From an archaeon SCG-AAA382B04 (lineage in GTDB: Archaea > Halobacteriota > Methanonatronarchaeia > Methanonatronarchaeales > Methanonatronarchaeaceae): a stretch of 64,000 bases of DNA. How positions within the stretch are numbered: position 1 is the stretch's first letter; the number at the start of each line of letters is the position of its first letter. The stretch is from contig PZKD01000100.1 in the NCBI GenBank assembly GCA_003034855.1, positions 62,001 to 126,000 on the forward strand. Direction: 5' to 3'. Below are positions 1 to 64,000 of this stretch, piece after piece. The notes under the pieces are model-generated. The model saw nothing but the letters and a program-made list of their open reading frames with translations, was not told the DNA's origin and did no database searches. Made by a program: the position numbers and the translations under genes.

Positions 1-1
1 G

Positions 2-1213
2 GACAGGGCGTGGCCAAGAAAGGAGATCAAGCCACAGTGGATTTACCGGACCCTGGATCTACTGGCCGAGGAGAAAGAACAGATAGAGGAAAAGTTGCTT
101 GAAAAACTAGAGAAGGAGCTTGATCTGGACCTGGGTCTTGTCTTCTACGACCTAACCTCTAGCTACTTCGAGGGCAGAGGCCCTGAGCTTGCTGAGTTCG
201 GCTATTCGAGAGACCACAGAAAGGACAGGAAGCAACTGGTTCTCGGCGTGCTAATGGCCGACGGAATCCCCATAGCCCACCGACTCTGGCCCGGGAACAG
301 GAAGGATGAAACGACCTTAAGAAAAACTGTCGAGGATCTCAGAGAGAGGTTCGGGATCCAAGAGGTCGTCTTTGTTGCTGATCGGGGAGTGATCAGCAAG
401 GACAACCTTGAGGAGCTGGAGCAGAACTTTGACTACATCCTCGCCACCCCTCGCAGGAAGAGCAAGCTTTCGAAGGAACTTCTCAGGAAAGAAGTTCCAG
501 GCTCTAGAGAGCAGAGAGCCAGGGAAGTCCACCAAGAGAGAGAAAAAGGGAAGAGATGGATCCTCTGCCTTAACGAGGACAGGAGGGAGAAAGACCTGCA
601 AAGGCTGGAGGAGGCGGTTGAGGAGGGAAAGAAGATGCTTCAGGATCTAGAGAAGCGGTACGAGTCCAAGGGACGTGGACGCCCCATGTCCCAAAAAGGT
701 GTGTGGAAAAGAATCGAGAAAAAACTTGGAAGGAACCAGAGGTTGTTCGAGGTAGAGGCAAAGGACCAGGGAACCAGGGAGCTCAGCTGGGAGCTGGACC
801 AGAAAGCTTTAAAGTTCGAGAGATCGATCCAGGGGAAGTTCCTCTTGGTCACCACAAGCGATCTGGAGCCGGTTAAGGTGGTGGAGGAGTACAAGAACCT
901 AGAGGACGTGGAGCGTGCGTTCGACGACTTGAAGAACCTGCTGAAGGTTAGGCCGATCTACCATCAAACGGAAAAGAGGACGAGAGGGCATCTGTTTGTA
1001 TCCATTCTCTCCCTTCTCCTAGAGAAGCTTATGGAGAGAGAGACGAACAGAACCTTTAGAGACCTGAAAGAGGAGATGGAGTCCCTGAAAGTCAACCGAA
1101 TCGGGGTTTGTGGAGAAGAAATCTACAAAAGGAATTCCCTGGATTCGGAGCAGGAGAAAATACTGGAAGGCCTCGAGACTGAAAAGCCACCGAAAATACT
1201 GGCAAATGTATAG
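2..1213 (+). CDS. IS1634-type DDE transposase, 5' end outside window
   Basis: Cut-and-paste transposase of the IS4/IS1634 group; it would cut and rejoin the ends of its insertion sequence. The frame is open from base 2, so the true start lies upstream; the TTG at 95 is only the first internal candidate. Catalytic-core features visible: the first Asp in FYDLTSSYFEG, the second in VFVADRGVIS, and a C-terminal block (VERAFDDLKNLLKVRPIYH, then RTRGHLF) typical of IS1634 transposases. Base composition is about half G+C with codons such as CTC, GAG and AGG, unlike the AT-rich genes that follow, which suggests recent arrival. No terminal inverted repeat could be paired because the left end is missing. 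Confidence 0.85.
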   Translation, partial: DRAWPRKEIKPQWIYRTLDLLAEEKEQIEEKLLEKLEKELDLDLGLVFYDLTSSYFEGRGPELAEFGYSRDHRKDRKQLVLGVLMADGIPIAHRLWPGNRKDETTLRKTVEDLRERFGIQEVVFVADRGVISKDNLEELEQNFDYILATPRRKSKLSKELLRKEVPGSREQRAREVHQEREKGKRWILCLNEDRREKDLQRLEEAVEEGKKMLQDLEKRYESKGRGRPMSQKGVWKRIEKKLGRNQRLFEVEAKDQGTRELSWELDQKALKFERSIQGKFLLVTTSDLEPVKVVEEYKNLEDVERAFDDLKNLLKVRPIYHQTEKRTRGHLFVSILSLLLEKLMERETNRTFRDLKEEMESLKVNRIGVCGEEIYKRNSLDSEQEKILEGLETEKPPKILANV

Positions 1214-1397
1214 GCAAAAAATAGCTTCTTAAAAAGAACAGTCTAAACACCTATTTTAAAAGAAAAAAGCCTTCTCCAGCCCAAAATCTTAATAAATCAG
1301 AAGTGTTAAAGATGAGAAGATACACTCAAAAAAATGGTGGAGAATGGGTATACTTACACGATAAAAACGAAGAAGTGATTAAATACTCATTTTTATT

Positions 1398-2720
1398 ATG
1401 GATGTGGTAAAATTGAATCAGAAAGGAGCGGCCTTAACGATGGAATCAATTATTGCAGCTCTCGTTTTAATCGGAGCCATTTCATTCCTAGCTGTCTCCT
1501 TTCCCATCCAATTTAATCAAAAAAACCAATATTCACAGGTTCAACTAAAAGAATATGGAAAAAACTTCATTCATTCCGCAGCCCATAAAGCTCTTGAAAG
1601 TGGAAAAATAGCCTATAATCTGTTTCGAGAATATAGTCCAAGAGAAGAAGGAGTAAATGGAGGTGAACCAGGAAATAAATGGTATTACGATAATTTAAGC
1701 AGCGAAAACATTTCAAAAACAGATTATGAGGGTACAATATATGATTGGACAACTCATCAATTAGTCATTGATCACGACGATGAAATCTGGCCCGAGGATG
1801 GGGATTATCAAGAAAACCTAACGATAAATTTTTTGGCTGAATACAATCCTGGAGCAAATTTCCTTTATCCAAAAAACAATGGAACATTGTATTTGATGAC
1901 TCCCTTTAATAAATCCGGAGAAGAGGGGGGGATTTTCCACTATACCAATACTAACTCAATCAAAGTAAACCATGAGTCAAATAAATTTGATTCATCCTAT
2001 ACTGTTAGCATGGTTTGGTTTGAGAAAAAAAGAAGAACCTCTAACCCCTTACTAATTTGGACAGATAAACTTCCTAAAAACCATGATGATGTTTTAGAAT
2101 TCGATAAAAATGAATCACAGGGAACAGTATACAAAGACAAGCATCTTGCTGATATAGTCCAAGGAGAATCTGTCATAGTTCAAAAAGATGGCAAGGGTCA
2201 ATTACTCTTATATGGCTACAATGAGACACAAATGAAGATAGAAAATCCCAACAAAATTGAAACTGAAAAAGGTGTAAGAGTTGAGGGACAAGGAAAGGGA
2301 AAATACAAAATTACTTTTGAGGATCCTGCCAGAGGAGCCTATGCAATTCATTCAGGAAAAGGATGGCGAGGTACAGATAGAAGTGACCCTATTTTTGTTA
2401 TGGTAGGAAAACCTAAAAGAATTGGCCAAGTTAGGTTAGCTGGTGAATACAGTTATCTAGAGGCAGTGACTTTTGGAGATATTTCTATTAATGAATTCAA
2501 AAATGTTTTAAATTCAACTATGCCAGATAATGTTGGATATAACTTCTATGTTTACAGTCCAAATGGAAGTATTCTCAAAAGTAGAATTGGGGAGAAATTG
2601 AAGGTTTTCAATGGTCCAGCACCTAGTGATTCTGTGTCTGTTGAAAGAGTTGTTTATCTTCAAACTGGAATTGATGTATATAAAACTTGTTCGGTGAGGA
2701 TGGAACTATGGTATCGTTAG
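1398..2720 (+). CDS. Pilin-like secreted/membrane protein, DUF7288-like N-terminus
   Basis: A 440-residue protein with a short basic start, QKG, then a hydrophobic helix (about residues 10-32, ALTMESIIAALVLIGAISFL), the layout of an archaeal class III (prepilin) signal. The rest is a polar, presumably extracellular domain rich in Asn, Lys, Gly and Tyr. The N-terminus resembles the haloarchaeal DUF7288 family found next to type IV pilus genes; I infer the family by pattern only. It starts a four-gene overlapping set, so it is probably the first gene of the operon. No pilus ATPase or platform gene is in the window. Function unknown; a minor pilin or surface adhesin is plausible. Confidence 0.65.
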   Translation: MDVVKLNQKGAALTMESIIAALVLIGAISFLAVSFPIQFNQKNQYSQVQLKEYGKNFIHSAAHKALESGKIAYNLFREYSPREEGVNGGEPGNKWYYDNLSSENISKTDYEGTIYDWTTHQLVIDHDDEIWPEDGDYQENLTINFLAEYNPGANFLYPKNNGTLYLMTPFNKSGEEGGIFHYTNTNSIKVNHESNKFDSSYTVSMVWFEKKRRTSNPLLIWTDKLPKNHDDVLEFDKNESQGTVYKDKHLADIVQGESVIVQKDGKGQLLLYGYNETQMKIENPNKIETEKGVRVEGQGKGKYKITFEDPARGAYAIHSGKGWRGTDRSDPIFVMVGKPKRIGQVRLAGEYSYLEAVTFGDISINEFKNVLNSTMPDNVGYNFYVYSPNGSILKSRIGEKLKVFNGPAPSDSVSVERVVYLQTGIDVYKTCSVRMELWYR

Positions 2721-3112
2721 GCAAAAGAGGACAAGTCATTCTTTTAACTTCGATTGTAATTGCTCTGATAATATTGAGTTTATCAACCGTTTTATACACT
2801 CAAACTACATCTAAAAACAATTACATAAATTCCAAATCAAATAGAGGTGACTACATCTATTACAATATTAGGAACTCTTATAGAAATATCTTAGAAGAAT
2901 CAGAAACCGTGATTAATGTGTCAAATCCATTTAACACCACGGTATTAAGAGATTCCGAGAATCAATTAAACGACTTATGTTCTAGAAATGGATATTTGGT
3001 TTCTTTTCAAAATAAAAGCTATAATTCAACTTCTCAGTTAGCAAAAGTGACTATAGTTTTTTCAGGAGAAAACCTAAAATATCATGAAAGAATAAAATAT
3101 GATCTCTCTTAA
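2708..3112 (+). CDS. Small pilin-like membrane protein, DUF7261-like
   Basis: About 134 residues with the N-terminal pattern GKRGQVILLTSIVIALIILS: basic residues, Gly, then one transmembrane helix and a short extracellular domain. I place the start at the ATG at 2708 because a GGTGAGG ribosome-binding site sits about 8 bases before it; an in-frame TTG 21 bases further up is less likely. It overlaps the previous gene by 13 bases and the next by 14, so translation is probably coupled. The pattern matches DUF7261-type proteins that accompany pilin-like gene sets in haloarchaea (recalled, not searched). No enzymatic motif. Confidence 0.6.
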   Translation: MVSLGKRGQVILLTSIVIALIILSLSTVLYTQTTSKNNYINSKSNRGDYIYYNIRNSYRNILEESETVINVSNPFNTTVLRDSENQLNDLCSRNGYLVSFQNKSYNSTSQLAKVTIVFSGENLKYHERIKYDLS

Positions 3113-3902
3113 CCTCACCAATAATCAGGAAGGTGTATCAAAAGTATTAGGTTATATCTTAATCTTTGCGATAGTCATAACTTCAGTGGGAATCGTCGTT
3201 ACCTTTGGGTTTCCTATGCTAAATACCGCAAGAGATTCTGTTGATTTCCAAAAAAACAAAAATAAACTAAAAATCCTACAAAATGACCTTTCCGAACTAA
3301 GTATGGGGCCTATTAGAGGAGGAGGTTTATCTATAAATAGATTATTTAATATAGAAACTGGTTCACTTGAATTAAATTCCACCAAAGCTAATTTAAAGGT
3401 TTATAAGAATGAATCCCTAATTTATGAAAACTCAATTGGCGAAATAAAGTATTTATTCAACAACAAGATTATTTCAATACAGAATAATGGATTGTTCTCT
3501 AAGTCTAAAGGAACAACTTCCTCTACGTATCTTATGATGCCACCATTTTTTGGGGAAATGATGAATTCATCATCAGCTTATATTAATTTCCATATAATCA
3601 ATTTTAGTGGTGAATCCACGACATTTAGTGGTACAAGAGAGATTTATTTTAAAAATAAAGACTTTAATATAGTTACTGAAGCTGGAAATGTTTCAGAAAC
3701 TTCAAATTTAACTATTAATCTAGAAACGAATTATGTTGGTGGTTGGGAAAAGGCTTTCCGGAATCAATTAGAGGATACGAACATGAATTACTCTATCACT
3801 AGAACAGCTGATAACATCACTCTTCGCATCACTAACACCTCAGATAAAAACGATATCCTACTAAATGTATATGAATCAAAAATAAATTTTAGGTTACAAT
3901 GA
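3099..3902 (+). CDS. Type IV pilin-like protein, DUF7289-like
   Basis: A 267-residue protein whose start, NQEGVSKVLGYILIFAIVIT, has the G-V-S-x-V/L layout of archaeal type IV pilins followed by a hydrophobic helix to about residue 38. The region after it (SVDFQKNKNKLKILQNDLSEL) looks like the extended pilin stalk helix; the remainder is a beta-rich Asn/Ser/Thr domain, likely outside the cell. This layout matches DUF7289 proteins of halophilic archaea. It overlaps both neighbours. It is probably a structural pilin or pseudopilin-like surface protein; the substrate or partner is unknown. Confidence 0.65.
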   Translation: MISLNLTNNQEGVSKVLGYILIFAIVITSVGIVVTFGFPMLNTARDSVDFQKNKNKLKILQNDLSELSMGPIRGGGLSINRLFNIETGSLELNSTKANLKVYKNESLIYENSIGEIKYLFNNKIISIQNNGLFSKSKGTTSSTYLMMPPFFGEMMNSSSAYINFHIINFSGESTTFSGTREIYFKNKDFNIVTEAGNVSETSNLTINLETNYVGGWEKAFRNQLEDTNMNYSITRTADNITLRITNTSDKNDILLNVYESKINFRLQ

Positions 3903-4330
3903 TTGATAATGAAGGTGTCTCTAGCACGTTAGAATATGTTATTATATTTGGAATTTCATTCATTGTCTTGACCTCTTCAATTTTAGTTGTTAGTCAGATG
4001 GAGAACAGAGTAATTCAATCCTCCAGCAGAGAAAAACTAGAAGCTATCGGAAATAAAATCGCTTCTAAAGTAACAAAAACTTATCTCACTCATCTCTCAG
4101 GAGAAGGTTATTTCAAAAAGGAATTGGGAGTTCCTTCTAAAATAAATGGTGAGAACTATTTGGTCAGATTAGATGATGATTCTGTTATTCTTGAAAAAGA
4201 TGATATTCGTGTTTCGACAAAGTTGTTTAATTTAAACAAAAGTGTTAATCTTAGAGGAGAAGAGATATCAAGTGAGGAGCTTTTTATTATATACGATGGA
4301 GAGAATATTACTTTAGAATCATCTAGTTGA
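3899..4330 (+). CDS. Pilin-like membrane protein, DUF7266-like
   Basis: A 143-residue protein starting DNEGVSSTLEYVIIFGISF, again with Gly-Val-Ser before a single hydrophobic helix and a small polar domain after it. ATG overlaps the previous stop by four bases (ATGA), so it ends the four-gene pilin-like operon. The conserved Glu five to six residues after the Gly is the residue that in type IV pilins helps packing in the filament. The similarity to DUF7266 is from pattern memory. It probably acts with the three upstream proteins in one surface structure. Confidence 0.6.
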   Translation: MIDNEGVSSTLEYVIIFGISFIVLTSSILVVSQMENRVIQSSSREKLEAIGNKIASKVTKTYLTHLSGEGYFKKELGVPSKINGENYLVRLDDDSVILEKDDIRVSTKLFNLNKSVNLRGEEISSEELFIIYDGENITLESSS

Positions 4331-4344
4331 GGATTAGATAATTT

Positions 4345-5107
4345 ATGAATATTGACAATTTGCTAGAAAAATTTAAGGACGGAAAAATTTCTAAATCCGA
4401 AGTAAAGAAAAAAATTAGTTTGCACGAGATTTCTGAATTAGGGAATTTTGCTAAAATAGATACTAGTAGAGGTAGAAGGGTTGGGGTTCCAGAAGCAATT
4501 TTAGGGGAAGGTAAAAAACCAACAGAATTTGCTAATATTATGAAGGAAATGGTGAATGAAAAGGATATTGCAATTGGAACTAGAGTAAGTGGAGAACAAC
4601 TAGATGAGTTAGAGAAAATAGATAGTTTTGAACTTGAGTGGTTTGAGAGAGCAAATATAGTTGTTTTAAAATCAAAAGATTTTGAAAAAAAAGAAAGCCT
4701 TGGTAAAATTGGTGTTTTGAGCGCTGGAACTGCAGATATTGAAGCTGCTGAAGAAGCTAGAGTTATTGCAAAAATATTAGGTGCTGAAACGGATAAATCA
4801 TACGATGTTGGTGTAGCGGGTATTCATCGTTTATTTCCTGAACTACAACAGATGATTGATGAGGGAGTGGAGGTATTAATTGTGGCAGCTGGAAGAGATG
4901 GTTCTTTACCTCCTGTGGTTGCTGGAATCGTTGATGTTCCTGTAATTGGTCTACCCACCTCCACTGGGTATGGACTAGGGGGGGAATGGTAGAGCCGCTT
5001 TGTTTTCTATGCTTCAATCTTGTTCACTTCTATCTGTAGTTAATATTGATGCTGGTTTCACAGCTGGAGCTCTAGCTATACAGATGTTAAAGATAAAGAA
5101 AAAATAG
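4345..5107 (+). pseudogene. larB: larB, nickel-pincer cofactor synthase, broken by one frameshift
   Basis: LarB carboxylates and hydrolyses nicotinate adenine dinucleotide in the first step of nickel-pincer cofactor synthesis (family knowledge). The first frame covers residues 1-215 and runs into TAG just after PTSTGYGLGG. LarB proteins continue with an Ala-rich SMLQSC block and VVNID; exactly this (GRAALFSMLQSCSLLSVVNID) is found in the next frame, ending at 5107. Reading six instead of seven G's in the run near 4978-4984 restores one continuous protein of about 253 residues. So either the gene is recently inactivated or the base run is a sequence error. No larC or larE is in the window. Confidence 0.85.
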
Positions 5108-5111
5108 GGCT

Positions 5112-6035
5112 TTAATTGAATTGTTTTCTTATTTTTGGAACTACCTGTTTTTTCCTAGACAAAACGCCTTCTAAAAAAGCGCTGTCCTGTTCTACCCTTT
5201 CTCCAAAAGCTTCTTCGAATCTTTTTGTTTCTCCTACTACAAATGCCTCAGAGTCTTCCTCTAATAAATCTGTCACTAACAAAAGTAATAGGTCATATTT
5301 TCTTTCTTTTATTATGTCATTCATTTCATCAAGGATTTTTTCTTTTTTTTCTAGAACTTGTTGTGGTGAAACTGTTTCAACTTGTCCTATACTTACAGAT
5401 CTGTTTGCCATTTCATATTCTTTGAAATCGCCCAAAACAATTTCTCTTGGTGTTTTTTCACCGATTTTGCTTTTTTTCTCTAGCATTTCTCTGCCGTATT
5501 CTTCTATATTAATATCTAACATCTCTGCTAGTTTGTTGGCAATTTCTTCATCTTTTTTTGTATTTGTTGGGGATCTGTGGACAACTGTGTCGCTAAGTAT
5601 AGCGCTTAATAGAATACCTGCAAGACTTTTTTCTAATTCTCCATATCTTAAAAGTTTTTCTGCCACCATTGTTGAGGTTGAGCCTACTGGTTCGGTGTGG
5701 AAATAAATTGGTTTTTGGCTTTCAGGTTTAGAAATTCGATGGTGATCTAGAACTCCCTCTAGTTTTGCTTGTTCTATTCCATCTACGGATTGGCTAAATT
5801 CATTATGGTCTACTAAAATCACTTTTTTGTCTTTTAAGCTCTTTAATAGATTAGGTTTTTGAACGTTGAATTTTTTTAGAACATATTGTGTTTCTGGATT
5901 TAATTCACCGGCTCTAGCTGGAACATACTTTTCATTTTGGGTTTTATTTTTGTATTTAGCGTAGCCTATTGCTGAGCTTATTGTATCTGTATCGGGTTTT
6001 TTGTGTCCTATAATATATGTTCTTTGTTTTGGCAT
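5112..6035 (-). CDS. ppaC: Manganese-dependent (family II) inorganic pyrophosphatase
   Basis: Cytosolic DHH-family pyrophosphatase that hydrolyses diphosphate released by biosynthesis. Metal ligands visible: His11, Asp15 and Asp17 (GHKKPDTD), Asp76 (VDHNE), and the DHH signature at 97-99. The C-terminal DHHA2 domain ends with the SRKKQVVP substrate-binding motif. At 307 residues it has the normal length. It is convergent with larB (four bases apart) and heads away from nadK, from which it is separated by 15 bases, so it is probably the last gene of the pdaD-IMPase-nadK-ppaC operon. Confident call. Confidence 0.93.
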   Translation of the reverse strand: MPKQRTYIIGHKKPDTDTISSAIGYAKYKNKTQNEKYVPARAGELNPETQYVLKKFNVQKPNLLKSLKDKKVILVDHNEFSQSVDGIEQAKLEGVLDHHRISKPESQKPIYFHTEPVGSTSTMVAEKLLRYGELEKSLAGILLSAILSDTVVHRSPTNTKKDEEIANKLAEMLDINIEEYGREMLEKKSKIGEKTPREIVLGDFKEYEMANRSVSIGQVETVSPQQVLEKKEKILDEMNDIIKERKYDLLLLLVTDLLEEDSEAFVVGETKRFEEAFGERVEQDSAFLEGVLSRKKQVVPKIRKQFN

Positions 6036-6050
6036 ATTTTTTTAACCTCT

Positions 6051-6887
6051 TCATACTAATTTTTCTCTTACTTTTGAGTAAAAATCTGCTCCTTCTGTTT
6101 TCACAAATAAAGCAGGGTCTGGAGATTCTTTGAAACTTATTTTATCTCCTTCTTGTATAGTTTTAATTTTTTGGCCATCAATTACTACGTCTGCTTTTTT
6201 TCCTTTCCTAAGTAATTCCACTTCTAGTTCAGATTTATTTGGAACTACGAAAGGTCTCGCACTTAGTTTATAAGGCGCTAATGGAACTAACAAAAAGGCT
6301 TCAACTTTTGGATCAACAATAGGTCCTCCAGCACTCATTGAATAGGCAGTTGACCCAGTGGGTGTGGCTACTACTAAGCCATCAGCTCTAAACCTCTCAA
6401 TTTCATTTCCATCAAGTGTTGCCCTTAACTTCAATAACTTAGCCAGTTCTGAAGTTGCTATTACAACCTCATTTACAGCTGGTGATAATCTTTGGTTCTC
6501 TTCAGATGTTTTCTTGAACTCAACTCCTACCCTTGTTCTTTCCTCCACCTCAAAATCTCTTATTAGTTCTTCCAATTTTTCTTTGTAATTTTGTTTTTCT
6601 AATTTCGTTAAAAAACCTACCTCACCAGTATTAATACCTATAATGGGAGTTTGCTTATCTAATCTTTGAAGAGTTCTAAGTATAGTTCCATCCCCACCTA
6701 CAGTAACTATAAAATCACAATGTGACAACTCATTAATTTTAGATCCTTTTTTTCCGATTTTATCGGCAATTTTTTGTTCAATAGATAACTCAACATCTTC
6801 TTGGCTCAAAAAAGTAAATAAATTTCTTGCTACTTTTATTGACTCTTCTGAATCATATTTAGATACTATGCCGATTCTTTTATTCAT
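6051..6887 (-). CDS. nadK: NAD kinase
   Basis: ATP (or polyphosphate)-dependent NAD kinase that makes NADP. The GGDGT nucleotide-binding motif is at residues 64-68, followed by GINTGEVGFLT and the conserved TPTGSTAYSMSAGGPI segment near residues 170-190. At 278 residues the length is usual for the archaeal enzyme. The ATG overlaps the stop of the upstream IMPase-like gene by four bases, so the two are translationally coupled. In Methanocaldococcus the two activities exist as one fused protein, which supports the idea that the pair here balances NADP synthesis and dephosphorylation. Confidence 0.93.
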   Translation of the reverse strand: MNKRIGIVSKYDSEESIKVARNLFTFLSQEDVELSIEQKIADKIGKKGSKINELSHCDFIVTVGGDGTILRTLQRLDKQTPIIGINTGEVGFLTKLEKQNYKEKLEELIRDFEVEERTRVGVEFKKTSEENQRLSPAVNEVVIATSELAKLLKLRATLDGNEIERFRADGLVVATPTGSTAYSMSAGGPIVDPKVEAFLLVPLAPYKLSARPFVVPNKSELEVELLRKGKKADVVIDGQKIKTIQEGDKISFKESPDPALFVKTEGADFYSKVREKLV

Positions 6888-7657
6888 TTTTCAAGAGCCT
6901 CTAGTAGAGGTTTTTTCAAATACTTATTTGAAGCTATTGTTTTTATGTTTTTTTGAATTTGTGTGTTTGGAAATTTAGTGTTTAATGTTTTACATTCGCC
7001 TCCAGCTTTTTTTACCAAATCAAACCCCGCTATGATATCTATTATTCCAGCTCCTCTTAAGTCAATAAAGGCGTCGAGTCTTCCATCTGCTACATAACAA
7101 AGCTCCAATGATATACAACCTAATCTCCTAAAGTGATTAAAGATATCTGAAAATTTTTCTAACTTAAGGGAGTTATCATAATAAAAACTTATAGAGGAGT
7201 TAGATAGGTCCTTTATTTCTGAGGTTTTTATTGGTTTTTTATTCTCGTAGCTCTTGTCGTTTCTTGTATGATAAGTTGAATTTTCTTCATAATCTCTTAC
7301 ATAGGAAAATATTATGTTTTTTTTACTATCTAAAACTGCTATAGAAGTTGAATATAACGTAATATTTTTTAGGAAGTTATGTGTTCCATCCAAAGGATCT
7401 AGAACTATGGTTATGTTTGGGTTTTTCCCTATCTTTATTTTTCCTGTTTCCTCACTTATTAATTTGAAATCATTTTTATGCTCTTTTAGATGATTTATTG
7501 CTATTTCTTCTGCTTTTTTGTCTATTTTTCTTGTTGGTTGTCCATTTGCACCTATTTGAGTGATTTTAGATGCTTCTTTAGGTTCAATTTTTTTTATTTC
7601 TCTTTTTATTTCATTAGTTATTTTTTGAAATAATTCAAACAACTCTTTTTGGTTCAA
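6884..7657 (-). CDS. suhB: Inositol monophosphatase-family phosphatase (IMPase/FBPase/NADP phosphatase)
   Basis: Mg-dependent sugar-phosphate phosphatase fold. Metal-binding residues are visible in ISEETG (Glu69, Glu70) and DPLDGTHNF (from Asp87); the second acidic site lies near residue 200 (GAGIIDIIAGFDLVKKAGG). The start is TTG, overlapping the TGA stop of pdaD by four bases, and the gene overlaps nadK downstream. Archaeal members can act on inositol phosphate, fructose-1,6-bisphosphate or NADP. The direct coupling to NAD kinase favours NADP phosphatase activity, which is inference; sequence alone does not settle the substrate. Confidence 0.85.
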   Translation of the reverse strand: MNQKELFELFQKITNEIKREIKKIEPKEASKITQIGANGQPTRKIDKKAEEIAINHLKEHKNDFKLISEETGKIKIGKNPNITIVLDPLDGTHNFLKNITLYSTSIAVLDSKKNIIFSYVRDYEENSTYHTRNDKSYENKKPIKTSEIKDLSNSSISFYYDNSLKLEKFSDIFNHFRRLGCISLELCYVADGRLDAFIDLRGAGIIDIIAGFDLVKKAGGECKTLNTKFPNTQIQKNIKTIASNKYLKKPLLEALEK

Positions 7658-8124
7658 AAGTTATAGCCTCCTGTTATCGCTGCTGCAACAACTGTTGATG
7701 TATTTTTAACTTCTTTTTGTGTTGATTTTATTTTTATATCTTTAAATTCAAGGTTTCTGTCTTTTATCATTGTTTTGGCTCTTTTTTTGGCTTTTTTTTC
7801 TGTTTTATTTTTTTCAGTTGGTCCATTAGCCTCTGCTATAACTTTTAGGTTATTTTTAGTTTCTCCAACTACAATTGAGGCAGAAATCACTTGATTTTTT
7901 TTGCTTGAGGTAGAACGAGATATTACAGTGGGAACTAATTTGCCTGCAGGTTTTTTAGGTATATTTTGTTTATATTTGCATTCTTTTGGGAGTATTGAGC
8001 TGATTTTGATAAGGTTGTAATCACCTATGTTTGCTGAGATTAGTGCTCTATCTATTGAATTTAATTTATTTTTTGCTGAAGCCTCTCCTGTTTTTAGTGA
8101 GTAATACTTAGGTTTGAGTTCCAT
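7654..8124 (-). CDS. pdaD: Pyruvoyl-dependent arginine decarboxylase
   Basis: Decarboxylates arginine to agmatine, the entry to archaeal polyamine synthesis. The proenzyme self-cleaves at a Ser-Ser pair; here that pair is Ser42-Ser43 in LIKISSILPKEC, giving a short beta chain and a pyruvoyl-capped alpha chain. The full length of 156 residues fits the family, as does the C-terminal VVAAAITGG. The gene is divergent from aIF5A, with 66 bases between them holding both promoters, and is the first gene of a run with the IMPase gene, nadK and ppaC. Confidence 0.93.
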   Translation of the reverse strand: MELKPKYYSLKTGEASAKNKLNSIDRALISANIGDYNLIKISSILPKECKYKQNIPKKPAGKLVPTVISRSTSSKKNQVISASIVVGETKNNLKVIAEANGPTEKNKTEKKAKKRAKTMIKDRNLEFKDIKIKSTQKEVKNTSTVVAAAITGGYNF

Positions 8125-8190
8125 TATGGTGTAAAATTGATATTGCTTGAAACTTATACTTTTGTTGTGTAATTATTGAGGTAAATATTT

Positions 8191-8571
8191 ATGCCAACGA
8201 AGAGAACCCAAATTAGAAATCTTGATGATGGTGATTACGTCTTACTAGATGATGAGCCTTGTAAGATTAAAGATATGAAGGTGTCGAGTCCCGGAAAGCA
8301 TGGTTCTGCTAAGGCCAATATTACTGCTATAGGCTTGTTTGATGGTAAAACGCGGAATATGAGGGATCCAGTCGATACAAAAGTTGATGTTCCGATTGTT
8401 GAGAGGAAGGATGCTCAGGTTGTTTCAAAGTCTAGTGATACTGTTCAGTTGATGGATATGGATTCGTATGAAACTTTTGAAGTTGCTGTCGATGATGAAA
8501 GGATGAGTGAGTTAGAAGAGGGTGAAGAGACTAAGTATATGAAGTCGATGGGTATGAAAAAAATAATTTAG
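8191..8571 (+). CDS. eif5a: Translation initiation/elongation factor aIF5A
   Basis: Archaeal IF5A binds the ribosome and helps peptide-bond formation at difficult sequences. The lysine to be converted to deoxyhypusine/hypusine is Lys36 in SSPGKHGSAKA; the rest is the SH3-like N-domain plus the OB-fold C-domain, 126 residues in total, the normal archaeal size. A GAGGT ribosome-binding site lies about 8 bases before ATG. It is head-to-head with pdaD: the modification needs a polyamine donor, and PdaD supplies agmatine, so shared regulation would make sense (inference). Confidence 0.95.
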   Translation: MPTKRTQIRNLDDGDYVLLDDEPCKIKDMKVSSPGKHGSAKANITAIGLFDGKTRNMRDPVDTKVDVPIVERKDAQVVSKSSDTVQLMDMDSYETFEVAVDDERMSELEEGEETKYMKSMGMKKII

Positions 8572-8643
8572 GTTTCTCTGTTTTTTCTTTTTTTTATTTT
8601 TCCGTTACTTTTTTATTATATTAGGGTTTAGTAATATACTGAT

Positions 8644-8973
8644 ATGAATGAAGATGAAATTAACAATCAAAACTTCAATCGCCAATCAAGAATCTGCAAA
8701 GCCATTTCCCATCCAACTAGACTAAGAATTCTTCACTTACTACGAAATCAAGAGCTAACCGTTAACGAAATAGCTAAAAAACTAGATTTAAAACAATCTA
8801 ATATATCCCAACACCTCCGAATTCTCAGAGGCACTGGCTTAGTCGAAAACAGAAAAGAAGGACTAAACGTTTACTACAGTCTTTATAGCAAAAAAATCAG
8901 CAGGGCATGTGATCTTCTTAGAAAAGTTCTAAAAGAAATCGAAAACAAAAAATCGATTACCATAGAGGAATAA
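8644..8973 (+). CDS. ArsR-type winged-helix transcription regulator
   Basis: A 109-residue regulator with a typical ArsR winged helix: ISHPTRLRILHLLRNQELTVNEIA as helices 2-3, recognition helix around LKQSNISQHLRILRGTGLV, and a wing at ENRKEGLNVYYSL. The metal-sensing CVC motif of metal-responsive ArsR proteins is absent, so a redox or metabolite signal is likelier. Its stop is two bases before the start of the FAD-linked dehydrogenase gene, so it most likely controls this operon. An AT-rich TATA-like stretch lies about 20-30 bases ahead of the ATG. Confidence 0.85.
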   Translation: MNEDEINNQNFNRQSRICKAISHPTRLRILHLLRNQELTVNEIAKKLDLKQSNISQHLRILRGTGLVENRKEGLNVYYSLYSKKISRACDLLRKVLKEIENKKSITIEE

Positions 8974-8975
8974 AT

Positions 8976-10856
8976 ATGAAAAAAAGAGACATAAAAAAAC
9001 TAAAAGAAATAGTTGGAGAAAAAAGAGTTTCTACAAAAAAAAGAGATAGAATACCAAGCTCCCATGACTTGGCCTCAATTCCATCAATAGTTAAAAACAG
9101 AATTGATTACGAACCCGATATTGTTCTTCAACCCAAAACCAGAGAAGAAATCGAGGAAATCATCAATATCGCATATGAAAACGAAATACCAATAGTTCCT
9201 CGAGGATCTGGCACAAGTGCATATGGAGGAAGTGTTCCAGCCGCCGGAGGTATATCAATTTCCTTTGCCAGAATGCGAGGATTGAAAAATTTAGACAAAG
9301 AAAACAAAAAGGCTAGAGTTGAACCGGGAACAATCTGGACAAATCCAGCAAGCACTCCTATGAAAAATATTGACAAAACACTTCAAGACTATCTAAAAAA
9401 ACATGATCTAGAAGTCCCTGCTTACCCTAGTAGTGCACCAGGATCTACAGTAGCTGGATGGGTAGCTGAAGGAGGAGCTGGTTATGGAAGCTACGAATAT
9501 GGTGAAATTAAAGACATCGTTTCCCAAGTTGAAATCATCACTTCTAAAGGAACAAAAACCCTCAAAGGAGAAGATCTTGACTTTGTTGTGGGTCTTGAAG
9601 GAACCACTGGAATTATCTCTGAAATAGAAATAAACCTAAAAGAAAAAGAACAAAAAATTCCTCAATTAATAGCTTTTCAAAACGAAAAAGATGCTGTCAA
9701 ATTCCTTCAAGAACTTTATAAAAAAGAGTTAGACTTATGGAATGTTACATTATACAATCCCAATCATACCAAGAAAAAACAAGAAGCTACTGATAACACT
9801 ATTTTACCAAGTGAAAAATGGTTAGTTTTAGTTTCCTACCCAGAAAGTAGAGAGATAAATTTAAAAGGATTAATAAAATCAAAAAATGGTGAATTACTCG
9901 AAAAAGAGTTAGCTCACCATGCGTGGGAAGAAAGGTTCTTTCCTCTTCGATACAAACGGATAGGGCCATCAGAAATGGCAAGTGAAAGCTATGTGCCTAT
10001 AGAAAACTTAGACGACTACATCAATTCACTCAAAGAGCTGAAGGAAGAAGTAATCCTAGATTCCAAACTTATCGATGATGGTAGAGTTTACAATTTGGCT
10101 TCTGTGATTACAGACGAAAGAGCACCAAGTTATATGATTTCTGCAATGACACAAATGCAAATGGATGATGCAGCTAAAAATGCAGGAGGAACAGTTTATG
10201 GAATAGGAATGTTTAATCATTCTGAATCAAGAGATCACTTCGGAAAGAAATTTGACAAAATAAAGGAATTTAAAAGATCAGTTGACGAAAAAGAAATCAT
10301 TAACCCTGGAAAGATTTTCTCTCCAAAAAAGAGAGGAAAGGGCGTTAAGAATGTCCAAAGAATGATGAAGATGGCTAAATTAGCCATTCCTTTAAAAGGT
10401 TTAGATAGTTTCATATTAAGTTCTAAATCAAAAATTAAGGAGGACAAAGATTTACCTGAAAAAGTTAATTATGAATCTTTTGCCTGTTCAAGATGTAACT
10501 ATTGTACAGAAGTTTGTGATCAATGGGCAGGTAGTAAATGGGAGTCCCAATCACCTAAAGGTCGATGGACCTTTCTTAGACAATATCTTCAAGGAAATGA
10601 GTCATGGGATCAAGAGATTGCTGAATCTTTCTTGTTATGCACAACTTGTAAACGATGTAATCAAGTTTGTCAATCAGATATACCTATCTTAGAGATATGG
10701 GATGATATGAGAGGATCTTTAGTTCAAGAAAAAGGCTTTGGCACTTTCAATGGCTTTGAAATGATGAAAGCTACTGCGGACATTGATAATAACATTTGGG
10801 CAGGCCGTGAAGAAGATAGAAATAATTGGATGCCTGAAAAGGAGGAAAAACAATGA
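8976..10856 (+). CDS. FAD-linked oxidase with C-terminal 4Fe-4S domains (D-lactate/glycolate dehydrogenase-like)
   Basis: 626 residues. The N-terminal half is a FAD_binding_4/GlcD-type flavin domain (VPRGSGTSAYGGSVPAAGG near residue 74, then SSAPGSTVAGWVAEGGAGYGS), followed by the FAD-oxidase C-terminal cap. The last third carries two 4Fe-4S motifs: CSRCNYCTEVC and CTTCKRCNQVC. This is the layout of D-lactate and glycolate dehydrogenases that pass electrons through Fe-S clusters to a CCG-domain partner, which is the next gene (four-base ATGA overlap). The exact 2-hydroxyacid oxidised is not determinable from sequence. Probably membrane-associated or cytosolic through its partner. Confidence 0.88.
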   Translation: MKKRDIKKLKEIVGEKRVSTKKRDRIPSSHDLASIPSIVKNRIDYEPDIVLQPKTREEIEEIINIAYENEIPIVPRGSGTSAYGGSVPAAGGISISFARMRGLKNLDKENKKARVEPGTIWTNPASTPMKNIDKTLQDYLKKHDLEVPAYPSSAPGSTVAGWVAEGGAGYGSYEYGEIKDIVSQVEIITSKGTKTLKGEDLDFVVGLEGTTGIISEIEINLKEKEQKIPQLIAFQNEKDAVKFLQELYKKELDLWNVTLYNPNHTKKKQEATDNTILPSEKWLVLVSYPESREINLKGLIKSKNGELLEKELAHHAWEERFFPLRYKRIGPSEMASESYVPIENLDDYINSLKELKEEVILDSKLIDDGRVYNLASVITDERAPSYMISAMTQMQMDDAAKNAGGTVYGIGMFNHSESRDHFGKKFDKIKEFKRSVDEKEIINPGKIFSPKKRGKGVKNVQRMMKMAKLAIPLKGLDSFILSSKSKIKEDKDLPEKVNYESFACSRCNYCTEVCDQWAGSKWESQSPKGRWTFLRQYLQGNESWDQEIAESFLLCTTCKRCNQVCQSDIPILEIWDDMRGSLVQEKGFGTFNGFEMMKATADIDNNIWAGREEDRNNWMPEKEEKQ

Positions 10857-12049
10857 ATGAAAATAAAAAAGAAGACATTTTATATTGGGCAGGTTGTACT
10901 GCTTCTTACTTAGAAAATGATATTGCAAAAAACGGCATGAGATTACTTAGAGACGGTGGACTAGACCCTGAAACATTAGGAGAGGACGAGTGGTGTTGCG
11001 GTGTTCCTTTCCTTATGGCTGGTAAATGGGATAAATTCGAAGAAATTTTCAAACACAATATTGAAGAAATCAAAAAAAGAGATGTAGATAAAGTTGTAGC
11101 TTCATGTCCAGGTTGCTGGGTAACTTTATCGCATTATTACGAAGATTGGGCTGAAAAACTTGGTGAAGAATGGGGTATGGAGGTTGAACATATAACAGAA
11201 ATACTCTCAGACATGATTGAGAAAAATAAATTAGAGTTTTCTCAAGATTTGGATCAAAAAGTAACCTACCATGATCCCTGTCACATTGGTAGACATGGTG
11301 ATATCTATGATGAACCTAGAGATGTAATAGATGCTTTGCCTGGTGTCAAAAATGAAGAAATGAGGCATAATAAAGAAGACGCACTCTGTTGTGGAAGTGT
11401 ACTAACTAGAGTGGGAGATCAAGAAGTTTCAAAAAATCTGGCTAATCTTAGATTAGAAGAGGCAAAAGAAACGGGTGCTGATAGGTTAGTGACCACTTGT
11501 CCTTGCTGTGAATTTCAGTTTAGGGTAGGAGCCAAAGAAAACAACATCGATTTAAAAACTGTAGATATAGCTACTCTCGCTGCTGAAGCAAAGGGATATG
11601 AAACCGAAGACCCTACACCAGAGATTTTGTCGATGTGGTTTGATGTTTTCAAAAAAGCCATTGACAACATGAGTCCCGAAGGAATGGTTTCCATGATGGA
11701 CGAATTAATGCCTGTCATGATGGATAACCTACCTTCTCCAATGAATAAAATAATGACTACTATGTCTGTTCTCCCAAGACCAGTTCAAAACGCTGGTCTT
11801 AAAATGATGTCTCCAATGATTCCTTATTTGGTTCCTAGAATGCTAGATGACATGATTCCTGATATTGCTCCTGAAGCGGCTGAATTAATGAAAGAGAGAA
11901 TTCCAAAAATGCCAGAGAACATGGAGAAAAATCTAGATCAAATGTTAGTTCCTATTATGAAAGAAATAATGCCTCACATGTTACCTGAAATTATGCCAGA
12001 ACTTAAACCAATGATGATTAAGGGTATGAAAGACAAAATGAGAGCATGA
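10853..12049 (+). CDS. CCG-domain (HdrB/GlcF-like) Fe-S protein with methionine-rich tail
   Basis: Residues 1 to about 255 contain two cysteine-rich CCG domains (GCTASYL with WCCGVP, and DPCHIGRH with ALCCGS) plus CPGCW and CPCCEF, as in heterodisulfide reductase subunit B and glycolate oxidase GlcF; such domains bind a noncubane or 4Fe-4S centre. A strong GGAGG site precedes the ATG. It is the electron-transfer partner of the preceding flavoprotein. Residues about 265-398 are an unusual extension with about 28 Met and many Pro and acidic residues in short amphipathic repeats (for example MKEIMPHMLPEIMPELKP). The tail has no membrane helix; membrane docking or metal binding are possible roles. 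Confidence 0.85.
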   Translation: MNENKKEDILYWAGCTASYLENDIAKNGMRLLRDGGLDPETLGEDEWCCGVPFLMAGKWDKFEEIFKHNIEEIKKRDVDKVVASCPGCWVTLSHYYEDWAEKLGEEWGMEVEHITEILSDMIEKNKLEFSQDLDQKVTYHDPCHIGRHGDIYDEPRDVIDALPGVKNEEMRHNKEDALCCGSVLTRVGDQEVSKNLANLRLEEAKETGADRLVTTCPCCEFQFRVGAKENNIDLKTVDIATLAAEAKGYETEDPTPEILSMWFDVFKKAIDNMSPEGMVSMMDELMPVMMDNLPSPMNKIMTTMSVLPRPVQNAGLKMMSPMIPYLVPRMLDDMIPDIAPEAAELMKERIPKMPENMEKNLDQMLVPIMKEIMPHMLPEIMPELKPMMIKGMKDKMRA

Positions 12050-12051
12050 GG

Positions 12052-12285
12052 TTAGGTTCTTCTAACGAAATAAATTATTTGGGCTAAACCCATCCCAACC
12101 CCAAAAAATCCTAGGAGTACACCTGCCACAGGAGCCCATTCAATGTTCCCTGAACTCAATACACGTGGAGTTGAAACTGCTAATATGATAGTCCCTAAAG
12201 CGAACCATAAAAAAATCCTAAAGATTGGGGGTTTGAACGATTTAGTCTCCTGTTTCTTATCTTTTAATAATCTCTTTTTTTTCAT
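12052..12285 (-). CDS. Small two-helix membrane protein, unknown
   Basis: 77 residues: a Lys-rich start (MKKKRLLKDKK), then two predicted membrane helices (about residues 23-41, IFRIFLWFALGTIILAVST, and 52-73, APVAGVLLGFFGVGMGLAQI) and a basic end. It is convergent with the CCG-domain gene (two bases between the stops) and lies just beyond the right-end hairpin of the IscB-type element. I do not recognise the family. The reading is credible because of the clean helices and the absence of a better frame, but there is no functional clue. Confidence 0.55.
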   Translation of the reverse strand: MKKKRLLKDKKQETKSFKPPIFRIFLWFALGTIILAVSTPRVLSSGNIEWAPVAGVLLGFFGVGMGLAQIIYFVRRT

Positions 12286-12312
12286 CTTAATCGGGCAATG
12301 AGATCTCTTCCT

Positions 12313-12528
12313 TTAGGTAGGAGAGAAGTTGCCCTTCACCTCCGTTATAATTGTTTTGGCCTTTGTTATTAAATCGAGTTTTTTGCATTTAACCAAATGA
12401 GTGGTTGGGGTTCTCTTAACTACTTCTGCTTTATCTTTTTCTAAGAGATGCCTTGCTTTAGCTGGTTTTGTAGGTATTAAGGGTTCTCCCATCATGTTCT
12501 GAACATACACTTCTACTTTTTGACTCAT
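12313..12528 (-). pseudogene. iscB: IscB N-terminal RRXRR (PLMP) domain remnant
   Basis: 71 residues beginning KVEVYVQNMMGEPLIPTKPAKARHLLEK (read in two overlapping parts: VYVQNMMGEPLIPT and KPAKARHLLEKDKAEVVKRT). This is the RRXRR/PLMP domain that opens IscB and related HNH nucleases of the OMEGA systems. A full IscB continues with RuvC-I (xDPGSKxxG), bridge helix, HNH and RuvC-II/III over 400-500 residues; here the frame stops right after the first domain. The ORF follows directly on the structured RNA segment, as in intact IscB loci, and ends at a hairpin, so an internal deletion of the nuclease body is the simplest reading. A stand-alone RRXRR protein is the alternative. Confidence 0.75.
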
Positions 12529-12534
12529 ATTTTT

Positions 12535-12880
12535 TATCCTCTTTAAGCATACATGATGTTATGAGCTCTTCGAGTCCTAACCTCCCATATGCTGGGAGTG
12601 GGTTTCCCCTCACCAATGTTGGAGGAGAGATGATGTCCGTAGGATGTTTCTGGTTTGTTACGTTACTAAACCAGTTTACCTCACCTCGCCGTAACAGTGG
12701 GTTTCGTTCCCACGAACTCTCCAGAGCCTGAAGCTGAGGAAACACTCCAGAATGCTTCTTTAGCCTTTCCTCCGAACGTAGCTCAACTGCCCTCTTACTG
12801 AGAGGGTATCGCTAAGACTGGTCTCCTACAAACCCCTCCTAAACCTATGATTTAGATGGGGGTAGTTGACTTAACCACCT
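12535..12880 (-). ncRNA. HEARO / omega RNA of an IscB-type element
   Basis: No long frame, G+C far above neighbouring spacers, and several perfect stems. In plus coordinates these are: 12582-12587 with 12593-12598 (CTCCCA/TGGGAG), 12650-12656 with 12668-12674 (CTGGTTT/AAACCAG), 12697-12701 with 12709-12713 (GTGGG/CCCAC) and 12790-12795 with 12801-12806 (CCCTCT/AGAGGG). The 5' end on the minus strand reads GTCAACTACCCCC, a hairpin, then GAGGGGTTTGTAGG, the start I recall for HEARO RNAs. It sits directly before an IscB-type RRXRR start codon, the standard position of the guide-bearing RNA. Boundaries are approximate. Confidence 0.75.
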
Positions 12881-13024
12881 TTAGGTCATGTGAATGAACC
12901 AGATAATTATGAAAAACAGCCCACCAATAACTAATAATACAGATGCTATGATTGGTGCGTATTTCACAAACTTTGCTAAAAAATCTTTAACCTCTTCATC
13001 TTCTTTTAGTTCTTCCCATCTCAT
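12881..13024 (-). CDS. Small single-helix membrane protein (47 residues)
   Basis: Start ATG at 13024, stop TAA at 12883-12881. The protein opens MRWEELKEDEEVKDFLAKF, an acidic amphipathic head, then has one strong membrane helix (about residues 21-44, APIIASVLLVIGGLFFIIIW) and a short tail. It overlaps the UPF0216 gene by 29 bases in another frame and is probably co-translated with it. Family unknown; an archaeal membrane microprotein. Its last codons coincide with the presumed guide region at the 5' end of the IscB-type RNA. Confidence 0.55.
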   Translation of the reverse strand: MRWEELKEDEEVKDFLAKFVKYAPIIASVLLVIGGLFFIIIWFIHMT

Positions 13025-13484
13025 TTTTCTTTTTATTTGTTATTTCTGATAAGTCAACTGTAAACATGTATTTTGTTGTTGTTCTTAATTGATTTCTTAT
13101 TTTTCTCACTTCTATTCTATTAAGGAAAATTTCTTTTTTAGAAATGTCTTTTTCTTTATCTAACAGTCTTCTAATTAATCTAGCTTCAGCTTTCCCTTTT
13201 ATCCTGTAACTTCCTTTACCGAATTTTTTTCCTGCTTCAATGTATATTGGTATTTTTAACTTATTGTGAAAATGGTTTGGTAGTTTCTCTGAAATTTTTT
13301 TGAGTTCTTTTTTTTCGAGCAATATTTTTTCGTTATCTTTTGTTTTTAAGCTAGGTTTTTCCTCTTTTAGTAGTTCTTTTAATGTTTTTTTCTTTTTTGG
13401 TAAGTGTTTGTTCAGATTTTGGATTTGCTTTGCTAGAATTCTTTTTTGATTGTTGGTTCCTTTGCTCCTACTATCCCCTTTCAT
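12996..13484 (-). CDS. UPF0216 (DUF61) family protein
   Basis: 162 residues, Lys-rich. The central part (KIPIYIEAGKKFGKGSYRIKG, then EARLIRRLL) and the end (RKIRNQLRTTTKYMFTVDL) match the archaeal UPF0216 signature, in which a TTT-x-Y-x-F motif ends the core domain. The biochemical role of the family is unknown. The first 50 residues form a charged helical extension. It lies 12 bases after the DUF22 gene and so belongs to the tail of the ATP synthase transcription unit. Confidence 0.75.
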   Translation of the reverse strand: MKGDSRSKGTNNQKRILAKQIQNLNKHLPKKKKTLKELLKEEKPSLKTKDNEKILLEKKELKKISEKLPNHFHNKLKIPIYIEAGKKFGKGSYRIKGKAEARLIRRLLDKEKDISKKEIFLNRIEVRKIRNQLRTTTKYMFTVDLSEITNKKKNEMGRTKRR

Positions 13485-13496
13485 TTGATAAAATTA

Positions 13497-13874
13497 TTAT
13501 TCTTTTATTTTAAAAAGAAATACTATCCCTATTAACTCATTTTTTTCTATCTCACCATCTTTTCCAGCTGCAAACAATACATCATCAACTGTTCTTGATA
13601 TTTCAATTGGCTTAGGATAATTTTCTCCAACACCTATAACGTGACCGTTTCTTTGTCTAGCATATCCACTGATAACTAAAAGATGGTTTTTTGGGATCTC
13701 ATTTTTTTTTATTTTAATAGGTTCTGAATCTCCTTTCTTAAATGATTTATCTTCTTTTGAAATTAGGTGCCTTATCTTCACCTCTCCAGATAAATCAACT
13801 TCTATTCCTTCTTCTCCATCTTTTATTTCTTTTGTTTCTTTACTTTTTCTATTTCCAGCTAATTTTATTTTCAT
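13497..13874 (-). CDS. DUF22-family protein
   Basis: About 125 residues, beta-rich (VISGYARQRNGHVIGVGE, then DGEIEKNELIGIVFLFKIKE). The pattern fits archaeal DUF22 proteins, small beta-barrel proteins of unknown function. I use the ATG at 13874, one base after the atpD stop and preceded by AAAGGT; an in-frame TTG 12 bases upstream would overlap atpD. Its position right after atpD suggests co-expression with the ATP synthase, but nothing shows a physical link. Confidence 0.65.
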   Translation of the reverse strand: MKIKLAGNRKSKETKEIKDGEEGIEVDLSGEVKIRHLISKEDKSFKKGDSEPIKIKKNEIPKNHLLVISGYARQRNGHVIGVGENYPKPIEISRTVDDVLFAAGKDGEIEKNELIGIVFLFKIKE

Positions 13875-13875
13875 T

Positions 13876-14520
13876 TTACCTTTCAAGTTTATTTTTAACT
13901 CTTTTCAATCTGAAGAAGGATTCTCTTTCCATTTCATCTAGTTTCATTTCTATGTAGTCTACTGTGTTCTCGAATTTTGGTATAAGGTTATATTCTAGAG
14001 CGTTTACTCTTCTTTTTGTTCTTTCTATCTCTTCTGTTAGCAATCTTATGCTTTCTTCGATTTCAGCGAGTTTGATGACTTTTTCCAATGCCTCTTCAAA
14101 TTCAATAGCAGCCTCATCAATTTGTGGAGGTAAACCAATTGTAGAGTATCCTCTTTCAGTGAAATCTCTTTTTGGAGATTCCTCCATCTCTAGTAATGGA
14201 ACAGTTACTCCCATTATATTTGATTTTGCCGTTTCAATATCTGTTGTTTCTTCTATAGAGTCCGTGAGTGAATCCAATCTTTCAGGACCGAAAGATGCTT
14301 GAGCCTCAATTAACCTTTCAAATGCAATCTCTAATTGTTCCTCAAACTCTTCCCTTATTCCTTTTGCTTCTTTTAGTATATCAAAAAATTCCATGACTAA
14401 TGCATCTCTTTTTTCTTCAAGAAGGTCGTGGCCTTTTTCAGCTAGTTCCAACCTCTCTTCCATCTCTAGGAGATCCATTCGAATTGGTCTTACATCTTCA
14501 ACTATTTCTTCACTTGACAT
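13876..14520 (-). CDS. atpD: A-type ATP synthase subunit D (central stalk)
   Basis: Subunit D forms the long antiparallel coiled coil that rotates inside the A3B3 head. Of 214 residues, the N-terminal helix ([21 protein letters not shown]) and the C-terminal helix ([20 protein letters not shown]) are the conserved ends of that coil; the Ile-Pro-Lys motif near residue 180 is typical. The gene lies three bases after atpB, completing the H-I-K-K-E-C-F-A-B-D order. Length and order match other archaeal operons. Confidence 0.93.
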
Positions 14521-14522
14521 TT

Positions 14523-15914
14523 TTATTCTTGATCAGTTAGGTGATATTTTTCTATAAATTCTTCATCTATTCTTTTTAGCTCTCTTTTTGGTAATGTCTG
14601 GAATAAGTCCCAAGCTATGCTTAGAGTTTCTTCTATAGATCTATCTTCATCTCTATCCTGTGAAACGAACTTTTCTTCAAATTCATCTGCAAATTCCAAG
14701 TATTTTCTATCTATTTCTGTCAATGCTTCTTCTCCTACAACAGCTACTAGATCTCTTAAATCTCTTCCTTCTGCATAAAAAGAATATAATTGGTCACTTA
14801 CATCGCTGTGGTCTTCCCTTGTTCTCCCTTCACCTATTCCTCCATCCATTAATCTTGATAGGCATGGGAGTACATCTATTGGAGGATAAAGTCCTTTTCT
14901 ATGAATTGATCGTGAAAACACTATTTGTCCTTCAGTTATGTATCCTGTTAGATCTGGGATTGGATGTGTTATATCATCATCTGGCATTGTGAGCATTGGC
15001 ATTTGGGTTATTGAACCTTTTTTGTTTTCTATTCTTCCTGCTCTCTCGTATATTGTTGCTAGATCTGTGTACATGTATCCTGGATACCCTCTTCTACCTG
15101 GAACCTCTTCTCGAGCTGCTGCTATTTCTCTCAGTGCCTCACAGTAATTTGTCATATCAGTTAGTATTACTAGTATTTGCATTCCTTTTTCAAAGGCTAA
15201 GTACTCTGCTATTGTTAGTGCTATTCTTGGTGTAACTATTCTTTCGATTGCTGGATCATCTGCTAGATTTAATAAGGCTACGGTTCTTTCTAATGCGCCT
15301 GTTTGTTCAAAGTTGTTCATGAAAAAATTAGCTTCTTCGTTGGTTATTCCCATTGCACCAAAAACAACTGCAAATTCTTCTTCTTCACCTTTTACTTTTG
15401 CTTGACGAGTTATTTGTGCAGCTAATTCGTTATGTGGTAATCCTGAAACCGAAAATATTGGAAGTTTTTGACCTCTAACTAGGGTATTCATCCCATCTAT
15501 AACCGAAATTCCTGTTTCTATAAACTCTCTTGGGTATTCTCTTGCTTCTGGATTTATTGAAGCACCGTATATATCTTCTTCCTCTTCTGCAATTATTTGG
15601 GGTCCTCCATCTATTGGTTCACCAGTTCCATTTAATATTCTCCCTAACAGTTCATCTGAAACACCGATTTTCATAGTTTCTCCGGTGAATCTAACGCTTG
15701 TGTTTTTTGTATCAAGTCCTCTTGTTCCTTCAAATACTTGTACAACTGCTCTATCTCCCTCAGCTTCTAATACTGTTCCTCTCCTTGTTTCTCCGTCAGG
15801 AGTTTTTACTTCGACAACTTCGTCATATAAAACTCCAGAAACTCCTTCTATAACCATTATCGAACCAGATACTTCGGATACAGTTTGATATTCAACTGAT
15901 TTTGAATTACCCAT
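14523..15914 (-). CDS. atpB: A-type ATP synthase subunit B
   Basis: Non-catalytic nucleotide-binding subunit of the A3B3 hexamer, 463 residues. Visible signatures: the N-terminal barrel ([20 protein letters not shown]), [17 protein letters not shown] in place of a Walker A loop, [20 protein letters not shown], and [23 protein letters not shown]. Lack of the GxGKT motif is normal for B. It lies 10 bases after atpA. Full length, no anomaly. Confidence 0.96.
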
Positions 15915-15924
15915 ATTTTTTACC

Positions 15925-17682
<1,758 letters not shown>

Positions 17683-17711
17683 TTTTTCGGTTGAGATAAA
17701 TTTATTCCTCC

Positions 17712-18029
17712 TTATATATCTTCTAATTCTACTTCTACTCCAATTGCCTTCTTAACTAAATCTTGAAGCTCAGTCTCTTTAGCTGAACCAAATTTGTCCG
17801 GAATTTCAACTAAAATAGGGAACATATTACCTTCCTCTTTGAAGCTATTCACCTCTTCTCTGTGTTTTTCGGCTAACCTTTCAGTTGTTATCAATATGCC
17901 TGTATCTTCTTTGTGTTTTTCCAAATTTTGTTTAAGATCTTCTGATTCTTCTATTATTTCTGTTTTTTTTATTCCAGCTAACCTAAAACCTGTTACGGTG
18001 TCTTCATCCGCTACAACTGCTATATCCAT
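17712..18029 (-). CDS. atpF: A-type ATP synthase subunit F
   Basis: Small central-stalk regulator with a CheY-like fold, 105 residues. It opens [20 protein letters not shown], the family signature, and ends in a helical tail that contacts A and B. It overlaps atpC by one base and precedes atpA by 29 bases. Normal length. Confidence 0.93.
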
Positions 18030-19033
18030 TATATTAACCTCTCTTGTATCTTTTCATTTGGCCATCCAGCATTTTTATAAGAAAATATTTTTCTAAGATT
18101 TTGTATTTCTAGTCTTTTTAGCATAAGGAAGCCAAGTATAACTCCTGGCCCTAGTGACTCTATTCTGTATATTTTTTTCGATAGTTCCTTGATTTTTCTC
18201 TGCAATTGAATATTGGTTTTTGTCATTGTGTTGTGATCTTCTAGTTCCATATTAGCTAATTCATGAAACATTGTTCCTTCTAGAGGTGCTACTGCACTTT
18301 TAAGGTCTTCTGTGTTTATTATTTCTTCTAATTTCTCTATTTCTAATTTATAGGGTGGTAAAATATATTTATTTATTTTTTCTTCTTCTATTTGTTCTTT
18401 TACAGCTCTTAGCGTTGTTTCTATATTTATTTTGTCTATTTGTATTCCGAAAAATTGTTGGATTATCTTTGGTTTTTTCTCTATTTTTTTCATTAATTTT
18501 TTGTAATAGTATTGATCTAATTTTATCTCAGCTTGGGTTAAATCAGTTTTTTTCTCAAATACTGCTTCAAGAAATCCATATTCAGTTTCTTCTAGAACTT
18601 TGGATGCTTCGGTTAGATCTTCTGATTTTGAAATGTTTTCTATGGTTTCAAACAAACCTGTTTCGTATGGAAAGGCTTTGTCCCTAAAGGATCCTCTTTT
18701 ACTTTTAACTATCCTCAACGCCAATTTTAGGTTCTGGATCTCCCATCTCTTTAGATATATATCTAAGACATCTTGTAGTGGCTCTGGGCTGTATCTTCTC
18801 CCTTCTTTTTCGACTTCTAATAGATGTTTTGATAAGGCTTTGTCTATTTCTTTGTATTTGGTTTTGCCATACAGTGAATTTCTATATACTGTGCTGTCTA
18901 GGATTCCAACTGCTTCTGATATGGAATCAGATTGAACTAAATTCTGGATTTCTGAATCTGATAGTAATTTCCTTTTCTTTGCTTTTATCACTGAGTTTGA
19001 AAACCCATAGCTGAGTGTCTGTGCTATTTTCAT
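18029..19033 (-). CDS. atpC: A-type ATP synthase subunit C (rotor-stalk connector)
   Basis: 334 residues, all-helical, with the repeated d-type domains that dock the central stalk on the c-ring. Visible family segments include QTLSYGFSNSVIKAKKRKLL at the start, YLKRWEIQNLKLALRIVKSK and FLMLKRLEIQNLRKIFSYKN at the end (the conserved R/K-x-x-E-x-x-N-L-R pattern). Three bases separate it from atpE. Fits archaeal subunit C in length and order. Confidence 0.92.
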   Translation of the reverse strand: MKIAQTLSYGFSNSVIKAKKRKLLSDSEIQNLVQSDSISEAVGILDSTVYRNSLYGKTKYKEIDKALSKHLLEVEKEGRRYSPEPLQDVLDIYLKRWEIQNLKLALRIVKSKRGSFRDKAFPYETGLFETIENISKSEDLTEASKVLEETEYGFLEAVFEKKTDLTQAEIKLDQYYYKKLMKKIEKKPKIIQQFFGIQIDKINIETTLRAVKEQIEEEKINKYILPPYKLEIEKLEEIINTEDLKSAVAPLEGTMFHELANMELEDHNTMTKTNIQLQRKIKELSKKIYRIESLGPGVILGFLMLKRLEIQNLRKIFSYKNAGWPNEKIQERLI

Positions 19034-19035
19034 AT

Positions 19036-19644
19036 TTAATCAAATAATATTCGATTGATTTGTTTTCTTAGTTGACTCCTTTTTAGTTCGACAATGCTTT
19101 CTAGTCTTTTGTCAATCGAAGCTGTTTTTTCTGAATTCTTTATAATAAGTCCTTTTTGGTCTAGTTCCTCTTCCTCTATCACTAGCTCGATTTCTTGTTC
19201 GATTTCTTGTTTTATTTGCTTCTTCTCTTTTTCTAGAATCTCTTTCCCTACTTCATCGGATTGAACTATTATTTTGTTGTCTTTTATTTCCTTTACCGAG
19301 TCTTTGATTATCTTTTTAAGTGCTTTTCTGTAGTCTTCTTTGTTAATTTCGCTTAGCTTTTGTTTAACTTCCCTTAAAGCTTCTTTTATTAGCTCCTCTC
19401 TAGCTTCAAGTTTGTATTTTCTTCCTTCTAGTTTTGCACTTGATATTATTCTTCCTTTTTCTCTCTTAAGTTCTCTTTTTCCTTTATTTTTTATTTCTTG
19501 TTCTTTTTCTTCAGCTTTTTTTTGTGCTTCTTTTTTTATTCTCTCTGCTTCTTCTTTTGCTTCTTCGAGTATTTTGTTTGCTTGTTCTTCACCATCCTTT
19601 TTTATTTTTTGGATTATTTTGTTTACTCTTTCCTCTGTTGCCAT
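19036..19644 (-). CDS. atpE: A-type ATP synthase subunit E (peripheral stalk)
   Basis: 202 residues: a long Lys/Glu-rich coiled coil (about 1-100) that pairs with subunit H to form the peripheral stalk, then a globular C-terminal domain that binds the top of the A3B3 head. It follows the 76-residue K subunit by 17 bases. The composition and the LRKQINRILF-like end fit the family. No irregularity. Confidence 0.9.
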   Translation of the reverse strand: MATEERVNKIIQKIKKDGEEQANKILEEAKEEAERIKKEAQKKAEEKEQEIKNKGKRELKREKGRIISSAKLEGRKYKLEAREELIKEALREVKQKLSEINKEDYRKALKKIIKDSVKEIKDNKIIVQSDEVGKEILEKEKKQIKQEIEQEIELVIEEEELDQKGLIIKNSEKTASIDKRLESIVELKRSQLRKQINRILFD

Positions 19645-19661
19645 ACTGTCCCTCTAATTCA

Positions 19662-19892
19662 TCAACCGGCTAGTATAAACATTAGCATGAATGCTATTAC
19701 TAGGCCATAAATTGCTTGTGTCTCTGGTAATACGCCAAAAACAATTGCTTGACCAAAAAAGTCTGGGTCCTCTGCAGTAGCTCCAACTGCACTTGAACAA
19801 GCTATTCCTTGACCTATACCTGATCCTAGTCCTGCAAGTCCTATTGAGAGGCCTGCGCCAATCGCTATTATCCCTAATCCTATATCAACCAT
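19662..19892 (-). CDS. atpK: A-type ATP synthase subunit K, single-hairpin c subunit with ion-binding Glu
   Basis: 76 residues, two helices, a classic 8 kDa proteolipid. Helix 1 contains GSGIGQG with Gln28; helix 2 contains LPETQAIYGL with Glu57, the carboxylate that carries the coupling ion. The Gln in helix 1 and the ETQ/Tyr set in helix 2 resemble sodium-binding rotors, so Na+ specificity is possible (inference). It is the only c-type subunit here that keeps the carboxylate; the neighbouring large K subunit has Gln at every equivalent site. 21 bases separate the two. Confidence 0.93.
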   Translation of the reverse strand: MVDIGLGIIAIGAGLSIGLAGLGSGIGQGIACSSAVGATAEDPDFFGQAIVFGVLPETQAIYGLVIAFMLMFILAG

Positions 19893-19913
19893 TTTTTATT
19901 AACCTCCTCAAAT

Positions 19914-20618
19914 CTAAATTACAAACATTAACATGAAAGATATAACTAATCCATATACAGCTTGAGTTTGGGGCAATACACTAATTGCTAATCCATAACC
20001 AAACATGTCACTATCTACCTTGGTTGCTCCTGCTGCTGCTGCTGAAGCTGCTCCATTACCCACTCCTGAACCCAAACCAGCCAAACCCACTGCTAAACCA
20101 GCACCTACGGCTATTAGGCCTTTTCCCAATGTTAAGCTTTCACCTGTGAATGTGAAGAGTAACATGAAAGAAACCACTAACCCAAATATAGCTTGGGTTT
20201 GTGGGATAACTGAAAACACCAATCCACTTCCAAAAAAAGATCTATCTTCTTTAGTTGCCTTACTTGCTGCTGCTGAAGCTGTTCCATTACCCACTCCTGA
20301 ACCCAAACCAGCCAAACCCACTGCTAAACCAGCACCTATTGCAACTAAGCCACTACTTATAGATATACCGGGTTCAGCAAACGTAAATAAGAGCATAAAA
20401 GAAACTACTAATCCAAATATTGCTTGGGTTTGTGGTAAGACTGAAAACACCAATCCAACACCAAAGAAAGATGGATCTTCTTTTGTAGATACAGATGATT
20501 GGCCTGATGCTTTACCTGTTCCAAAAACCGATCCTAAGCCAGCTAACCCTATAGCTAACCCAGCTCCAATTGCCACCAAAACGTATCCATTTAATGCTGA
20601 AAGTAGCTCTTGAATCAT
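19914..20618 (-). CDS. atpK: A-type ATP synthase subunit K, triplicated, no ion-binding carboxylate
   Basis: 234 residues: three tandem hairpins of about 78 residues, each helix 1 (VAIGAGLAVGLAGLGS) and helix 2 ending in P-Q-T-Q-A-(I/V)-(F/Y)-G-L-V. At the place of the ion-binding Glu there is Gln in all three (residues 63, 140, 217), and the helix-1 Gln is replaced by Thr or Asn. A 67-base DNA stretch is repeated almost exactly between hairpins 2 and 3, so the duplication or a gene conversion is recent. The gene lies between atpI and the short atpK, so both are expressed together and probably share one ring. Confidence 0.92.
   Translation of the reverse strand: MIQELLSALNGYVLVAIGAGLAIGLAGLGSVFGTGKASGQSSVSTKEDPSFFGVGLVFSVLPQTQAIFGLVVSFMLLFTFAEPGISISSGLVAIGAGLAVGLAGLGSGVGNGTASAAASKATKEDRSFFGSGLVFSVIPQTQAIFGLVVSFMLLFTFTGESLTLGKGLIAVGAGLAVGLAGLGSGVGNGAASAAAAGATKVDSDMFGYGLAISVLPQTQAVYGLVISFMLMFVI
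20038..20106. repeat. Internal DNA repeat in large atpK, copy 1
   Basis: About 67 bases nearly identical (one mismatch by eye) to 20271-20338, one hairpin (234 bases) away. It encodes the helix-1 region of hairpin 3. DNA-level identity beyond what the protein needs points to recent duplication or gene conversion. Confidence 0.8.
20271..20338. repeat. Internal DNA repeat in large atpK, copy 2
   Basis: Partner of the copy at 20038-20106; encodes helix 1 of hairpin 2 in the triplicated c subunit. Confidence 0.8.
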
Positions 20619-20632
20619 TTCTTTACTTCCTA

Positions 20633-22654
20633 TCAGTCTCGAATATTCTTATTCATACTAAATGGCTCAAACTTTTTGCCCGTACCTGTATAAAATGTTC
20701 CAAAGAACTCAACATATTGTAATCTCATTGAGTGGATGAATGCACCTAAAGTTTGAAATGCATAATTACCTATGTGCCCTACTAGGAACAATGGAATTGA
20801 TAGTACATATAGGGCTGGGTGAAATCCTGGTAGAACTTGAAAGCTTAGTATGTTAACTATAGATGCTATACCCCCAGTAGCTACTGCCAGTGCTAATAGC
20901 CTAGCAAAAGAAACTATGTCTCCAAAAAACCCTGGTAATTCCATTATTGCTATTGGACCTGACAAATAGACGGTTGTCCCAAAAGCTGCTATTATTGACA
21001 AAACTGCTACTTGCCCCCATAAAACCGACATCGCTTGATTTATCCCTCCAGTGAAACTGCTAGAGCTTAATCCAGTCACCACTAATGGAGTTCCTGCTAT
21101 TAGAACTACTAGCCAAGTTAATTGTTCTTCTACAGCTGTTTCGAGTTTCCCCCTAGTTATGTTTTGGATTATTCCAATCACTAATCCAAGTCCAAGATAA
21201 AATACTCCAATCAATAATGATAATACCAATATATCAACAGCGTCTTCTGTAAGTGGACTCACCCATGGATACCAGTTGCTTGATAATATTGGTATTTGCT
21301 CCACGAATAAGTTGCCTAAGATTCCTCCAGTCACCAACCCCCAGATTATTGCTGAAAGGCCACCACTTACTAATAGGATTGTGCCTAAATCTTTAATTTG
21401 TTTAGAGGCTTTTGCCGGACCTCTTAATAATACTGCACCTAGTGCTAGGTTAATTATCCCATATCCTGTATCTGTTAGGCATAGTCCTACGAATAAAACA
21501 AATGTTATTGCAAAAACTGGAGTTGGATCTATTTCGTCATACCCTGGCAAATTAAACATTTCTACAAGAGTCTCGAATGGTTGGAATATTTTTGGATTAT
21601 TCAATTCTGTTGGAACATCATCTGAATCTCGTGGTTCTTTAACCTCATAAAAAGCGTATCCATCTGTTTTTTCATTAATTATTTGATCTATTTTTTGTGT
21701 TTTGTCAGATGGAACCCATCCTTCTAGTATTGATGTTTCTTTTGTTTTTGTGAAATTGTTTTGTATTTCTGCTCTTTCTTTCTCTATTTCTAATCTATTC
21801 TGAAGTTCTTTTACTTTTTTAAGATACCTTTGTTTTATTTCTCGTATTTGTTCTTTTATTTTTTCTTTTTCTTTATCTAATTCTTTTAGTCTACTTTTTG
21901 ATTCTTCAATTGCTTTTTTAGGTGATGAATCCACCCATTCTGGCGGCATAAATCTCCATTTAGAATAATCTCTTAGTTTCTGCTCTATATTTTGTTTTGA
22001 TTCTTTCAATCCGAATAACACAAAAACTGAGTTTTCTTCATCTATTGTATATGATTCAAATATATAATAATCTGATAACTCATTTAATTCCTGATCTAAA
22101 CCTTCTATTTTCTCGTTTGATATTTTTCCTAGAGTTGAAAAACTAAATTCTGTTTCTTCTATATGTCTTAATGGAATATCTATATTTTTATAATCTCTAA
22201 TTTGATCCATAAAAGAATGCATATTGGTTTTTTCTGATTCTATATCACTTAATTTCTTATTTAACGGATCTAATTTTTCTTCTAATTTATCTAAAAGATT
22301 ATCTCCTTCATCTATAACTTTATCTAATTTTCCTTCCTTTTTACCATACTCTTCTCCAATTTCAGGGTTTAGAAAGCTCTTGATTTTTTCAATTCTAGAT
22401 ACTTCTTCTGTTTCTCTAGCTTTCTTAAAGGTATCTAGAAATTTATTTATTCTTAATATTAAAGACGTTATTTCAGATAATTCCTCAACTCGTTCTCCAG
22501 AATCTAGGTATTGATTCCATTGAGGGTTATCCAACCTTTTTGTCATGTCTTCTATTTCTACAATCCCCTCTTGTTGCAATCCTTCAATTAATTGATATTT
22601 ATTTTCATCTAATGTAACCAATCTGAGTTTTTTCATTTCTTTGGGCCGAAACAT
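20633..22654 (-). CDS. atpI: A-type ATP synthase subunit I (stator a subunit)
   Basis: 673 residues: an N-terminal cytoplasmic half rich in coiled coil (about 1-330) that anchors the peripheral stalks, and a C-terminal half with seven to eight membrane helices (from about residue 370) that forms the ion half-channels. Conserved pieces include PTPVFAITFVLFVGLCLTD and the GDIVSFARLLALAVATGGIA helix, whose Arg faces the c-ring carboxylate. It lies between atpH and the large atpK. Normal length. Confidence 0.93.
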   Translation of the reverse strand: MFRPKEMKKLRLVTLDENKYQLIEGLQQEGIVEIEDMTKRLDNPQWNQYLDSGERVEELSEITSLILRINKFLDTFKKARETEEVSRIEKIKSFLNPEIGEEYGKKEGKLDKVIDEGDNLLDKLEEKLDPLNKKLSDIESEKTNMHSFMDQIRDYKNIDIPLRHIEETEFSFSTLGKISNEKIEGLDQELNELSDYYIFESYTIDEENSVFVLFGLKESKQNIEQKLRDYSKWRFMPPEWVDSSPKKAIEESKSRLKELDKEKEKIKEQIREIKQRYLKKVKELQNRLEIEKERAEIQNNFTKTKETSILEGWVPSDKTQKIDQIINEKTDGYAFYEVKEPRDSDDVPTELNNPKIFQPFETLVEMFNLPGYDEIDPTPVFAITFVLFVGLCLTDTGYGIINLALGAVLLRGPAKASKQIKDLGTILLVSGGLSAIIWGLVTGGILGNLFVEQIPILSSNWYPWVSPLTEDAVDILVLSLLIGVFYLGLGLVIGIIQNITRGKLETAVEEQLTWLVVLIAGTPLVVTGLSSSSFTGGINQAMSVLWGQVAVLSIIAAFGTTVYLSGPIAIMELPGFFGDIVSFARLLALAVATGGIASIVNILSFQVLPGFHPALYVLSIPLFLVGHIGNYAFQTLGAFIHSMRLQYVEFFGTFYTGTGKKFEPFSMNKNIRD

Positions 22655-22656
22655 CT

Positions 22657-22971
22657 CTATTCTCCTATAACAGATTTATAAACTTCGTCAATTGCTTTTT
22701 CTAGTTTCTCTTCTCCTTCCTCTTTTATTTCTCTTGCTTCTTTTTTGCTATTGTTGAGTATCTCATCAGCTTTTTTTTTTGCTCTTTCCTTTTCTTTTTT
22801 TATTTCCTCTTCTACTTCCTCTCCAGCCTTCTCCTTTGCTTTTTCTATTATTTCCTCTGCCTCTCTTTCGGCATCACTAATTATTGTTTCTGCTTCACTT
22901 TTGGATTCCCTAATTTTATTTTCAGCTTGATTTTCAGTTTTCTTTATTTCGTCTATTTTTTCGCGAATCAT
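22657..22971 (-). CDS. atpH: A-type ATP synthase subunit H (peripheral stalk)
   Basis: 104 residues, almost entirely a charged right-handed-type coiled coil (EKAKEKAGEEVEEEIKKEKE) that pairs with subunit E as peripheral stalk. It opens the ATP synthase gene order. The upstream neighbour on the same strand is the last Mrp antiporter gene, only 36 bases away, with a GAGAGGAGA-type ribosome-binding site in between and no room for a long promoter. Confidence 0.85.
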   Translation of the reverse strand: MIREKIDEIKKTENQAENKIRESKSEAETIISDAEREAEEIIEKAKEKAGEEVEEEIKKEKERAKKKADEILNNSKKEAREIKEEGEEKLEKAIDEVYKSVIGE

Positions 22972-23007
22972 TCTTTTCTCCTCTCTATCTTATATGTATC
23001 CAAAAGA

Positions 23008-25410
23008 TTACAAGAGTTCGTAAACCATGTAAACAGCTAACATTAATGCTACTAGGAACATCGCAAATCCCATTGAACCAATCTTCGGTGTGACAGTGAT
23101 TTTTTCTTTTTGAATTCTTTTAACTTCTTGTTTTACAGTATAATTAACTTTTTCGGGCCCATATTTTAAAGATTGATAAACCATCTTAAGGAAAGCATAT
23201 GGATAAAGGAAGACTGTTAAAACTCTTTTAACAACAGTATTGAATAAGAAAGTAGCTAATAGTATGAGGAATTGGACAGGGTTTCTGACTAATAGTTCTT
23301 TACTTAACTCACTCATTTTTTTGCCCATTAAAACTGTTTCTTCTCCTGATTTTTCAGAAGCTCCTAGGATTTTTTTGGAACCTTCTTTGTATTTTTCGTC
23401 TATTTTTTCATCTACTTCACTAGACTTATTTGCCATTTTAAGGAAAGCTTCAGCTCCTTTTTCATAGCCTTTATTCATCTTTTCATCGGCTTTTGTAGAC
23501 TTATTTGCTAGTTTTAAGAACGCATTGGATGCCTTTACATATCCTTCCTGAACTTCGTCTTCCGATTTTAATACTGGTCCTTTACAGAATTTTATGAAAT
23601 TTCTAGATGTGCTAACAAATAATGAGTTTATAGCTCTATCCAAAATAGAAATTGGTTTTCTACAGATCCATAAAAATCCATTTGAAATTTTTTGATAAAT
23701 CATTATAGTGCTAAATGCCTTTGGCCAGCTTTTATCCAGAAGGTTGTAATGATAAGCATATATAAAGACAATTAGGCCTATCAATATCGATTTGGAAATC
23801 GAGATTAGGTTAGCTAGTGAAAAGAAATTTATTTCTGCTAGGTGTTCTATTTGGTGAAGGTTTATTGCTTCTAAGTGGAGGCTTGGAAGAACTAAGGAAT
23901 TAAGTAAGACCTTTGGGAAGAGCCCAACAAAAACTATTATTGAAACAAAAATGGCCATTGGAATAATCATGAGTTTGGGTGCTTTCTTGACCTTATCTGG
24001 ATATTTTTTCTCCCCAAAAAAGGTGAATCCTATAAATTTTAGGTAATAAGCTAATGTTCCTCCTCCAGTAATTGTAAATAATATCTCAGCAAGGTGGAGA
24101 GATGTATTATGAGTTGCATGAAAAGCCTCTAGGATTGAGTGATGTATCAATATTTTACTTATGTATCCATTGAAGAAAGGGATTCCTGCAATTCCTGCTG
24201 CTGCTATTATCGCTATTATTGTAGTATACGGCATTTCTTGCCATAAACCTCCTAGTTTACTCATCTTCATTTCTCCCGTCTGAAGATAGACCACTCCTGC
24301 CACCATGAATAAAGTCGTTTTAAACATTGCATGGTTAAACACATGATAAAGAGCTCCTGAGTAGCCATATCCTCCCTCATACCCTAAGTAAGCTGCTGCA
24401 CCTATCCCTAGAGTTATGTATCCTACCTGGCTAATAGTACTGTACGCCAACAATCTCTTCATATTATCTTGTAACAGGGCGAGAACCCAACCTATAAATG
24501 CGGTGATTATTCCTATCCAGATAACCCAATAACCGATGTCTCCTAGGGACCACACATACTCAGTGGCGTGAGCAATTTCCTGTGGTGTGAATAATCTTCC
24601 AGTGGTTCTAAATATTCCAAATATACCGGCTTTAACCATTATTCCTGAAAGAAGAGCTGAGGCTGGTGTAGGAGCTACTGGATGGGCTTTTGGCAACCAG
24701 ATGTGGACAGGGAAAATTCCTGCCTTAACTCCAAAACCAATTATCATAAGTCCCGCTATTAAGAACCTAAGATCTCCTACTTCTTTAAGTGCCTCAAGTT
24801 GAGGTGCATAAGAGAGGCTTCCGATTTGACTATAAAATAGGAATATCCCCAATAATAGTGAGAGCCCTCCTAATACGCCTATATAAAAGTATGTTTTCCC
24901 TGCCTTCATTGCCTGTTTTGTTTCCTCATGAACAACTAGTATTAAGGAAAAAACTGCAAGCAATTCAAAGAATATATAAATAGAAAATAGATCTCCTCCA
25001 AAAACCACGCCTAAGTTAGCTGTTAATGTTAATAATAAGAAAAAATAGAATCTACCTAAGGCATGTTCTTCTTCCATGTATTTTATTGAATAAATTGTGA
25101 CCAACATCCAAGCAAGAGATGTTACAAATGCAAAAATGAAACCAAAGCTATCTAAATAAAATTTCACCGGAAACAATGTTGAGGAAGAGGTTAAGGAATA
25201 TTCTATTATCTTTCCGTTTGAAATGTATTGGTATTGTAGAGCTGTTATTAGAAAAACTATTGCTGTTGTAATTGACGCAATATATCCTCCGTATTCCTCG
25301 TTAATATATTTAGAAGCTGTATATGAAATTATTGCTCCCGGTATTGGTAATAATACAGCTATTGCTGGTAAAATGGTATGTATTATTTGTATTGATGCTG
25401 TTTCCGACAT
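23008..25410 (-). CDS. NuoL/MrpA-type antiporter subunit with long C-terminal extension
   Basis: 800 residues. Residues about 1-520 are a proton/sodium-conducting antiporter module with some 14 helices; FFELLAVFSLILVVHEE contains the conserved Glu and PVHIWLPKAHPVAPTPASALLSG the second signature. A long C-terminal part follows: a helix near 540, then a soluble stretch with three repeats of about 24 residues built on F-L-K-(L/M)-A-N-K-S, then two more membrane helices (about 690-715 and 780-798). The extension resembles the lateral arm idea of NuoL but is not a family I recognise. Last gene of the Mrp set. Confidence 0.85.
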   Translation of the reverse strand: MSETASIQIIHTILPAIAVLLPIPGAIISYTASKYINEEYGGYIASITTAIVFLITALQYQYISNGKIIEYSLTSSSTLFPVKFYLDSFGFIFAFVTSLAWMLVTIYSIKYMEEEHALGRFYFFLLLTLTANLGVVFGGDLFSIYIFFELLAVFSLILVVHEETKQAMKAGKTYFYIGVLGGLSLLLGIFLFYSQIGSLSYAPQLEALKEVGDLRFLIAGLMIIGFGVKAGIFPVHIWLPKAHPVAPTPASALLSGIMVKAGIFGIFRTTGRLFTPQEIAHATEYVWSLGDIGYWVIWIGIITAFIGWVLALLQDNMKRLLAYSTISQVGYITLGIGAAAYLGYEGGYGYSGALYHVFNHAMFKTTLFMVAGVVYLQTGEMKMSKLGGLWQEMPYTTIIAIIAAAGIAGIPFFNGYISKILIHHSILEAFHATHNTSLHLAEILFTITGGGTLAYYLKFIGFTFFGEKKYPDKVKKAPKLMIIPMAIFVSIIVFVGLFPKVLLNSLVLPSLHLEAINLHQIEHLAEINFFSLANLISISKSILIGLIVFIYAYHYNLLDKSWPKAFSTIMIYQKISNGFLWICRKPISILDRAINSLFVSTSRNFIKFCKGPVLKSEDEVQEGYVKASNAFLKLANKSTKADEKMNKGYEKGAEAFLKMANKSSEVDEKIDEKYKEGSKKILGASEKSGEETVLMGKKMSELSKELLVRNPVQFLILLATFLFNTVVKRVLTVFLYPYAFLKMVYQSLKYGPEKVNYTVKQEVKRIQKEKITVTPKIGSMGFAMFLVALMLAVYMVYELL

Positions 25411-25415
25411 TATAC

Positions 25416-26897
25416 TTATCCTCCTAAGAACAGTCTAACTGCTCTAAATGCTAATTCGAGTGGTGTGTATGGAAACCTTGGGAATAACCCAAGAACTATC
25501 GTTCCGAAAGAAGCAAAAACCATGGGAATCATTAGCCATAAAGAAACTTTTGGTCTACGTTTTACTTCAGGTTCTTTAAAGAATGCCTTATAAATTATTG
25601 GCCAAAATACTGCAACATTTAAAAGTGCACTGGCTAGTAAAACACCTACAAAAACTGGATGAGGAGATTGAATAGCTCCTAGAGCTAGATACCATTTTGA
25701 GATAAACCCGACTAATGGTGGTGTTCCAGTTAGGGCTATAGCACCAATTGAGAATACTAATGTTGATATGGGCATTCTTTTTCCTATCCCATCCATCTCG
25801 CTAATGTATTCTTTTCCTGTGGCTACAAAAACCGTTCCCGCAAAGAAGAACATTCCTATTTTCATAAAAGCATGGTTAGCTATATGGACCATTGAACCAG
25901 TTACTCCAAATTCTGTTAATAAACCAGCACCTAATACTATATAAGACAATTCGTTTATAGTTGAATAAGCTAATCTCGCTTTTAAATGATCCTTAGTAAG
26001 AGCTATTAACATTGAAATAATTATAGTGATAGATGCCACTATCACAAGGGGTAAACCCAATCCTAGATCACCCATTAATTCAATTCCATATACATTATTC
26101 ACAACTCTTATTATGCCAAATGTTCCAGCTTTTACTACAGCTACACAATGTAATAATGCCGATACTGGGGTTGGAGCAACCATGACTGATGGTAACCAGC
26201 TATGAAGTGGCATTATAGCTGCCTTAACACCAAAACCGATGATAAAAGTTGCAAATAATAATTTAAGAAGTAGTGGAGAAGCCATTGAGGCTGATAATAA
26301 ACCTGTGTTTGCAAAATTCAGGGTTCCTGCAATATCATAAGTTAGAACAAGGCTAAATAGTATAAATATCCCTCCCGTTAGGGTGTAAGCCAAGTATTTT
26401 CTACCTGCTGCTAGTGATTCTTCATCTTCGTCATGAATTACTAAGGGGTATGTTGCTACAGTTAAAATCTCATAAAATACGAACAAGGTAAATAGATTAG
26501 CTGAATTTGCAATACCAATAGTGGCTCCTATACATGCTGCAAAAGCAGCGTAATACCTTGTTTGTTTATGTTCATGCAATCCTCTCATGTAGCCAATCGA
26601 AAACATAGTGGTAACTATCCACAACATAGAAGAGAGTGTTGAAAAGAAGAGTGAGAAAGGATCAGCCATAAAGGAGAGAGAAATACCTGGAAGTAGTTCA
26701 GGAGTTGTAAAAAGATATTTACCTCCCTCATAAACTAAAGGAAATAGACTAATTAATATTAAAAACTTACTAATAGCTGCTCCAAACGTAATGCCTTCTC
26801 GTATATCTCTATTTTTCTCTCCAACAATCAATATTACTACACATGCAATAAACCCTACTAAAACCGCTAAGAGAGGTCTTATATCTGTAGCTGGCAT
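25416..26897 (-). CDS. mrpD: MrpD-type antiporter subunit (third copy)
   Basis: 493 residues, about 14 membrane helices, member of the NuoL/M/N-MrpA/D antiporter fold. Key segments: FVFYEILTVATYPLVIHDEDEE with the channel Glu, MPLHSWLPSVMVAPTPVSALLHC, and AYSTINELSYIVLGAG with the broken-helix region. It lies five bases from the next gene and four from the previous one. Whether it exchanges Na+ for H+ alone or only within the full complex is unknown; Mrp complexes need all subunits. Confidence 0.88.
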   Translation of the reverse strand: MPATDIRPLLAVLVGFIACVVILIVGEKNRDIREGITFGAAISKFLILISLFPLVYEGGKYLFTTPELLPGISLSFMADPFSLFFSTLSSMLWIVTTMFSIGYMRGLHEHKQTRYYAAFAACIGATIGIANSANLFTLFVFYEILTVATYPLVIHDEDEESLAAGRKYLAYTLTGGIFILFSLVLTYDIAGTLNFANTGLLSASMASPLLLKLLFATFIIGFGVKAAIMPLHSWLPSVMVAPTPVSALLHCVAVVKAGTFGIIRVVNNVYGIELMGDLGLGLPLVIVASITIIISMLIALTKDHLKARLAYSTINELSYIVLGAGLLTEFGVTGSMVHIANHAFMKIGMFFFAGTVFVATGKEYISEMDGIGKRMPISTLVFSIGAIALTGTPPLVGFISKWYLALGAIQSPHPVFVGVLLASALLNVAVFWPIIYKAFFKEPEVKRRPKVSLWLMIPMVFASFGTIVLGLFPRFPYTPLELAFRAVRLFLGG

Positions 26898-26901
26898 GTT
26901 T

Positions 26902-28407
26902 TTAGAATCCCCCTAGTAATACTTCTGCTGCAGGTTCTGCAAATGAGAGAGGTATTTGTGGAAATATTCCAAAAATAATAATTCCACTTGCTAGTAAAAT
27001 TAACGGTGCGAGCATTATGATTGATGGATCCTGATTGGTTGTATCTCCATCTATAGGTTCTTCAAAAAAGGCGCTTCGAATAATTGGGAAATAATAAACT
27101 GCATCCATTATAGCGCTAAGTAAGAATATTCCCGCAAAACCAACTAAAATCGTTACACCGGCTTCTAGAGCACCAAGAACTAATATCCATTTACTGATAA
27201 AACCACAAAGCGGAGGTATTCCCATCATCGATAATGCTCCTATAGTGAAACATATCATCGTTATTGGCATCTTTTTGCCAATTCCTTTCAAATCCTCAAT
27301 CTCCCTTAAACCTGTTTTGTAGATTATAGCTCCAGCACATAAGAAAAGAACTCCTTTCATTAGACCATGGTTAAATATATGTAATATTGCTCCTGTTAAA
27401 CCATCTTTTGTTAAAAATGCAGCTCCAAGAACTACATATCCTATTTGGTTTATTGAGGAATAAGCTAATCTTCTTTTTATTTCTGTTTGACTTATGGCTA
27501 CTGCAGCTCCTAAGAAAATAGTTAAAACTCCAATACATGACAATACTATGTTTACTCCTAATTCTTGAACCAATTGTGGACCAAAGACATTATATATGGT
27601 TCTTATTATTCCATATGCTCCTGCTTTAATCATCACACCAGATAATAATGCAGATGCTGGTGAAGGAGCAATTGGATGAGCATCAGGTAACCAAATATGA
27701 ACAGGAACAAGCCCTGCTTTTGTTCCAAATCCAAAGATATAGGTAAAGAATAATATCGTCAAAGAAGTTTTTGGTGAAACTATCATGAATTTTTTGTAGA
27801 ATTCAGTAAAAATGGGAACTGAGGAAAAATCTAGTCTTCCAGTTCCTATATAGGTAAGAATTATTGACAAGAAAAGGAGCAATCCGAATCCTATACACAT
27901 AAATAAGTATTTCTTCCCAGCTACTAAAGCCTCTTCAGTTTCCTCATGAATTACTAAAACATACGAAACAACAGACATCAACTCAAAAAATATATAAAGT
28001 GCAAACAAGTTTTTTGCTAGCACAATTCCATACATGGATCCTCCTGTCAGCACCAAGAAAGAATAATATCTTTCTTTGGAATGCTCATCTGACATGTATT
28101 CAATCGAATAAATTGTGGCTAGTACCCAGACAAAGCTTGAAATTATAGCAACAATTTCACCAAAATATGAAACTTTGAATGAAATTGGAAGTGGTGCTGC
28201 TTGTTCTGAAACAACAATTGATTCCAATATTTTACCCGACAATACCTCCGGAGCCATTAATAAAATAGCTACAAAACTTATTGTCAATGAACCAACGGCT
28301 AAACCATCTCTTAGATAAGCAGAGCGCCTCCCAATTAGAAATATAAATGGTGAAATCGCTATGGGCAAAACAACCGCTATAGTTGGTAATAAAGAATGTG
28401 TTACCAT
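26902..28407 (-). CDS. mrpD: MrpD-type antiporter subunit (second copy)
   Basis: 501 residues, antiporter fold. FIFFELMSVVSYVLVIHEETEE carries the conserved Glu; PVHIWLPDAHPIAPSPASALLSG and AYSSINQIGYVVLGAAFL are the other signatures. A 77-base gap separates it from the first mrpD copy, the largest gap within the cluster, so an internal promoter is possible. Divergence from its neighbours suggests an old duplication rather than a recent one. Confidence 0.88.
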   Translation of the reverse strand: MVTHSLLPTIAVVLPIAISPFIFLIGRRSAYLRDGLAVGSLTISFVAILLMAPEVLSGKILESIVVSEQAAPLPISFKVSYFGEIVAIISSFVWVLATIYSIEYMSDEHSKERYYSFLVLTGGSMYGIVLAKNLFALYIFFELMSVVSYVLVIHEETEEALVAGKKYLFMCIGFGLLLFLSIILTYIGTGRLDFSSVPIFTEFYKKFMIVSPKTSLTILFFTYIFGFGTKAGLVPVHIWLPDAHPIAPSPASALLSGVMIKAGAYGIIRTIYNVFGPQLVQELGVNIVLSCIGVLTIFLGAAVAISQTEIKRRLAYSSINQIGYVVLGAAFLTKDGLTGAILHIFNHGLMKGVLFLCAGAIIYKTGLREIEDLKGIGKKMPITMICFTIGALSMMGIPPLCGFISKWILVLGALEAGVTILVGFAGIFLLSAIMDAVYYFPIIRSAFFEEPIDGDTTNQDPSIIMLAPLILLASGIIIFGIFPQIPLSFAEPAAEVLLGGF

Positions 28408-28484
28408 CTTTTTTATTCTCCCTTCACGTTGTTAAGTAAATCCATTTTAAATAACTCTTTTCTAATAAATTCATTCTTTTAGAT

Positions 28485-29987
28485 TCAAATTATTAAACTA
28501 AGAGTCATAAGTTTTTCTGCAACTGGTTCAATTAATGATAGAGGTATATTGAATGCTAATCCAAATACCACGCAAGATATTGCCAAAACTCCTATAGGAA
28601 CTAACATAGTATATGGTGCTTCATCTCTAGATGCTTCTTCGTGTCCACCGCCAAAATATGCCTTATTGATGATTCTAAAGAAATATATTGCATTCAATAA
28701 ACTGCTCACCAATATTATAGCCGCAAATATCCATCGAGTTGATGAAGCCGAGGCCCAAACTAAGTAAAACTTGCTAATGAAGCCATTAGTTGGTGGAATT
28801 CCCACCATCGAAATCGCTGCTAGAGAGAAAAACATCATTGTAACCGGCATCTTATCCCCCATCCCTTCGTATTCATATAAGTCAGTCTTTCCTGTTTTAT
28901 AGGCAATGGCTCCTACTGCGAAGAATAAACATGCCTTCATTATTGAGTGATTGAATAGATGTAATATCCCTGCTGATAAACCAAGTTGAGTTCCTATACC
29001 ATACCCCATCACTATATATCCCATTTGGCTAACACTCGAATATGCTAACATTCTCTTTATGTTGCTTTGAGATATTGCATAAAGAGACCCTATTATTATT
29101 GCTATTCCTGCTAGCCATAATAAAATCGTTTTTACTGGAACTATTTCTGTTATGAACTCAATCCCATAAACTGTTAGTGTAATTCTAATAAGAGCATATA
29201 CAGCTGCTTCTATTATTGCTCCAGAAGATAATGCACATATAGGGGCAAGAGCTTTGGAATAGGCATCCGGCATCCAGACATGAAGCGGGAAAATTGCTCC
29301 TTTTATACTTAGTCCTGTAACTATGAACGCTGTACTTGCAAAAATTGCTTCTGAATTAAATAATCCTAACTGAGCTATTCTTATTGCTAAATCTGCGAAA
29401 TTAAGTGTACCCGTCATTATATAGAGGTAACCAGTTCCTAAAAGAAAAAAACTAGAACCTATTGAGCCCATTAAAAGATATTGATAAGCGGAGGCTATTG
29501 CCTCTTTGTTTTGTGCTATAGCTATCAAGCTATAAGAAGATATTGATAGTATCTCCAGTCCAACAAACATGTTGAAGATGTCACCTGCTATTACAAACCA
29601 ATTTAAACCTCCAGTTAGCAATAAAACTAATATATAATAATAGCTCTCTCTTTTATCGGATAACTCTTTTCTAATAAATTCTCGAGAATAAATAACTGTT
29701 AACAAGCTTAGGCTGGTGATTATGATCGTCATTAGGGCACTTAATGGATCAACCACTATCTCAATCGCAAATGGTGGTTGTAAACCTGCAGTGTGATAAC
29801 TTATATCCCCCGATGTTAAAACATGATTAGCTGTTAGGAGGGATAAGAAGAATGATAAAGACAAAAGAATTAAAGAAAGAATGTTGTTTATTTTTTTCTT
29901 GAATAAAACTGATATAGCTGCTAAATATGCCCCGAATAATGGGATTAATACTAAGAGTATTGGTAATTGATTTTGGTTTAGTAACAT
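28485..29987 (-). CDS. mrpD: MrpD-type antiporter subunit (first copy)
   Basis: 500 residues, about 14 helices. MFVGLEILSISSYSLIAIAQN (Glu in the MrpD/NuoN position), PLHVWMPDAYSKALAPICALSSG and AYSSVSQMGYIVMGYG are visible. This copy is closest in its signatures to true MrpD because it directly follows mrpC (seven bases), as in canonical Mrp operons. It probably forms one of the ion channels of the membrane arm. Confidence 0.9.
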   Translation of the reverse strand: MLLNQNQLPILLVLIPLFGAYLAAISVLFKKKINNILSLILLSLSFFLSLLTANHVLTSGDISYHTAGLQPPFAIEIVVDPLSALMTIIITSLSLLTVIYSREFIRKELSDKRESYYYILVLLLTGGLNWFVIAGDIFNMFVGLEILSISSYSLIAIAQNKEAIASAYQYLLMGSIGSSFFLLGTGYLYIMTGTLNFADLAIRIAQLGLFNSEAIFASTAFIVTGLSIKGAIFPLHVWMPDAYSKALAPICALSSGAIIEAAVYALIRITLTVYGIEFITEIVPVKTILLWLAGIAIIIGSLYAISQSNIKRMLAYSSVSQMGYIVMGYGIGTQLGLSAGILHLFNHSIMKACLFFAVGAIAYKTGKTDLYEYEGMGDKMPVTMMFFSLAAISMVGIPPTNGFISKFYLVWASASSTRWIFAAIILVSSLLNAIYFFRIINKAYFGGGHEEASRDEAPYTMLVPIGVLAISCVVFGLAFNIPLSLIEPVAEKLMTLSLII

Positions 29988-29994
29988 AGATATA

Positions 29995-30360
29995 TCACCA
30001 TAATTCCTCTATTTTTTCTGAATTAAGAGTTCCATATTCTTCATAAATCCTAATTGACAAGCTCAAGGCTGTTGCAGTTAATCCTATTGCTACAACTATT
30101 GCTGTTAGTATTAAGACTGAGGGTAATGGGTTTGAATAATGGGTGGGGTCAACATGTTCTCCATGAATTATTGGTGCTATAGCTTTTGATTTGTCACCCA
30201 TTGAAATAAAAAACAAATAAATGGATGTATCTACTATGTTTAGTCCTAAAAACTTCTTTATTAGGTTCTTTTTTGCAATCATTGTGTATAACCCGATCAT
30301 AAACAAGAGAACTGAAATCCAATAGTTGTAGTGTTGTAAATAAAACTCTAAATTAACCAT
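29995..30360 (-). CDS. mrpC: Mrp antiporter subunit C (NuoK-like)
   Basis: 121 residues with three membrane helices, homologous to NuoK/MnhC. The ISVLLFMIGLYTMIAKKNLIKKFLGLNI start and the LPSVLILTAIVVAIGLTATALSLSIRIYEEYGTL end are family hallmarks, with the conserved Leu-Thr-Ala-Ile-Val-Val-Ala-Ile pattern in helix 3. It overlaps mrpB by eight bases. Links the B and D subunits in the complex. Confidence 0.92.
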   Translation of the reverse strand: MVNLEFYLQHYNYWISVLLFMIGLYTMIAKKNLIKKFLGLNIVDTSIYLFFISMGDKSKAIAPIIHGEHVDPTHYSNPLPSVLILTAIVVAIGLTATALSLSIRIYEEYGTLNSEKIEELW

Positions 30361-30796
30361 CTGTCTTTCTACCCCCCATAGCCATGAATATTGAGAATAT
30401 TACAGCAGTTACGGTTATACCTATCCCTATTTCCACTAATGAAATTGCTGTAGCTGCTATTTCAGCATTAGCTAATATCGGAATAGCTGAATATTGTAAG
30501 AAATTTCCTGAAAATAAAATACAGATTAATCCAATTGTTCCAAAAATAATTGGCCCCAATGGCTCAAGAAATTGCCTAATCTTTAATTTTGCTCTATGTG
30601 CACCTTCTCTATATCCAAAAACCAAGGCATATAATATAAAACTCGAAGCAATTATAACTCCTCCCTGAAAACCTCCACCCGGCGATATGTGTCCATGCAT
30701 AATAACATAAAGCCCAAATAATTGGATCGGAGGTATTAATATTTTAGTAACTGTTTTAACTAAAACATCTTTCGTTATTGGTCCCTCACTCACCAA
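30353..30796 (-). CDS. mrpB: Mrp antiporter subunit B
   Basis: 147 residues with four helices. The motif MHGHISPGGGFQGGVIIASS is the MnhB signature. Overlaps both the downstream mrpC and the upstream MbhE-like gene, showing tight translational coupling. In complete Mrp and MBH complexes this subunit sits between the small subunits and the antiporter module. Confidence 0.92.
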   Translation of the reverse strand: MVSEGPITKDVLVKTVTKILIPPIQLFGLYVIMHGHISPGGGFQGGVIIASSFILYALVFGYREGAHRAKLKIRQFLEPLGPIIFGTIGLICILFSGNFLQYSAIPILANAEIAATAISLVEIGIGITVTAVIFSIFMAMGGRKTDG

Positions 30797-31070
30797 AACC
30801 CCTCCCTAAAATTGCTAAAACTGCCATTCCAGCTGTAAATATCACTGTTACTTCTCCAAAGGTGTCATAACCCCTCCAGTAGGCTAATACTCCAGTTACT
30901 GCATTATGGACTCCAGCAACACCATAGGCTTCTTCTAAGTATGTTGGAGAAACATAACTTGCAGCTGGACTCGTCAATGAACCAAATGCAGGCATATCAG
31001 CCACTGCATAGGCCATTATAGCTCCAACTACAATAACAACAAACAATGGCCCCATCTTCCTCATCTTCAT
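30786..31070 (-). CDS. MbhE-like subunit (equivalent of the MrpA C-terminal end)
   Basis: 94 residues, two to three helices; NAVTGVLAYWRGYDTFGEVTVIFTAGMAVL is the conserved stretch shared by MbhE, MrpB-adjacent domains and the far C-terminus of bacterial MrpA. In archaea the parts of MrpA are separate genes, as here. Overlaps the DUF4040 gene by four bases and mrpB by eleven. Confidence 0.85.
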   Translation of the reverse strand: MKMRKMGPLFVVIVVGAIMAYAVADMPAFGSLTSPAASYVSPTYLEEAYGVAGVHNAVTGVLAYWRGYDTFGEVTVIFTAGMAVLAILGRGFGE

Positions 31071-31309
31071 TCTTCCATCCTCTCCGTATTACATATTGCT
31101 ATTATAAACAATATTGTCGTTACTCCTGCTCCTACCGCTGCTTCAGTCAATGCGACGTCCGGAGCGTTTAATTGAGTATACACTATAGCCATAGCAAAAC
31201 TATATATTGAATAAATTAAAGCTGCAGCTAACAAATCTTTTGTTCTAACTGCTGCAAGGGCTGTTATGGGTAAAATTAGTAATAATAATAAATCTAGAAT
31301 ATAAATCAT
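31067..31309 (-). CDS. MbhD-like DUF4040 subunit
   Basis: 80 residues, about three helices, with LAAALIYSIYSFAMAIVYTQ and LNAPDVALTEAAVGAG, the DUF4040/MbhD signature including the conserved Asp-Val-Ala-Leu-Thr-Glu. It corresponds to the NuoJ-like part of MrpA. Overlaps mrpG by four bases. The acidic pair in the helix is thought to lie on the ion path. Confidence 0.88.
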   Translation of the reverse strand: MIYILDLLLLLILPITALAAVRTKDLLAAALIYSIYSFAMAIVYTQLNAPDVALTEAAVGAGVTTILFIIAICNTERMEE

Positions 31310-31665
31310 TTATTATCGCCTCCTTTTAGTTCTTCATATCTATCGAATTTTGTTATTTCTTTCAATGGCTTGATTCCATATTTATGAGCTCCTTTAGATA
31401 TAATATGCGCTGTTGTTGGAGTTGATATAATTACAAATAAAATTATTAGTATTAACTTAAGACTTGTAAAATCAATTCCTTGGTAAAGAATAATAGATAA
31501 TATTATTGAGCCACTTCCCAATGTATCACATTTGGTTGTAGCATGTAATCTTGTAAATGTGTCTTGGAACCTATTTAATCCTATAAAACCTATGAGAAAG
31601 AAAAATGTCCCTACGCCTAGTAATATAATGCTAATTATGTTTCTTAGAAGCAGAAGGATGTTCAT
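31306..31665 (-). CDS. mrpG: Mrp antiporter subunit G
   Basis: 119 residues with three helices. LIGFIGLNRFQDTFTRLHATTKCDTLG is the MnhG signature. The C-terminal tail is cytoplasmic and charged. Overlaps mrpF by four bases. Part of the small-subunit (E-F-G) end of the complex. Confidence 0.92.
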   Translation of the reverse strand: MNILLLLRNIISIILLGVGTFFFLIGFIGLNRFQDTFTRLHATTKCDTLGSGSIILSIILYQGIDFTSLKLILIILFVIISTPTTAHIISKGAHKYGIKPLKEITKFDRYEELKGGDNK

Positions 31666-31940
31666 CCAAATATCCCTCCTGTCTGTAGATATCTTCCCGC
31701 TGCAACAGCTACTACAAAGTTTAGCATTGCATAAACCAAGGATATATCAACAAATATTGGTTGATTATAGACATATCCAACTAAAACTAAAACAACTAAA
31801 GTAGTTGTTCCGAATACGCTTATCGCTACTAACCTATCACCAATCGTTGGTCCAATAATTGCTCTATAACCTACTAAAATAGCAGTAGCCATTAATATTA
31901 CTGCTGTAGCAAAAAATATAGTTTGTAAATCAATCATCAT
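31662..31940 (-). CDS. mrpF: Mrp antiporter subunit F
   Basis: 92 residues, three helices; YRAIIGPTIGDRLVAISVFGT and IFVDISLVYAMLNFVVAVA match MnhF (conserved Gly-Pro-Thr-x-x-Asp-Arg). Overlaps mrpE by eleven bases and mrpG by four. Confidence 0.92.
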   Translation of the reverse strand: MMIDLQTIFFATAVILMATAILVGYRAIIGPTIGDRLVAISVFGTTTLVVLVLVGYVYNQPIFVDISLVYAMLNFVVAVAAGRYLQTGGIFG

Positions 31941-32448
31941 CTCTACTCTCTCCTTCCTTAAAAACTTCCTGAATTCTTTTTTCCATTTCTTGATCTCTTA
32001 ATCCCTCTGCATGCCGTTTCGCAAGACAATGAACATAATAGTTTGAATCATCATCAATATCTACCGTTAATGTTCCTGGCGTAAGTGTTATCGAATTACC
32101 AAAAATAGCTTGTGATAGCCCTGATTCAAGATCAGAATTATACTTAATTATCCTAGGAGAAACGGGCAGATCAGGATGCAAAACTATTTTCGCTACGTCT
32201 ATATTAGCTATCACTATCTCCTTAAGTAACCAAGCAAAATATTTTATGAACCCATAAATCTCTAAAGGTATTTTTTTAAAGTTTTGCCTAGTAAACAAGA
32301 GATCATGGGAAAGATAAGCCACTATTAGTGACGAGATGATTCCTAGAGAAAGATGAATCCAATCAAACATATTTGATAGTATTATCCAAAAAACAAACAT
32401 AAGTAAAAATGTTGATATAAATGATTTTGCAAAGCGATTATTTTTCAT
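31930..32448 (-). CDS. mrpE: Mrp antiporter subunit E
   Basis: About 172 residues: two N-terminal helices and a cytoplasmic domain with ANIDVAKIVLHPDLPVSP and NSITLTPGTLTVDIDDD, both typical of MnhE. I start at the ATG at 32448 because a GGGGGAG site lies about 11 bases ahead of it; an in-frame ATG ten codons upstream has no such site. It is the first gene of the minus-strand Mrp run and faces pyrF, with about 50-80 bases for both promoters. Confidence 0.88.
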   Translation of the reverse strand: MKNNRFAKSFISTFLLMFVFWIILSNMFDWIHLSLGIISSLIVAYLSHDLLFTRQNFKKIPLEIYGFIKYFAWLLKEIVIANIDVAKIVLHPDLPVSPRIIKYNSDLESGLSQAIFGNSITLTPGTLTVDIDDDSNYYVHCLAKRHAEGLRDQEMEKRIQEVFKEGESRDDD

Positions 32449-32528
32449 TTTTTTGGATTCTCCCCCTTCCCCACCCATCTATTTTTGAAGAACACTTAAA
32501 ACTTTTGAAGAAATATTGATTAAAGAAG

Positions 32529-33179
32529 ATGAATAATGAAAAAGGTTTAATTTTCGCTTGTGATCTGCAAGACAGAGAAAAGGCAATAGAGATTACCAAA
32601 AAAGTTAAGAAGTATATTGATGGCGTCAAGGTTAATTATCCACTAATCCTTTCAAGCGATATTAATATTATATCAAAACTATCTAGATACGCTCCAGTTA
32701 TTTCTGATTTCAAAATAGCGGATGTTCCCCACATCAACAAGATTATTTGCAAAAAAGCTTTTGAAAATGGAGCCCAAGGTGTTATATCTCATTCCTTTTT
32801 AGGGAAAAAAAGCCTAGAAGTTTGTCGAGAAGTTGCAGACAGTTATAATTCTGAGCTTTTTTCAGTTGTGGAGATGTCTCATTCTGGAGCTGAAAAATTT
32901 ATTCATCCTAAAGTTGATGACTTATGTGAATTGTCTAAAAAAGTTGGAGTAGATGGGGTAATAGCACCTGGAAATGATGCAAAAAGATTGAGGAAAGTTA
33001 GGAACCTGCTTGGTAAAAATTTAGATATACTTTCACCAGGTGTAGGTTTTCAAGGAGGAGAGGTTGAAAATGCTTTAGAGGCTGGTGCCAATTTCATTAT
33101 TGTCGGAAGAAAGATATATAGGTCTAATAAACCTAAAGAAGTTGCTAAAGAATTAAAAGACAAAATAAATAATTTCTAG
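32529..33179 (+). CDS. pyrF: Orotidine 5'-phosphate decarboxylase
   Basis: Last step of UMP synthesis. A TIM-barrel of 216 residues with the catalytic segment SDFKIADVPH (Asp-x-Lys-x-x-Asp) near residue 62, LIFACDLQD at the first strand, SPGVGFQGG for phosphate binding and FIIVGRKIY at the last strand. Normal archaeal length. Followed closely by the JAB-domain gene. Confidence 0.94.
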   Translation: MNNEKGLIFACDLQDREKAIEITKKVKKYIDGVKVNYPLILSSDINIISKLSRYAPVISDFKIADVPHINKIICKKAFENGAQGVISHSFLGKKSLEVCREVADSYNSELFSVVEMSHSGAEKFIHPKVDDLCELSKKVGVDGVIAPGNDAKRLRKVRNLLGKNLDILSPGVGFQGGEVENALEAGANFIIVGRKIYRSNKPKEVAKELKDKINNF

Positions 33180-33188
33180 TATCAAATT

Positions 33189-33635
33189 ATGAATAAAAAA
33201 GTAAAAGCTATCAGGAAAGATGCCTTAAATTTCATTCTTGAAATTGGTGAGTCTGCCCATCCTGAGGAAATGGTTGGAATGTTAACTGCCAAAAAAAAGG
33301 TGATAACTGATATGGTTTTAGCTCCTGGAACTTACACCTCTGATAAAAGCGCTGTAATGAGAGTTAACCAATTGCCTATGGGATTGAATACAGTCGGATC
33401 AGTGCATTCCCATCCATCTGGAAACATAAGCCCCTCTAAAACTGACTTGGAGATGTTTTCAAAAAATGGAGATTTTCACATCATAACTGGCTATCCATTT
33501 GAAAAAAATAACTGGGTTTGTTATAATAGAAAAGGGGAAGAGAGAGAATTAGAGGTTAGAGACATCGAGAACAAAGAGGAGGATAATTTATGGGAAAAAG
33601 AACTCGAGAGACTGAAGGAAGATATAGACGAATAG
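33189..33635 (+). CDS. JAB/MPN (JAMM) domain metalloprotease-like protein
   Basis: 148 residues with a complete JAMM zinc motif: Glu in the HPEEMVGML segment, HSHPSG (His-x-His-Pro) and, seven residues on, Asp in SKTDLEMF. Archaeal JAMM proteins can remove ubiquitin-like SAMP modifiers or other isopeptides; the short single-domain form here fits that group. The substrate is not known. It overlaps the start of ribL by 46 bases. Confidence 0.85.
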   Translation: MNKKVKAIRKDALNFILEIGESAHPEEMVGMLTAKKKVITDMVLAPGTYTSDKSAVMRVNQLPMGLNTVGSVHSHPSGNISPSKTDLEMFSKNGDFHIITGYPFEKNNWVCYNRKGEERELEVRDIENKEEDNLWEKELERLKEDIDE

Positions 33636-34036
33636 TGGCCACAGGAACATTCGATTTGATTCATCCTGGTCATATCTTTTATCTAAAAAAAGCCAAAGAA
33701 TTGGGCGATGAATTGTTTGTAATCGTTGCTAGGGATAAAACACTTCCATGCAATCCTATCATTCTAGAAAAACAAAGAAAAAAAGTTATAAATTCTATTG
33801 AATACGTTGATAAAGCCATTTTAGGAAGTGAAAAAGATAAATTAGACCCTATACGAAAAACCAAACCCAATATTTTAGTTCTTGGACCTGACCAGAAGTG
33901 GGATAAATCAAAAGTTCAGAAGTGGGTGAACAGAGAACTTGAATTTGAAGTTAAAGTAAAAAAAGTTAAAGAATACAAAGATTGTGACTTATGCAGTACC
34001 TCTGAAATAATTGAAAAAATCAAGAAAAACTATTAA
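33590..34036 (+). CDS. ribL: FAD synthetase, archaeal RibL type
   Basis: Cytidylyltransferase-fold enzyme that adenylates FMN to FAD. HPGH motif in TGTFDLIHPGHIFYL and LGPDQKW near residue 100 match archaeal RibL. The ATG at 33590 has a GAGGAGG site at 33576-33582, seven bases ahead, so this start is preferred although it lies 46 bases inside the JAB gene; a GTG at 33635 would remove the first strand. Its Cys residues near the end (DCDLCSTSEI region) resemble the redox-sensitive pair of RibL. Convergent with the aminotransferase gene, overlapping by 17 bases. Confidence 0.88.
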   Translation: MGKRTRETEGRYRRIVATGTFDLIHPGHIFYLKKAKELGDELFVIVARDKTLPCNPIILEKQRKKVINSIEYVDKAILGSEKDKLDPIRKTKPNILVLGPDQKWDKSKVQKWVNRELEFEVKVKKVKEYKDCDLCSTSEIIEKIKKNY

Positions 34037-35183
34037 GAACCTCTTCTAGAAAAACCGATATCCTATTTAGAGCCTCATTTATCCTTTCTTCTGAGTTAGC
34101 AAATGACATCCTAAAATGTCCTTCTCCTTTTCTTCCAAACGCCTTTCCTGGTGTTATCGCTACGTTTGCTTTTTTTAACATTTTTTTAGAGAATTTCATA
34201 GAATCTACACCTACTTTTGGGAAGGCATAAAAAGATCCCTCTGGTTCATTACAACTTAATTGTTCAATTTTGTTGAGTTTCTCCATTACCAAATCCCTTC
34301 TTTTCTCGAATTTGTTAACCATCTCATCTACATATGGGTCTATTTCATCAGTTAAGGCACAACGAGCTCCTTTCTGAACAAATGAAGTAGGACAACTAAC
34401 AGAGTGTTGCTGAATCTTAGTTAAATTGTTTACTATTTCTTCATTAGCATTTAGGTAACCAAGCCTCCATCCAGTCATAGAATATGTCTTAGAGAAACCA
34501 TTTACTGTTATAACATTTTCATAATCGCTTCGAGGACTATAGTGGCTTTTTTCATAAATTATTTTTTCATAAACTTCATCTGATATAACGAATACATCTT
34601 TTTCTCTGGATATTTCAGTGATTGCCTCTATAGTTTCTTTAGAGTAAACCTTTCCTGTAGGATTACAGGGACTATTTAAAATAACTAATTTTGTGCCCTC
34701 ATGAATTATCTCCTTAAATCTCTCTACCTCTGGAGAATGGTTCTCATCTGTAGGGCACCATTTTACTTTACCACCCGCTAATTTTATCATTTCGGGGTAG
34801 GAGACCCAAGCTGGGTCAAAAAGCATGGCCTCTTCGCCTTCATCAATTAATCCTTGACATATCAAGTACAAAGCATATTTAGCGCCTGGAGTGGTTATTA
34901 TCTCTTTTTTATTGGTGTCCACTCCATTTTGTTTTTTTAATTTTTGAGTTATCTTCTCTCTAAGGTTTTCAATACCTTGGCTTTCAGTATAATGAACAAA
35001 TCCATCCTTTAACGCTTGGATGGCACACTGTTTTATTGGTTCTGGTGTATCAAAATCAGGTTCACCTACACCAAGGGATATTACATCTTTACCTTTTCTC
35101 TCTAGTTTTGAAGCCATCTCTGAAATTTCAAGAGTGGCTGAAGGATTACAATTTTTTAATCTACTAGAAAAATTGGGTTTCAT
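34020..35183 (-). CDS. Class I/II PLP-dependent aminotransferase (aspartate/aromatic type)
   Basis: 387 residues. The PLP lysine is in [16 protein letters not shown]; the upstream [12 protein letters not shown] and downstream [10 protein letters not shown] (substrate Arg) are the AspC-family motifs. Probably aspartate or broad-range amino acid transaminase. It overlaps ribH by four bases, so it is transcribed with ribC and ribH. No signal or membrane segment; cytosolic. Confidence 0.88.
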
Positions 35184-35587
35184 AGATCTTTTTTAGCCAT
35201 CTTTACTGCCGCTTCAACAGCTCTCTTTGCATAATCAACTCTTTCTTGGGCTTCTAATCTAGTTTGACCTGGACCACTTATACCCAAAGTAACAGGTTTA
35301 TCATATTCCATAGACAAATCAATTATCTTTCTTGATGACTGAGAGGCGACAACTTCGTCATGTTCTGTTTGGCCTTCAATTATACATCCAAGAGTAACTA
35401 CCCCATCTATTCCTTTGTTTTCTAATAATTTTTTAACTGCTAAGGGCATATCATATACCCCAGGTACAAATTCTTCTTGAATAATTTCGGCTTCTAAAAA
35501 TTTTGCGTGTCTCTTTGCAAGTTTCCTCATATCTTCAGTTATGTCATAGTTAAATTCAGATATTACAAATCCTAACTTAATTGTCAT
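35180..35587 (-). CDS. ribH: 6,7-dimethyl-8-ribityllumazine synthase
   Basis: Penultimate step of riboflavin synthesis. 135 residues with [39 protein letters not shown] (catalytic His in TEHDE) and LGISGPGQT, all typical of RibH. 17 bases after ribC and coupled to the aminotransferase downstream. Normal size for the archaeal enzyme. Confidence 0.94.
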
Positions 35588-35604
35588 TTCATTTCACCCT
35601 TTTT

Positions 35605-36063
<459 letters not shown>

Positions 36064-37122
36064 TTATACCAAGTCCAAAATGTCATTTATTTCTTTTAAT
36101 AGATTTCTTAGTTGACTTGGTTTTTTGTCAGCTAAGTGTCCTATTCTAAATGTTTTTTCACTTAGTTTTCCATATCCATTGCTAATTAAGTAATTTCTTT
36201 CTCTTAATTTTTGTATTAGTTTTGTAACTTGGATATTTTTTGTGTTCTCGACTGCAGTCAGAGTTTTAGATTCATATCCCTTGTTGGGGAAAACATCGAA
36301 GTGTTTTTTGGCCCAGTTTCTGGTTATTTGGGCCATTTCTTTGTGTCTTTTCCATCTTTTTTCTAATCCTTCTTCGTTAAGTATATCCTCTAATTGTTGG
36401 TTAAGTACATATAGTAGTGGAATGTTTGGTGTGGTTATAGTTTGGTCTTTAGAGTCGTAGCTTAAGAATCTGTCTAAGCTAAAGTAGTATCCCTTATCTT
36501 TCACTTCTTTTGATTTTTCTATTGCTTTCTGAGATACCGTGAAGAAGGCAAGTCCTGGTGGAAGTCCAAGGCATTTTTGGGTTCCAAATAAACAGATATC
36601 TATATCCCATTCATCAACAGGGATATCGACCCCTCCCATGGAGCTAACGGTATCAACCAAAAATAGAGTATCATCTGGAATAGCTTCAGATATTTCTTCC
36701 ACTGGATTCTCTAGAGCTGCTGAAGATTCATTATGTATTAATGTCACACAATCTATGTCTTTTTCTTTAACTTTTTCTTCGACATCTCCTTTTCTTATTG
36801 GTTCTCCCCATTCCTTTGAGATGGTTTCACACTTTTTCCCATTTCTTTTAGTGATATTATGCCATCTTCTACCGAATGCTCCGTTTACAAGGTTTAAACA
36901 TTTTTTTGAAACAGTGTTTCTAATTGAAGCTTCCATTAAACCTGTAGAGGATGATGTTGATATGAAAACTTTATTTCGTGTTTGAGTTAGTTTTTTTAGT
37001 TTTGGAATTAACTCATTATATAATTCAGAGAATTCTTTACTTCTATGCCCTATCATTGGTTTAGAAAGTTCTTCTCTTAGTTCTTTATTCACATTTACCG
37101 GGCCTGGAATAAAAAGTTCCAT
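36064..37122 (-). CDS. Class V PLP-dependent aminotransferase (serine/alanine-glyoxylate type)
   Basis: 352 residues. Starts IPGPVNVNKELREELSKPMI as in the SGAT/AGT family; PLP lysine in LFGTQKCLGLPPGLAF; VDTVSSMGGVDIPVDEWD is the cofactor Asp region. Family members transfer amino groups among serine, alanine, glyoxylate or phosphoserine-type acids; the exact substrate is open. It lies one base before ribC on the same strand, so it opens this four-gene run. Divergent from purE. Confidence 0.85.
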   Translation of the reverse strand: MELFIPGPVNVNKELREELSKPMIGHRSKEFSELYNELIPKLKKLTQTRNKVFISTSSSTGLMEASIRNTVSKKCLNLVNGAFGRRWHNITKRNGKKCETISKEWGEPIRKGDVEEKVKEKDIDCVTLIHNESSAALENPVEEISEAIPDDTLFLVDTVSSMGGVDIPVDEWDIDICLFGTQKCLGLPPGLAFFTVSQKAIEKSKEVKDKGYYFSLDRFLSYDSKDQTITTPNIPLLYVLNQQLEDILNEEGLEKRWKRHKEMAQITRNWAKKHFDVFPNKGYESKTLTAVENTKNIQVTKLIQKLRERNYLISNGYGKLSEKTFRIGHLADKKPSQLRNLLKEINDILDLV

Positions 37123-37170
37123 TTACCTCTCTCCTTTGACAATATTTCAATTTGTTTTATTTTGCCTAAT

Positions 37171-37187
37171 ATGTTGGGAGACAACAT
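37171..37187. promoter_or_regulatory. Short inverted repeat in the purE divergent promoter region
   Basis: ATGTTG, five bases, CAACAT: a perfect six-base inverted repeat in the 136-base spacer between the minus-strand aminotransferase run and plus-strand purE. Could be an operator; no TATA box pairs with it clearly. Confidence 0.3.
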
Positions 37188-37258
37188 CCTTAGGTTAGTA
37201 AATATTTTGGTCTCTTGGGTATTATTAGTTTAATAAAAAAAATTGAGGTATATACCTT

Positions 37259-37645
37259 ATGACTGAAGTGGCTGTTGTTTTGGGTTCTGATTCTGATGAA
37301 CCAATTGCTAAAAAAGCTTACAAGATCTTAGAAGAGAATGAAGTAGATTATGCTAGAAAAGTTATCTCTGCTCACAGAAACCCTGAAGAGTTAAAAAAAT
37401 TCGTAAATGAGTCGGATGCCAACGTATTTATTGGAATAGCAGGTCTTTCAGCAGCTCTGCCAGGTGCTATTGCGTCTCATACTGATAAACCTGTTATTGG
37501 AGTTCCAGTTAATGCTAAACTAGAAGGATTGGATTCTTTATTGAGCATATCTCAGATGCCTAAGGGAGTTCCTGTAGCATGTGTGGGAATTGATAGAGCT
37601 GATAACGCTGCTCTTCTAGCTATTAGAATCCTTGAATCAAATTAA
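37259..37645 (+). CDS. purE: N5-carboxyaminoimidazole ribonucleotide mutase, PurE class I type
   Basis: Purine pathway enzyme moving the carboxyl group of N5-CAIR to give CAIR. 128 residues with [21 protein letters not shown] and [26 protein letters not shown]; His in SAHRNP is the catalytic acid/base. Normal short form, no purK domain. Convergent with thiC, sharing four bases at the stops. Confidence 0.93.
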
Positions 37646-38886
37646 TCAAGGTATTTTTCCATTAATCTTATTGGACAAAGATCTCCACACATAGAGCAAG
37701 TTTTATCTTCACAAGTTTCTTTATTTTTATTAGCTTTTTCACTGTCTACAGCTTGATTGAGTTCTTTTTCCCAGTCTAGGTTACTTCTTAACTTACTTAT
37801 TTTCTTATTTTTCTTTATTATGTCTTTTTTCCCCTTAGCTACATCTGCAGCTTGTGCTGCAATTTTCGCTGCTATACATCCTTCTTTGACGTCAGTTTTA
37901 TCTGGAAAGGAGAGATGTTCTGCAGGGGTTACATAACACAAGAAATCAGCTCCTTCCTTTGCAGCAATAGCACCACCTATCGCGCTTGTGATGTGGTCAT
38001 ATCCTGGAGCATTATCAATTATAATTGGGCCTAATAAGTAGATTGGAGCGTTATTTGTTTTTTGTTTCATTCTTCTAACATTTTCTTCGATCTTATTCAT
38101 TGGAACATGGCCAGGTCCTTCTACAAATACTTGAACATCCTTTTCTCTAGCTTTCTTTACTAATCTCCCAAGAACCTCGTATTCTTTTTTATTTGGTGCA
38201 TCCAATGCATCTAAGATGGTTCCACTTCTCATTCCATCTCCAAGTGACAAAGCAAGATCGTGGTCTTTGGCTATTTTTATTAATTTATCAAACCTATCAT
38301 ACAATGGGTTTTCAACCTCATTTTCAATCATTTTAGCTACCGTTATAGCTCCTCCTCTACTAACTACATCCATTATTCTTTCCTCTTTCTTAAGTGATTG
38401 CAAAACAGATTTATTTATTCCTGCATGAACTGTTATAAAGTCTACATCGTCTTTTGCATGTTTTTCTATTGTATCAAAAATCGTATAGGGGTCATTTTTT
38501 ATTAAGTCATTTTCTTTATGGGCTTGATATACCGGGACTGTGCCTACAGGAACATTCGTAATTTCTAATATCTTTTTGCGTATTTTGTCTAAATCTCCGC
38601 TTGTTGACAAATCCATTACTGCATCAGCATATTTACTTGCTATTTTAGCTTTTTCAATTTCTTTTTTTATGTCGACTTTTTCTGATGAAGTCCCAATATT
38701 TGCGTTTATTTTTGTTTTTAGGCCTTCTCCTAATCCAATTGGTTCTACATCTCTGTCTTTCCCTAATATTATGGCTCTTCCCTTTATTATTAGTTCTTTC
38801 AGTTTTTTAGGGTCTATTTTTTCTTTTTGGGCAATTTTTTCAATTATCTCAGGGGAATCTTTCTTAGCTTCAGACATCAATGTCAT
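37642..38886 (-). CDS. thiC: Phosphomethylpyrimidine synthase
   Basis: Radical SAM enzyme turning aminoimidazole ribotide into the thiamine pyrimidine. 414 residues; the C-terminal cluster motif is CSMCGDLC (Cys-x2-Cys-x4-Cys), and [29 protein letters not shown] and [20 protein letters not shown] are core signatures. Archaeal ThiC lacks the long bacterial N-terminus, consistent with this length. The short upstream spacer (48 bases) leaves no room for a TPP riboswitch. Confidence 0.94.
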
Positions 38887-38934
38887 TTTAAAGTTAATGT
38901 GTTTTTAAATTCTAAATAGTATGGTGATGTCTAC

Positions 38935-39564
38935 TTGACTTCAGATATTTTTCAAATTAGAAGTAGTCTTCACGGCAGTGAAGTTTATATTGATTCCCCT
39001 TTTCTCATTGACAGCGGTATAGATGGAGAAACAATTTTTGATCAAATAGGTGAATCACTCGCTAAAGATCTAGATTATTTGTTCTTAACTCATTGCCATT
39101 TCGATCATATTGCAGGAGCTAGATATCTCTCTAAAAAACTTGGTCTAGAGATTATTGGACATAAAAAAACCAAAAAAGCGATTGATTCAAAAAATAATTC
39201 ACTAACAGTGGCCGACAGATTTAAAGGTGAAATTAATAGTTTCAAAGTAGATATTGTAGTAAATGAAAAAATAGAATATAAGGGATTTGAAATAATACCT
39301 ACTCCCGGACACACTGATTGTGGAATCTCCCTTTTTGATAGAGAAAAAAAAATTTGTTTCGTTGGAGATCTCTTTTTCCCACAAGGTAATTTAGGTAGAA
39401 CAGATCTAGCCACTGGTAACGAAGAGAAAATGAAAGATTCAATTGAAAAACTGAGAGAACTAGATATAAAAACCTTCTATACAGGTCATGGTGGAAAAGC
39501 TAGCAGAGAAGATCTAGAATATGCATATGAAAAGATAAGGAAGTTAAATGAAAGGGATATATAG
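38935..39564 (+). CDS. Metallo-beta-lactamase-fold hydrolase (glyoxalase II-like)
   Basis: 209 residues with the metal motif THCHFDHIAGARYL (His-x-His-x-Asp-His), PGHTDCGISL, VGDLFFPQGNLGRTDLA (bridging Asp) and TGHGGKA. Fits small glyoxalase II / persulfide-dioxygenase-like hydrolases; substrate unknown. The frame begins at TTG; a nearby ATG at 38921 is in another frame and ends at once, so a weak non-ATG start is likely. Overlaps the next gene by 17 bases. Confidence 0.82.
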   Translation: MTSDIFQIRSSLHGSEVYIDSPFLIDSGIDGETIFDQIGESLAKDLDYLFLTHCHFDHIAGARYLSKKLGLEIIGHKKTKKAIDSKNNSLTVADRFKGEINSFKVDIVVNEKIEYKGFEIIPTPGHTDCGISLFDREKKICFVGDLFFPQGNLGRTDLATGNEEKMKDSIEKLRELDIKTFYTGHGGKASREDLEYAYEKIRKLNERDI

Positions 39565-39979
39565 CTTAATCTTTGATTGTAAAGGGAAAATTGAAGTTGG
39601 TAGTTTGGGAGAAAAAAGATTTGAAGGAACCTATTGTTATATTGGTTCAGCAAGAGGAAGTGGTGGGATAAAATCAAGGTTAGGGAGACATATTGATTTA
39701 TATAAGAAAAAAAGAGATGTTAGGCACTGGCATATTGATTATGTTTTACCTAACTCCCAGCTAATTGGATATTGTTTTGGTCAGACAGAGAAAGACAAAG
39801 AATGTTGCTTAAGAAGGTCAATTAGCTATGATATGACTATAAAGGGATTTGGTTCCTCAGATTGTAATTGCTCTAGTCATTTATTAAAAATCAATTATTT
39901 CAAAAAAGAAAAAATAATAAAAGGATTTAGAAAATGCGAGATAAATCCAAAATTTGAGAGAATAAAAGATGATGAGTAA
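39548..39979 (+). CDS. GIY-YIG-related DUF123 protein
   Basis: 143 residues. [22 protein letters not shown] and [17 protein letters not shown] are the DUF123 signature, a GIY-YIG-like nuclease fold found in many archaea, sometimes fused to endonuclease III. Conserved Cys in KECCLRRS and CNCSSHLL. Its biological role is not established. Overlaps both the hydrolase gene before and the CBS-ParB gene after. Confidence 0.82.
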
Positions 39980-40796
39980 GGAAAAAACTAGAAAAGACAA
40001 ACCAAAAGTCAAGGACTACATGACAACAGACGTAGTTGTAGTAAATCCAGATGATACTGTAAAAGAAATTGCAAAGTTAATCAAAGAAACAGGCCATAAT
40101 GGTTTCCCTGTAGTGGAAAAAGGAATCGTAAAGGGGTATATTGCTGCGAGACACCTAATCCTACGTGAAGAAGACGAACCAGCCTATAAGCTAATGACAA
40201 AAGATCTAACTCTAGCAAATAGAGAAACCTATCTAGAAGATGCAGCTAGATTAATGTTCAGAGAAGGAATATCCAAATTACCAGTTGTTAGAGAAACTGG
40301 AAGAATGGCAGGCATAATAACAAATTCTGACGTAATAAGATCCCAAATTGAAAGAGTAAATCCTGATAAAATCCTAAATATGAAGGAAACTTTAGAAGAG
40401 GTTCATGGCTTAGATGTTACCGTAAAAAAAGATTTTGTTAAAGTAAATTCTCTAATCCCAACTCAAAAAACAATTTATGAGGATGAACTAGAAGGAAGAA
40501 TTTACGAACTAAAAAAAGGTCTTGCAGAACCAATTATTGTTGTAGAAAAACCTAACAAAAATGTTCTAGTTGATGGACATCATAGAGCGGTTGCTGCGAA
40601 AAAACTAGGTATCGATGAAATAGAAGCTCACAAGCTAATAATAAATAGAGATATAAAGATAGGTCTAGAAAAAATCCCAGAAAAAACAGGGATAGACAAT
40701 CTCGATGACATAGAGGTAGTTGAATACGCTTCACACCCTTTAGTTAGGTTAACAAAGTTGTATGGAAAAAATAAAAACTACCAAAAGAACAACTAA
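39969..40796 (+). CDS. CBS-domain protein with ParB/SerK-like C-terminal domain
   Basis: 275 residues: two CBS motifs (about 12-65 and 72-130), then a ParB/Srx-like domain with [28 protein letters not shown] and [23 protein letters not shown] pairs bind adenosyl nucleotides. Proteins with this ParB-like domain in Thermococcales include an ADP-dependent free serine kinase (SerK), so a kinase role is possible; the DGHHR loop is the shared motif. Overlaps the DUF123 gene by eleven bases. Confidence 0.8.
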
Positions 40797-40816
40797 AATG
40801 GCACTTGGTAATCTCA

Positions 40817-41092
40817 ATGGAAACAGAAATTATAGAAGAACTAGTTAGAGTTATAGAAGAGAGAAAAAAAAACCCACCCCAAGATTCCTATGTTGCAAAA
40901 TTACTAGAGGACAGAGACAAACTCCTCGAAAAGATAGGAGAAGAATCAACCGAGGTAATCATTGCTTCCAAAAATGAAGAAGAAGTCGTACACGAAATCT
41001 CTGACCTAATCTTTCACCTAATAGTGCTTTCTCAATCACTTGATATTTCATTCGAAAAAATACTGAATGAATTACGAAAGAGAAGGAATTAA
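40817..41092 (+). CDS. hisE: Phosphoribosyl-ATP pyrophosphatase
   Basis: Second step of histidine synthesis; an all-alpha MazG-like fold. About 91 residues with [22 protein letters not shown] and [16 protein letters not shown], where the Glu/Asp residues bind Mg. I take the ATG at 40817; an in-frame TTG at 40805 adds four residues without support. It stands apart from other his genes. Convergent with the next gene, overlapping by four bases. Confidence 0.9.
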
Positions 41093-41964
41093 AAAGAGGT
41101 GTATAAACTATTTATTAAGTCTGTTCTAGTAACAACACCAACAGCCTCATCATCCATAACAACTAGTCTACTAATGTCATTACCCTTTATTTTCTTCATT
41201 GCCTCCAATAACTTTGAATCTATAAATATGGATATAGGTTGCTTTGTCATTACCTCAAACACCTTTTTTTCTAATTTAGAATTTGCTACAGACTTTACTA
41301 AATCGGTTTTAGTTACTATACCAATTATTTCACCATTTTCTTCAACGGGTCCTCCATCTATGTCATTTTTTAAAAAAGTTTTTGCTGCTTCTCGAATCGT
41401 ATCATCCTTACTCAAAGTTATTAAGGTTCGTGATATAACCTCTCTAACTGGTTTTTTTGGAATAGAATGTATTTCTTTAATTTGAACAATTAATTTATTT
41501 CCAATTTCATCTCTTCCTGAAACCACTCCTTTCATATACATCTCGTTTACAGGAGTGGGTCCTATCTCAATTACTTCCCCCTCATCAAATGTCTTTACGT
41601 TTCCCAAAATTTTAATAGATGCTTTACAGACATCAGGTTGTGGTAGAGTAGTTAAATCTATCTCTACAGCTGTTGCATTATCTATTGTTTCACTGTCCCG
41701 TGATATCTCAACAGGTTCACCTTCATCAAAATCTTCATAATCTAAAACCTTATATGCCTTAGAGGTAGGTTTGTATCCTCCTTTTGGCCCTGGAACACCT
41801 TCAATTAATTCTAAAGCTTTCAATGATTGCATTTGGTTCCTAATTGTGCCAGGGTTTCTTCCAATTGATTCAGCTACTTTTTCTCCTTTTACTGCTCCTC
41901 TTTCTCCTCTATAATGATTTAAAAGAGAATTAAGAATTTCTTTTTGAACTGATGTTAGTTCCAT
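41089..41964 (-). CDS. Winged-helix protein with CBS domain pair, transcription regulator
   Basis: 291 residues: an N-terminal helix-turn-helix (residues about 1-70, [26 protein letters not shown]), a middle ligand-like domain (about 80-170, [20 protein letters not shown]), and a CBS pair (about 175-291, ending [21 protein letters not shown]). Archaeal proteins of this layout are thought to sense adenosyl nucleotides or SAM and act on DNA. Target genes unknown. The gene stands alone on its strand. Confidence 0.83.
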
Positions 41965-42030
41965 CTAGATCACACTATTCAATATTAAATTTCTAATTAG
42001 TTTTTAGCTTTAAAAGTCAAATATCTTTCG

Positions 42031-42885
42031 TTATATCAAGAAATAAGGAATTAAAAATCCAACAATTGCCCCTCCATTCAATAATGGTAAACCAGCTTGG
42101 GCCTTACCCTTGAGGACTAGATAACTCAAGAAAACGAACCCAATTAATGAGCCAAATGCAACAAAGATAGGGATAATTAATGTGTCCAAGTAAATGTAAG
42201 AAGAGACAACAAGAATTGATGGCATCACTGCATCACCTACACCCATAAAAAATGCCTCTTTTTTATCTTCCTCTAAGTCCTGGTTGTCTAATGAAAAATC
42301 TTTCTTCCATGGCATTATGAACATGATAGGTATTTTTAATTCGATTGCACTTCCCGCTAAACTAATCATATGCTTTGTTTTGTATACAGCTATCGCATCA
42401 TAGATAGCAAGAGCTATTAACAAAACTATAACAGGTATATAACTCAAAGAAAAACCAAATATTGCTGCTGCTCCACCAGCCACTAAGATACCTACTAGAT
42501 TTATCATATACCATCTTTTATATCTCAGATATAAGAGGACTATAACTAAGGAAAAAAATGAAGCTAATATAAACAAATTTTCAATTTCCAATGGATAAAA
42601 ATTCCAAATAAACGCCATAAGGGAATATACTAATGTTGTAAATACTGCTATTCCTATAAAAAATTGTATAAATCTGCTTAGATCAAATTTATCCACTAAC
42701 AAAAATAGAATAGTAAATCCCAAAATCATCAGAATTAGATATATTGGATTCATAACCGAATCAGGGTTATTCTCAAAAGCTTTAAGGTCATATGCTTTAA
42801 AAAAACCTGACAAAAAAATAGATAAGCTTTCAGTCAACAATAAGAAAAAACCCATCCCTACTAAAGGAAAATATTTTTTCTTCAA
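42031..42885 (-). CDS. Presenilin/SPP-family intramembrane aspartyl protease
   Basis: 284 residues with nine membrane helices. Catalytic motifs: YDAIAVYKT (Tyr-Asp, about residue 169) and GVGDAVMPSIL (Gly-x-Gly-Asp, about 217), and LPLLNGGAI as the PAL-like motif near the end. It cuts membrane-spanning helices of other proteins; natural substrates in archaea are unknown. The ATG overlaps the stop of the cis-prenyltransferase-like gene by four bases, a link worth noting. Confidence 0.9.
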   Translation of the reverse strand: MKKKYFPLVGMGFFLLLTESLSIFLSGFFKAYDLKAFENNPDSVMNPIYLILMILGFTILFLLVDKFDLSRFIQFFIGIAVFTTLVYSLMAFIWNFYPLEIENLFILASFFSLVIVLLYLRYKRWYMINLVGILVAGGAAAIFGFSLSYIPVIVLLIALAIYDAIAVYKTKHMISLAGSAIELKIPIMFIMPWKKDFSLDNQDLEEDKKEAFFMGVGDAVMPSILVVSSYIYLDTLIIPIFVAFGSLIGFVFLSYLVLKGKAQAGLPLLNGGAIVGFLIPYFLI

Positions 42886-43373
42886 GCCCCAAACCTCCTG
42901 TCTCTCTCCTGAAATTCCTTAATTATCTCTGAAAAACTCTTCTCATTAAATTCACTAATTTCATCAACAAAAAATAATTCAGAGTAACTTTTCTCTAAGA
43001 TAAAGTTACTTGGAACCTTCTTTTGTCCAAACTTAACTATAATGTCCAAATCACCTAATTTACTAATTTTTTGAGAAATTAAGTCCTCATTAACCTCTGA
43101 ATCTGATTTATTATCTATTTCTTTTAACAAATCTTTAATTGACGCTAAAAAATTACTTTTACCATCTTGATAAATAAATTCAACATCTAAACCAGAAATT
43201 AGGTTTTCTAAATCTTCTTTTATTTTATTCGAAACATTTGGAAGTGCTATAATTAATTTAGATAATTTTAAATTATCTAACCAATCTTTTATCTTAATAA
43301 GTTTCTTTATCTGTTCTTTATCCACCTCTCTATTAGGTAAATAAATTCCAATAGAAATTTTAGTATTATTCAA
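42882..43373 (-). CDS. Half-length cis-prenyltransferase-like protein, probably non-catalytic
   Basis: 163 residues. The C-terminal third (DIIVKFGQKKVPSNFILEKS, then YSELFFVDEISEF and FQERDRRFGA) matches the end of undecaprenyl/polyprenyl diphosphate synthase (UppS), which reads roughly DLLIRTSGExRxSNFLLWQxAYSE. The UppS N-terminal catalytic block (HxAxIMDGNxRWA) is missing, the RTSGE arginine-glycine site is altered to KFGQ, and the length is about 65% of UppS. So it may be a regulatory partner subunit, as NgBR/Nus1 is in eukaryotic heteromeric enzymes, or a degenerate copy. Coupled to the presenilin-like gene. Confidence 0.65.
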   Translation of the reverse strand: MNNTKISIGIYLPNREVDKEQIKKLIKIKDWLDNLKLSKLIIALPNVSNKIKEDLENLISGLDVEFIYQDGKSNFLASIKDLLKEIDNKSDSEVNEDLISQKISKLGDLDIIVKFGQKKVPSNFILEKSYSELFFVDEISEFNEKSFSEIIKEFQERDRRFGA

Positions 43374-43504
43374 GTTTTATTTCCCCACTCTTTAGTTTAA
43401 ATAGTATACAACTAAAAATAATTTATCAACTAACATATAAAAATAACATTATAATATTATTAATCAAAACCAAAGTCAAATTAAATGAATAGAGGAATTC
43501 AAGG

Positions 43505-43948
43505 ATGAAAGAATCTGAAGTCTCAAATGAGGAAACTAAATTTTATTCAGATGCAATTGGAATAAAAATAGATTCTGATTATTTGGAAGCACTTGATATC
43601 GAATGGGTATTAAGAAAGGTTCAAAAAGCTTCGAAAAATGCTCTTATAGAACTAAAAGAAGAAGAACTTAAACGTGTTCCAATGGAGATGGAGCTACAAA
43701 GTAGAAAAAAATTTGTATTTATTCTTTTACCCTGTGAAGTTTATGATTCTTTAGATGATATATTTAAGCTAACCACCCTAACATTTAGAAATCTAGTTGA
43801 TATGTTCGAGAGAGCAAGAAACAGAGAGAATATTAAAAAGATAACAATAGAAAGACTAGGGTATGATGGAAACAAATTTTCGGTTGCAGAATGTGATAAA
43901 ATAATTTTTAAAGAAGAGAGAAAAGAAAAACCACTCACAGAATTCTAA
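43505..43948 (+). CDS. Hypothetical protein, unknown family
   Basis: 147 residues, soluble, acidic-basic alternating, no membrane helix. Noteworthy pieces: IGIKIDSDYLEALDIEWVLRKVQKAS, an amphipathic helical start, and FVFILLPCEVYDSLDDIFKL. I do not recognise it. Preceded by a 130-base very AT-rich spacer and followed by the spacer with the structured repeat. A clean ATG with AAGG just before it supports translation. Confidence 0.55.
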   Translation: MKESEVSNEETKFYSDAIGIKIDSDYLEALDIEWVLRKVQKASKNALIELKEEELKRVPMEMELQSRKKFVFILLPCEVYDSLDDIFKLTTLTFRNLVDMFERARNRENIKKITIERLGYDGNKFSVAECDKIIFKEERKEKPLTEF

Positions 43949-44075
43949 TTAAGTATCTTTAACTAATCACTAGCTTTAGAGATAAGATTTCCCCACTAAA
44001 AGCACCTATCCTATCCAAATCAATTGATTATCAGATTACTTTCCAAAAAATAGAAAGATTGTGAACTACTCCTAT

Positions 44076-44122
44076 CTAATCAAAGATTAGGAAGAGGTCT
44101 TCTCAACCCCTAAGATAAAAAC
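44076..44122 (+). repeat. Short structured repeat, copy A
   Basis: Two adjacent small hairpins, CTAATC-AAA-GATTAG and GAAGA-GG-TCTTC, followed by AAGATAAAAAC. The same order occurs at 50167-50216 with changed but still paired bases. This copy lies 42 bases ahead of the RDD-protein start; the 216-base spacer around it holds no gene. Confidence 0.55.
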
Positions 44123-44164
44123 CAAAAAAACTTTAGTTTATATTCCTCATTTCCTTATGATATA

Positions 44165-44584
44165 ATGTTCACTAACAAAAAACTAGGAGGAGTTTTGAGT
44201 AGGTTCTTGTCTTATATAATAGATGGTTTAATACTCGGGGTATTAGGCACAATAGTATCCACTTTAGTCCAACACCCACTTATTTTCAGTAGTTTTAATA
44301 GATACATGTGGCCAAATTTTGAACCAACTGCATTTTTAGGTTTAATTTATTTTACTTACTTTTTTGGAGTTGGTGCTACTCCTGGAATGAATGTTCTAGA
44401 TCTGAAATTAATCAAAGAAGATGGTGGTTCTCCAAGTTATTTAACAGGTTTAATTAGATATATTGGGATGATTATCTCCTCTATTTTCTTTTTCCTTGGA
44501 TTTATTTGGATATTGATTGATAGTAAAAACCAAGGATGGCACGACAAGATGTCTCAGACGTTAGTCATCAATGATGAAAACTGA
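44165..44584 (+). CDS. RDD-family membrane protein
   Basis: 139 residues, three membrane helices. Begins GGVLSRFLSYIIDGLILGVL (the Arg and Asp of the RDD motif) and has GATPGMNVLDLKLIKEDG and a C-terminal DSKNQGWHDKMSQTLVI, the second Asp site. Function of RDD proteins is mostly unknown; some are Na+ (Li+, K+)/H+ antiporters. The stop overlaps the start region of the macro-domain pseudogene. Confidence 0.82.
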   Translation: MFTNKKLGGVLSRFLSYIIDGLILGVLGTIVSTLVQHPLIFSSFNRYMWPNFEPTAFLGLIYFTYFFGVGATPGMNVLDLKLIKEDGGSPSYLTGLIRYIGMIISSIFFFLGFIWILIDSKNQGWHDKMSQTLVINDEN

Positions 44585-45090
44585 TACGGCTTTAGATTTT
44601 GTTATAGGAGACATCATCAAATTAAGAGCTGATGCAATTGTTTGTCCCGGTGACTCTGAATGTTCGTTTGGTGGAGGATTAGCTCGAAAAATCAGAAAAA
44701 AGAGAATAAAAGAATTTTAGGAAAAATTAAAGACAAAAAACCGATTCCTATAGGCCAGGTTGTTTATGTGGAAACAGAAAAATTGTCTTCGGATTACCTA
44801 ATTCACGCTCCCACTGTCAAGGAACCAGGTGGAGATTCTTCCTTTAGCAAAGTCACCAAGGCTATTAATGCTTGTTTAGATGTTTCTAATAAATTGAACC
44901 TTGATTCCTTAGCTATACCTCTCTTAGGTTCCGGTGCTGGAGATTTAAGCAAAAAAAATCTCTAAAAGCAATAATTAATTCGGTCACCAACAAATGTCAT
45001 AATATACACATAATTATTGTATTATTCGAAAAGAATAAAAACAAGAGGAGGGACTTAAGAAATTATGTCAATTCTAAATTCAATTATTGA
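44571..45090 (+). pseudogene. Macro-domain protein broken by two frameshifts
   Basis: Three successive frames make one macro domain (ADP-ribose-binding). Frame 1 from the ATG at 44571: FVIGDIIKLRADAIVCPGDS then GGGLARKI, ending in TAG. Frame 2: IPIGQVVYVETEKLSSDYLI, HAPTV and LAIPLLGSGAGDLS, ending in TAA at the A-run near 44951-44958. Frame 3: AIINSVTNKCHNIHIIIVLF to the stop at 45090. Joined, about 170 residues, the size of a single macro domain. Both breaks lie at or near runs of A (44686-44701 region and 44951-44958). Either a decayed gene or sequence errors. Confidence 0.8.
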
Positions 45091-45271
45091 TGGTTCTATT
45101 GGAGGATTGGGGACATATCTAATAATGCGAGGGTTTAGGATAAATTTGTCTTCTATTATTAGTGGATATATCTCTTCTTTTCCTAAATTAGGTCTAGGTT
45201 TTTCGTTACTGATTTCTTCCCTATTTTTTGGGTTAGTTATTTTTGTTTTGAGTTATTTAGTTACTAGCTAG
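45065..45271 (+). CDS. Small membrane protein, unknown
   Basis: 68 residues with two hydrophobic stretches (IIDGSIGGLGTYLIMRGF and LGFSLLISSLFFGLVIFVL). A GAGGAGGG-type ribosome-binding site lies about 13 bases ahead of the ATG. It starts within the last codons of the macro-domain pseudogene. No recognised family. Confidence 0.5.
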   Translation: MSILNSIIDGSIGGLGTYLIMRGFRINLSSIISGYISSFPKLGLGFSLLISSLFFGLVIFVLSYLVTS

Positions 45272-45310
45272 GAAAAATATTTAAGCATGATAAGGGGCTA
45301 GGTATTTTTT

Positions 45311-46438
45311 ATGATGGATGTAGTAGTTGTTGGAGCAAGTCCAGCGGGTCTGGTAGCTGCTAAAGAGTGTGCTAAAAAAGATGTTGATGTAAAAATTTTG
45401 GAGAAAAGACAAAGTTTTGAGGATTATAGGCTTCCTGACACTTCTTTTTATGGTTTTTTTGATTTTTTAGGTTTTGATGTTTCTGATGATTATGTGAGGC
45501 ATGAACTAGATGGAATGGAGATTATTTCTCCACTGGATAGTAGGGTTAAAATAAATGAAAGAGGTTTCAGTTTTAATAGAGAGAAGTTTTCATATCATTA
45601 TTTAGATAAAGCTAGAGATGAAGGTGTTGAAATTGAGTTTGGAGCTGAAGTTACAGATTTGGGAGATAATAAGGTTGAGGTTGATGGTGGTAGAGATGTT
45701 GAAGCTGAAGTTATTATTTTTGCAGGAGGTTCGAATTCTGATTTGTTGAGAAGAATTGATATCGAGACGATGAAATATCCAGGTGACTTAGCTAAGGCTA
45801 TTCAGGCTGATGTTAAAAATGTTGATGTTGATGAAGATTATTTCCATTATTTCCTTGGGAGAGATATAGCTCCTGGATGGAAGATTTCTATTAATCCAAA
45901 AGGGGGTGATGTTTTTAGTGTAGGTGCTTTTGTGGTGGGGTATTCTCCTAAGAAATATTTTGACAAATTTTTGGATGGAGAAATTTTTGATGAGGCAGAG
46001 GTAATAAATGTTCAGAGAGGAGAGGATCAGATTATAACTATTCCAAATGATCTTGTTTTGAATAATGTTTGTTTTGTAGGGGGAGCTGCTGGTCAAGCGG
46101 GAATTCCGTTTTCTATGAAGGCTGGGGAGATGTGTGGTAATATAGTAGGAAAAGCAGTGAGAGAAGAGAAGGTAGGTGAAGAATTTTTGCTTAATTATGA
46201 AAAGAAATGGAAGAGTAACTTTAATAAATATTATAAGCTTGCTAGGTTTTCACTACTTAATATTAAAAAAATGAGTGATGAGGATTTAGATAGAGCTGTT
46301 AAGTCATTAGAAAACACCAATATTAGTGAAATAATGGACGAGCATGATAATAAGCTACTAATAGGGTTAATTATAGCTTTAAAAATGTTTAAAAATGATC
46401 CTGGAATTATAAGCTTGGCTAAATATTTGTTTAAATGA
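45311..46438 (+). CDS. Geranylgeranyl-reductase-family FAD oxidoreductase
   Basis: 375 residues. N-terminal FAD-binding Rossmann motif VVVGASPAGLVAAKECAK with Glu at ILEKR, a middle substrate domain, and CFVGGAAGQAGIPFSMKAG (second FAD contact). Family members saturate isoprenoid chains of archaeal lipids or respiratory quinones. This one is shorter than some and lacks a clear membrane anchor. It is convergent with the first radical SAM gene, overlapping by eight bases. Specific substrate unknown. Confidence 0.83.
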   Translation: MMDVVVVGASPAGLVAAKECAKKDVDVKILEKRQSFEDYRLPDTSFYGFFDFLGFDVSDDYVRHELDGMEIISPLDSRVKINERGFSFNREKFSYHYLDKARDEGVEIEFGAEVTDLGDNKVEVDGGRDVEAEVIIFAGGSNSDLLRRIDIETMKYPGDLAKAIQADVKNVDVDEDYFHYFLGRDIAPGWKISINPKGGDVFSVGAFVVGYSPKKYFDKFLDGEIFDEAEVINVQRGEDQIITIPNDLVLNNVCFVGGAAGQAGIPFSMKAGEMCGNIVGKAVREEKVGEEFLLNYEKKWKSNFNKYYKLARFSLLNIKKMSDEDLDRAVKSLENTNISEIMDEHDNKLLIGLIIALKMFKNDPGIISLAKYLFK

Positions 46439-47351
46439 AACCAATAACGTTTTTTATTGGTTCTAATTTCAATTGATTGATATACCTTGATTCTAGGTAA
46501 CCAAAAAATTGACAACCATTACAGTTCCTTGTAATCTTTTCTCTATCTTGTTTAGTTTTATTCCATAACTCACTAAGACTTTGTTTGTACGAACCTAATT
46601 GTTGATTTTTCGCTCTGCAAACTTTTAGTTGGCCCTCTGAATCGATATGCATTATTGATATTTTATTTTTACAATTAACTAGGTTATTTATATCTTTTAT
46701 TTGTTCCAAATATGTTAGAGAATTTATGATGGGTGAATTTTTTTTCTTTTTCTTTTTTATTATATCAATAGTTTTTCTATATTCTTCATCATCTTCTAAG
46801 GTATATTCTGAGTTATTTATATCTTCATATTCATATATTGGCTCAAAAGAGATTGGAATTTCTTTTTGGGTGCAAAAATCTATTAATTTTGGAATTTCCT
46901 CTAGATTTTTCTTGTTTATAACGGTGTTAATTCCCACATACATATCTTCTTTATCAGCCAGTTCAATTGCATCAATTATTTTTTCCACTTCTGTATTACG
47001 TATCTCTTCATGTGAGTCGAATCCATCTAAAGAAACTGTAAGATAATCAAGATTTCGTAATTCACACAATTTATCTTCTAACAAAACACCATTCGTAACC
47101 ATTGAAATTAATAAATCAACCTCACTAGCATAATCAATTATCTCACCAAGGTCCTCTCTTAACAAGGGTTCAGTACCCCATATATTGTATAATAATATTC
47201 CAAAATCCTTTGCTTCATCAATTAAATCAAAAACCTCTTCTTTTGACAAAACTTCTTTGTTCTCTTTCCAGTTCTTACAAAAGCCACATCTAAGATTACA
47301 TTCAGAATTAACGATATGAGAAAGCGCTATAGGTTTTTTATTTATCTTCAT
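46431..47351 (-). CDS. Radical SAM protein with SPASM-like C-terminus
   Basis: 306 residues. The cluster motif is CNLRCGFC (Cys-x3-Cys-x2-Cys) at about residue 18; WGTEPLLREDL is the GGE-like SAM motif; the C-terminal part has CKNKISIMHIDSEGQLKVCR and CNGCQFFGY, cysteines likely to bind an auxiliary Fe-S cluster. Substrate unknown. Separate from the next two genes by 47 bases, with its own likely promoter, but on the same strand. Confidence 0.83.
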   Translation of the reverse strand: MKINKKPIALSHIVNSECNLRCGFCKNWKENKEVLSKEEVFDLIDEAKDFGILLYNIWGTEPLLREDLGEIIDYASEVDLLISMVTNGVLLEDKLCELRNLDYLTVSLDGFDSHEEIRNTEVEKIIDAIELADKEDMYVGINTVINKKNLEEIPKLIDFCTQKEIPISFEPIYEYEDINNSEYTLEDDEEYRKTIDIIKKKKKKNSPIINSLTYLEQIKDINNLVNCKNKISIMHIDSEGQLKVCRAKNQQLGSYKQSLSELWNKTKQDREKITRNCNGCQFFGYLESRYINQLKLEPIKNVIGFI

Positions 47352-47398
47352 CTGCCATAAAGATTTTAATGTCTTCTTTAATGGATCTAAAATTTAAA

Positions 47399-48589
47399 TC
47401 ACCTATTTTTATACATTTTATATGGAAACTGGTTTTTTTCAAGCATTTTTGGTAAAATTTCCTCTTCGTATTTTTCTTTTTCATAAACACATTTACTAGC
47501 ATCGTGAAATAATGAATTAGACCTTATTTTTTTCCAAATTTCTTTGAGTGATTTATCTTTTATATTACCAAAGGAAATCGGTGTGTGCATACAGGGCATA
47601 ATCTCTCCAGTTGGAGATGCATAAAACCATCTTTTACCAGCAAAACAGCCAAAGTTTTCAGTTTCCCTGAGTAAGAAAAAGTTGTTTAAAATCTTTATGT
47701 CCTGATTTAAAAGTTCCTCATTAAACTGCTTAATTCTAGCTTTATCTTCCTCATCTAAAACATTTCCTTCCCTCCAACTCCCACTATCTACTATTTCATC
47801 TATCATTACCTCAAAAACACCTAACGAACGCCCTAAATCAACTAGATCTTTTAGGTGTTTGTAATCTGAATTACCAGGATGAGCTATATACAAAATGCCA
47901 GTTAATATATCTCTCTCAACTGATTTTTTAATTCCTTCCTTAACCTTTTGAAATAAATTTTCTCTCTTCCTAAATTGATTATGTTTTTCAGGATAAGGGC
48001 TGTCTAAACTATATAATAAGTAATCTAAACCTTTTTCCAATCTGTCTAAGTATTCCTCATCAAGGTTAGCACCATTTGTTACAACCATTGTAGTAGCTCT
48101 TTCATCCACATAATTAACCAATTCCGGCAAATCTTCTCTTAAAGTAGGTTCCCCCCCTTCAAAAACGATTTGAGTGACTCCAAGATCCAAAGCTTGGTCA
48201 ATTAGTCTTTTTATATCCTTTTTCGATAACCTATGTTCCCCAATCATTTCAGAAGCTAGACAATGTTCGCAATCACATTCACATTCCCCTGTTACCATTA
48301 TAGTTAAATTATTAGGATAATTAAAACCAATAAATCTCTTTATTTCATTTTTAAATAACCTCTTAAAAGCAAAACTAGGTATTGGGGGAAAAGAAGACGA
48401 TAAATAAATCTTATCGTTTTTTAATACAAAATTACTATCTTTAATTTGGTCTTCCAGTTTAGATTTCGTATTTTTCAAAAATGGAGACAATAATCCCTTT
48501 ATCTCTAAATTAACTTCATCTTCCTCAACTTTTACCATTAACTTAGCAAAAACTGAATCATAAGCAACATATTTTTTATTCATCTTCAT
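47399..48589 (-). CDS. Radical SAM/SPASM protein, paralogue 2
   Basis: 396 residues. An N-terminal domain of about 95 residues (ending FPPIPSFAFKRLFKNEIKRF) precedes the radical SAM motif CECDCEHC; VFEGGEPTLREDLPEL is the SAM site. The C-terminal CFAGKRWFYASPTGEIMPC and a final Cys (KCVYEKEK) form a SPASM-type auxiliary cluster. Shares the whole layout with the neighbouring gene, so the two are duplicates. It overlaps that gene by 14 bases. Substrate unknown; peptide or cofactor maturation is typical for such proteins. Confidence 0.82.
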   Translation of the reverse strand: MKMNKKYVAYDSVFAKLMVKVEEDEVNLEIKGLLSPFLKNTKSKLEDQIKDSNFVLKNDKIYLSSSFPPIPSFAFKRLFKNEIKRFIGFNYPNNLTIMVTGECECDCEHCLASEMIGEHRLSKKDIKRLIDQALDLGVTQIVFEGGEPTLREDLPELVNYVDERATTMVVTNGANLDEEYLDRLEKGLDYLLYSLDSPYPEKHNQFRKRENLFQKVKEGIKKSVERDILTGILYIAHPGNSDYKHLKDLVDLGRSLGVFEVMIDEIVDSGSWREGNVLDEEDKARIKQFNEELLNQDIKILNNFFLLRETENFGCFAGKRWFYASPTGEIMPCMHTPISFGNIKDKSLKEIWKKIRSNSLFHDASKCVYEKEKYEEEILPKMLEKNQFPYKMYKNR

Positions 48590-49763
48590 ACATCTTTACC
48601 GGTAAATTTGAAGGTTCAATATCTTTAAAATATTTTTCTCTAAAATCAGTATCCAGCATCACACAAGACTTCTTTGGGGCAAAATCGTCGTGATTGCTCA
48701 TTCTTTTCCATATGTCTTCTATGCTACTCCTCTTAATGTTTCCAAATGAAATTGGGACATAAGTACATGGTGTAACATCTCCACTATGAATCAGATTTAA
48801 CCACCTATTCCCAGCCATACAACCAAATAAGTTCTTCGATTCAAACTTTTGATTATAAAAAATTCGTGGCCCGTCCTCCGAGTTATTCGCTTTCTCGTAT
48901 AGGTTTGCTATTCTTCTTCTGTCTTGCTCGGTAGGCATGATTTCAGTATCATAGATATAATTCCAAGTTGGATGAGATTCCCATATCGATAATTCATCTA
49001 CACCTACCTCTTTTGCAAGTTCATAGATTTTTTCAAGTTTCCCTGACCTAACCAACCTAGGTTTTGCATGAGTATGCATCGAAACTAATAAGTCATTTTC
49101 TAAAGCTGCTTCCATACCTGATATCGCCATTTCAAAAGCACCTTCAACTCCTCTAGCTTCATCATGTTCCTCTGGTATCGGAGATTTTATTCCCGTCACA
49201 ATTGAATAAACATCTCTCTTTTTCAACTCTGATGCCACCTCTCTGTCCAATTTCGTCCCCGGTGTGAAAACACTTACCACACTTTTTTGTTTATCCACAT
49301 GCTCTATTAAATCAAATATATCATCTCTTAAAAGAGGTTCTCCTTCCGCAAATCCTATTGAAAAAGCACCTAGGTCTTGAACGCCCTCTATAAAGTTCTT
49401 AACCAAATCAGTTTCCAATCTTTTTCCTTCAAGTATATTACATTCATCACATTCTAATGTGCACTCGGATATGTTTAAAGAAACAGCTTGAGGAGAATGC
49501 TTATTTAATAACCTAGCTTTAATCTCATTTCTCAAAGCCCTGCTAAAAGGTTCACTAGGTACTGGAGGTAACCAAGTTGAAATTATTAATTCATCTCTAG
49601 TAAAAGATATCGGCTTCTCATCCTCCAGAAGGACATTGAGTTTTTTAAGTATTGGTTGAGATATGGAAGATAAAATTCCTTCGGATTTAAATTTAATTTC
49701 ATCTTCGTCTACCTCTAAAAAAACCTCTAATCCTGGTTTTTTCAAAACTGTGATTTCATCCAT
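48576..49763 (-). CDS. Radical SAM/SPASM protein, paralogue 1
   Basis: 395 residues with the same layout as the next gene: an N-terminal domain ending TWLPPVPSEPFSRALRNEIK, a radical SAM motif CTLECDEC, FAEGEPLLRDDIFDLI, and a C-terminal CMAGNRWLNLIHSGDVTPC with a final Cys in KSCVMLDTD. The PPxPS-x-x-F stretch ahead of the SAM barrel is shared by the pair and may be a substrate-recognition domain. No candidate precursor peptide gene was seen beside it. Confidence 0.82.
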   Translation of the reverse strand: MDEITVLKKPGLEVFLEVDEDEIKFKSEGILSSISQPILKKLNVLLEDEKPISFTRDELIISTWLPPVPSEPFSRALRNEIKARLLNKHSPQAVSLNISECTLECDECNILEGKRLETDLVKNFIEGVQDLGAFSIGFAEGEPLLRDDIFDLIEHVDKQKSVVSVFTPGTKLDREVASELKKRDVYSIVTGIKSPIPEEHDEARGVEGAFEMAISGMEAALENDLLVSMHTHAKPRLVRSGKLEKIYELAKEVGVDELSIWESHPTWNYIYDTEIMPTEQDRRRIANLYEKANNSEDGPRIFYNQKFESKNLFGCMAGNRWLNLIHSGDVTPCTYVPISFGNIKRSSIEDIWKRMSNHDDFAPKKSCVMLDTDFREKYFKDIEPSNLPVKMYEDE

Positions 49764-49896
49764 CTAACCATAGTTAACCTTAAATAAAGAAAAATTATTT
49801 CATAGAAAATGTTATTGAAAACGAAAACAATTTTTTTCTATTATGACAGTTTTTAGCTATTCAAAGAGAGATTTTCCGATAACCTCCAGTCATACA

Positions 49897-50148
49897 ATGG
49901 AAAACAAAGAAACTAAAGAATACTTAGGAGTAATAAACAGGAAGGGTTGCGGTAGGAGTGTTCGCACAGAGCGTTATGACCTATAACCTGGTGATGTCGT
50001 GGACAAGGATGGTGTTGAGACTGAGGCTAAGGGAGTTTTTAATTATGGGAGATACGTTCGAATTGATCACGAGCATGATGACTATTGGAAAACTACAAAT
50101 GTGGAGTTGATTAAATATGGAAAAGGATTACAGTTTAGATTTAACTAA
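49897..50148 (+). pseudogene. Small gene with an in-frame TAA stop
   Basis: An 84-codon frame from ATG to TAA is interrupted only by TAA at 49984-49986. Before it the protein reads INRKGCGRSVRTERYDL; after it PGDVVDKDGVETEAKGVF and YGRYVRIDHEHDDYW. The downstream half has good coding character for 53 codons. TAA cannot be explained by pyrrolysine or selenocysteine. Family not recognised. The rest of the 455-base spacer holds no other gene except the repeat at its end. Confidence 0.5.
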
Positions 50149-50166
50149 AGGCGATTCATCACCCAC

Positions 50167-50216
50167 CCAATCAAAGATTTAAGGAAGGTGTCTTCTTGAC
50201 TATGCAAGATAAAAAC
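50167..50216 (+). repeat. Short structured repeat, copy B
   Basis: Second copy of the element at 44076-44122: AATC-AAA-GATT, then GAAG-GTGT-CTTC, then AAGATAAAAAC. Loop and stem bases differ from copy A but pairing is kept. It ends two bases before the helicase start codon, so it is in that gene's leader. Confidence 0.55.
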
Positions 50217-50218
50217 TG

Positions 50219-52024
50219 TTGGGGTTAATTTTGGAAAAAAGATGGTCTTTATATAAGGAAGAAGAATTGTTAGATCCTCTTAGGTATAGTAGTGGGAAGA
50301 ATCAAGCAGATTTAGTTAAGGAGATAATTGATAAATTCAACGAAAATGACATTGTTTTTTTAGAGGGGATGGTTGGAACTGGTAAGTCTGCTGTTGCTCT
50401 TAATATTGCAAAGGAACTTGGGAGAGCGATTTTTTCTGTTTCCACTAAACCTCTTCAGGATCAATATGTTGAGGATTATGAGGAAGATTTAACCATTTAT
50501 AAAAATGGAGAGCCTCTTAAAATTGAGTTCATTAAGGGTAGGAATAATTTTGAGTGTCCTTATGTGCGAGAATCGGGGATAGAATGTAATTGCTATAGAT
50601 GTAAGGGGGCGAGAACAACTGCTGATTGTTCTCATCTTCCTTGTTCCGTTAGTATTGTGGATGGTGAGTTAAAGAGCAGTGTTTTGTTGCATGAAGAAGC
50701 TGATTTATCTGAATCAGAGCTAAGGGAAAGAGAAAATTTGTCAAAGTTAAAGGTTGCCGAGTTGTGTCCTTATTGGTCTCCTCTCTACAATTTTCCTTTG
50801 GAAAAAGACGGTTTTTCGGCTAGAGAGTATCAATCAGTTAATGGAAAGAGTTTTTGGAATGAAAGAGAGGAAAAAACTTGTCCTTTTTTTAGTCAATTTG
50901 AATCCTATTTAAATTCTGACATAATTGTTTATAATTCAATGATGTATGAGATAGAATCTCTCTACACTGAAAGAAAACCCATGGTTGATCTTGAGATAAT
51001 TGATGAGGCTGATTTGTTTTTGGATAACTTAAATATGAAAACTAGAATTTTAGAGAGAACTCTAGATAGAACTATTAATTCTATACCCTCACCCCTTTCA
51101 GATAAAGAAAAGAATTCTATTGAAATTATTAATTCTTCGTTTAATGATTTTTTGGATAAAAATGAAGTTTCTGAATTCAATAGAGAGGTTAATGAGTTTT
51201 TATCCAGTCTGGATTACTTGTTAGGTAGAATAAAGGAGGATTGGGCTGAAAAGAAGCAGCTTAAAATTGAAAAAGTTCTTAAATTTTCTGATGATGCCTC
51301 ATTTATTGGTTTAGATGAAGAAAATAAAAAAATCAGTTTCTTTATTCCTAAGCCTCAAAAAGTGTTAGAAGAGTTTATTTCTAATTCAGGGGAAAAGATT
51401 TTGTTTATGAGTGCTACTCCTCATTCTAAAAAAGTTCTTAGAAATGTGTTTGGACTTGACGATTTTGGATACGTTAAAGGAGAAACAAAAATTCCAGGAG
51501 AATTAAGGGTTAAAACACCAAATAACCCTATTAGATTAACTAGCAATAGGTTTAGGAAGCAAGAGGTAAGAGAAAAATACCATAAAGCCCTTGAAGAGTG
51601 TATAAAGAAATCTGAAAAACCAGCCTTAATACATATTCATGCATATAGATATTTGCCTGGGGAAGTTAGGAAAGAAGCTAAAAATTCTCAAAAGAGACAT
51701 ATAGAAAAGTTCAAGAAGGGTGAAAAAGAAATTCTCTTTTCCACTAAATTAAAGCGAGGAATGGACTTAAAAGGAGAAAAATGTAGGTCTGTTATCATCC
51801 AAAAGTATCCCTATCCCAACTTGGGAGATCCTTATCTTCAAGCTCTAAAAAAGAGATTGGGAAACGATTTTTGGGATTATTATGAAGACATGGCGAGAAG
51901 AGATTTAATCCAACAGATTGGGAGAGTGGTGAGGTCAGAAGATGATTGGGCAGAAATTTGGTCGCCTGATCGTAAAGTTTATGAGAAGATGAAGGGTCTG
52001 AGAAGAACTCTAAATTTATATTAG
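50219..52024 (+). CDS. XPD/DinG-type superfamily 2 helicase
   Basis: 601 residues. Walker A GMVGTGKSAVAL near residue 50, IIDEADLF (DEAD-like box) near 260, SATPHS (motif III) near 400, and QQIGRVVRSEDDWA (motif VI) near 575. Between motifs I and II a Cys-rich block (CPYVRESGIECNCYRCKG, CSHLPC, CPYW) fits the 4Fe-4S domain of XPD/Rad3/DinG helicases. 5'-3' DNA unwinding in repair is the family role. Start is TTG; the preceding leader contains the structured repeat. Confidence 0.85.
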   Translation: MGLILEKRWSLYKEEELLDPLRYSSGKNQADLVKEIIDKFNENDIVFLEGMVGTGKSAVALNIAKELGRAIFSVSTKPLQDQYVEDYEEDLTIYKNGEPLKIEFIKGRNNFECPYVRESGIECNCYRCKGARTTADCSHLPCSVSIVDGELKSSVLLHEEADLSESELRERENLSKLKVAELCPYWSPLYNFPLEKDGFSAREYQSVNGKSFWNEREEKTCPFFSQFESYLNSDIIVYNSMMYEIESLYTERKPMVDLEIIDEADLFLDNLNMKTRILERTLDRTINSIPSPLSDKEKNSIEIINSSFNDFLDKNEVSEFNREVNEFLSSLDYLLGRIKEDWAEKKQLKIEKVLKFSDDASFIGLDEENKKISFFIPKPQKVLEEFISNSGEKILFMSATPHSKKVLRNVFGLDDFGYVKGETKIPGELRVKTPNNPIRLTSNRFRKQEVREKYHKALEECIKKSEKPALIHIHAYRYLPGEVRKEAKNSQKRHIEKFKKGEKEILFSTKLKRGMDLKGEKCRSVIIQKYPYPNLGDPYLQALKKRLGNDFWDYYEDMARRDLIQQIGRVVRSEDDWAEIWSPDRKVYEKMKGLRRTLNLY

Positions 52025-52048
52025 AAAAATAAGAAAGGTTTTTTATGC

Positions 52049-52056
52049 TATAAATA
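52049..52056 (+). promoter_or_regulatory. TATA-box-like element
   Basis: TATAAATA about 22-28 bases ahead of the G+C-rich palindromic element at 52071. This is the usual archaeal TATA-to-start distance, so it could drive a small transcript. Confidence 0.35.
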
Positions 52057-52070
52057 GAGATATAGATAAC

Positions 52071-52132
52071 GGAAGGGTGCGCCTGCGGTATCCCATCCCC
52101 TCCGTGAAAGTTTACCGCAGCTAATCCCTTCC
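52071..52132. other. Nested G+C-rich inverted repeat, possible small RNA or two-way terminator
   Basis: Outer arms GGAAGGG/CCCTTCC (52071-52077 and 52126-52132) enclose inner arms CTGCGGTA/TACCGCAG (52083-52090 and 52113-52120) with a 22-base loop. It lies between the convergent helicase and gatE genes; the outer 3' arm is the last codons of gatE. T-rich sequence follows on the plus strand. Confidence 0.6.
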
Positions 52133-54027
52133 AATTTTCTTCTTAATTTTTTTTTGTAAAAGATTGCTAACTTCGTCTCCATCGGCTCTTCTATCCAGTT
52201 TTTTCATTATAACTCCCATAAGAGGTCCGACAGCTCCCATTCCTCTTTCATTAATTAGTTCTTCTTTCTGTTCAACAACATTTTTTACAACTTCTCTTAT
52301 TTTTTGTTTGCCTATGGTTCCTAGATCTCCTTCTTCTATGACTTTCTTAACTTCTTTGTTGGGTTTCTCTATTATTTCTGACAATGGTTCTTTTATATTT
52401 TCTTTAGATATTTCTTCTTTATCTAATAACTTGAAAAGATCTATGAGTCTGTTTTTTGTTAAATTATTTACTTTGTATCCTTCGTCTTCTAATTCTGGTA
52501 AATGACTCATTAAAGTTTTGTAGATTATTGTGGGTTTCAATTCGGTTTCTCTAATAGCTGCATCAAAAATTTCTGATTTTTTAGATTTAGCTATATCCCT
52601 TGCTTTCCCTTCATCCAATCCTAACCCTGTTTTGTATTCCTCCATTTTTTCCTCTATCAACTTGGGTAAATTGGACCTTATTTGTTTAATTCTTCCCTTA
52701 GAGATCTTAACAGGAGGTGTGTCTGTTTCTGGATACATCCTAGCTGATCCAGGTAATGGTCTCATATATTCGGATGATCCATTTTCGAGTGGTTTTCTGG
52801 TTTCTTCGGGAATTCCCTCAAAACATTGTTTTGCTCTTTTATGAACGGCTTCTAGTGCTTGTTTTGATTTTTCTTCTTTATCAGCTACAATTATAACACA
52901 ATCATCTTCGTCTGCATTAAGTTCGTTTTTAAGTTTTTTTACCTCGTCTTGGGTTATACCATATTTTGGTAATTCATCCGTATGGAATATTCCTCCTACT
53001 CCCCCTGCTTTTTTTGCTCTATCTGAAAATTCAGTTCCTAATCTCCTATCAGGTTGTATCTCTTTTCCTACTAAACCACCAAAACCACTTAGTTTTAAGG
53101 CAAGCACCACTCCATCTTTAAGAGCGTCTTTTATAATTCCAGAATCTGTTTCTTTAAAGATCTGGCTTACATCAACTATTTTTTTCTCAATCTCTTGTTT
53201 GTTTATATCTTCTAATTGATTTTTTATTTCAAGTAATGACTTTTGTCTCTGTATCTCTCTTTCTATGTATTCTTCTATTAAATCTAATTCTTGAACTCCT
53301 TTTAGTTCTATCCTGCTTCCTTCTTCTATTGAAATATTTAAATCTTGTCTTATTGTCCCTATACCTCTTTTCACCTTTCCTGTGGACCTTAAGATCATTC
53401 CTACTTTTTCTGCGAACTTCCTCGCTTGTTTTGGTGTTTTAATATCTGGAGTGGACCCAATTTCAATTAGTGGAACCCCTAATCGTTGGAGGTTATATTC
53501 TACCACTTCATCTTCTAAGTTTCCAGAGATCTTTTGGGCAGACTCTTCTTCAAGAGAAATACCCTCAATTCCTACTTCTCCCTCTTCAGTTTTAATTTCG
53601 CCATCCGTAGATATTAGAGCTGTTCTCTGAAAACCAGCAGTATTAGATCCATCTATAACTATTTTTCTCATAACGTGGACAACATCAACTGTTTTTGCCC
53701 CTAGCAATTCAGAGATCTCAAGTGCTATGTTTAAAGCATTTTGGTTTAATGGATGAGGTGGTTCTTCATCTGCCTCCACTAAACATGTATTTTCCTCAAA
53801 TCCTTGGTAGATAAAATCTCGACTTAACCTAGCTTCCTCTAAAGCAGCTCTGTCTATTTCTCCTAACTCACTTTTGGTGGGATGAAGATTTCTCCTAAAT
53901 TCAAAATCTGGTTCTGTTTCTTTTATAGTATTTGGACAATCACAGAACAATTTTGTTTGCGTGTCTAGTTGTTGATGAAATTCAAATCCCACCTTTAATC
54001 CTATCTCATCATAATCCATGATTACCA

Positions 54028-54028
<1 letters not shown>
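52121..54028 (-). CDS. gatE: Glutamyl-tRNA(Gln) amidotransferase subunit E
   Basis: Kinase/amidotransferase subunit of the archaeal GatDE complex that turns Glu-tRNA(Gln) into Gln-tRNA(Gln). 635 residues: GatB-like core with [36 protein letters not shown] and [20 protein letters not shown], an AspRS-like insertion in the middle (about 280-420), and the tRNA-binding tail domain ([14 protein letters not shown]). Overlaps gatD by one base. GatDE is found only in archaea. Confidence 0.96.
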
Positions 54029-55304
<1,276 letters not shown>

Positions 55305-55308
<4 letters not shown>

Positions 55309-56711
55309 TGTTTTTTTATCATCTCTTTGGTTTTTTGATCTAGTTTTTTGAGTTTTTTGTTTCTTGATTTCCTGAAACTCATTATTTTTTTATAATAATT
55401 TTTTATTTTATTTTTTTGGTTTTTTAAATTGTTTTTAATATACCTTTTAGAAGTTGAACCTATGTTTTGTTTTTTGGAAACAATTTGATCTTTTCCTAGT
55501 TCACTATAATCGATATCATGTTTTTGTGATATTTCTTTTAAATTATGTCCTTTTTTAATCAGTTTACTAATTTGGTTATGAGCTTCTCTAAAGGGCATTT
55601 TCTTTTTTCTAACCAAGAGGTTCGCTAATTCACTTGCTTCACTATTATCTTCTTCTAATGATTCTTGGATATCTTGGTAATTGAATTCTATTTTTTTGAT
55701 TATTTTTTCAAGTAATTGTAGAGAATTTTTTGTTATAGTGATAGACTCCAAAAGTTTTGGATTTATCTCCTGCAGATCTCTATTATAGGCTCTTGGTTTT
55801 GAGTTAATCATCCCTGAAACTGAAACCAAATTTCCTTCTATAGAAGATGATTTGGCTCTAATTAACTCTAAAATATCTGGATTCTTTTTTTGTGGCATTA
55901 TACTCGAAGTTGAAGTAAATTCATCTGGTAGATCTACATAATTAAATTCCTTGGAATTCCAAAGGATTAATTCTTCAGATAAATTACTTATTATCAACAT
56001 TAGATTATTAAATGAAGATATGGCTTCTATTATAAAATCTCTAGAACTTACAGCATCTATACTGTTTTCAATAACATCATCAAATCCTAAATACTGAGCT
56101 GTTTTTTCTCTATCAATTTCAAATGTTGTTGTTGAGAGAGCTCCTGCACCAAGAGGTGATCTATTAGTCCTTTTATAACTCCCTATAAGTCTCTCTAAGT
56201 CTCTTATTAGTGCCTGAGAATAAGAGAGCAGGTGGTGTCCAATTGTTGTTGGCTCTGCATGTTGGAGATGTGTAAAGCCAGGAAGCAGATCATCGATTTC
56301 TTGTTCTGCTTTTTCTTGAATGGATTCTATTAGATTTATTATTAGATAAGAAATTTCTATTAATTCATCTCTTAATCTCATCCTTACGCAGGTGGCTACT
56401 TCATCATTTCTGGATCTAGCTGTATGTAACCAACCCCCTTTCTCTTTCCCTATTTTTTGTTTTACAAAAGATTCTATTGCTATGTGAACATCTTCCCCAC
56501 TAATTTCAGAATATTTAGCTTCATCTAGTGCTTTGAGAATTACTTTACCTGCTTTTTTTGGAATTATATCTTGTTCCAAGAGCATTAGGGTATGAGCTTT
56601 TCCTACATTTATATCTGCTTCAAATATCCATCGGTCCTCCTCTAAGGAAGAAAGAAATTTTTGTGCACTTTCATCTACTTCTCCCATTTCTCCCAGCACT
56701 TTTTTATTCAT
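55305..56711 (-). CDS. argH: Argininosuccinate lyase
   Basis: Last step of arginine synthesis. 468 residues with the fumarase/aspartase-superfamily signature SSIMPQKKNPDILELIRAKS, HTARSRNDEVATCVRMRLRD and THLQHAEPTTIGHHLL. The C-terminal 60 residues are an unusually Lys/Asn-rich helix (RYIKNNLKNQKNKIKNYYKK) beyond the typical end. Overlaps gatD by four bases and elp3 is one base upstream. Confidence 0.94.
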
Positions 56712-58277
56712 CTATGACAACTCCTTTGACATATATGGTCCTCTTTTTGTGTAGTCAAATTTTCTATAGTAATTTCTTACTCCTATACCACTAATTATGT
56801 GGATCATGTCTGAATTGAATTCTTTTTTTGCTATTTCTTCAGCTTTATTTAATAGTTTTTCTCCGTAATTTTGATGTTGCCATTCTCCTTTGCTTCCTAT
56901 TGGAGTTGCTTCTCCATAAACATGTAATTCTCTTACTATCGAATCTTTCTTTGATAATTCTTCTCTAAATGGAGAATCTAATTTTCTGAGTCTTAATAAA
57001 CCTACCAATATATCTTTTTCAATATCTTCATATGAGAGGAAGTATTCTTTAGTTTCTGTTGTTTCAATTTTTCTTTTGACAAAATTTATTTTTTGAGGCG
57101 TAATCTGGTCTTTTCTCTTCTTATGACCTACTTCCCTACACCTAATGCAACTACACTCCTCGTTTTCTTTTTCTAATTGATTCCATGCTCTTTCTCTCAT
57201 ATTGCTTTTATTTGGTCCTGCTATTATTTCAGAAGAAGGAATATCTCTCATAACTCTCTTTATTCTTACATAAGGTGGAATTATCTTCATTACTTCTTTG
57301 AGTAAATTTGCCGTTTCCTCATTACTTAGAGGAGAATAATTATTTTCTTTATATCTGTCATATAATTCTGTTCCTTCTATAACCTGAGTTGGATATATTT
57401 TAAGGGCATCTGGTTTATATTTTTGATCTTCAAAAATTTCTTTTATTTCCTCTAAGTCATTTTGAATCGATGAACCGGGTAAGCCTGGCATCATGTGGTA
57501 AGTAACCTTCAATCCTGAATCTTTGAGGAGTTTTGTAGAATCTATTACATCTCTTATGGTATGTCCTCTATTTATGTTTTTGTATTTTTGATTAGAAGTT
57601 GTTTGAACGCCTAATTCAACTCTTGTTCCACCAAGTTTTAGTATTTTATTTATTTCTGGTTTTCTACAGTAATCAGGACGTGTTTCGAATGTCATTCCAA
57701 CGCATCTTGACTCCGCTTCTTCGTTTTTGGTCTTCGCTTCTTCAAGGCTTTGGCTTTTTTGTTGATTCATTGCATCTATACATCTCTTAACAAACCAGTT
57801 GAGGTAGCTATTGTTTCTAGCTGGAACTGTCCCCCCCATGATTATTAATTCGATTTTTTCGACATTTTTGTGGCCTATTTCTTTTAATTGGTCGATTCTG
57901 TTCCTAACTTGGCTGTATGGGTCGTAGTTCTCTCTATTTGCACGTCGAGCTGCGGGTTCTTTTCCTGTGTAACTTTGAGGGCTACTATTTTTAGGGCCGC
58001 CTGGACAAGGAACACATCTTCCATGGGGACATTCTTTTGGTGATGTCATCACTGCTATCACATGAACACCAGAAATTGATCTAGTCGGTTTTAATTTTAA
58101 TTCATTGATTGTTTCTTCATCTTCAACATATTCTAGTATTTCTGAATTGCTTGGAAACCTATCTAGGTTTTTTTCTCTACATACTTCTCTTTTAAGTTCC
58201 TCTAATTCTTCCTTATTTATGTTTTTTTTCTGAGTTTTTTTTGCTAACTCCTTGCAGGCTTTTTCGAGGTCATTCAT
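56712..58277 (-). CDS. elp3: Elp3-type tRNA wobble-uridine modifying enzyme
   Basis: Archaeal Elp3 adds the carboxymethyl group at U34 of tRNA. 521 residues: an N-terminal tRNA-binding stretch, the radical SAM domain with [20 protein letters not shown] (Cys-x4-Cys-x2-Cys) near residue 82, and a C-terminal GNAT acetyl-CoA domain ([33 protein letters not shown]). Zn-type cysteines [11 protein letters not shown] lie between. Full length and complete motifs; confident call. Confidence 0.94.
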
Positions 58278-58329
58278 TGGTTTTTATTTTTCTTTTTTGG
58301 ATAAGTGTTTTACCTACTTTGATGGAAAA

Positions 58330-58337
58330 TTATAATC
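58330..58337 (+). promoter_or_regulatory. TATA-like element ahead of hemB
   Basis: TTATAATC about 25-32 bases before the hemB ATG, followed by AT-rich sequence; fits a near-leaderless transcript of the heme operon. Pattern only. Confidence 0.3.
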
Positions 58338-58361
58338 TATTTGTTGAAAATATATATTAGG

Positions 58362-59327
58362 ATGATGTTTCCAAATAAACGAATGCGAAGGTTGAGGAGA
58401 AAAGAAACTACTAGAAACTTAGTTAAAGAAACTAACTTATCAAAAGATGACTTAATTTATCCTATTTTTGTAGAAAAAAGAGAAGACACATTAGATATAC
58501 CTACAATGGAGGGAATAAAAAGGTTTCCAGTTGAAGGAGCTGTTAAGGAAGCAAAAAAGGTTAAAGAACTTGGAATTCCAGCGATTATACTTTTTGGTGT
58601 TCCTGAAGAAAAAGACAAAAAAGGGAGTTTTGCGTGGAAGAAAAAAGGAGTAATACAGGAAAGCGTCAGGAAAATAAAAGAAGAAGTGCCCTCTCTAACG
58701 GTTATAACAGATGTTTGTTTATGTGAATACACTTCCCATGGACACTGTGGAGTTATCAAAAATAAAGATGTCGAAAATGATGAAACGCTTGAGTTGTTAA
58801 AGAAAATTTCAAGGAGCCATGCTGAAGCCGGTGCAGATATTGTAGCTCCAAGTGGGATGATGGATGGAATGGTTAAAGCTATAAGAGAAGTTTTGGACGA
58901 TAATAGTTTCCAAGATATTGGTATAATAAGTTATTCGGCCAAATATCACTCCAACTTTTATGGTCCTTTCAGAGATGCAGCTGAGTCATCTCCCGATTTT
59001 GGAGACAGACGAACATATCAAATGAATCCAAGTCAAAGGAGAGAAGCATATATCGAAAACCAATTGGATGTAGAGGAAGGGGCCGACATGCTTATGGTTA
59101 AACCAGCAATGCCATATCTAGATATTATTAGAGACACAAAAAACAGATTCAATCTACCTATAGCAGCTTATCAAGTTAGTGGGGAATACTCTATGATAAA
59201 AAATGCTATCGACCAAAATCTGATTCCTGAAGAGGCTGTTCTCGAATCCTTGATTTCTATTAAAAGAGCTGGTGCTGATATGATCTTAACTTATTTTGCT
59301 AAGGAGGTTGCCAAAAATGAGTTTTGA
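58362..59327 (+). CDS. hemB: Delta-aminolevulinic acid dehydratase (porphobilinogen synthase)
   Basis: Joins two ALA molecules to porphobilinogen. About 321 residues; I start at the ATG at 58362 ([13 protein letters not shown]) rather than a TTG seven codons upstream. Zn ligands [14 protein letters not shown], Schiff-base lysines in [18 protein letters not shown] and [14 protein letters not shown]. Start of the hemB-hemL-hemC-cobA operon; the end overlaps hemL by 11 bases. Confidence 0.96.
59303..59307 (+). promoter_or_regulatory. Ribosome-binding site deciding the hemL start
   Basis: GGAGG core about 10 bases before the ATG at 59317, inside the end of hemB. It selects this ATG over an in-frame upstream start. 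Confidence 0.6.
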
Positions 59328-60591
59328 AAATTCTAAAGATCTCTTTGAGTGGTCAAAAAAATACTTAGTTGGAGGAGTGAATAGTCCAGCAAGAGCATAC
59401 GACCCATTCCCTATTTTTATGAAAAAAGCAAAGGGGAGTAAAATATACGACAAAGATGGAAATGAATATCTTGACTATTCTCTTGCATTTGGTCCACAAA
59501 TCCTTGGTCATACACATCCAGAAGTGAAAGAAAAAGCAAAAGAAGCACTAGAAAAGGGATGGGCATTAGGAACAGCTACTGAAGCCGAAGGAAAGTTAGC
59601 CAAAAAGATAACTAATCAATTTAGCAGTATCGACAAATTGAGGATAGTTAACACTGGAACAGAAGCAACAATGTCCGCCATTAGATTGGCAAGAGGATAC
59701 ACAGATAAAGACAAAATAATAAAATTTGATGGAGGATACCATGGATCACACGACTCAGTATTAGTCAAAGCTGGTAGTGGGGCATCAACTCACGGTGCAC
59801 CAGACTCACCTGGAGTGCCAGCAGACCTAGCTAAACACACAATAGTTGTTCCCTGGAATGATAAAGAAGCAATAAAAGAAGTGTTCAAAAAAGAAGGAGA
59901 AAATATAGCAGCCTTAATCTCAGAACCCATCTTTGGAAATACTGGTTGTATACCGCCAAAAAACAACTTTATAAAGTTTTTAAGAGACATAACAGAGGAA
60001 AATAATTCATTACTAATATTAGATGAAGTAATCACAGGTTTTAGAGTTGCAAGAGGTGGTGCTCAAGAAATTTTCGATGTTGAAGCAGATATTACCACAT
60101 TAGGAAAAATAGCTGGTGGAGGTTTCCCAATAGGCATATTTGGTGGAAAAGAAAAAATTATGTCAGAACTATCCCCACAAGGAGAGGTATATCAAGCTGG
60201 AACATTTAGTGGAAATCCCCTAACTGTTGCAGGTGGATTAGCAACCCTAGAAGTTCAAGAAAAACAAAACGTAATTCCAAAAGCAAACAAAAACGGGGAA
60301 AAGATTAGAAAGATGCTAAAGGAAGAAACTAAAGAATTAGATACAACAATTCAAGGAACCTCCTCAATGTTTTCGCTATTCTTGACACAAAAAGATGAAG
60401 TCCTTAATTATTCTGATGTCCAAGAATCAGATTTCGAAAAGTATCAAAAAATGCATAGAGAACTCGCCAAAAAAGGAATCTATTTCCCTCCCTCACAATA
60501 TGAAGTCGCCTTTTTATCCTACAAACATACCGATGAAGAAATTAAACAAACAGTTTCAAAGATAAAAACAGTTCTGGAGAATCTTTTATGA
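59317..60591 (+). CDS. hemL: Glutamate-1-semialdehyde 2,1-aminomutase
   Basis: PLP/PMP enzyme making 5-aminolevulinate in the C5 pathway. About 424 residues. [13 protein letters not shown] at the start, [31 protein letters not shown] (cofactor Asp) and [13 protein letters not shown] with the PLP lysine. The start is fixed by the GGAGG site. Its substrate comes from glutamyl-tRNA via HemA, which is not in this window. Ends with the ATGA overlap into hemC. Confidence 0.96.
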
Positions 60592-61460
60592 ATAAAAAAA
60601 ACGAACCTTACTTAGTTGGAACCAGAGGAAGTGAATTAGCCTTAAAACAAACAAAGAAAGTTGTAAGATTACTTGAAGAAAAAACAGATGCAAGTTATAA
60701 GATTAAGACCCTAGACACAATTGGGGACAAAGAAACCTGGAAATCAATAGAAGAAATAGAAGGAGATGGAGTATTCACTAGAGAGTTAGATGAGGCCTTA
60801 ATAAATGAAGCAATAGATTTAGCAGTTCACAGCGCAAAAGATGTTCCCACAGATATGAGAAAAGAAATCGAATTATCCGCCATCGTTGAAAGAGAATACC
60901 CTAATGATGTTTTAGTAGGTAAAGAATTAGAAGATCTAAAAGAAAATGCAGTTATTGGAACAGGCAGTCCTCGACGTCAAGAACAATTATTGAGAGCAAG
61001 ATCCGATCTTAAAGTCAAAAAGATTCGAGGAAATATTGGCACAAGAATCTCAAAAATTAATGAAGAAGTAGATGCTGTTATATTAGCTGAAGCAGGTTTA
61101 CAAAGACTTGGCTTAGAAGAAAAGATAACTCAAAGATTACCAATAAAAGATTTCTTGCCTGCACCTGGCCAAGGAGCCTTAGCAGTTACTAGTAGAACTA
61201 GAGATAACGAATTAAATAAAAAGATTGAAAAAGTGAATTATTCAAAAACAAGGGCTGAAGTTACAGCAGAGAGAGCAGCCATGAACGAATTTGGATTGGG
61301 CTGCACTATCCCAGTTGGAGCAAAGGGAAAAGTAAATAATGGAAAATTATTGTTCATGGTGGAACATGTGGAAAAGAAAAAAAGAGTTAGTATAGAAGGA
61401 AGTATTGAAGAAGCTGAAAAATTAGGTAGAAAGGCTGCAAAAAAAATTATTGGTGGTTAA
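60588..61460 (+). CDS. hemC: Porphobilinogen deaminase (hydroxymethylbilane synthase)
   Basis: Polymerises four porphobilinogens. 290 residues with [25 protein letters not shown] (catalytic Asp), [11 protein letters not shown] and the dipyrromethane-cofactor Cys in [12 protein letters not shown]. Overlaps hemL by four bases and is three bases from cobA. No fused hemD domain at either end. Confidence 0.96.
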
Positions 61461-61463
61461 AAA

Positions 61464-62195
61464 ATGGGTGGGAAAGTTTATTTGATAGGAGCAGGTCCTT
61501 CAAAGGATCTAGTTACATTAGCAGGTTTAAAAGCAATAAAAAAATCTGACGTAATCGTTCATGATAGGTTAATCGATAAAGAGGTTCTAAATAAAGCGAA
61601 AGAAGATGCAGAATTGATCGATGCTGGAAAGAAAAAAGATAAACATAAATTAACTCAAGAAGAAATAGAAGAAGTTTTAATTCAAAAGGCCTTAGAAGGA
61701 AATATTGTTTCCAGAATTAAGGGAGGAGACCCGTTTTTGTTTGGCAGAGGCGGAGAAGAAGTGAAATCACTTAGACAGAACGATATTAGTTATAAAGTAA
61801 TACCAGGGGTAACAAGCGCTATAGCTGCACCTAGTAAATATGGAGTTCCAGTAACACATAGAGGATTAGCCTCCTCAGCGGTATTTGTAACGGGTCATGA
61901 AGATCCTACAAAAGAAGAGAAATCAGTTGATTGGCCAAAAATCTCTAATGCTGGAACAATAGTCGTATTAATGGGTGTAGGTAATTTACCTCAAATTGTA
62001 GAAAAAATAAAAGAAACAAAAAGTGAGGAGACACCTGTAGCATCATTTGAAAAAGTCTACTCTGAAGAAGAGAGAGTGGTTCATGGCAGATTAAAAAACA
62101 TAAAAGAAATTGCAAAAGAAGAAAACCTAGAGCCTCCAGCAGTAACTGTTGTAGGTAATGTTGTTTCTTTAGGTGAATTCTGGGAAGAAAAGTAA
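61464..62195 (+). CDS. cobA: Uroporphyrinogen-III C-methyltransferase
   Basis: SAM-dependent methylation of uroporphyrinogen III to precorrin-2, the branch to siroheme, alternative heme, F430 and B12. 243 residues with [44 protein letters not shown] and VTHRGLASS; single-domain form without CysG dehydrogenase part. It ends the tetrapyrrole operon, 35 bases before tRNA-Glu. Uroporphyrinogen-III synthase (hemD) is not seen between hemC and cobA. Confidence 0.95.
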
Positions 62196-62230
62196 AGGCC
62201 TAGTATATCATTAAAGTATTTTTTTAAATT

Positions 62231-62305
62231 GCTCCGATAGTGTAGTCCGGCCAATCATCTCGGCTTCTCGAGCCGAAGACCGGGGTTCAAATCCCCGTCG
62301 GAGCA
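62231..62305 (+). tRNA. tRNA-Glu (anticodon CUC)
   Basis: Acceptor stem GCTCCGA/TCGGAGC is perfect with discriminator A; anticodon stem TCGGC/GCCGA at 62260-62264 and 62272-62276 with loop TTCTCGA (anticodon CTC, 62267-62269); T arm CGGGG-TTCAAAT-CCCCG. The 3' CCA is not encoded. A T-rich TATA-like stretch lies about 20 bases ahead. Its 3' end is repeated in degenerate form about 0.9 kb downstream. Confidence 0.95.
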
Positions 62306-62306
62306 T
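62288..62306 (+). repeat. tRNA-Glu 3' end, candidate attachment site (intact side)
   Basis: Reads CAAATCCCCGTCGGAGCAT; matches 63174-63191 with one base missing and one changed. Direct repeats of a tRNA 3' end around a small island are typical of integrase insertion. Confidence 0.5.
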
Positions 62307-62490
62307 CTAAACAAATTCCTCCACAAAACAAAGAACAAACCAAAAAACAATTTAACCACCATTTTTATCTGTAAAACACAAAAAAACCAAAAAACAAACA
62401 AAATCCAACCAAGATTCAAACCAATATTTGGAAAACCGTTTCAACCTAAAAAGAACATAATTTCAAGAAACCTGATAAAAAAGACACATC

Positions 62491-62745
62491 TTAGCGATAT
62501 CCTCTTCCTCTTCTAAAAGCATTTTCAACCCAAACAACTCCTTCCTCAACCAAGTATTCAAATCTATGCGGCCTAATTCTCAACCTATACATCTCGTTCT
62601 CCTTACTCTTAAGCTTCTTTATATCCGCACCACTCCTAGACTTATAAGGGTTTTCCTTAAGATTTTCCAATTTCTCCTTGATCCTTTCCTTCTCTCCTAC
62701 TTCCTCAATATAATCGACAACTCTTGGATGAATTCTTACCTCCAT
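62491..62745 (-). CDS. RelE/ParE-type toxin
   Basis: 84 residues of the RelE/mRNA-interferase fold: VRIHPRVVDYIEEVGEKERI, LKENPYKSRSGADIKKLKSK, MYRLRIRPHRFEYLVEEGVV. Members cut mRNA on the ribosome when free of antitoxin. The end AFRRGRGYR is the usual basic tail. Follows its antitoxin directly (TAG then ATG with no gap). Lies in the 0.9 kb island after tRNA-Glu. Confidence 0.83.
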   Translation of the reverse strand: MEVRIHPRVVDYIEEVGEKERIKEKLENLKENPYKSRSGADIKKLKSKENEMYRLRIRPHRFEYLVEEGVVWVENAFRRGRGYR

Positions 62746-62940
62746 CTATACCTCATCCAGCGGAATGTACTCTTCCTTTTCCTCCTGCAATCTCTCCCAT
62801 TTTGCATCAATCAACTCCTCAACCTCTAGCTCCCTAAGATAATTCATCATCCTATTTAAGATCTCATCGTAAGTCTCACCCTTCTTACCAAACTTTTTAA
62901 GTCTCTCACGAGTTTCCTCATCAAGTTGAACAGTAGTCAT
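62746..62940 (-). CDS. Ribbon-helix-helix-type antitoxin (DUF7557-like)
   Basis: 64 residues. I start at the ATG at 62940 (MTTVQLDEETRERLKKFG), where the ribbon-helix-helix DNA-binding fold begins; a longer frame adds 15 residues without family support. GETYDEILNRMMNYLREL fits the family seen with RelE toxins in haloarchaea. The acidic C-terminus likely covers the toxin. An AT-rich spacer with the promoter lies upstream. Confidence 0.78.
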   Translation of the reverse strand: MTTVQLDEETRERLKKFGKKGETYDEILNRMMNYLRELEVEELIDAKWERLQEEKEEYIPLDEV

Positions 62941-63437
62941 ACATAACCACCTATAACAACACATAATAGTTAATAGCAAATACATTTAATGTTAAATTTA
63001 ACCCAACAATAATCAGTTAATAGAAAAAAGAAGATTTATTATTCTCATTGAGAAAAAGCGATTAAATAGATAAAAAAAAAACTTAAAAAAATTAAAATTA
63101 TTCAAAAAAAATTCTTAAAATACTCTAATAATTACACAAATAAGAGATTTGATTTACGGTCAAATCTCGAACCCAAATCCCATCGGAGCATTATCGTTGG
63201 CCTTCAATACGTTCATCAGATGTTTTTATTTGTCTAGAGTAGGTTAAGTAATGTTTCTAATCTTTTTGTTAGTAATTAACTCTTATGATTTTTTATTTTT
63301 TTATTTTTGCTCTGACGGGTGACTTGGGTTTTGGGTTTGCCTGTAAGAGTGAAGAAAAGGTGAGTCGATTAATTGAATGAGGCCTCATTCCCTGTAAAAG
63401 ACAGTTTTCTCGGTAAAAAAATGGATTATAAAGACCA
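62941..63437. other. AT-rich spacer with tRNA fragment and palindrome
   Basis: No gene seen. It holds the toxin-antitoxin promoter, a nine-base-stem hairpin (GAGATTTGA at 63144-63152 with TCAAATCTC at 63160-63168), the degenerate tRNA 3' end, and a perfect 16-base palindrome GAATGAGGCCTCATTC at 63375-63390. Confidence 0.5.
63174..63191 (+). repeat. Degenerate copy of tRNA-Glu 3' end, candidate attachment site
   Basis: CAAATCCCATCGGAGCAT; lines up with the end of tRNA-Glu except for one lost C and a G-to-A change. With the preceding hairpin it looks like the 3' half of a decayed tRNA or an att site left by an integrated element. Confidence 0.55.
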
Positions 63438-63560
63438 TTACTTTTTATTGAGATCCCGTCTATGTCTGCCAGTTATTAGTTTATATTGCTCAAAGCCTTT
63501 TTTATGGAAAAAATTTCCACATTCAGGACATCTTTTCATATCTAATTCTTTATCCCTCAT
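63438..63560 (-). CDS. Very small zinc-finger protein (40 residues)
   Basis: Reads MRDKELDMKRCPECGNFF, then HKKGFEQYKLITGRHRRDL. CPEC with a following His pair suggests a zinc-bound finger; such microproteins are frequent in halophilic archaea and their viruses. Full start and stop are present, opposite in strand to a longer meaningless frame. In an island of decayed DNA, so it may itself be a remnant of a longer gene. Confidence 0.4.
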   Translation of the reverse strand: MRDKELDMKRCPECGNFFHKKGFEQYKLITGRHRRDLNKK

Positions 63561-63610
63561 AAATAATAATTTTCTCTTAGAGAAGAAAAAATGTAAGATA
63601 TTCAAGAGTG

Positions 63611-63662
63611 CCTATCTCCCCACCTTGAAAGGAGGGTTTGTGGCTCAGTAAGCATTAGCATC
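63611..63662 (+). ncRNA. Possible 5' fragment of a second HEARO/omega RNA
   Basis: CTATCTCCCC, hairpin ACCTTGAAAGG, then AGGGTTTGTGG and CAGT with TTAGC shortly after, the same order as the start of the RNA at 12535-12880 (CTACCCCC, hairpin, AGGGGTTTGTAGG, CAGTCTTAGC). Only the first 50 bases match; the rest is absent or decayed. Confidence 0.35.
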
Positions 63663-63850
63663 ATTTTTCGGGCTTGGATCCAAAAGATTGAGGGAGAAAA
63701 CTAAACAACTATCTCTTGGGAATTGGTTTCTATGTTTGATCCATTAGAAAAGACCGAAGAGACAAGGAAAGAGATATGTAGGGGCTTGAAAAAGAAATAT
63801 TTTAGGATTGTTAACTGGGACTGAGTTAGATTAAGTTGAGGAAAACTAAC

Positions 63851-64000
63851 GAAGACGTCATAAGTGTATATCCCAACTTCACCAAACCCTACTTCTGGAA
63901 TGATGATTTTTGTTTCTAAAGACAATTTGATAAAAGATGAACATGAGTGTGAATCAAGCTCTAAGATTAATTATTTCCGGAGGAGTTACTCCTCCAAAGA
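63851..64000 (+). pseudogene. DUF502-family membrane protein remnant, runs off the window
   Basis: Three frames in turn give EDVISVY, then VYIPTSPNPTSGMMIFVSKD, then MSVNQALRLIISGGVTPP. This is the end of the DUF502 family, whose members read roughly VFVPTTPNPTSGFLLFVP and later DALKLIISGGV. Two base shifts are needed, so the gene is broken. The expected N-terminal membrane helices were not found upstream, where the sequence is decayed. The 3' end lies beyond the window. Confidence 0.65.

What the first reader, a model, noticed from the sequence alone, without database searches (positions are those of the whole stretch)
12293..12884. HEARO/omega RNA kept beside an IscB reduced to its first domain
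Seen: a 350-base, G+C-rich segment with at least four perfect hairpins directly ahead of a 71-codon RRXRR reading frame, then a hairpin at the other end. Known: omega RNAs precede IscB, an RNA-guided nuclease ancestral to Cas9, and RRXRR is its N-terminal domain. Inference: the nuclease body (RuvC, HNH) was deleted while the RNA stayed well structured, so the RNA may serve an IscB in trans, or the small protein plus RNA has a new non-cutting role.
Basis: partly seen in the sequence, partly recalled or inferred. Interest (0 to 1): 0.8.

Follow-up and report, generated by a model that had tools for sequence, protein, structure and literature searches.

The report
Deleted IscB transposon keeping its guide RNA
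This is a 588-base leftover of a jumping gene in an archaeal genome: it kept the guide RNA and both transposon ends but lost nearly all of its RNA-guided DNA-cutting protein, one of many such shrunken copies in the same genome and probably not a new system.

Summary
The minus strand carries a HEARO/omega RNA (12598-12870; Rfam E 2.3e-7, 42.6 bits, below the curated cut-off of 83) directly before a 71-codon RRXRR (PLMP-domain) frame that runs into a hairpin. These form one transposable element, 12284-12871 (588 bp), with IS200/IS605-type ends. The same genome has eleven other HEARO matches: beside IsrBs, frameshifted IscBs and another short RRXRR frame, and alone with no protein. It also has a full IscB (RuvC plus HNH) and three intact Y1 transposases. 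The unit is best explained as an internally deleted, non-autonomous ISC element. Its RNA is kept because its 5' part is also the transposon's left end, and it was long under structural selection (compensatory changes). The last residues of the small protein are the right end read as codons. Its PLMP domain has lost its fourth strand in the model, has three near-invariant residues changed, and evolves about three times faster than the intact IscB. The putative guide matches only its own flank. Service to an IscB in trans remains possible (stand-alone omega RNAs are known); a new non-cutting role has no positive support. Ordinary; new member of a known kind.

The parts
12284..12871 (-). Whole element, left end (AGTCAACTACC...) to right end (...TTAAGAT), 588 bp
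   Evidence: Left end 85% identical to two other loci (C51, C24), right end 72-74% to two others (C89, C2) in the same genome; boundaries from comparison of ends. Exact termini inferred to within 1-2 bases.
12872..12891 (-). Putative guide of the omega RNA = host flanking DNA (ACATGACCTAAAGGTGGTTA)
   Evidence: Position by analogy with IscB/IsrB omega RNAs (guide at 5' end, PMC9581776); its last 16 bases have no other genome match with 0-1 mismatch. Inferred.
12826..12865 (-). Left-end hairpin / guide-adaptor stem of the omega RNA
   Evidence: First helices of the HEARO match and of the 11-copy consensus; also present at solo and minimal elements.
12598..12870 (-). HEARO (RF02033) omega RNA scaffold
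   Evidence: fold z -4.5; two-sided compensatory pair changes against the consensus of the other copies; likely nexus pseudoknot kept with an A-U to C-G double change.
12538..12574 (-). Terminal hairpin before the ORF, with a GAGG (12538-12541) Shine-Dalgarno-like motif at its base
   Evidence: compare SL7 of DtIsrB omega RNA, which contains the Shine-Dalgarno sequence (PMC9581776).
12313..12528 (-). 71-codon ORF, truncated PLMP/RRXRR protein
   Evidence: Pfam PF14239 E 1.4e-7; 75% DNA identity over 102 bases to the start of the full IscB at C89.
12284..12351 (-). Right end of the transposon; its palindrome is 12293-12334; it also supplies the ORF's last codons (..ITEVKGNFSPT-stop)
   Evidence: Contig starts C89:1-77 and C2:1-77, identical to each other, read IMEVKGNSSPT-stop in the same frame before the same palindrome and AAGATGAA.

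Best explanation
The locus is a non-autonomous, internally deleted copy of an ISC element (an IscB-type member of the IS200/IS605 superfamily). A deletion removed the RuvC, HNH and C-terminal parts of iscB and joined the PLMP-coding start to the right end of the transposon. What remains is the DNA that a Y1 transposase acting in trans needs (left and right ends). The omega RNA came along because its 5' guide-adaptor stem is the left end itself and the rest lies between the ends. The short ORF is a by-product that is decaying. Shown: the ends, the RNA, the truncation, related full and solo copies, and Y1 transposases in the genome. Inferred: mobilisation in trans, decay of the ORF, and that the RNA is at most an optional guide for the resident IscB.
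For: Same genome: 12 HEARO matches and 12 RRXRR matches, including a complete 404-aa IscB with RuvC and HNH, a 341-aa IsrB, frameshifted IscB copies with the same break at C78 and C111, a second HEARO with a 95-aa RRXRR frame at C1:19252, and solo HEAROs with no IscB ORF at C1:144677, C54 and C67. Ends recur: identical 77-base left and right ends at two contig ends each, the sign of a collapsed repeat. Three intact Y1 transposase genes, one in a TnpA-TnpB element whose end palindrome is of the same type. A parallel case in another archaeal family: a strong omega RNA (145 bits) before a PLMP stub, followed by the rest of iscB out of frame and a right end (L143). Decay of the protein: M18I, G32D and F42T at near-invariant positions; non-synonymous distances (pN) to outgroups 0.27-0.33 against 0.18-0.23 for the intact IscB, with 0.18 between the two, hence about three times faster; AlphaFold of the intact PLMP gives all four strands at pLDDT 84.5, the window protein 62 with residues 42-59 below 50 and the fourth strand not formed there.
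Against: Most of the 35 base differences from the intact IscB in 38 codons are third-position (21), and synonymous sites are saturated while only 18% of non-synonymous sites differ, so the reading frame was under coding selection for most of its history; I cannot date the truncation. The frame is intact and has a Shine-Dalgarno-like motif. The RNA has largely kept pairing. No empty site could be found: gene order in the nearest relative differs, so insertion is not directly demonstrated.
Confidence: 0.85

Rival explanations
1. The RNA is a working stand-alone omega RNA that guides the full IscB encoded at C89 (or an IsrB) in trans to the empty insertion site, helping to keep the element after excision. 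This can be true together with the best explanation.
For: Full IscB and IsrB are present. Stand-alone omega RNAs can function with IscB (stated in PMC9581776). The RNA keeps its helices by compensation and a likely nexus pseudoknot. The 20 bases 5' of the RNA are the flank of the unoccupied site, as expected.
Against: It is the most diverged of the 11 aligned copies (40 of 51 consensus pairs against 47-51 for the others), and the putative adaptor pseudoknot is reduced to about 3 of 5 pairs; disrupting the pseudoknots abolished activity in DtIsrB (PMC9581776). No other target for the guide in the genome. Expression unknown.
Confidence: 0.3
2. The 71-aa PLMP protein is a retained small RNA-binding protein, for example one that binds the terminal hairpin holding the Shine-Dalgarno motif and regulates translation, or that competes with IscB for omega RNA.
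For: [quoted passage not shown] the window has a comparable hairpin. A second short RRXRR frame with HEARO exists in the genome. Coding constraint over its history.
Against: The fourth strand of the domain is lost and near-invariant residues changed; the tail is transposon-end DNA; solo HEARO copies have no protein; the two short proteins in this genome have unrelated tails; no PLMP-only orthologue was found in 40 relatives, in GTDB representatives or in viral contigs.
Confidence: 0.07
3. HEARO-like sequence and RRXRR similarity are chance or composition artefacts.
For: The HEARO score is below the curated gathering cut-off.
Against: Two independent significant matches in the expected order, spacing and strand, plus homology to a complete IscB and to other HEARO elements in the same genome.
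Confidence: 0.01

Closest known systems
ISC (IscB-type IS200/IS605 superfamily) elements with HEARO / omega RNA (RF02033)
   Same: Omega RNA immediately 5' of the protein gene on the same strand, full-length HEARO match, left-end stem inside the RNA, palindromic right end, PLMP start of IscB.
   Different: RuvC, HNH and C-terminal domains are absent; the frame ends inside the right end after 71 codons.
Stand-alone omega RNAs / non-autonomous (MITE-like) IS200/IS605 derivatives
   Same: RNA and ends without a working nuclease; solo copies of this kind lie in the same genome.
   Different: Here a 5' stub of the nuclease gene remains as an open frame.
IsrB and IshB (short IscB relatives)
   Same: PLMP domain plus omega RNA.
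   Different: IsrB keeps RuvC and IshB keeps HNH (the latter from my own knowledge); the window protein has neither.

Membership tests
HEARO / omega RNA (RF02033) | Covariance-model match over the whole model | tested here: met
   Model 1-211, E 2.3e-7; but 42.6 bits against a curated cut-off of 83.
HEARO / omega RNA (RF02033) | Consensus helices kept with compensatory change | tested here: met
   40 of 51 consensus pairs, with two-sided compensatory differences.
HEARO / omega RNA (RF02033) | Nexus and adaptor pseudoknots | tested here: inconclusive
   Putative nexus pairing 5 of 5; putative adaptor pairing about 3 of 5; registers assigned by me from the description in PMC9581776.
HEARO / omega RNA (RF02033) | Transcribed and bound by IscB | not testable with these tools
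   Needs RNA sequencing and a binding assay.
IscB | PLMP (RRXRR) N-terminal domain | tested here: met
   PF14239 32 bits, profile 1-37 of 174; fourth strand not formed in the model.
IscB | Split RuvC and HNH nuclease domains | tested here: not met
   71 codons; only the start of RRXRR found.
IsrB | RuvC without HNH | tested here: not met
   No RuvC.
IshB | PLMP plus HNH | tested here: not met
   No HNH.
Non-autonomous IS200/IS605-type element | Left and right palindromic ends shared with other copies in the genome | tested here: met
Non-autonomous IS200/IS605-type element | No own transposase, Y1 transposase available in trans | tested here: met
   No such gene in the element; three intact Y1 genes in the genome.
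Non-autonomous IS200/IS605-type element | Empty site in a relative | tested here: inconclusive
   Gene order differs in the nearest relative.
Non-autonomous IS200/IS605-type element | Actual excision and insertion | not testable with these tools
   Needs a transposition assay.

The most novel reading that the evidence does not exclude
PLMP-only proteins beside omega RNAs are a recurrent, selected state: a small RNA-binding protein (IF3-N-like) that binds the terminal omega RNA hairpin and regulates its own translation, or that holds the RNA for (or from) a resident IscB in trans.
Probability: 0.06. Interest if true: 0.7.

Novelty: new member of a known kind. Interest (0 to 1): 0.22.

Why it matters
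It shows that the guide-RNA part of an IscB element can outlast the nuclease, in a genome where full IscB, IsrB, frameshifted, stub-only and RNA-only copies coexist. Such a genome would be a convenient place to ask whether stand-alone omega RNAs guide a resident IscB. The stub itself is not evidence of a new system.

Tried and rejected
Default Rfam scan: no HEARO reported, because of the cut-off; resolved with an E-value threshold. Relatives of the small protein in GTDB representatives and viral contigs: only ordinary IscB starts, or nothing. Syntenic empty site: gene order after the V-ATPase subunit D gene differs in the nearest relative. Trans targets of the guide: no more than the control pattern gives. 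The inside of the repeated element at C24/C51 and C89/C2 is not assembled; contigs down to 513 bp are held, so it is probably shorter than about 510 bp and may lack the ORF. A new RNA class in the G001 mini-elements (L056, L062) was considered; these are better read as TnpB-side remnants, since a TnpB-like gene at C1:197522 ends in the same hairpin.

Full report
What is there. On the minus strand, 12870-12598 matches the Rfam HEARO model over its whole length with E 2.3e-7, although at 42.6 bits it stays under the curated cut-off of 83 and so is missed by a default scan. The 356 bases around it fold better than all 100 shuffles, z -4.5, and the stretch stands out in G+C (47% against 34%). Seventy bases further on starts a 71-codon frame (12528-12313) whose residues 7-43 match RRXRR above its curated cut-off. 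The frame runs into an imperfect palindrome, 12334-12293.

It is one transposable element. The left end AGTCAACTACCCC... recurs with 85% identity at contigs C51 and C24 of the same genome, and the right end recurs with 72-74% identity at C89 and C2. The two left ends are identical to each other over the last 77 bases of their contigs, and so are the two right ends. This is what an assembler leaves at a repeat, so closely similar copies of such an element exist and probably moved recently. The right-end DNA at C89 and C2 reads IMEVKGNSSPT-stop in the frame in which the window reads ITEVKGNFSPT-stop: the tail of the small protein is transposon-end DNA read as codons. The element is 12284-12871, 588 bp. 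It sits between two small genes that run in the same direction.

The rest of the genome. A whole-genome search gives 12 HEARO matches, this one included, and 12 RRXRR matches. Among them are a complete 404-aa IscB with RRXRR and HNH matches, IsrB-type proteins of 341 aa and fragments, two IscB copies broken by the same frameshift, a HEARO with a 95-aa RRXRR frame with an unrelated tail, and solo HEAROs without an IscB frame. Three intact Y1 transposases are present; one lies in a TnpA-TnpB element whose end palindrome has the same form, and a TnpB-like gene at C1:197522 ends in the same GTCAACTACCCC hairpin. The related genome G001 has several broken IscBs and many mini-elements with these ends. 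Across 295 genomes of the phylum 20 have RRXRR. In one of them an omega RNA of 145 bits precedes a PLMP stub followed by the remainder of iscB out of frame and a right end (L143), a clear internal deletion of the same kind.

State of the RNA. In an alignment of 11 copies from this genome and G001 the window sequence forms 40 of 51 consensus pairs, with seven or eight two-sided compensatory differences against the commonest pair of the other copies; several of the lost pairs fall in a stretch where the window has its own alternative ten-pair stem. A pairing that fits the nexus pseudoknot described for DtIsrB (PMC9581776) is kept 5 of 5 with an A-U to C-G change; the pairing that fits the adaptor pseudoknot is down to about 3 of 5. 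The register of both pseudoknots was assigned by me and is not proven. The RNA was thus under structural selection for long and may still be near-functional. The 16 bases 5' of it, where an IscB guide would lie, match nothing else in the genome at 0-1 mismatch, so the only predicted target is the element's own empty site.

State of the protein. Against 29 other PLMP domains it changes three near-invariant positions (M18I, G32D, F42T). Non-synonymous differences per site to the same outgroups are 0.27-0.33 for the window and 0.18-0.23 for the intact IscB of the same genome, with 0.18 between the two; this places about three times more amino-acid change on the window branch. Synonymous sites are saturated and 21 of 35 differences are third-position, so the frame was constrained for most of its history, most simply as part of a full IscB. 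AlphaFold with the same set of sequences gives the intact domain four strands at pLDDT 84.5 but the window protein 62, with residues 42-59 below 50 and no fourth strand there. Foldseek still finds IscB and IsrB first, at E 0.014 and worse. The domain is recognisable but damaged.

How it most likely works. Shown: ends, RNA, truncation, full and solo relatives, transposases. Inferred: a Y1 transposase acts on the ends in trans; the RNA persists because its 5' stem is the left end, whose sequence matters for IS200/IS605 activity (stated in PMC9581776), and because the rest is carried along; the stub decays. Stand-alone omega RNAs are known to function with IscB (PMC9581776), so trans service to the resident IscB is a fair second function (about 0.3) but untested. 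A PLMP-only regulator that binds the Shine-Dalgarno hairpin is imaginable, because the PLMP domain of DtIsrB contacts that hairpin and the window has a similar one, but the damaged fold and the absence of conserved orthologues make it unlikely.

Limits. The genome is a draft of 132 contigs, 93% complete. The inside of the repeated element is not assembled. Insertion was not proven by an empty site. The scarcity of PLMP-only stubs prevents a proper selection test. The main paper on OMEGA systems (Altae-Tran 2021) was not held, so statements on stand-alone omega RNAs rest on its citation in PMC9581776.

Noticed in passing
window 12313-12528; L016:1831-2118 (C1:19600); L142; L143: In all four PLMP-only stubs looked at, the otherwise near-invariant glycine before 'KA.VV' is Asp or Glu, while it is Gly in nearly all longer frames (one exception seen). 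Small, post hoc sample; a broken IscB in G001 (L050) also has Asp.
   Followed up: partly
L018/L024 (C78:57805-58654), L019/L025 (C111:21014-21863); L050, L054, L056 (G001); L011 (C45 end): IscB/IsrB copies broken by a one-base frameshift within the PLMP codons, with the downstream frame partly open; the C78 and C111 copies share the same break, so they were copied after it. Programmed frameshifting was not tested.
   Followed up: no
upstream genes in L015, L016, L029: Three different host genes end in ..STTSP encoded by the first bases of a HEARO element: elements sit at gene 3' ends and supply the last codons.
   Followed up: no
window 12281-12290; C89:70-77; C2:70-77; L062; L063: The right end plus flank reads AAGATG, and the next gene often starts at this ATG, so the insertion junction makes or restores a start codon.
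   Followed up: no
L231 (C89:1-4500), L235 (C1:197522), L056, L062, L066, L067 in G001: TnpB-bearing and IscB-bearing elements share end palindromes; several G001 mini-elements with these ends carry a 300-400 base segment without a HEARO match, probably from the TnpB side.
   Followed up: partly
L145 (G224:C45, frame at L145:821-1324): A 167-aa frame with PLMP and HNH but no RuvC after a HEARO RNA and before a right end: IshB-like.
   Followed up: no
G138 (whole genome): 55 PLMP matches in one 4.1 Mb single-contig archaeal genome, most of them in frames of 420-490 aa: a burst of IscB elements.
   Followed up: no
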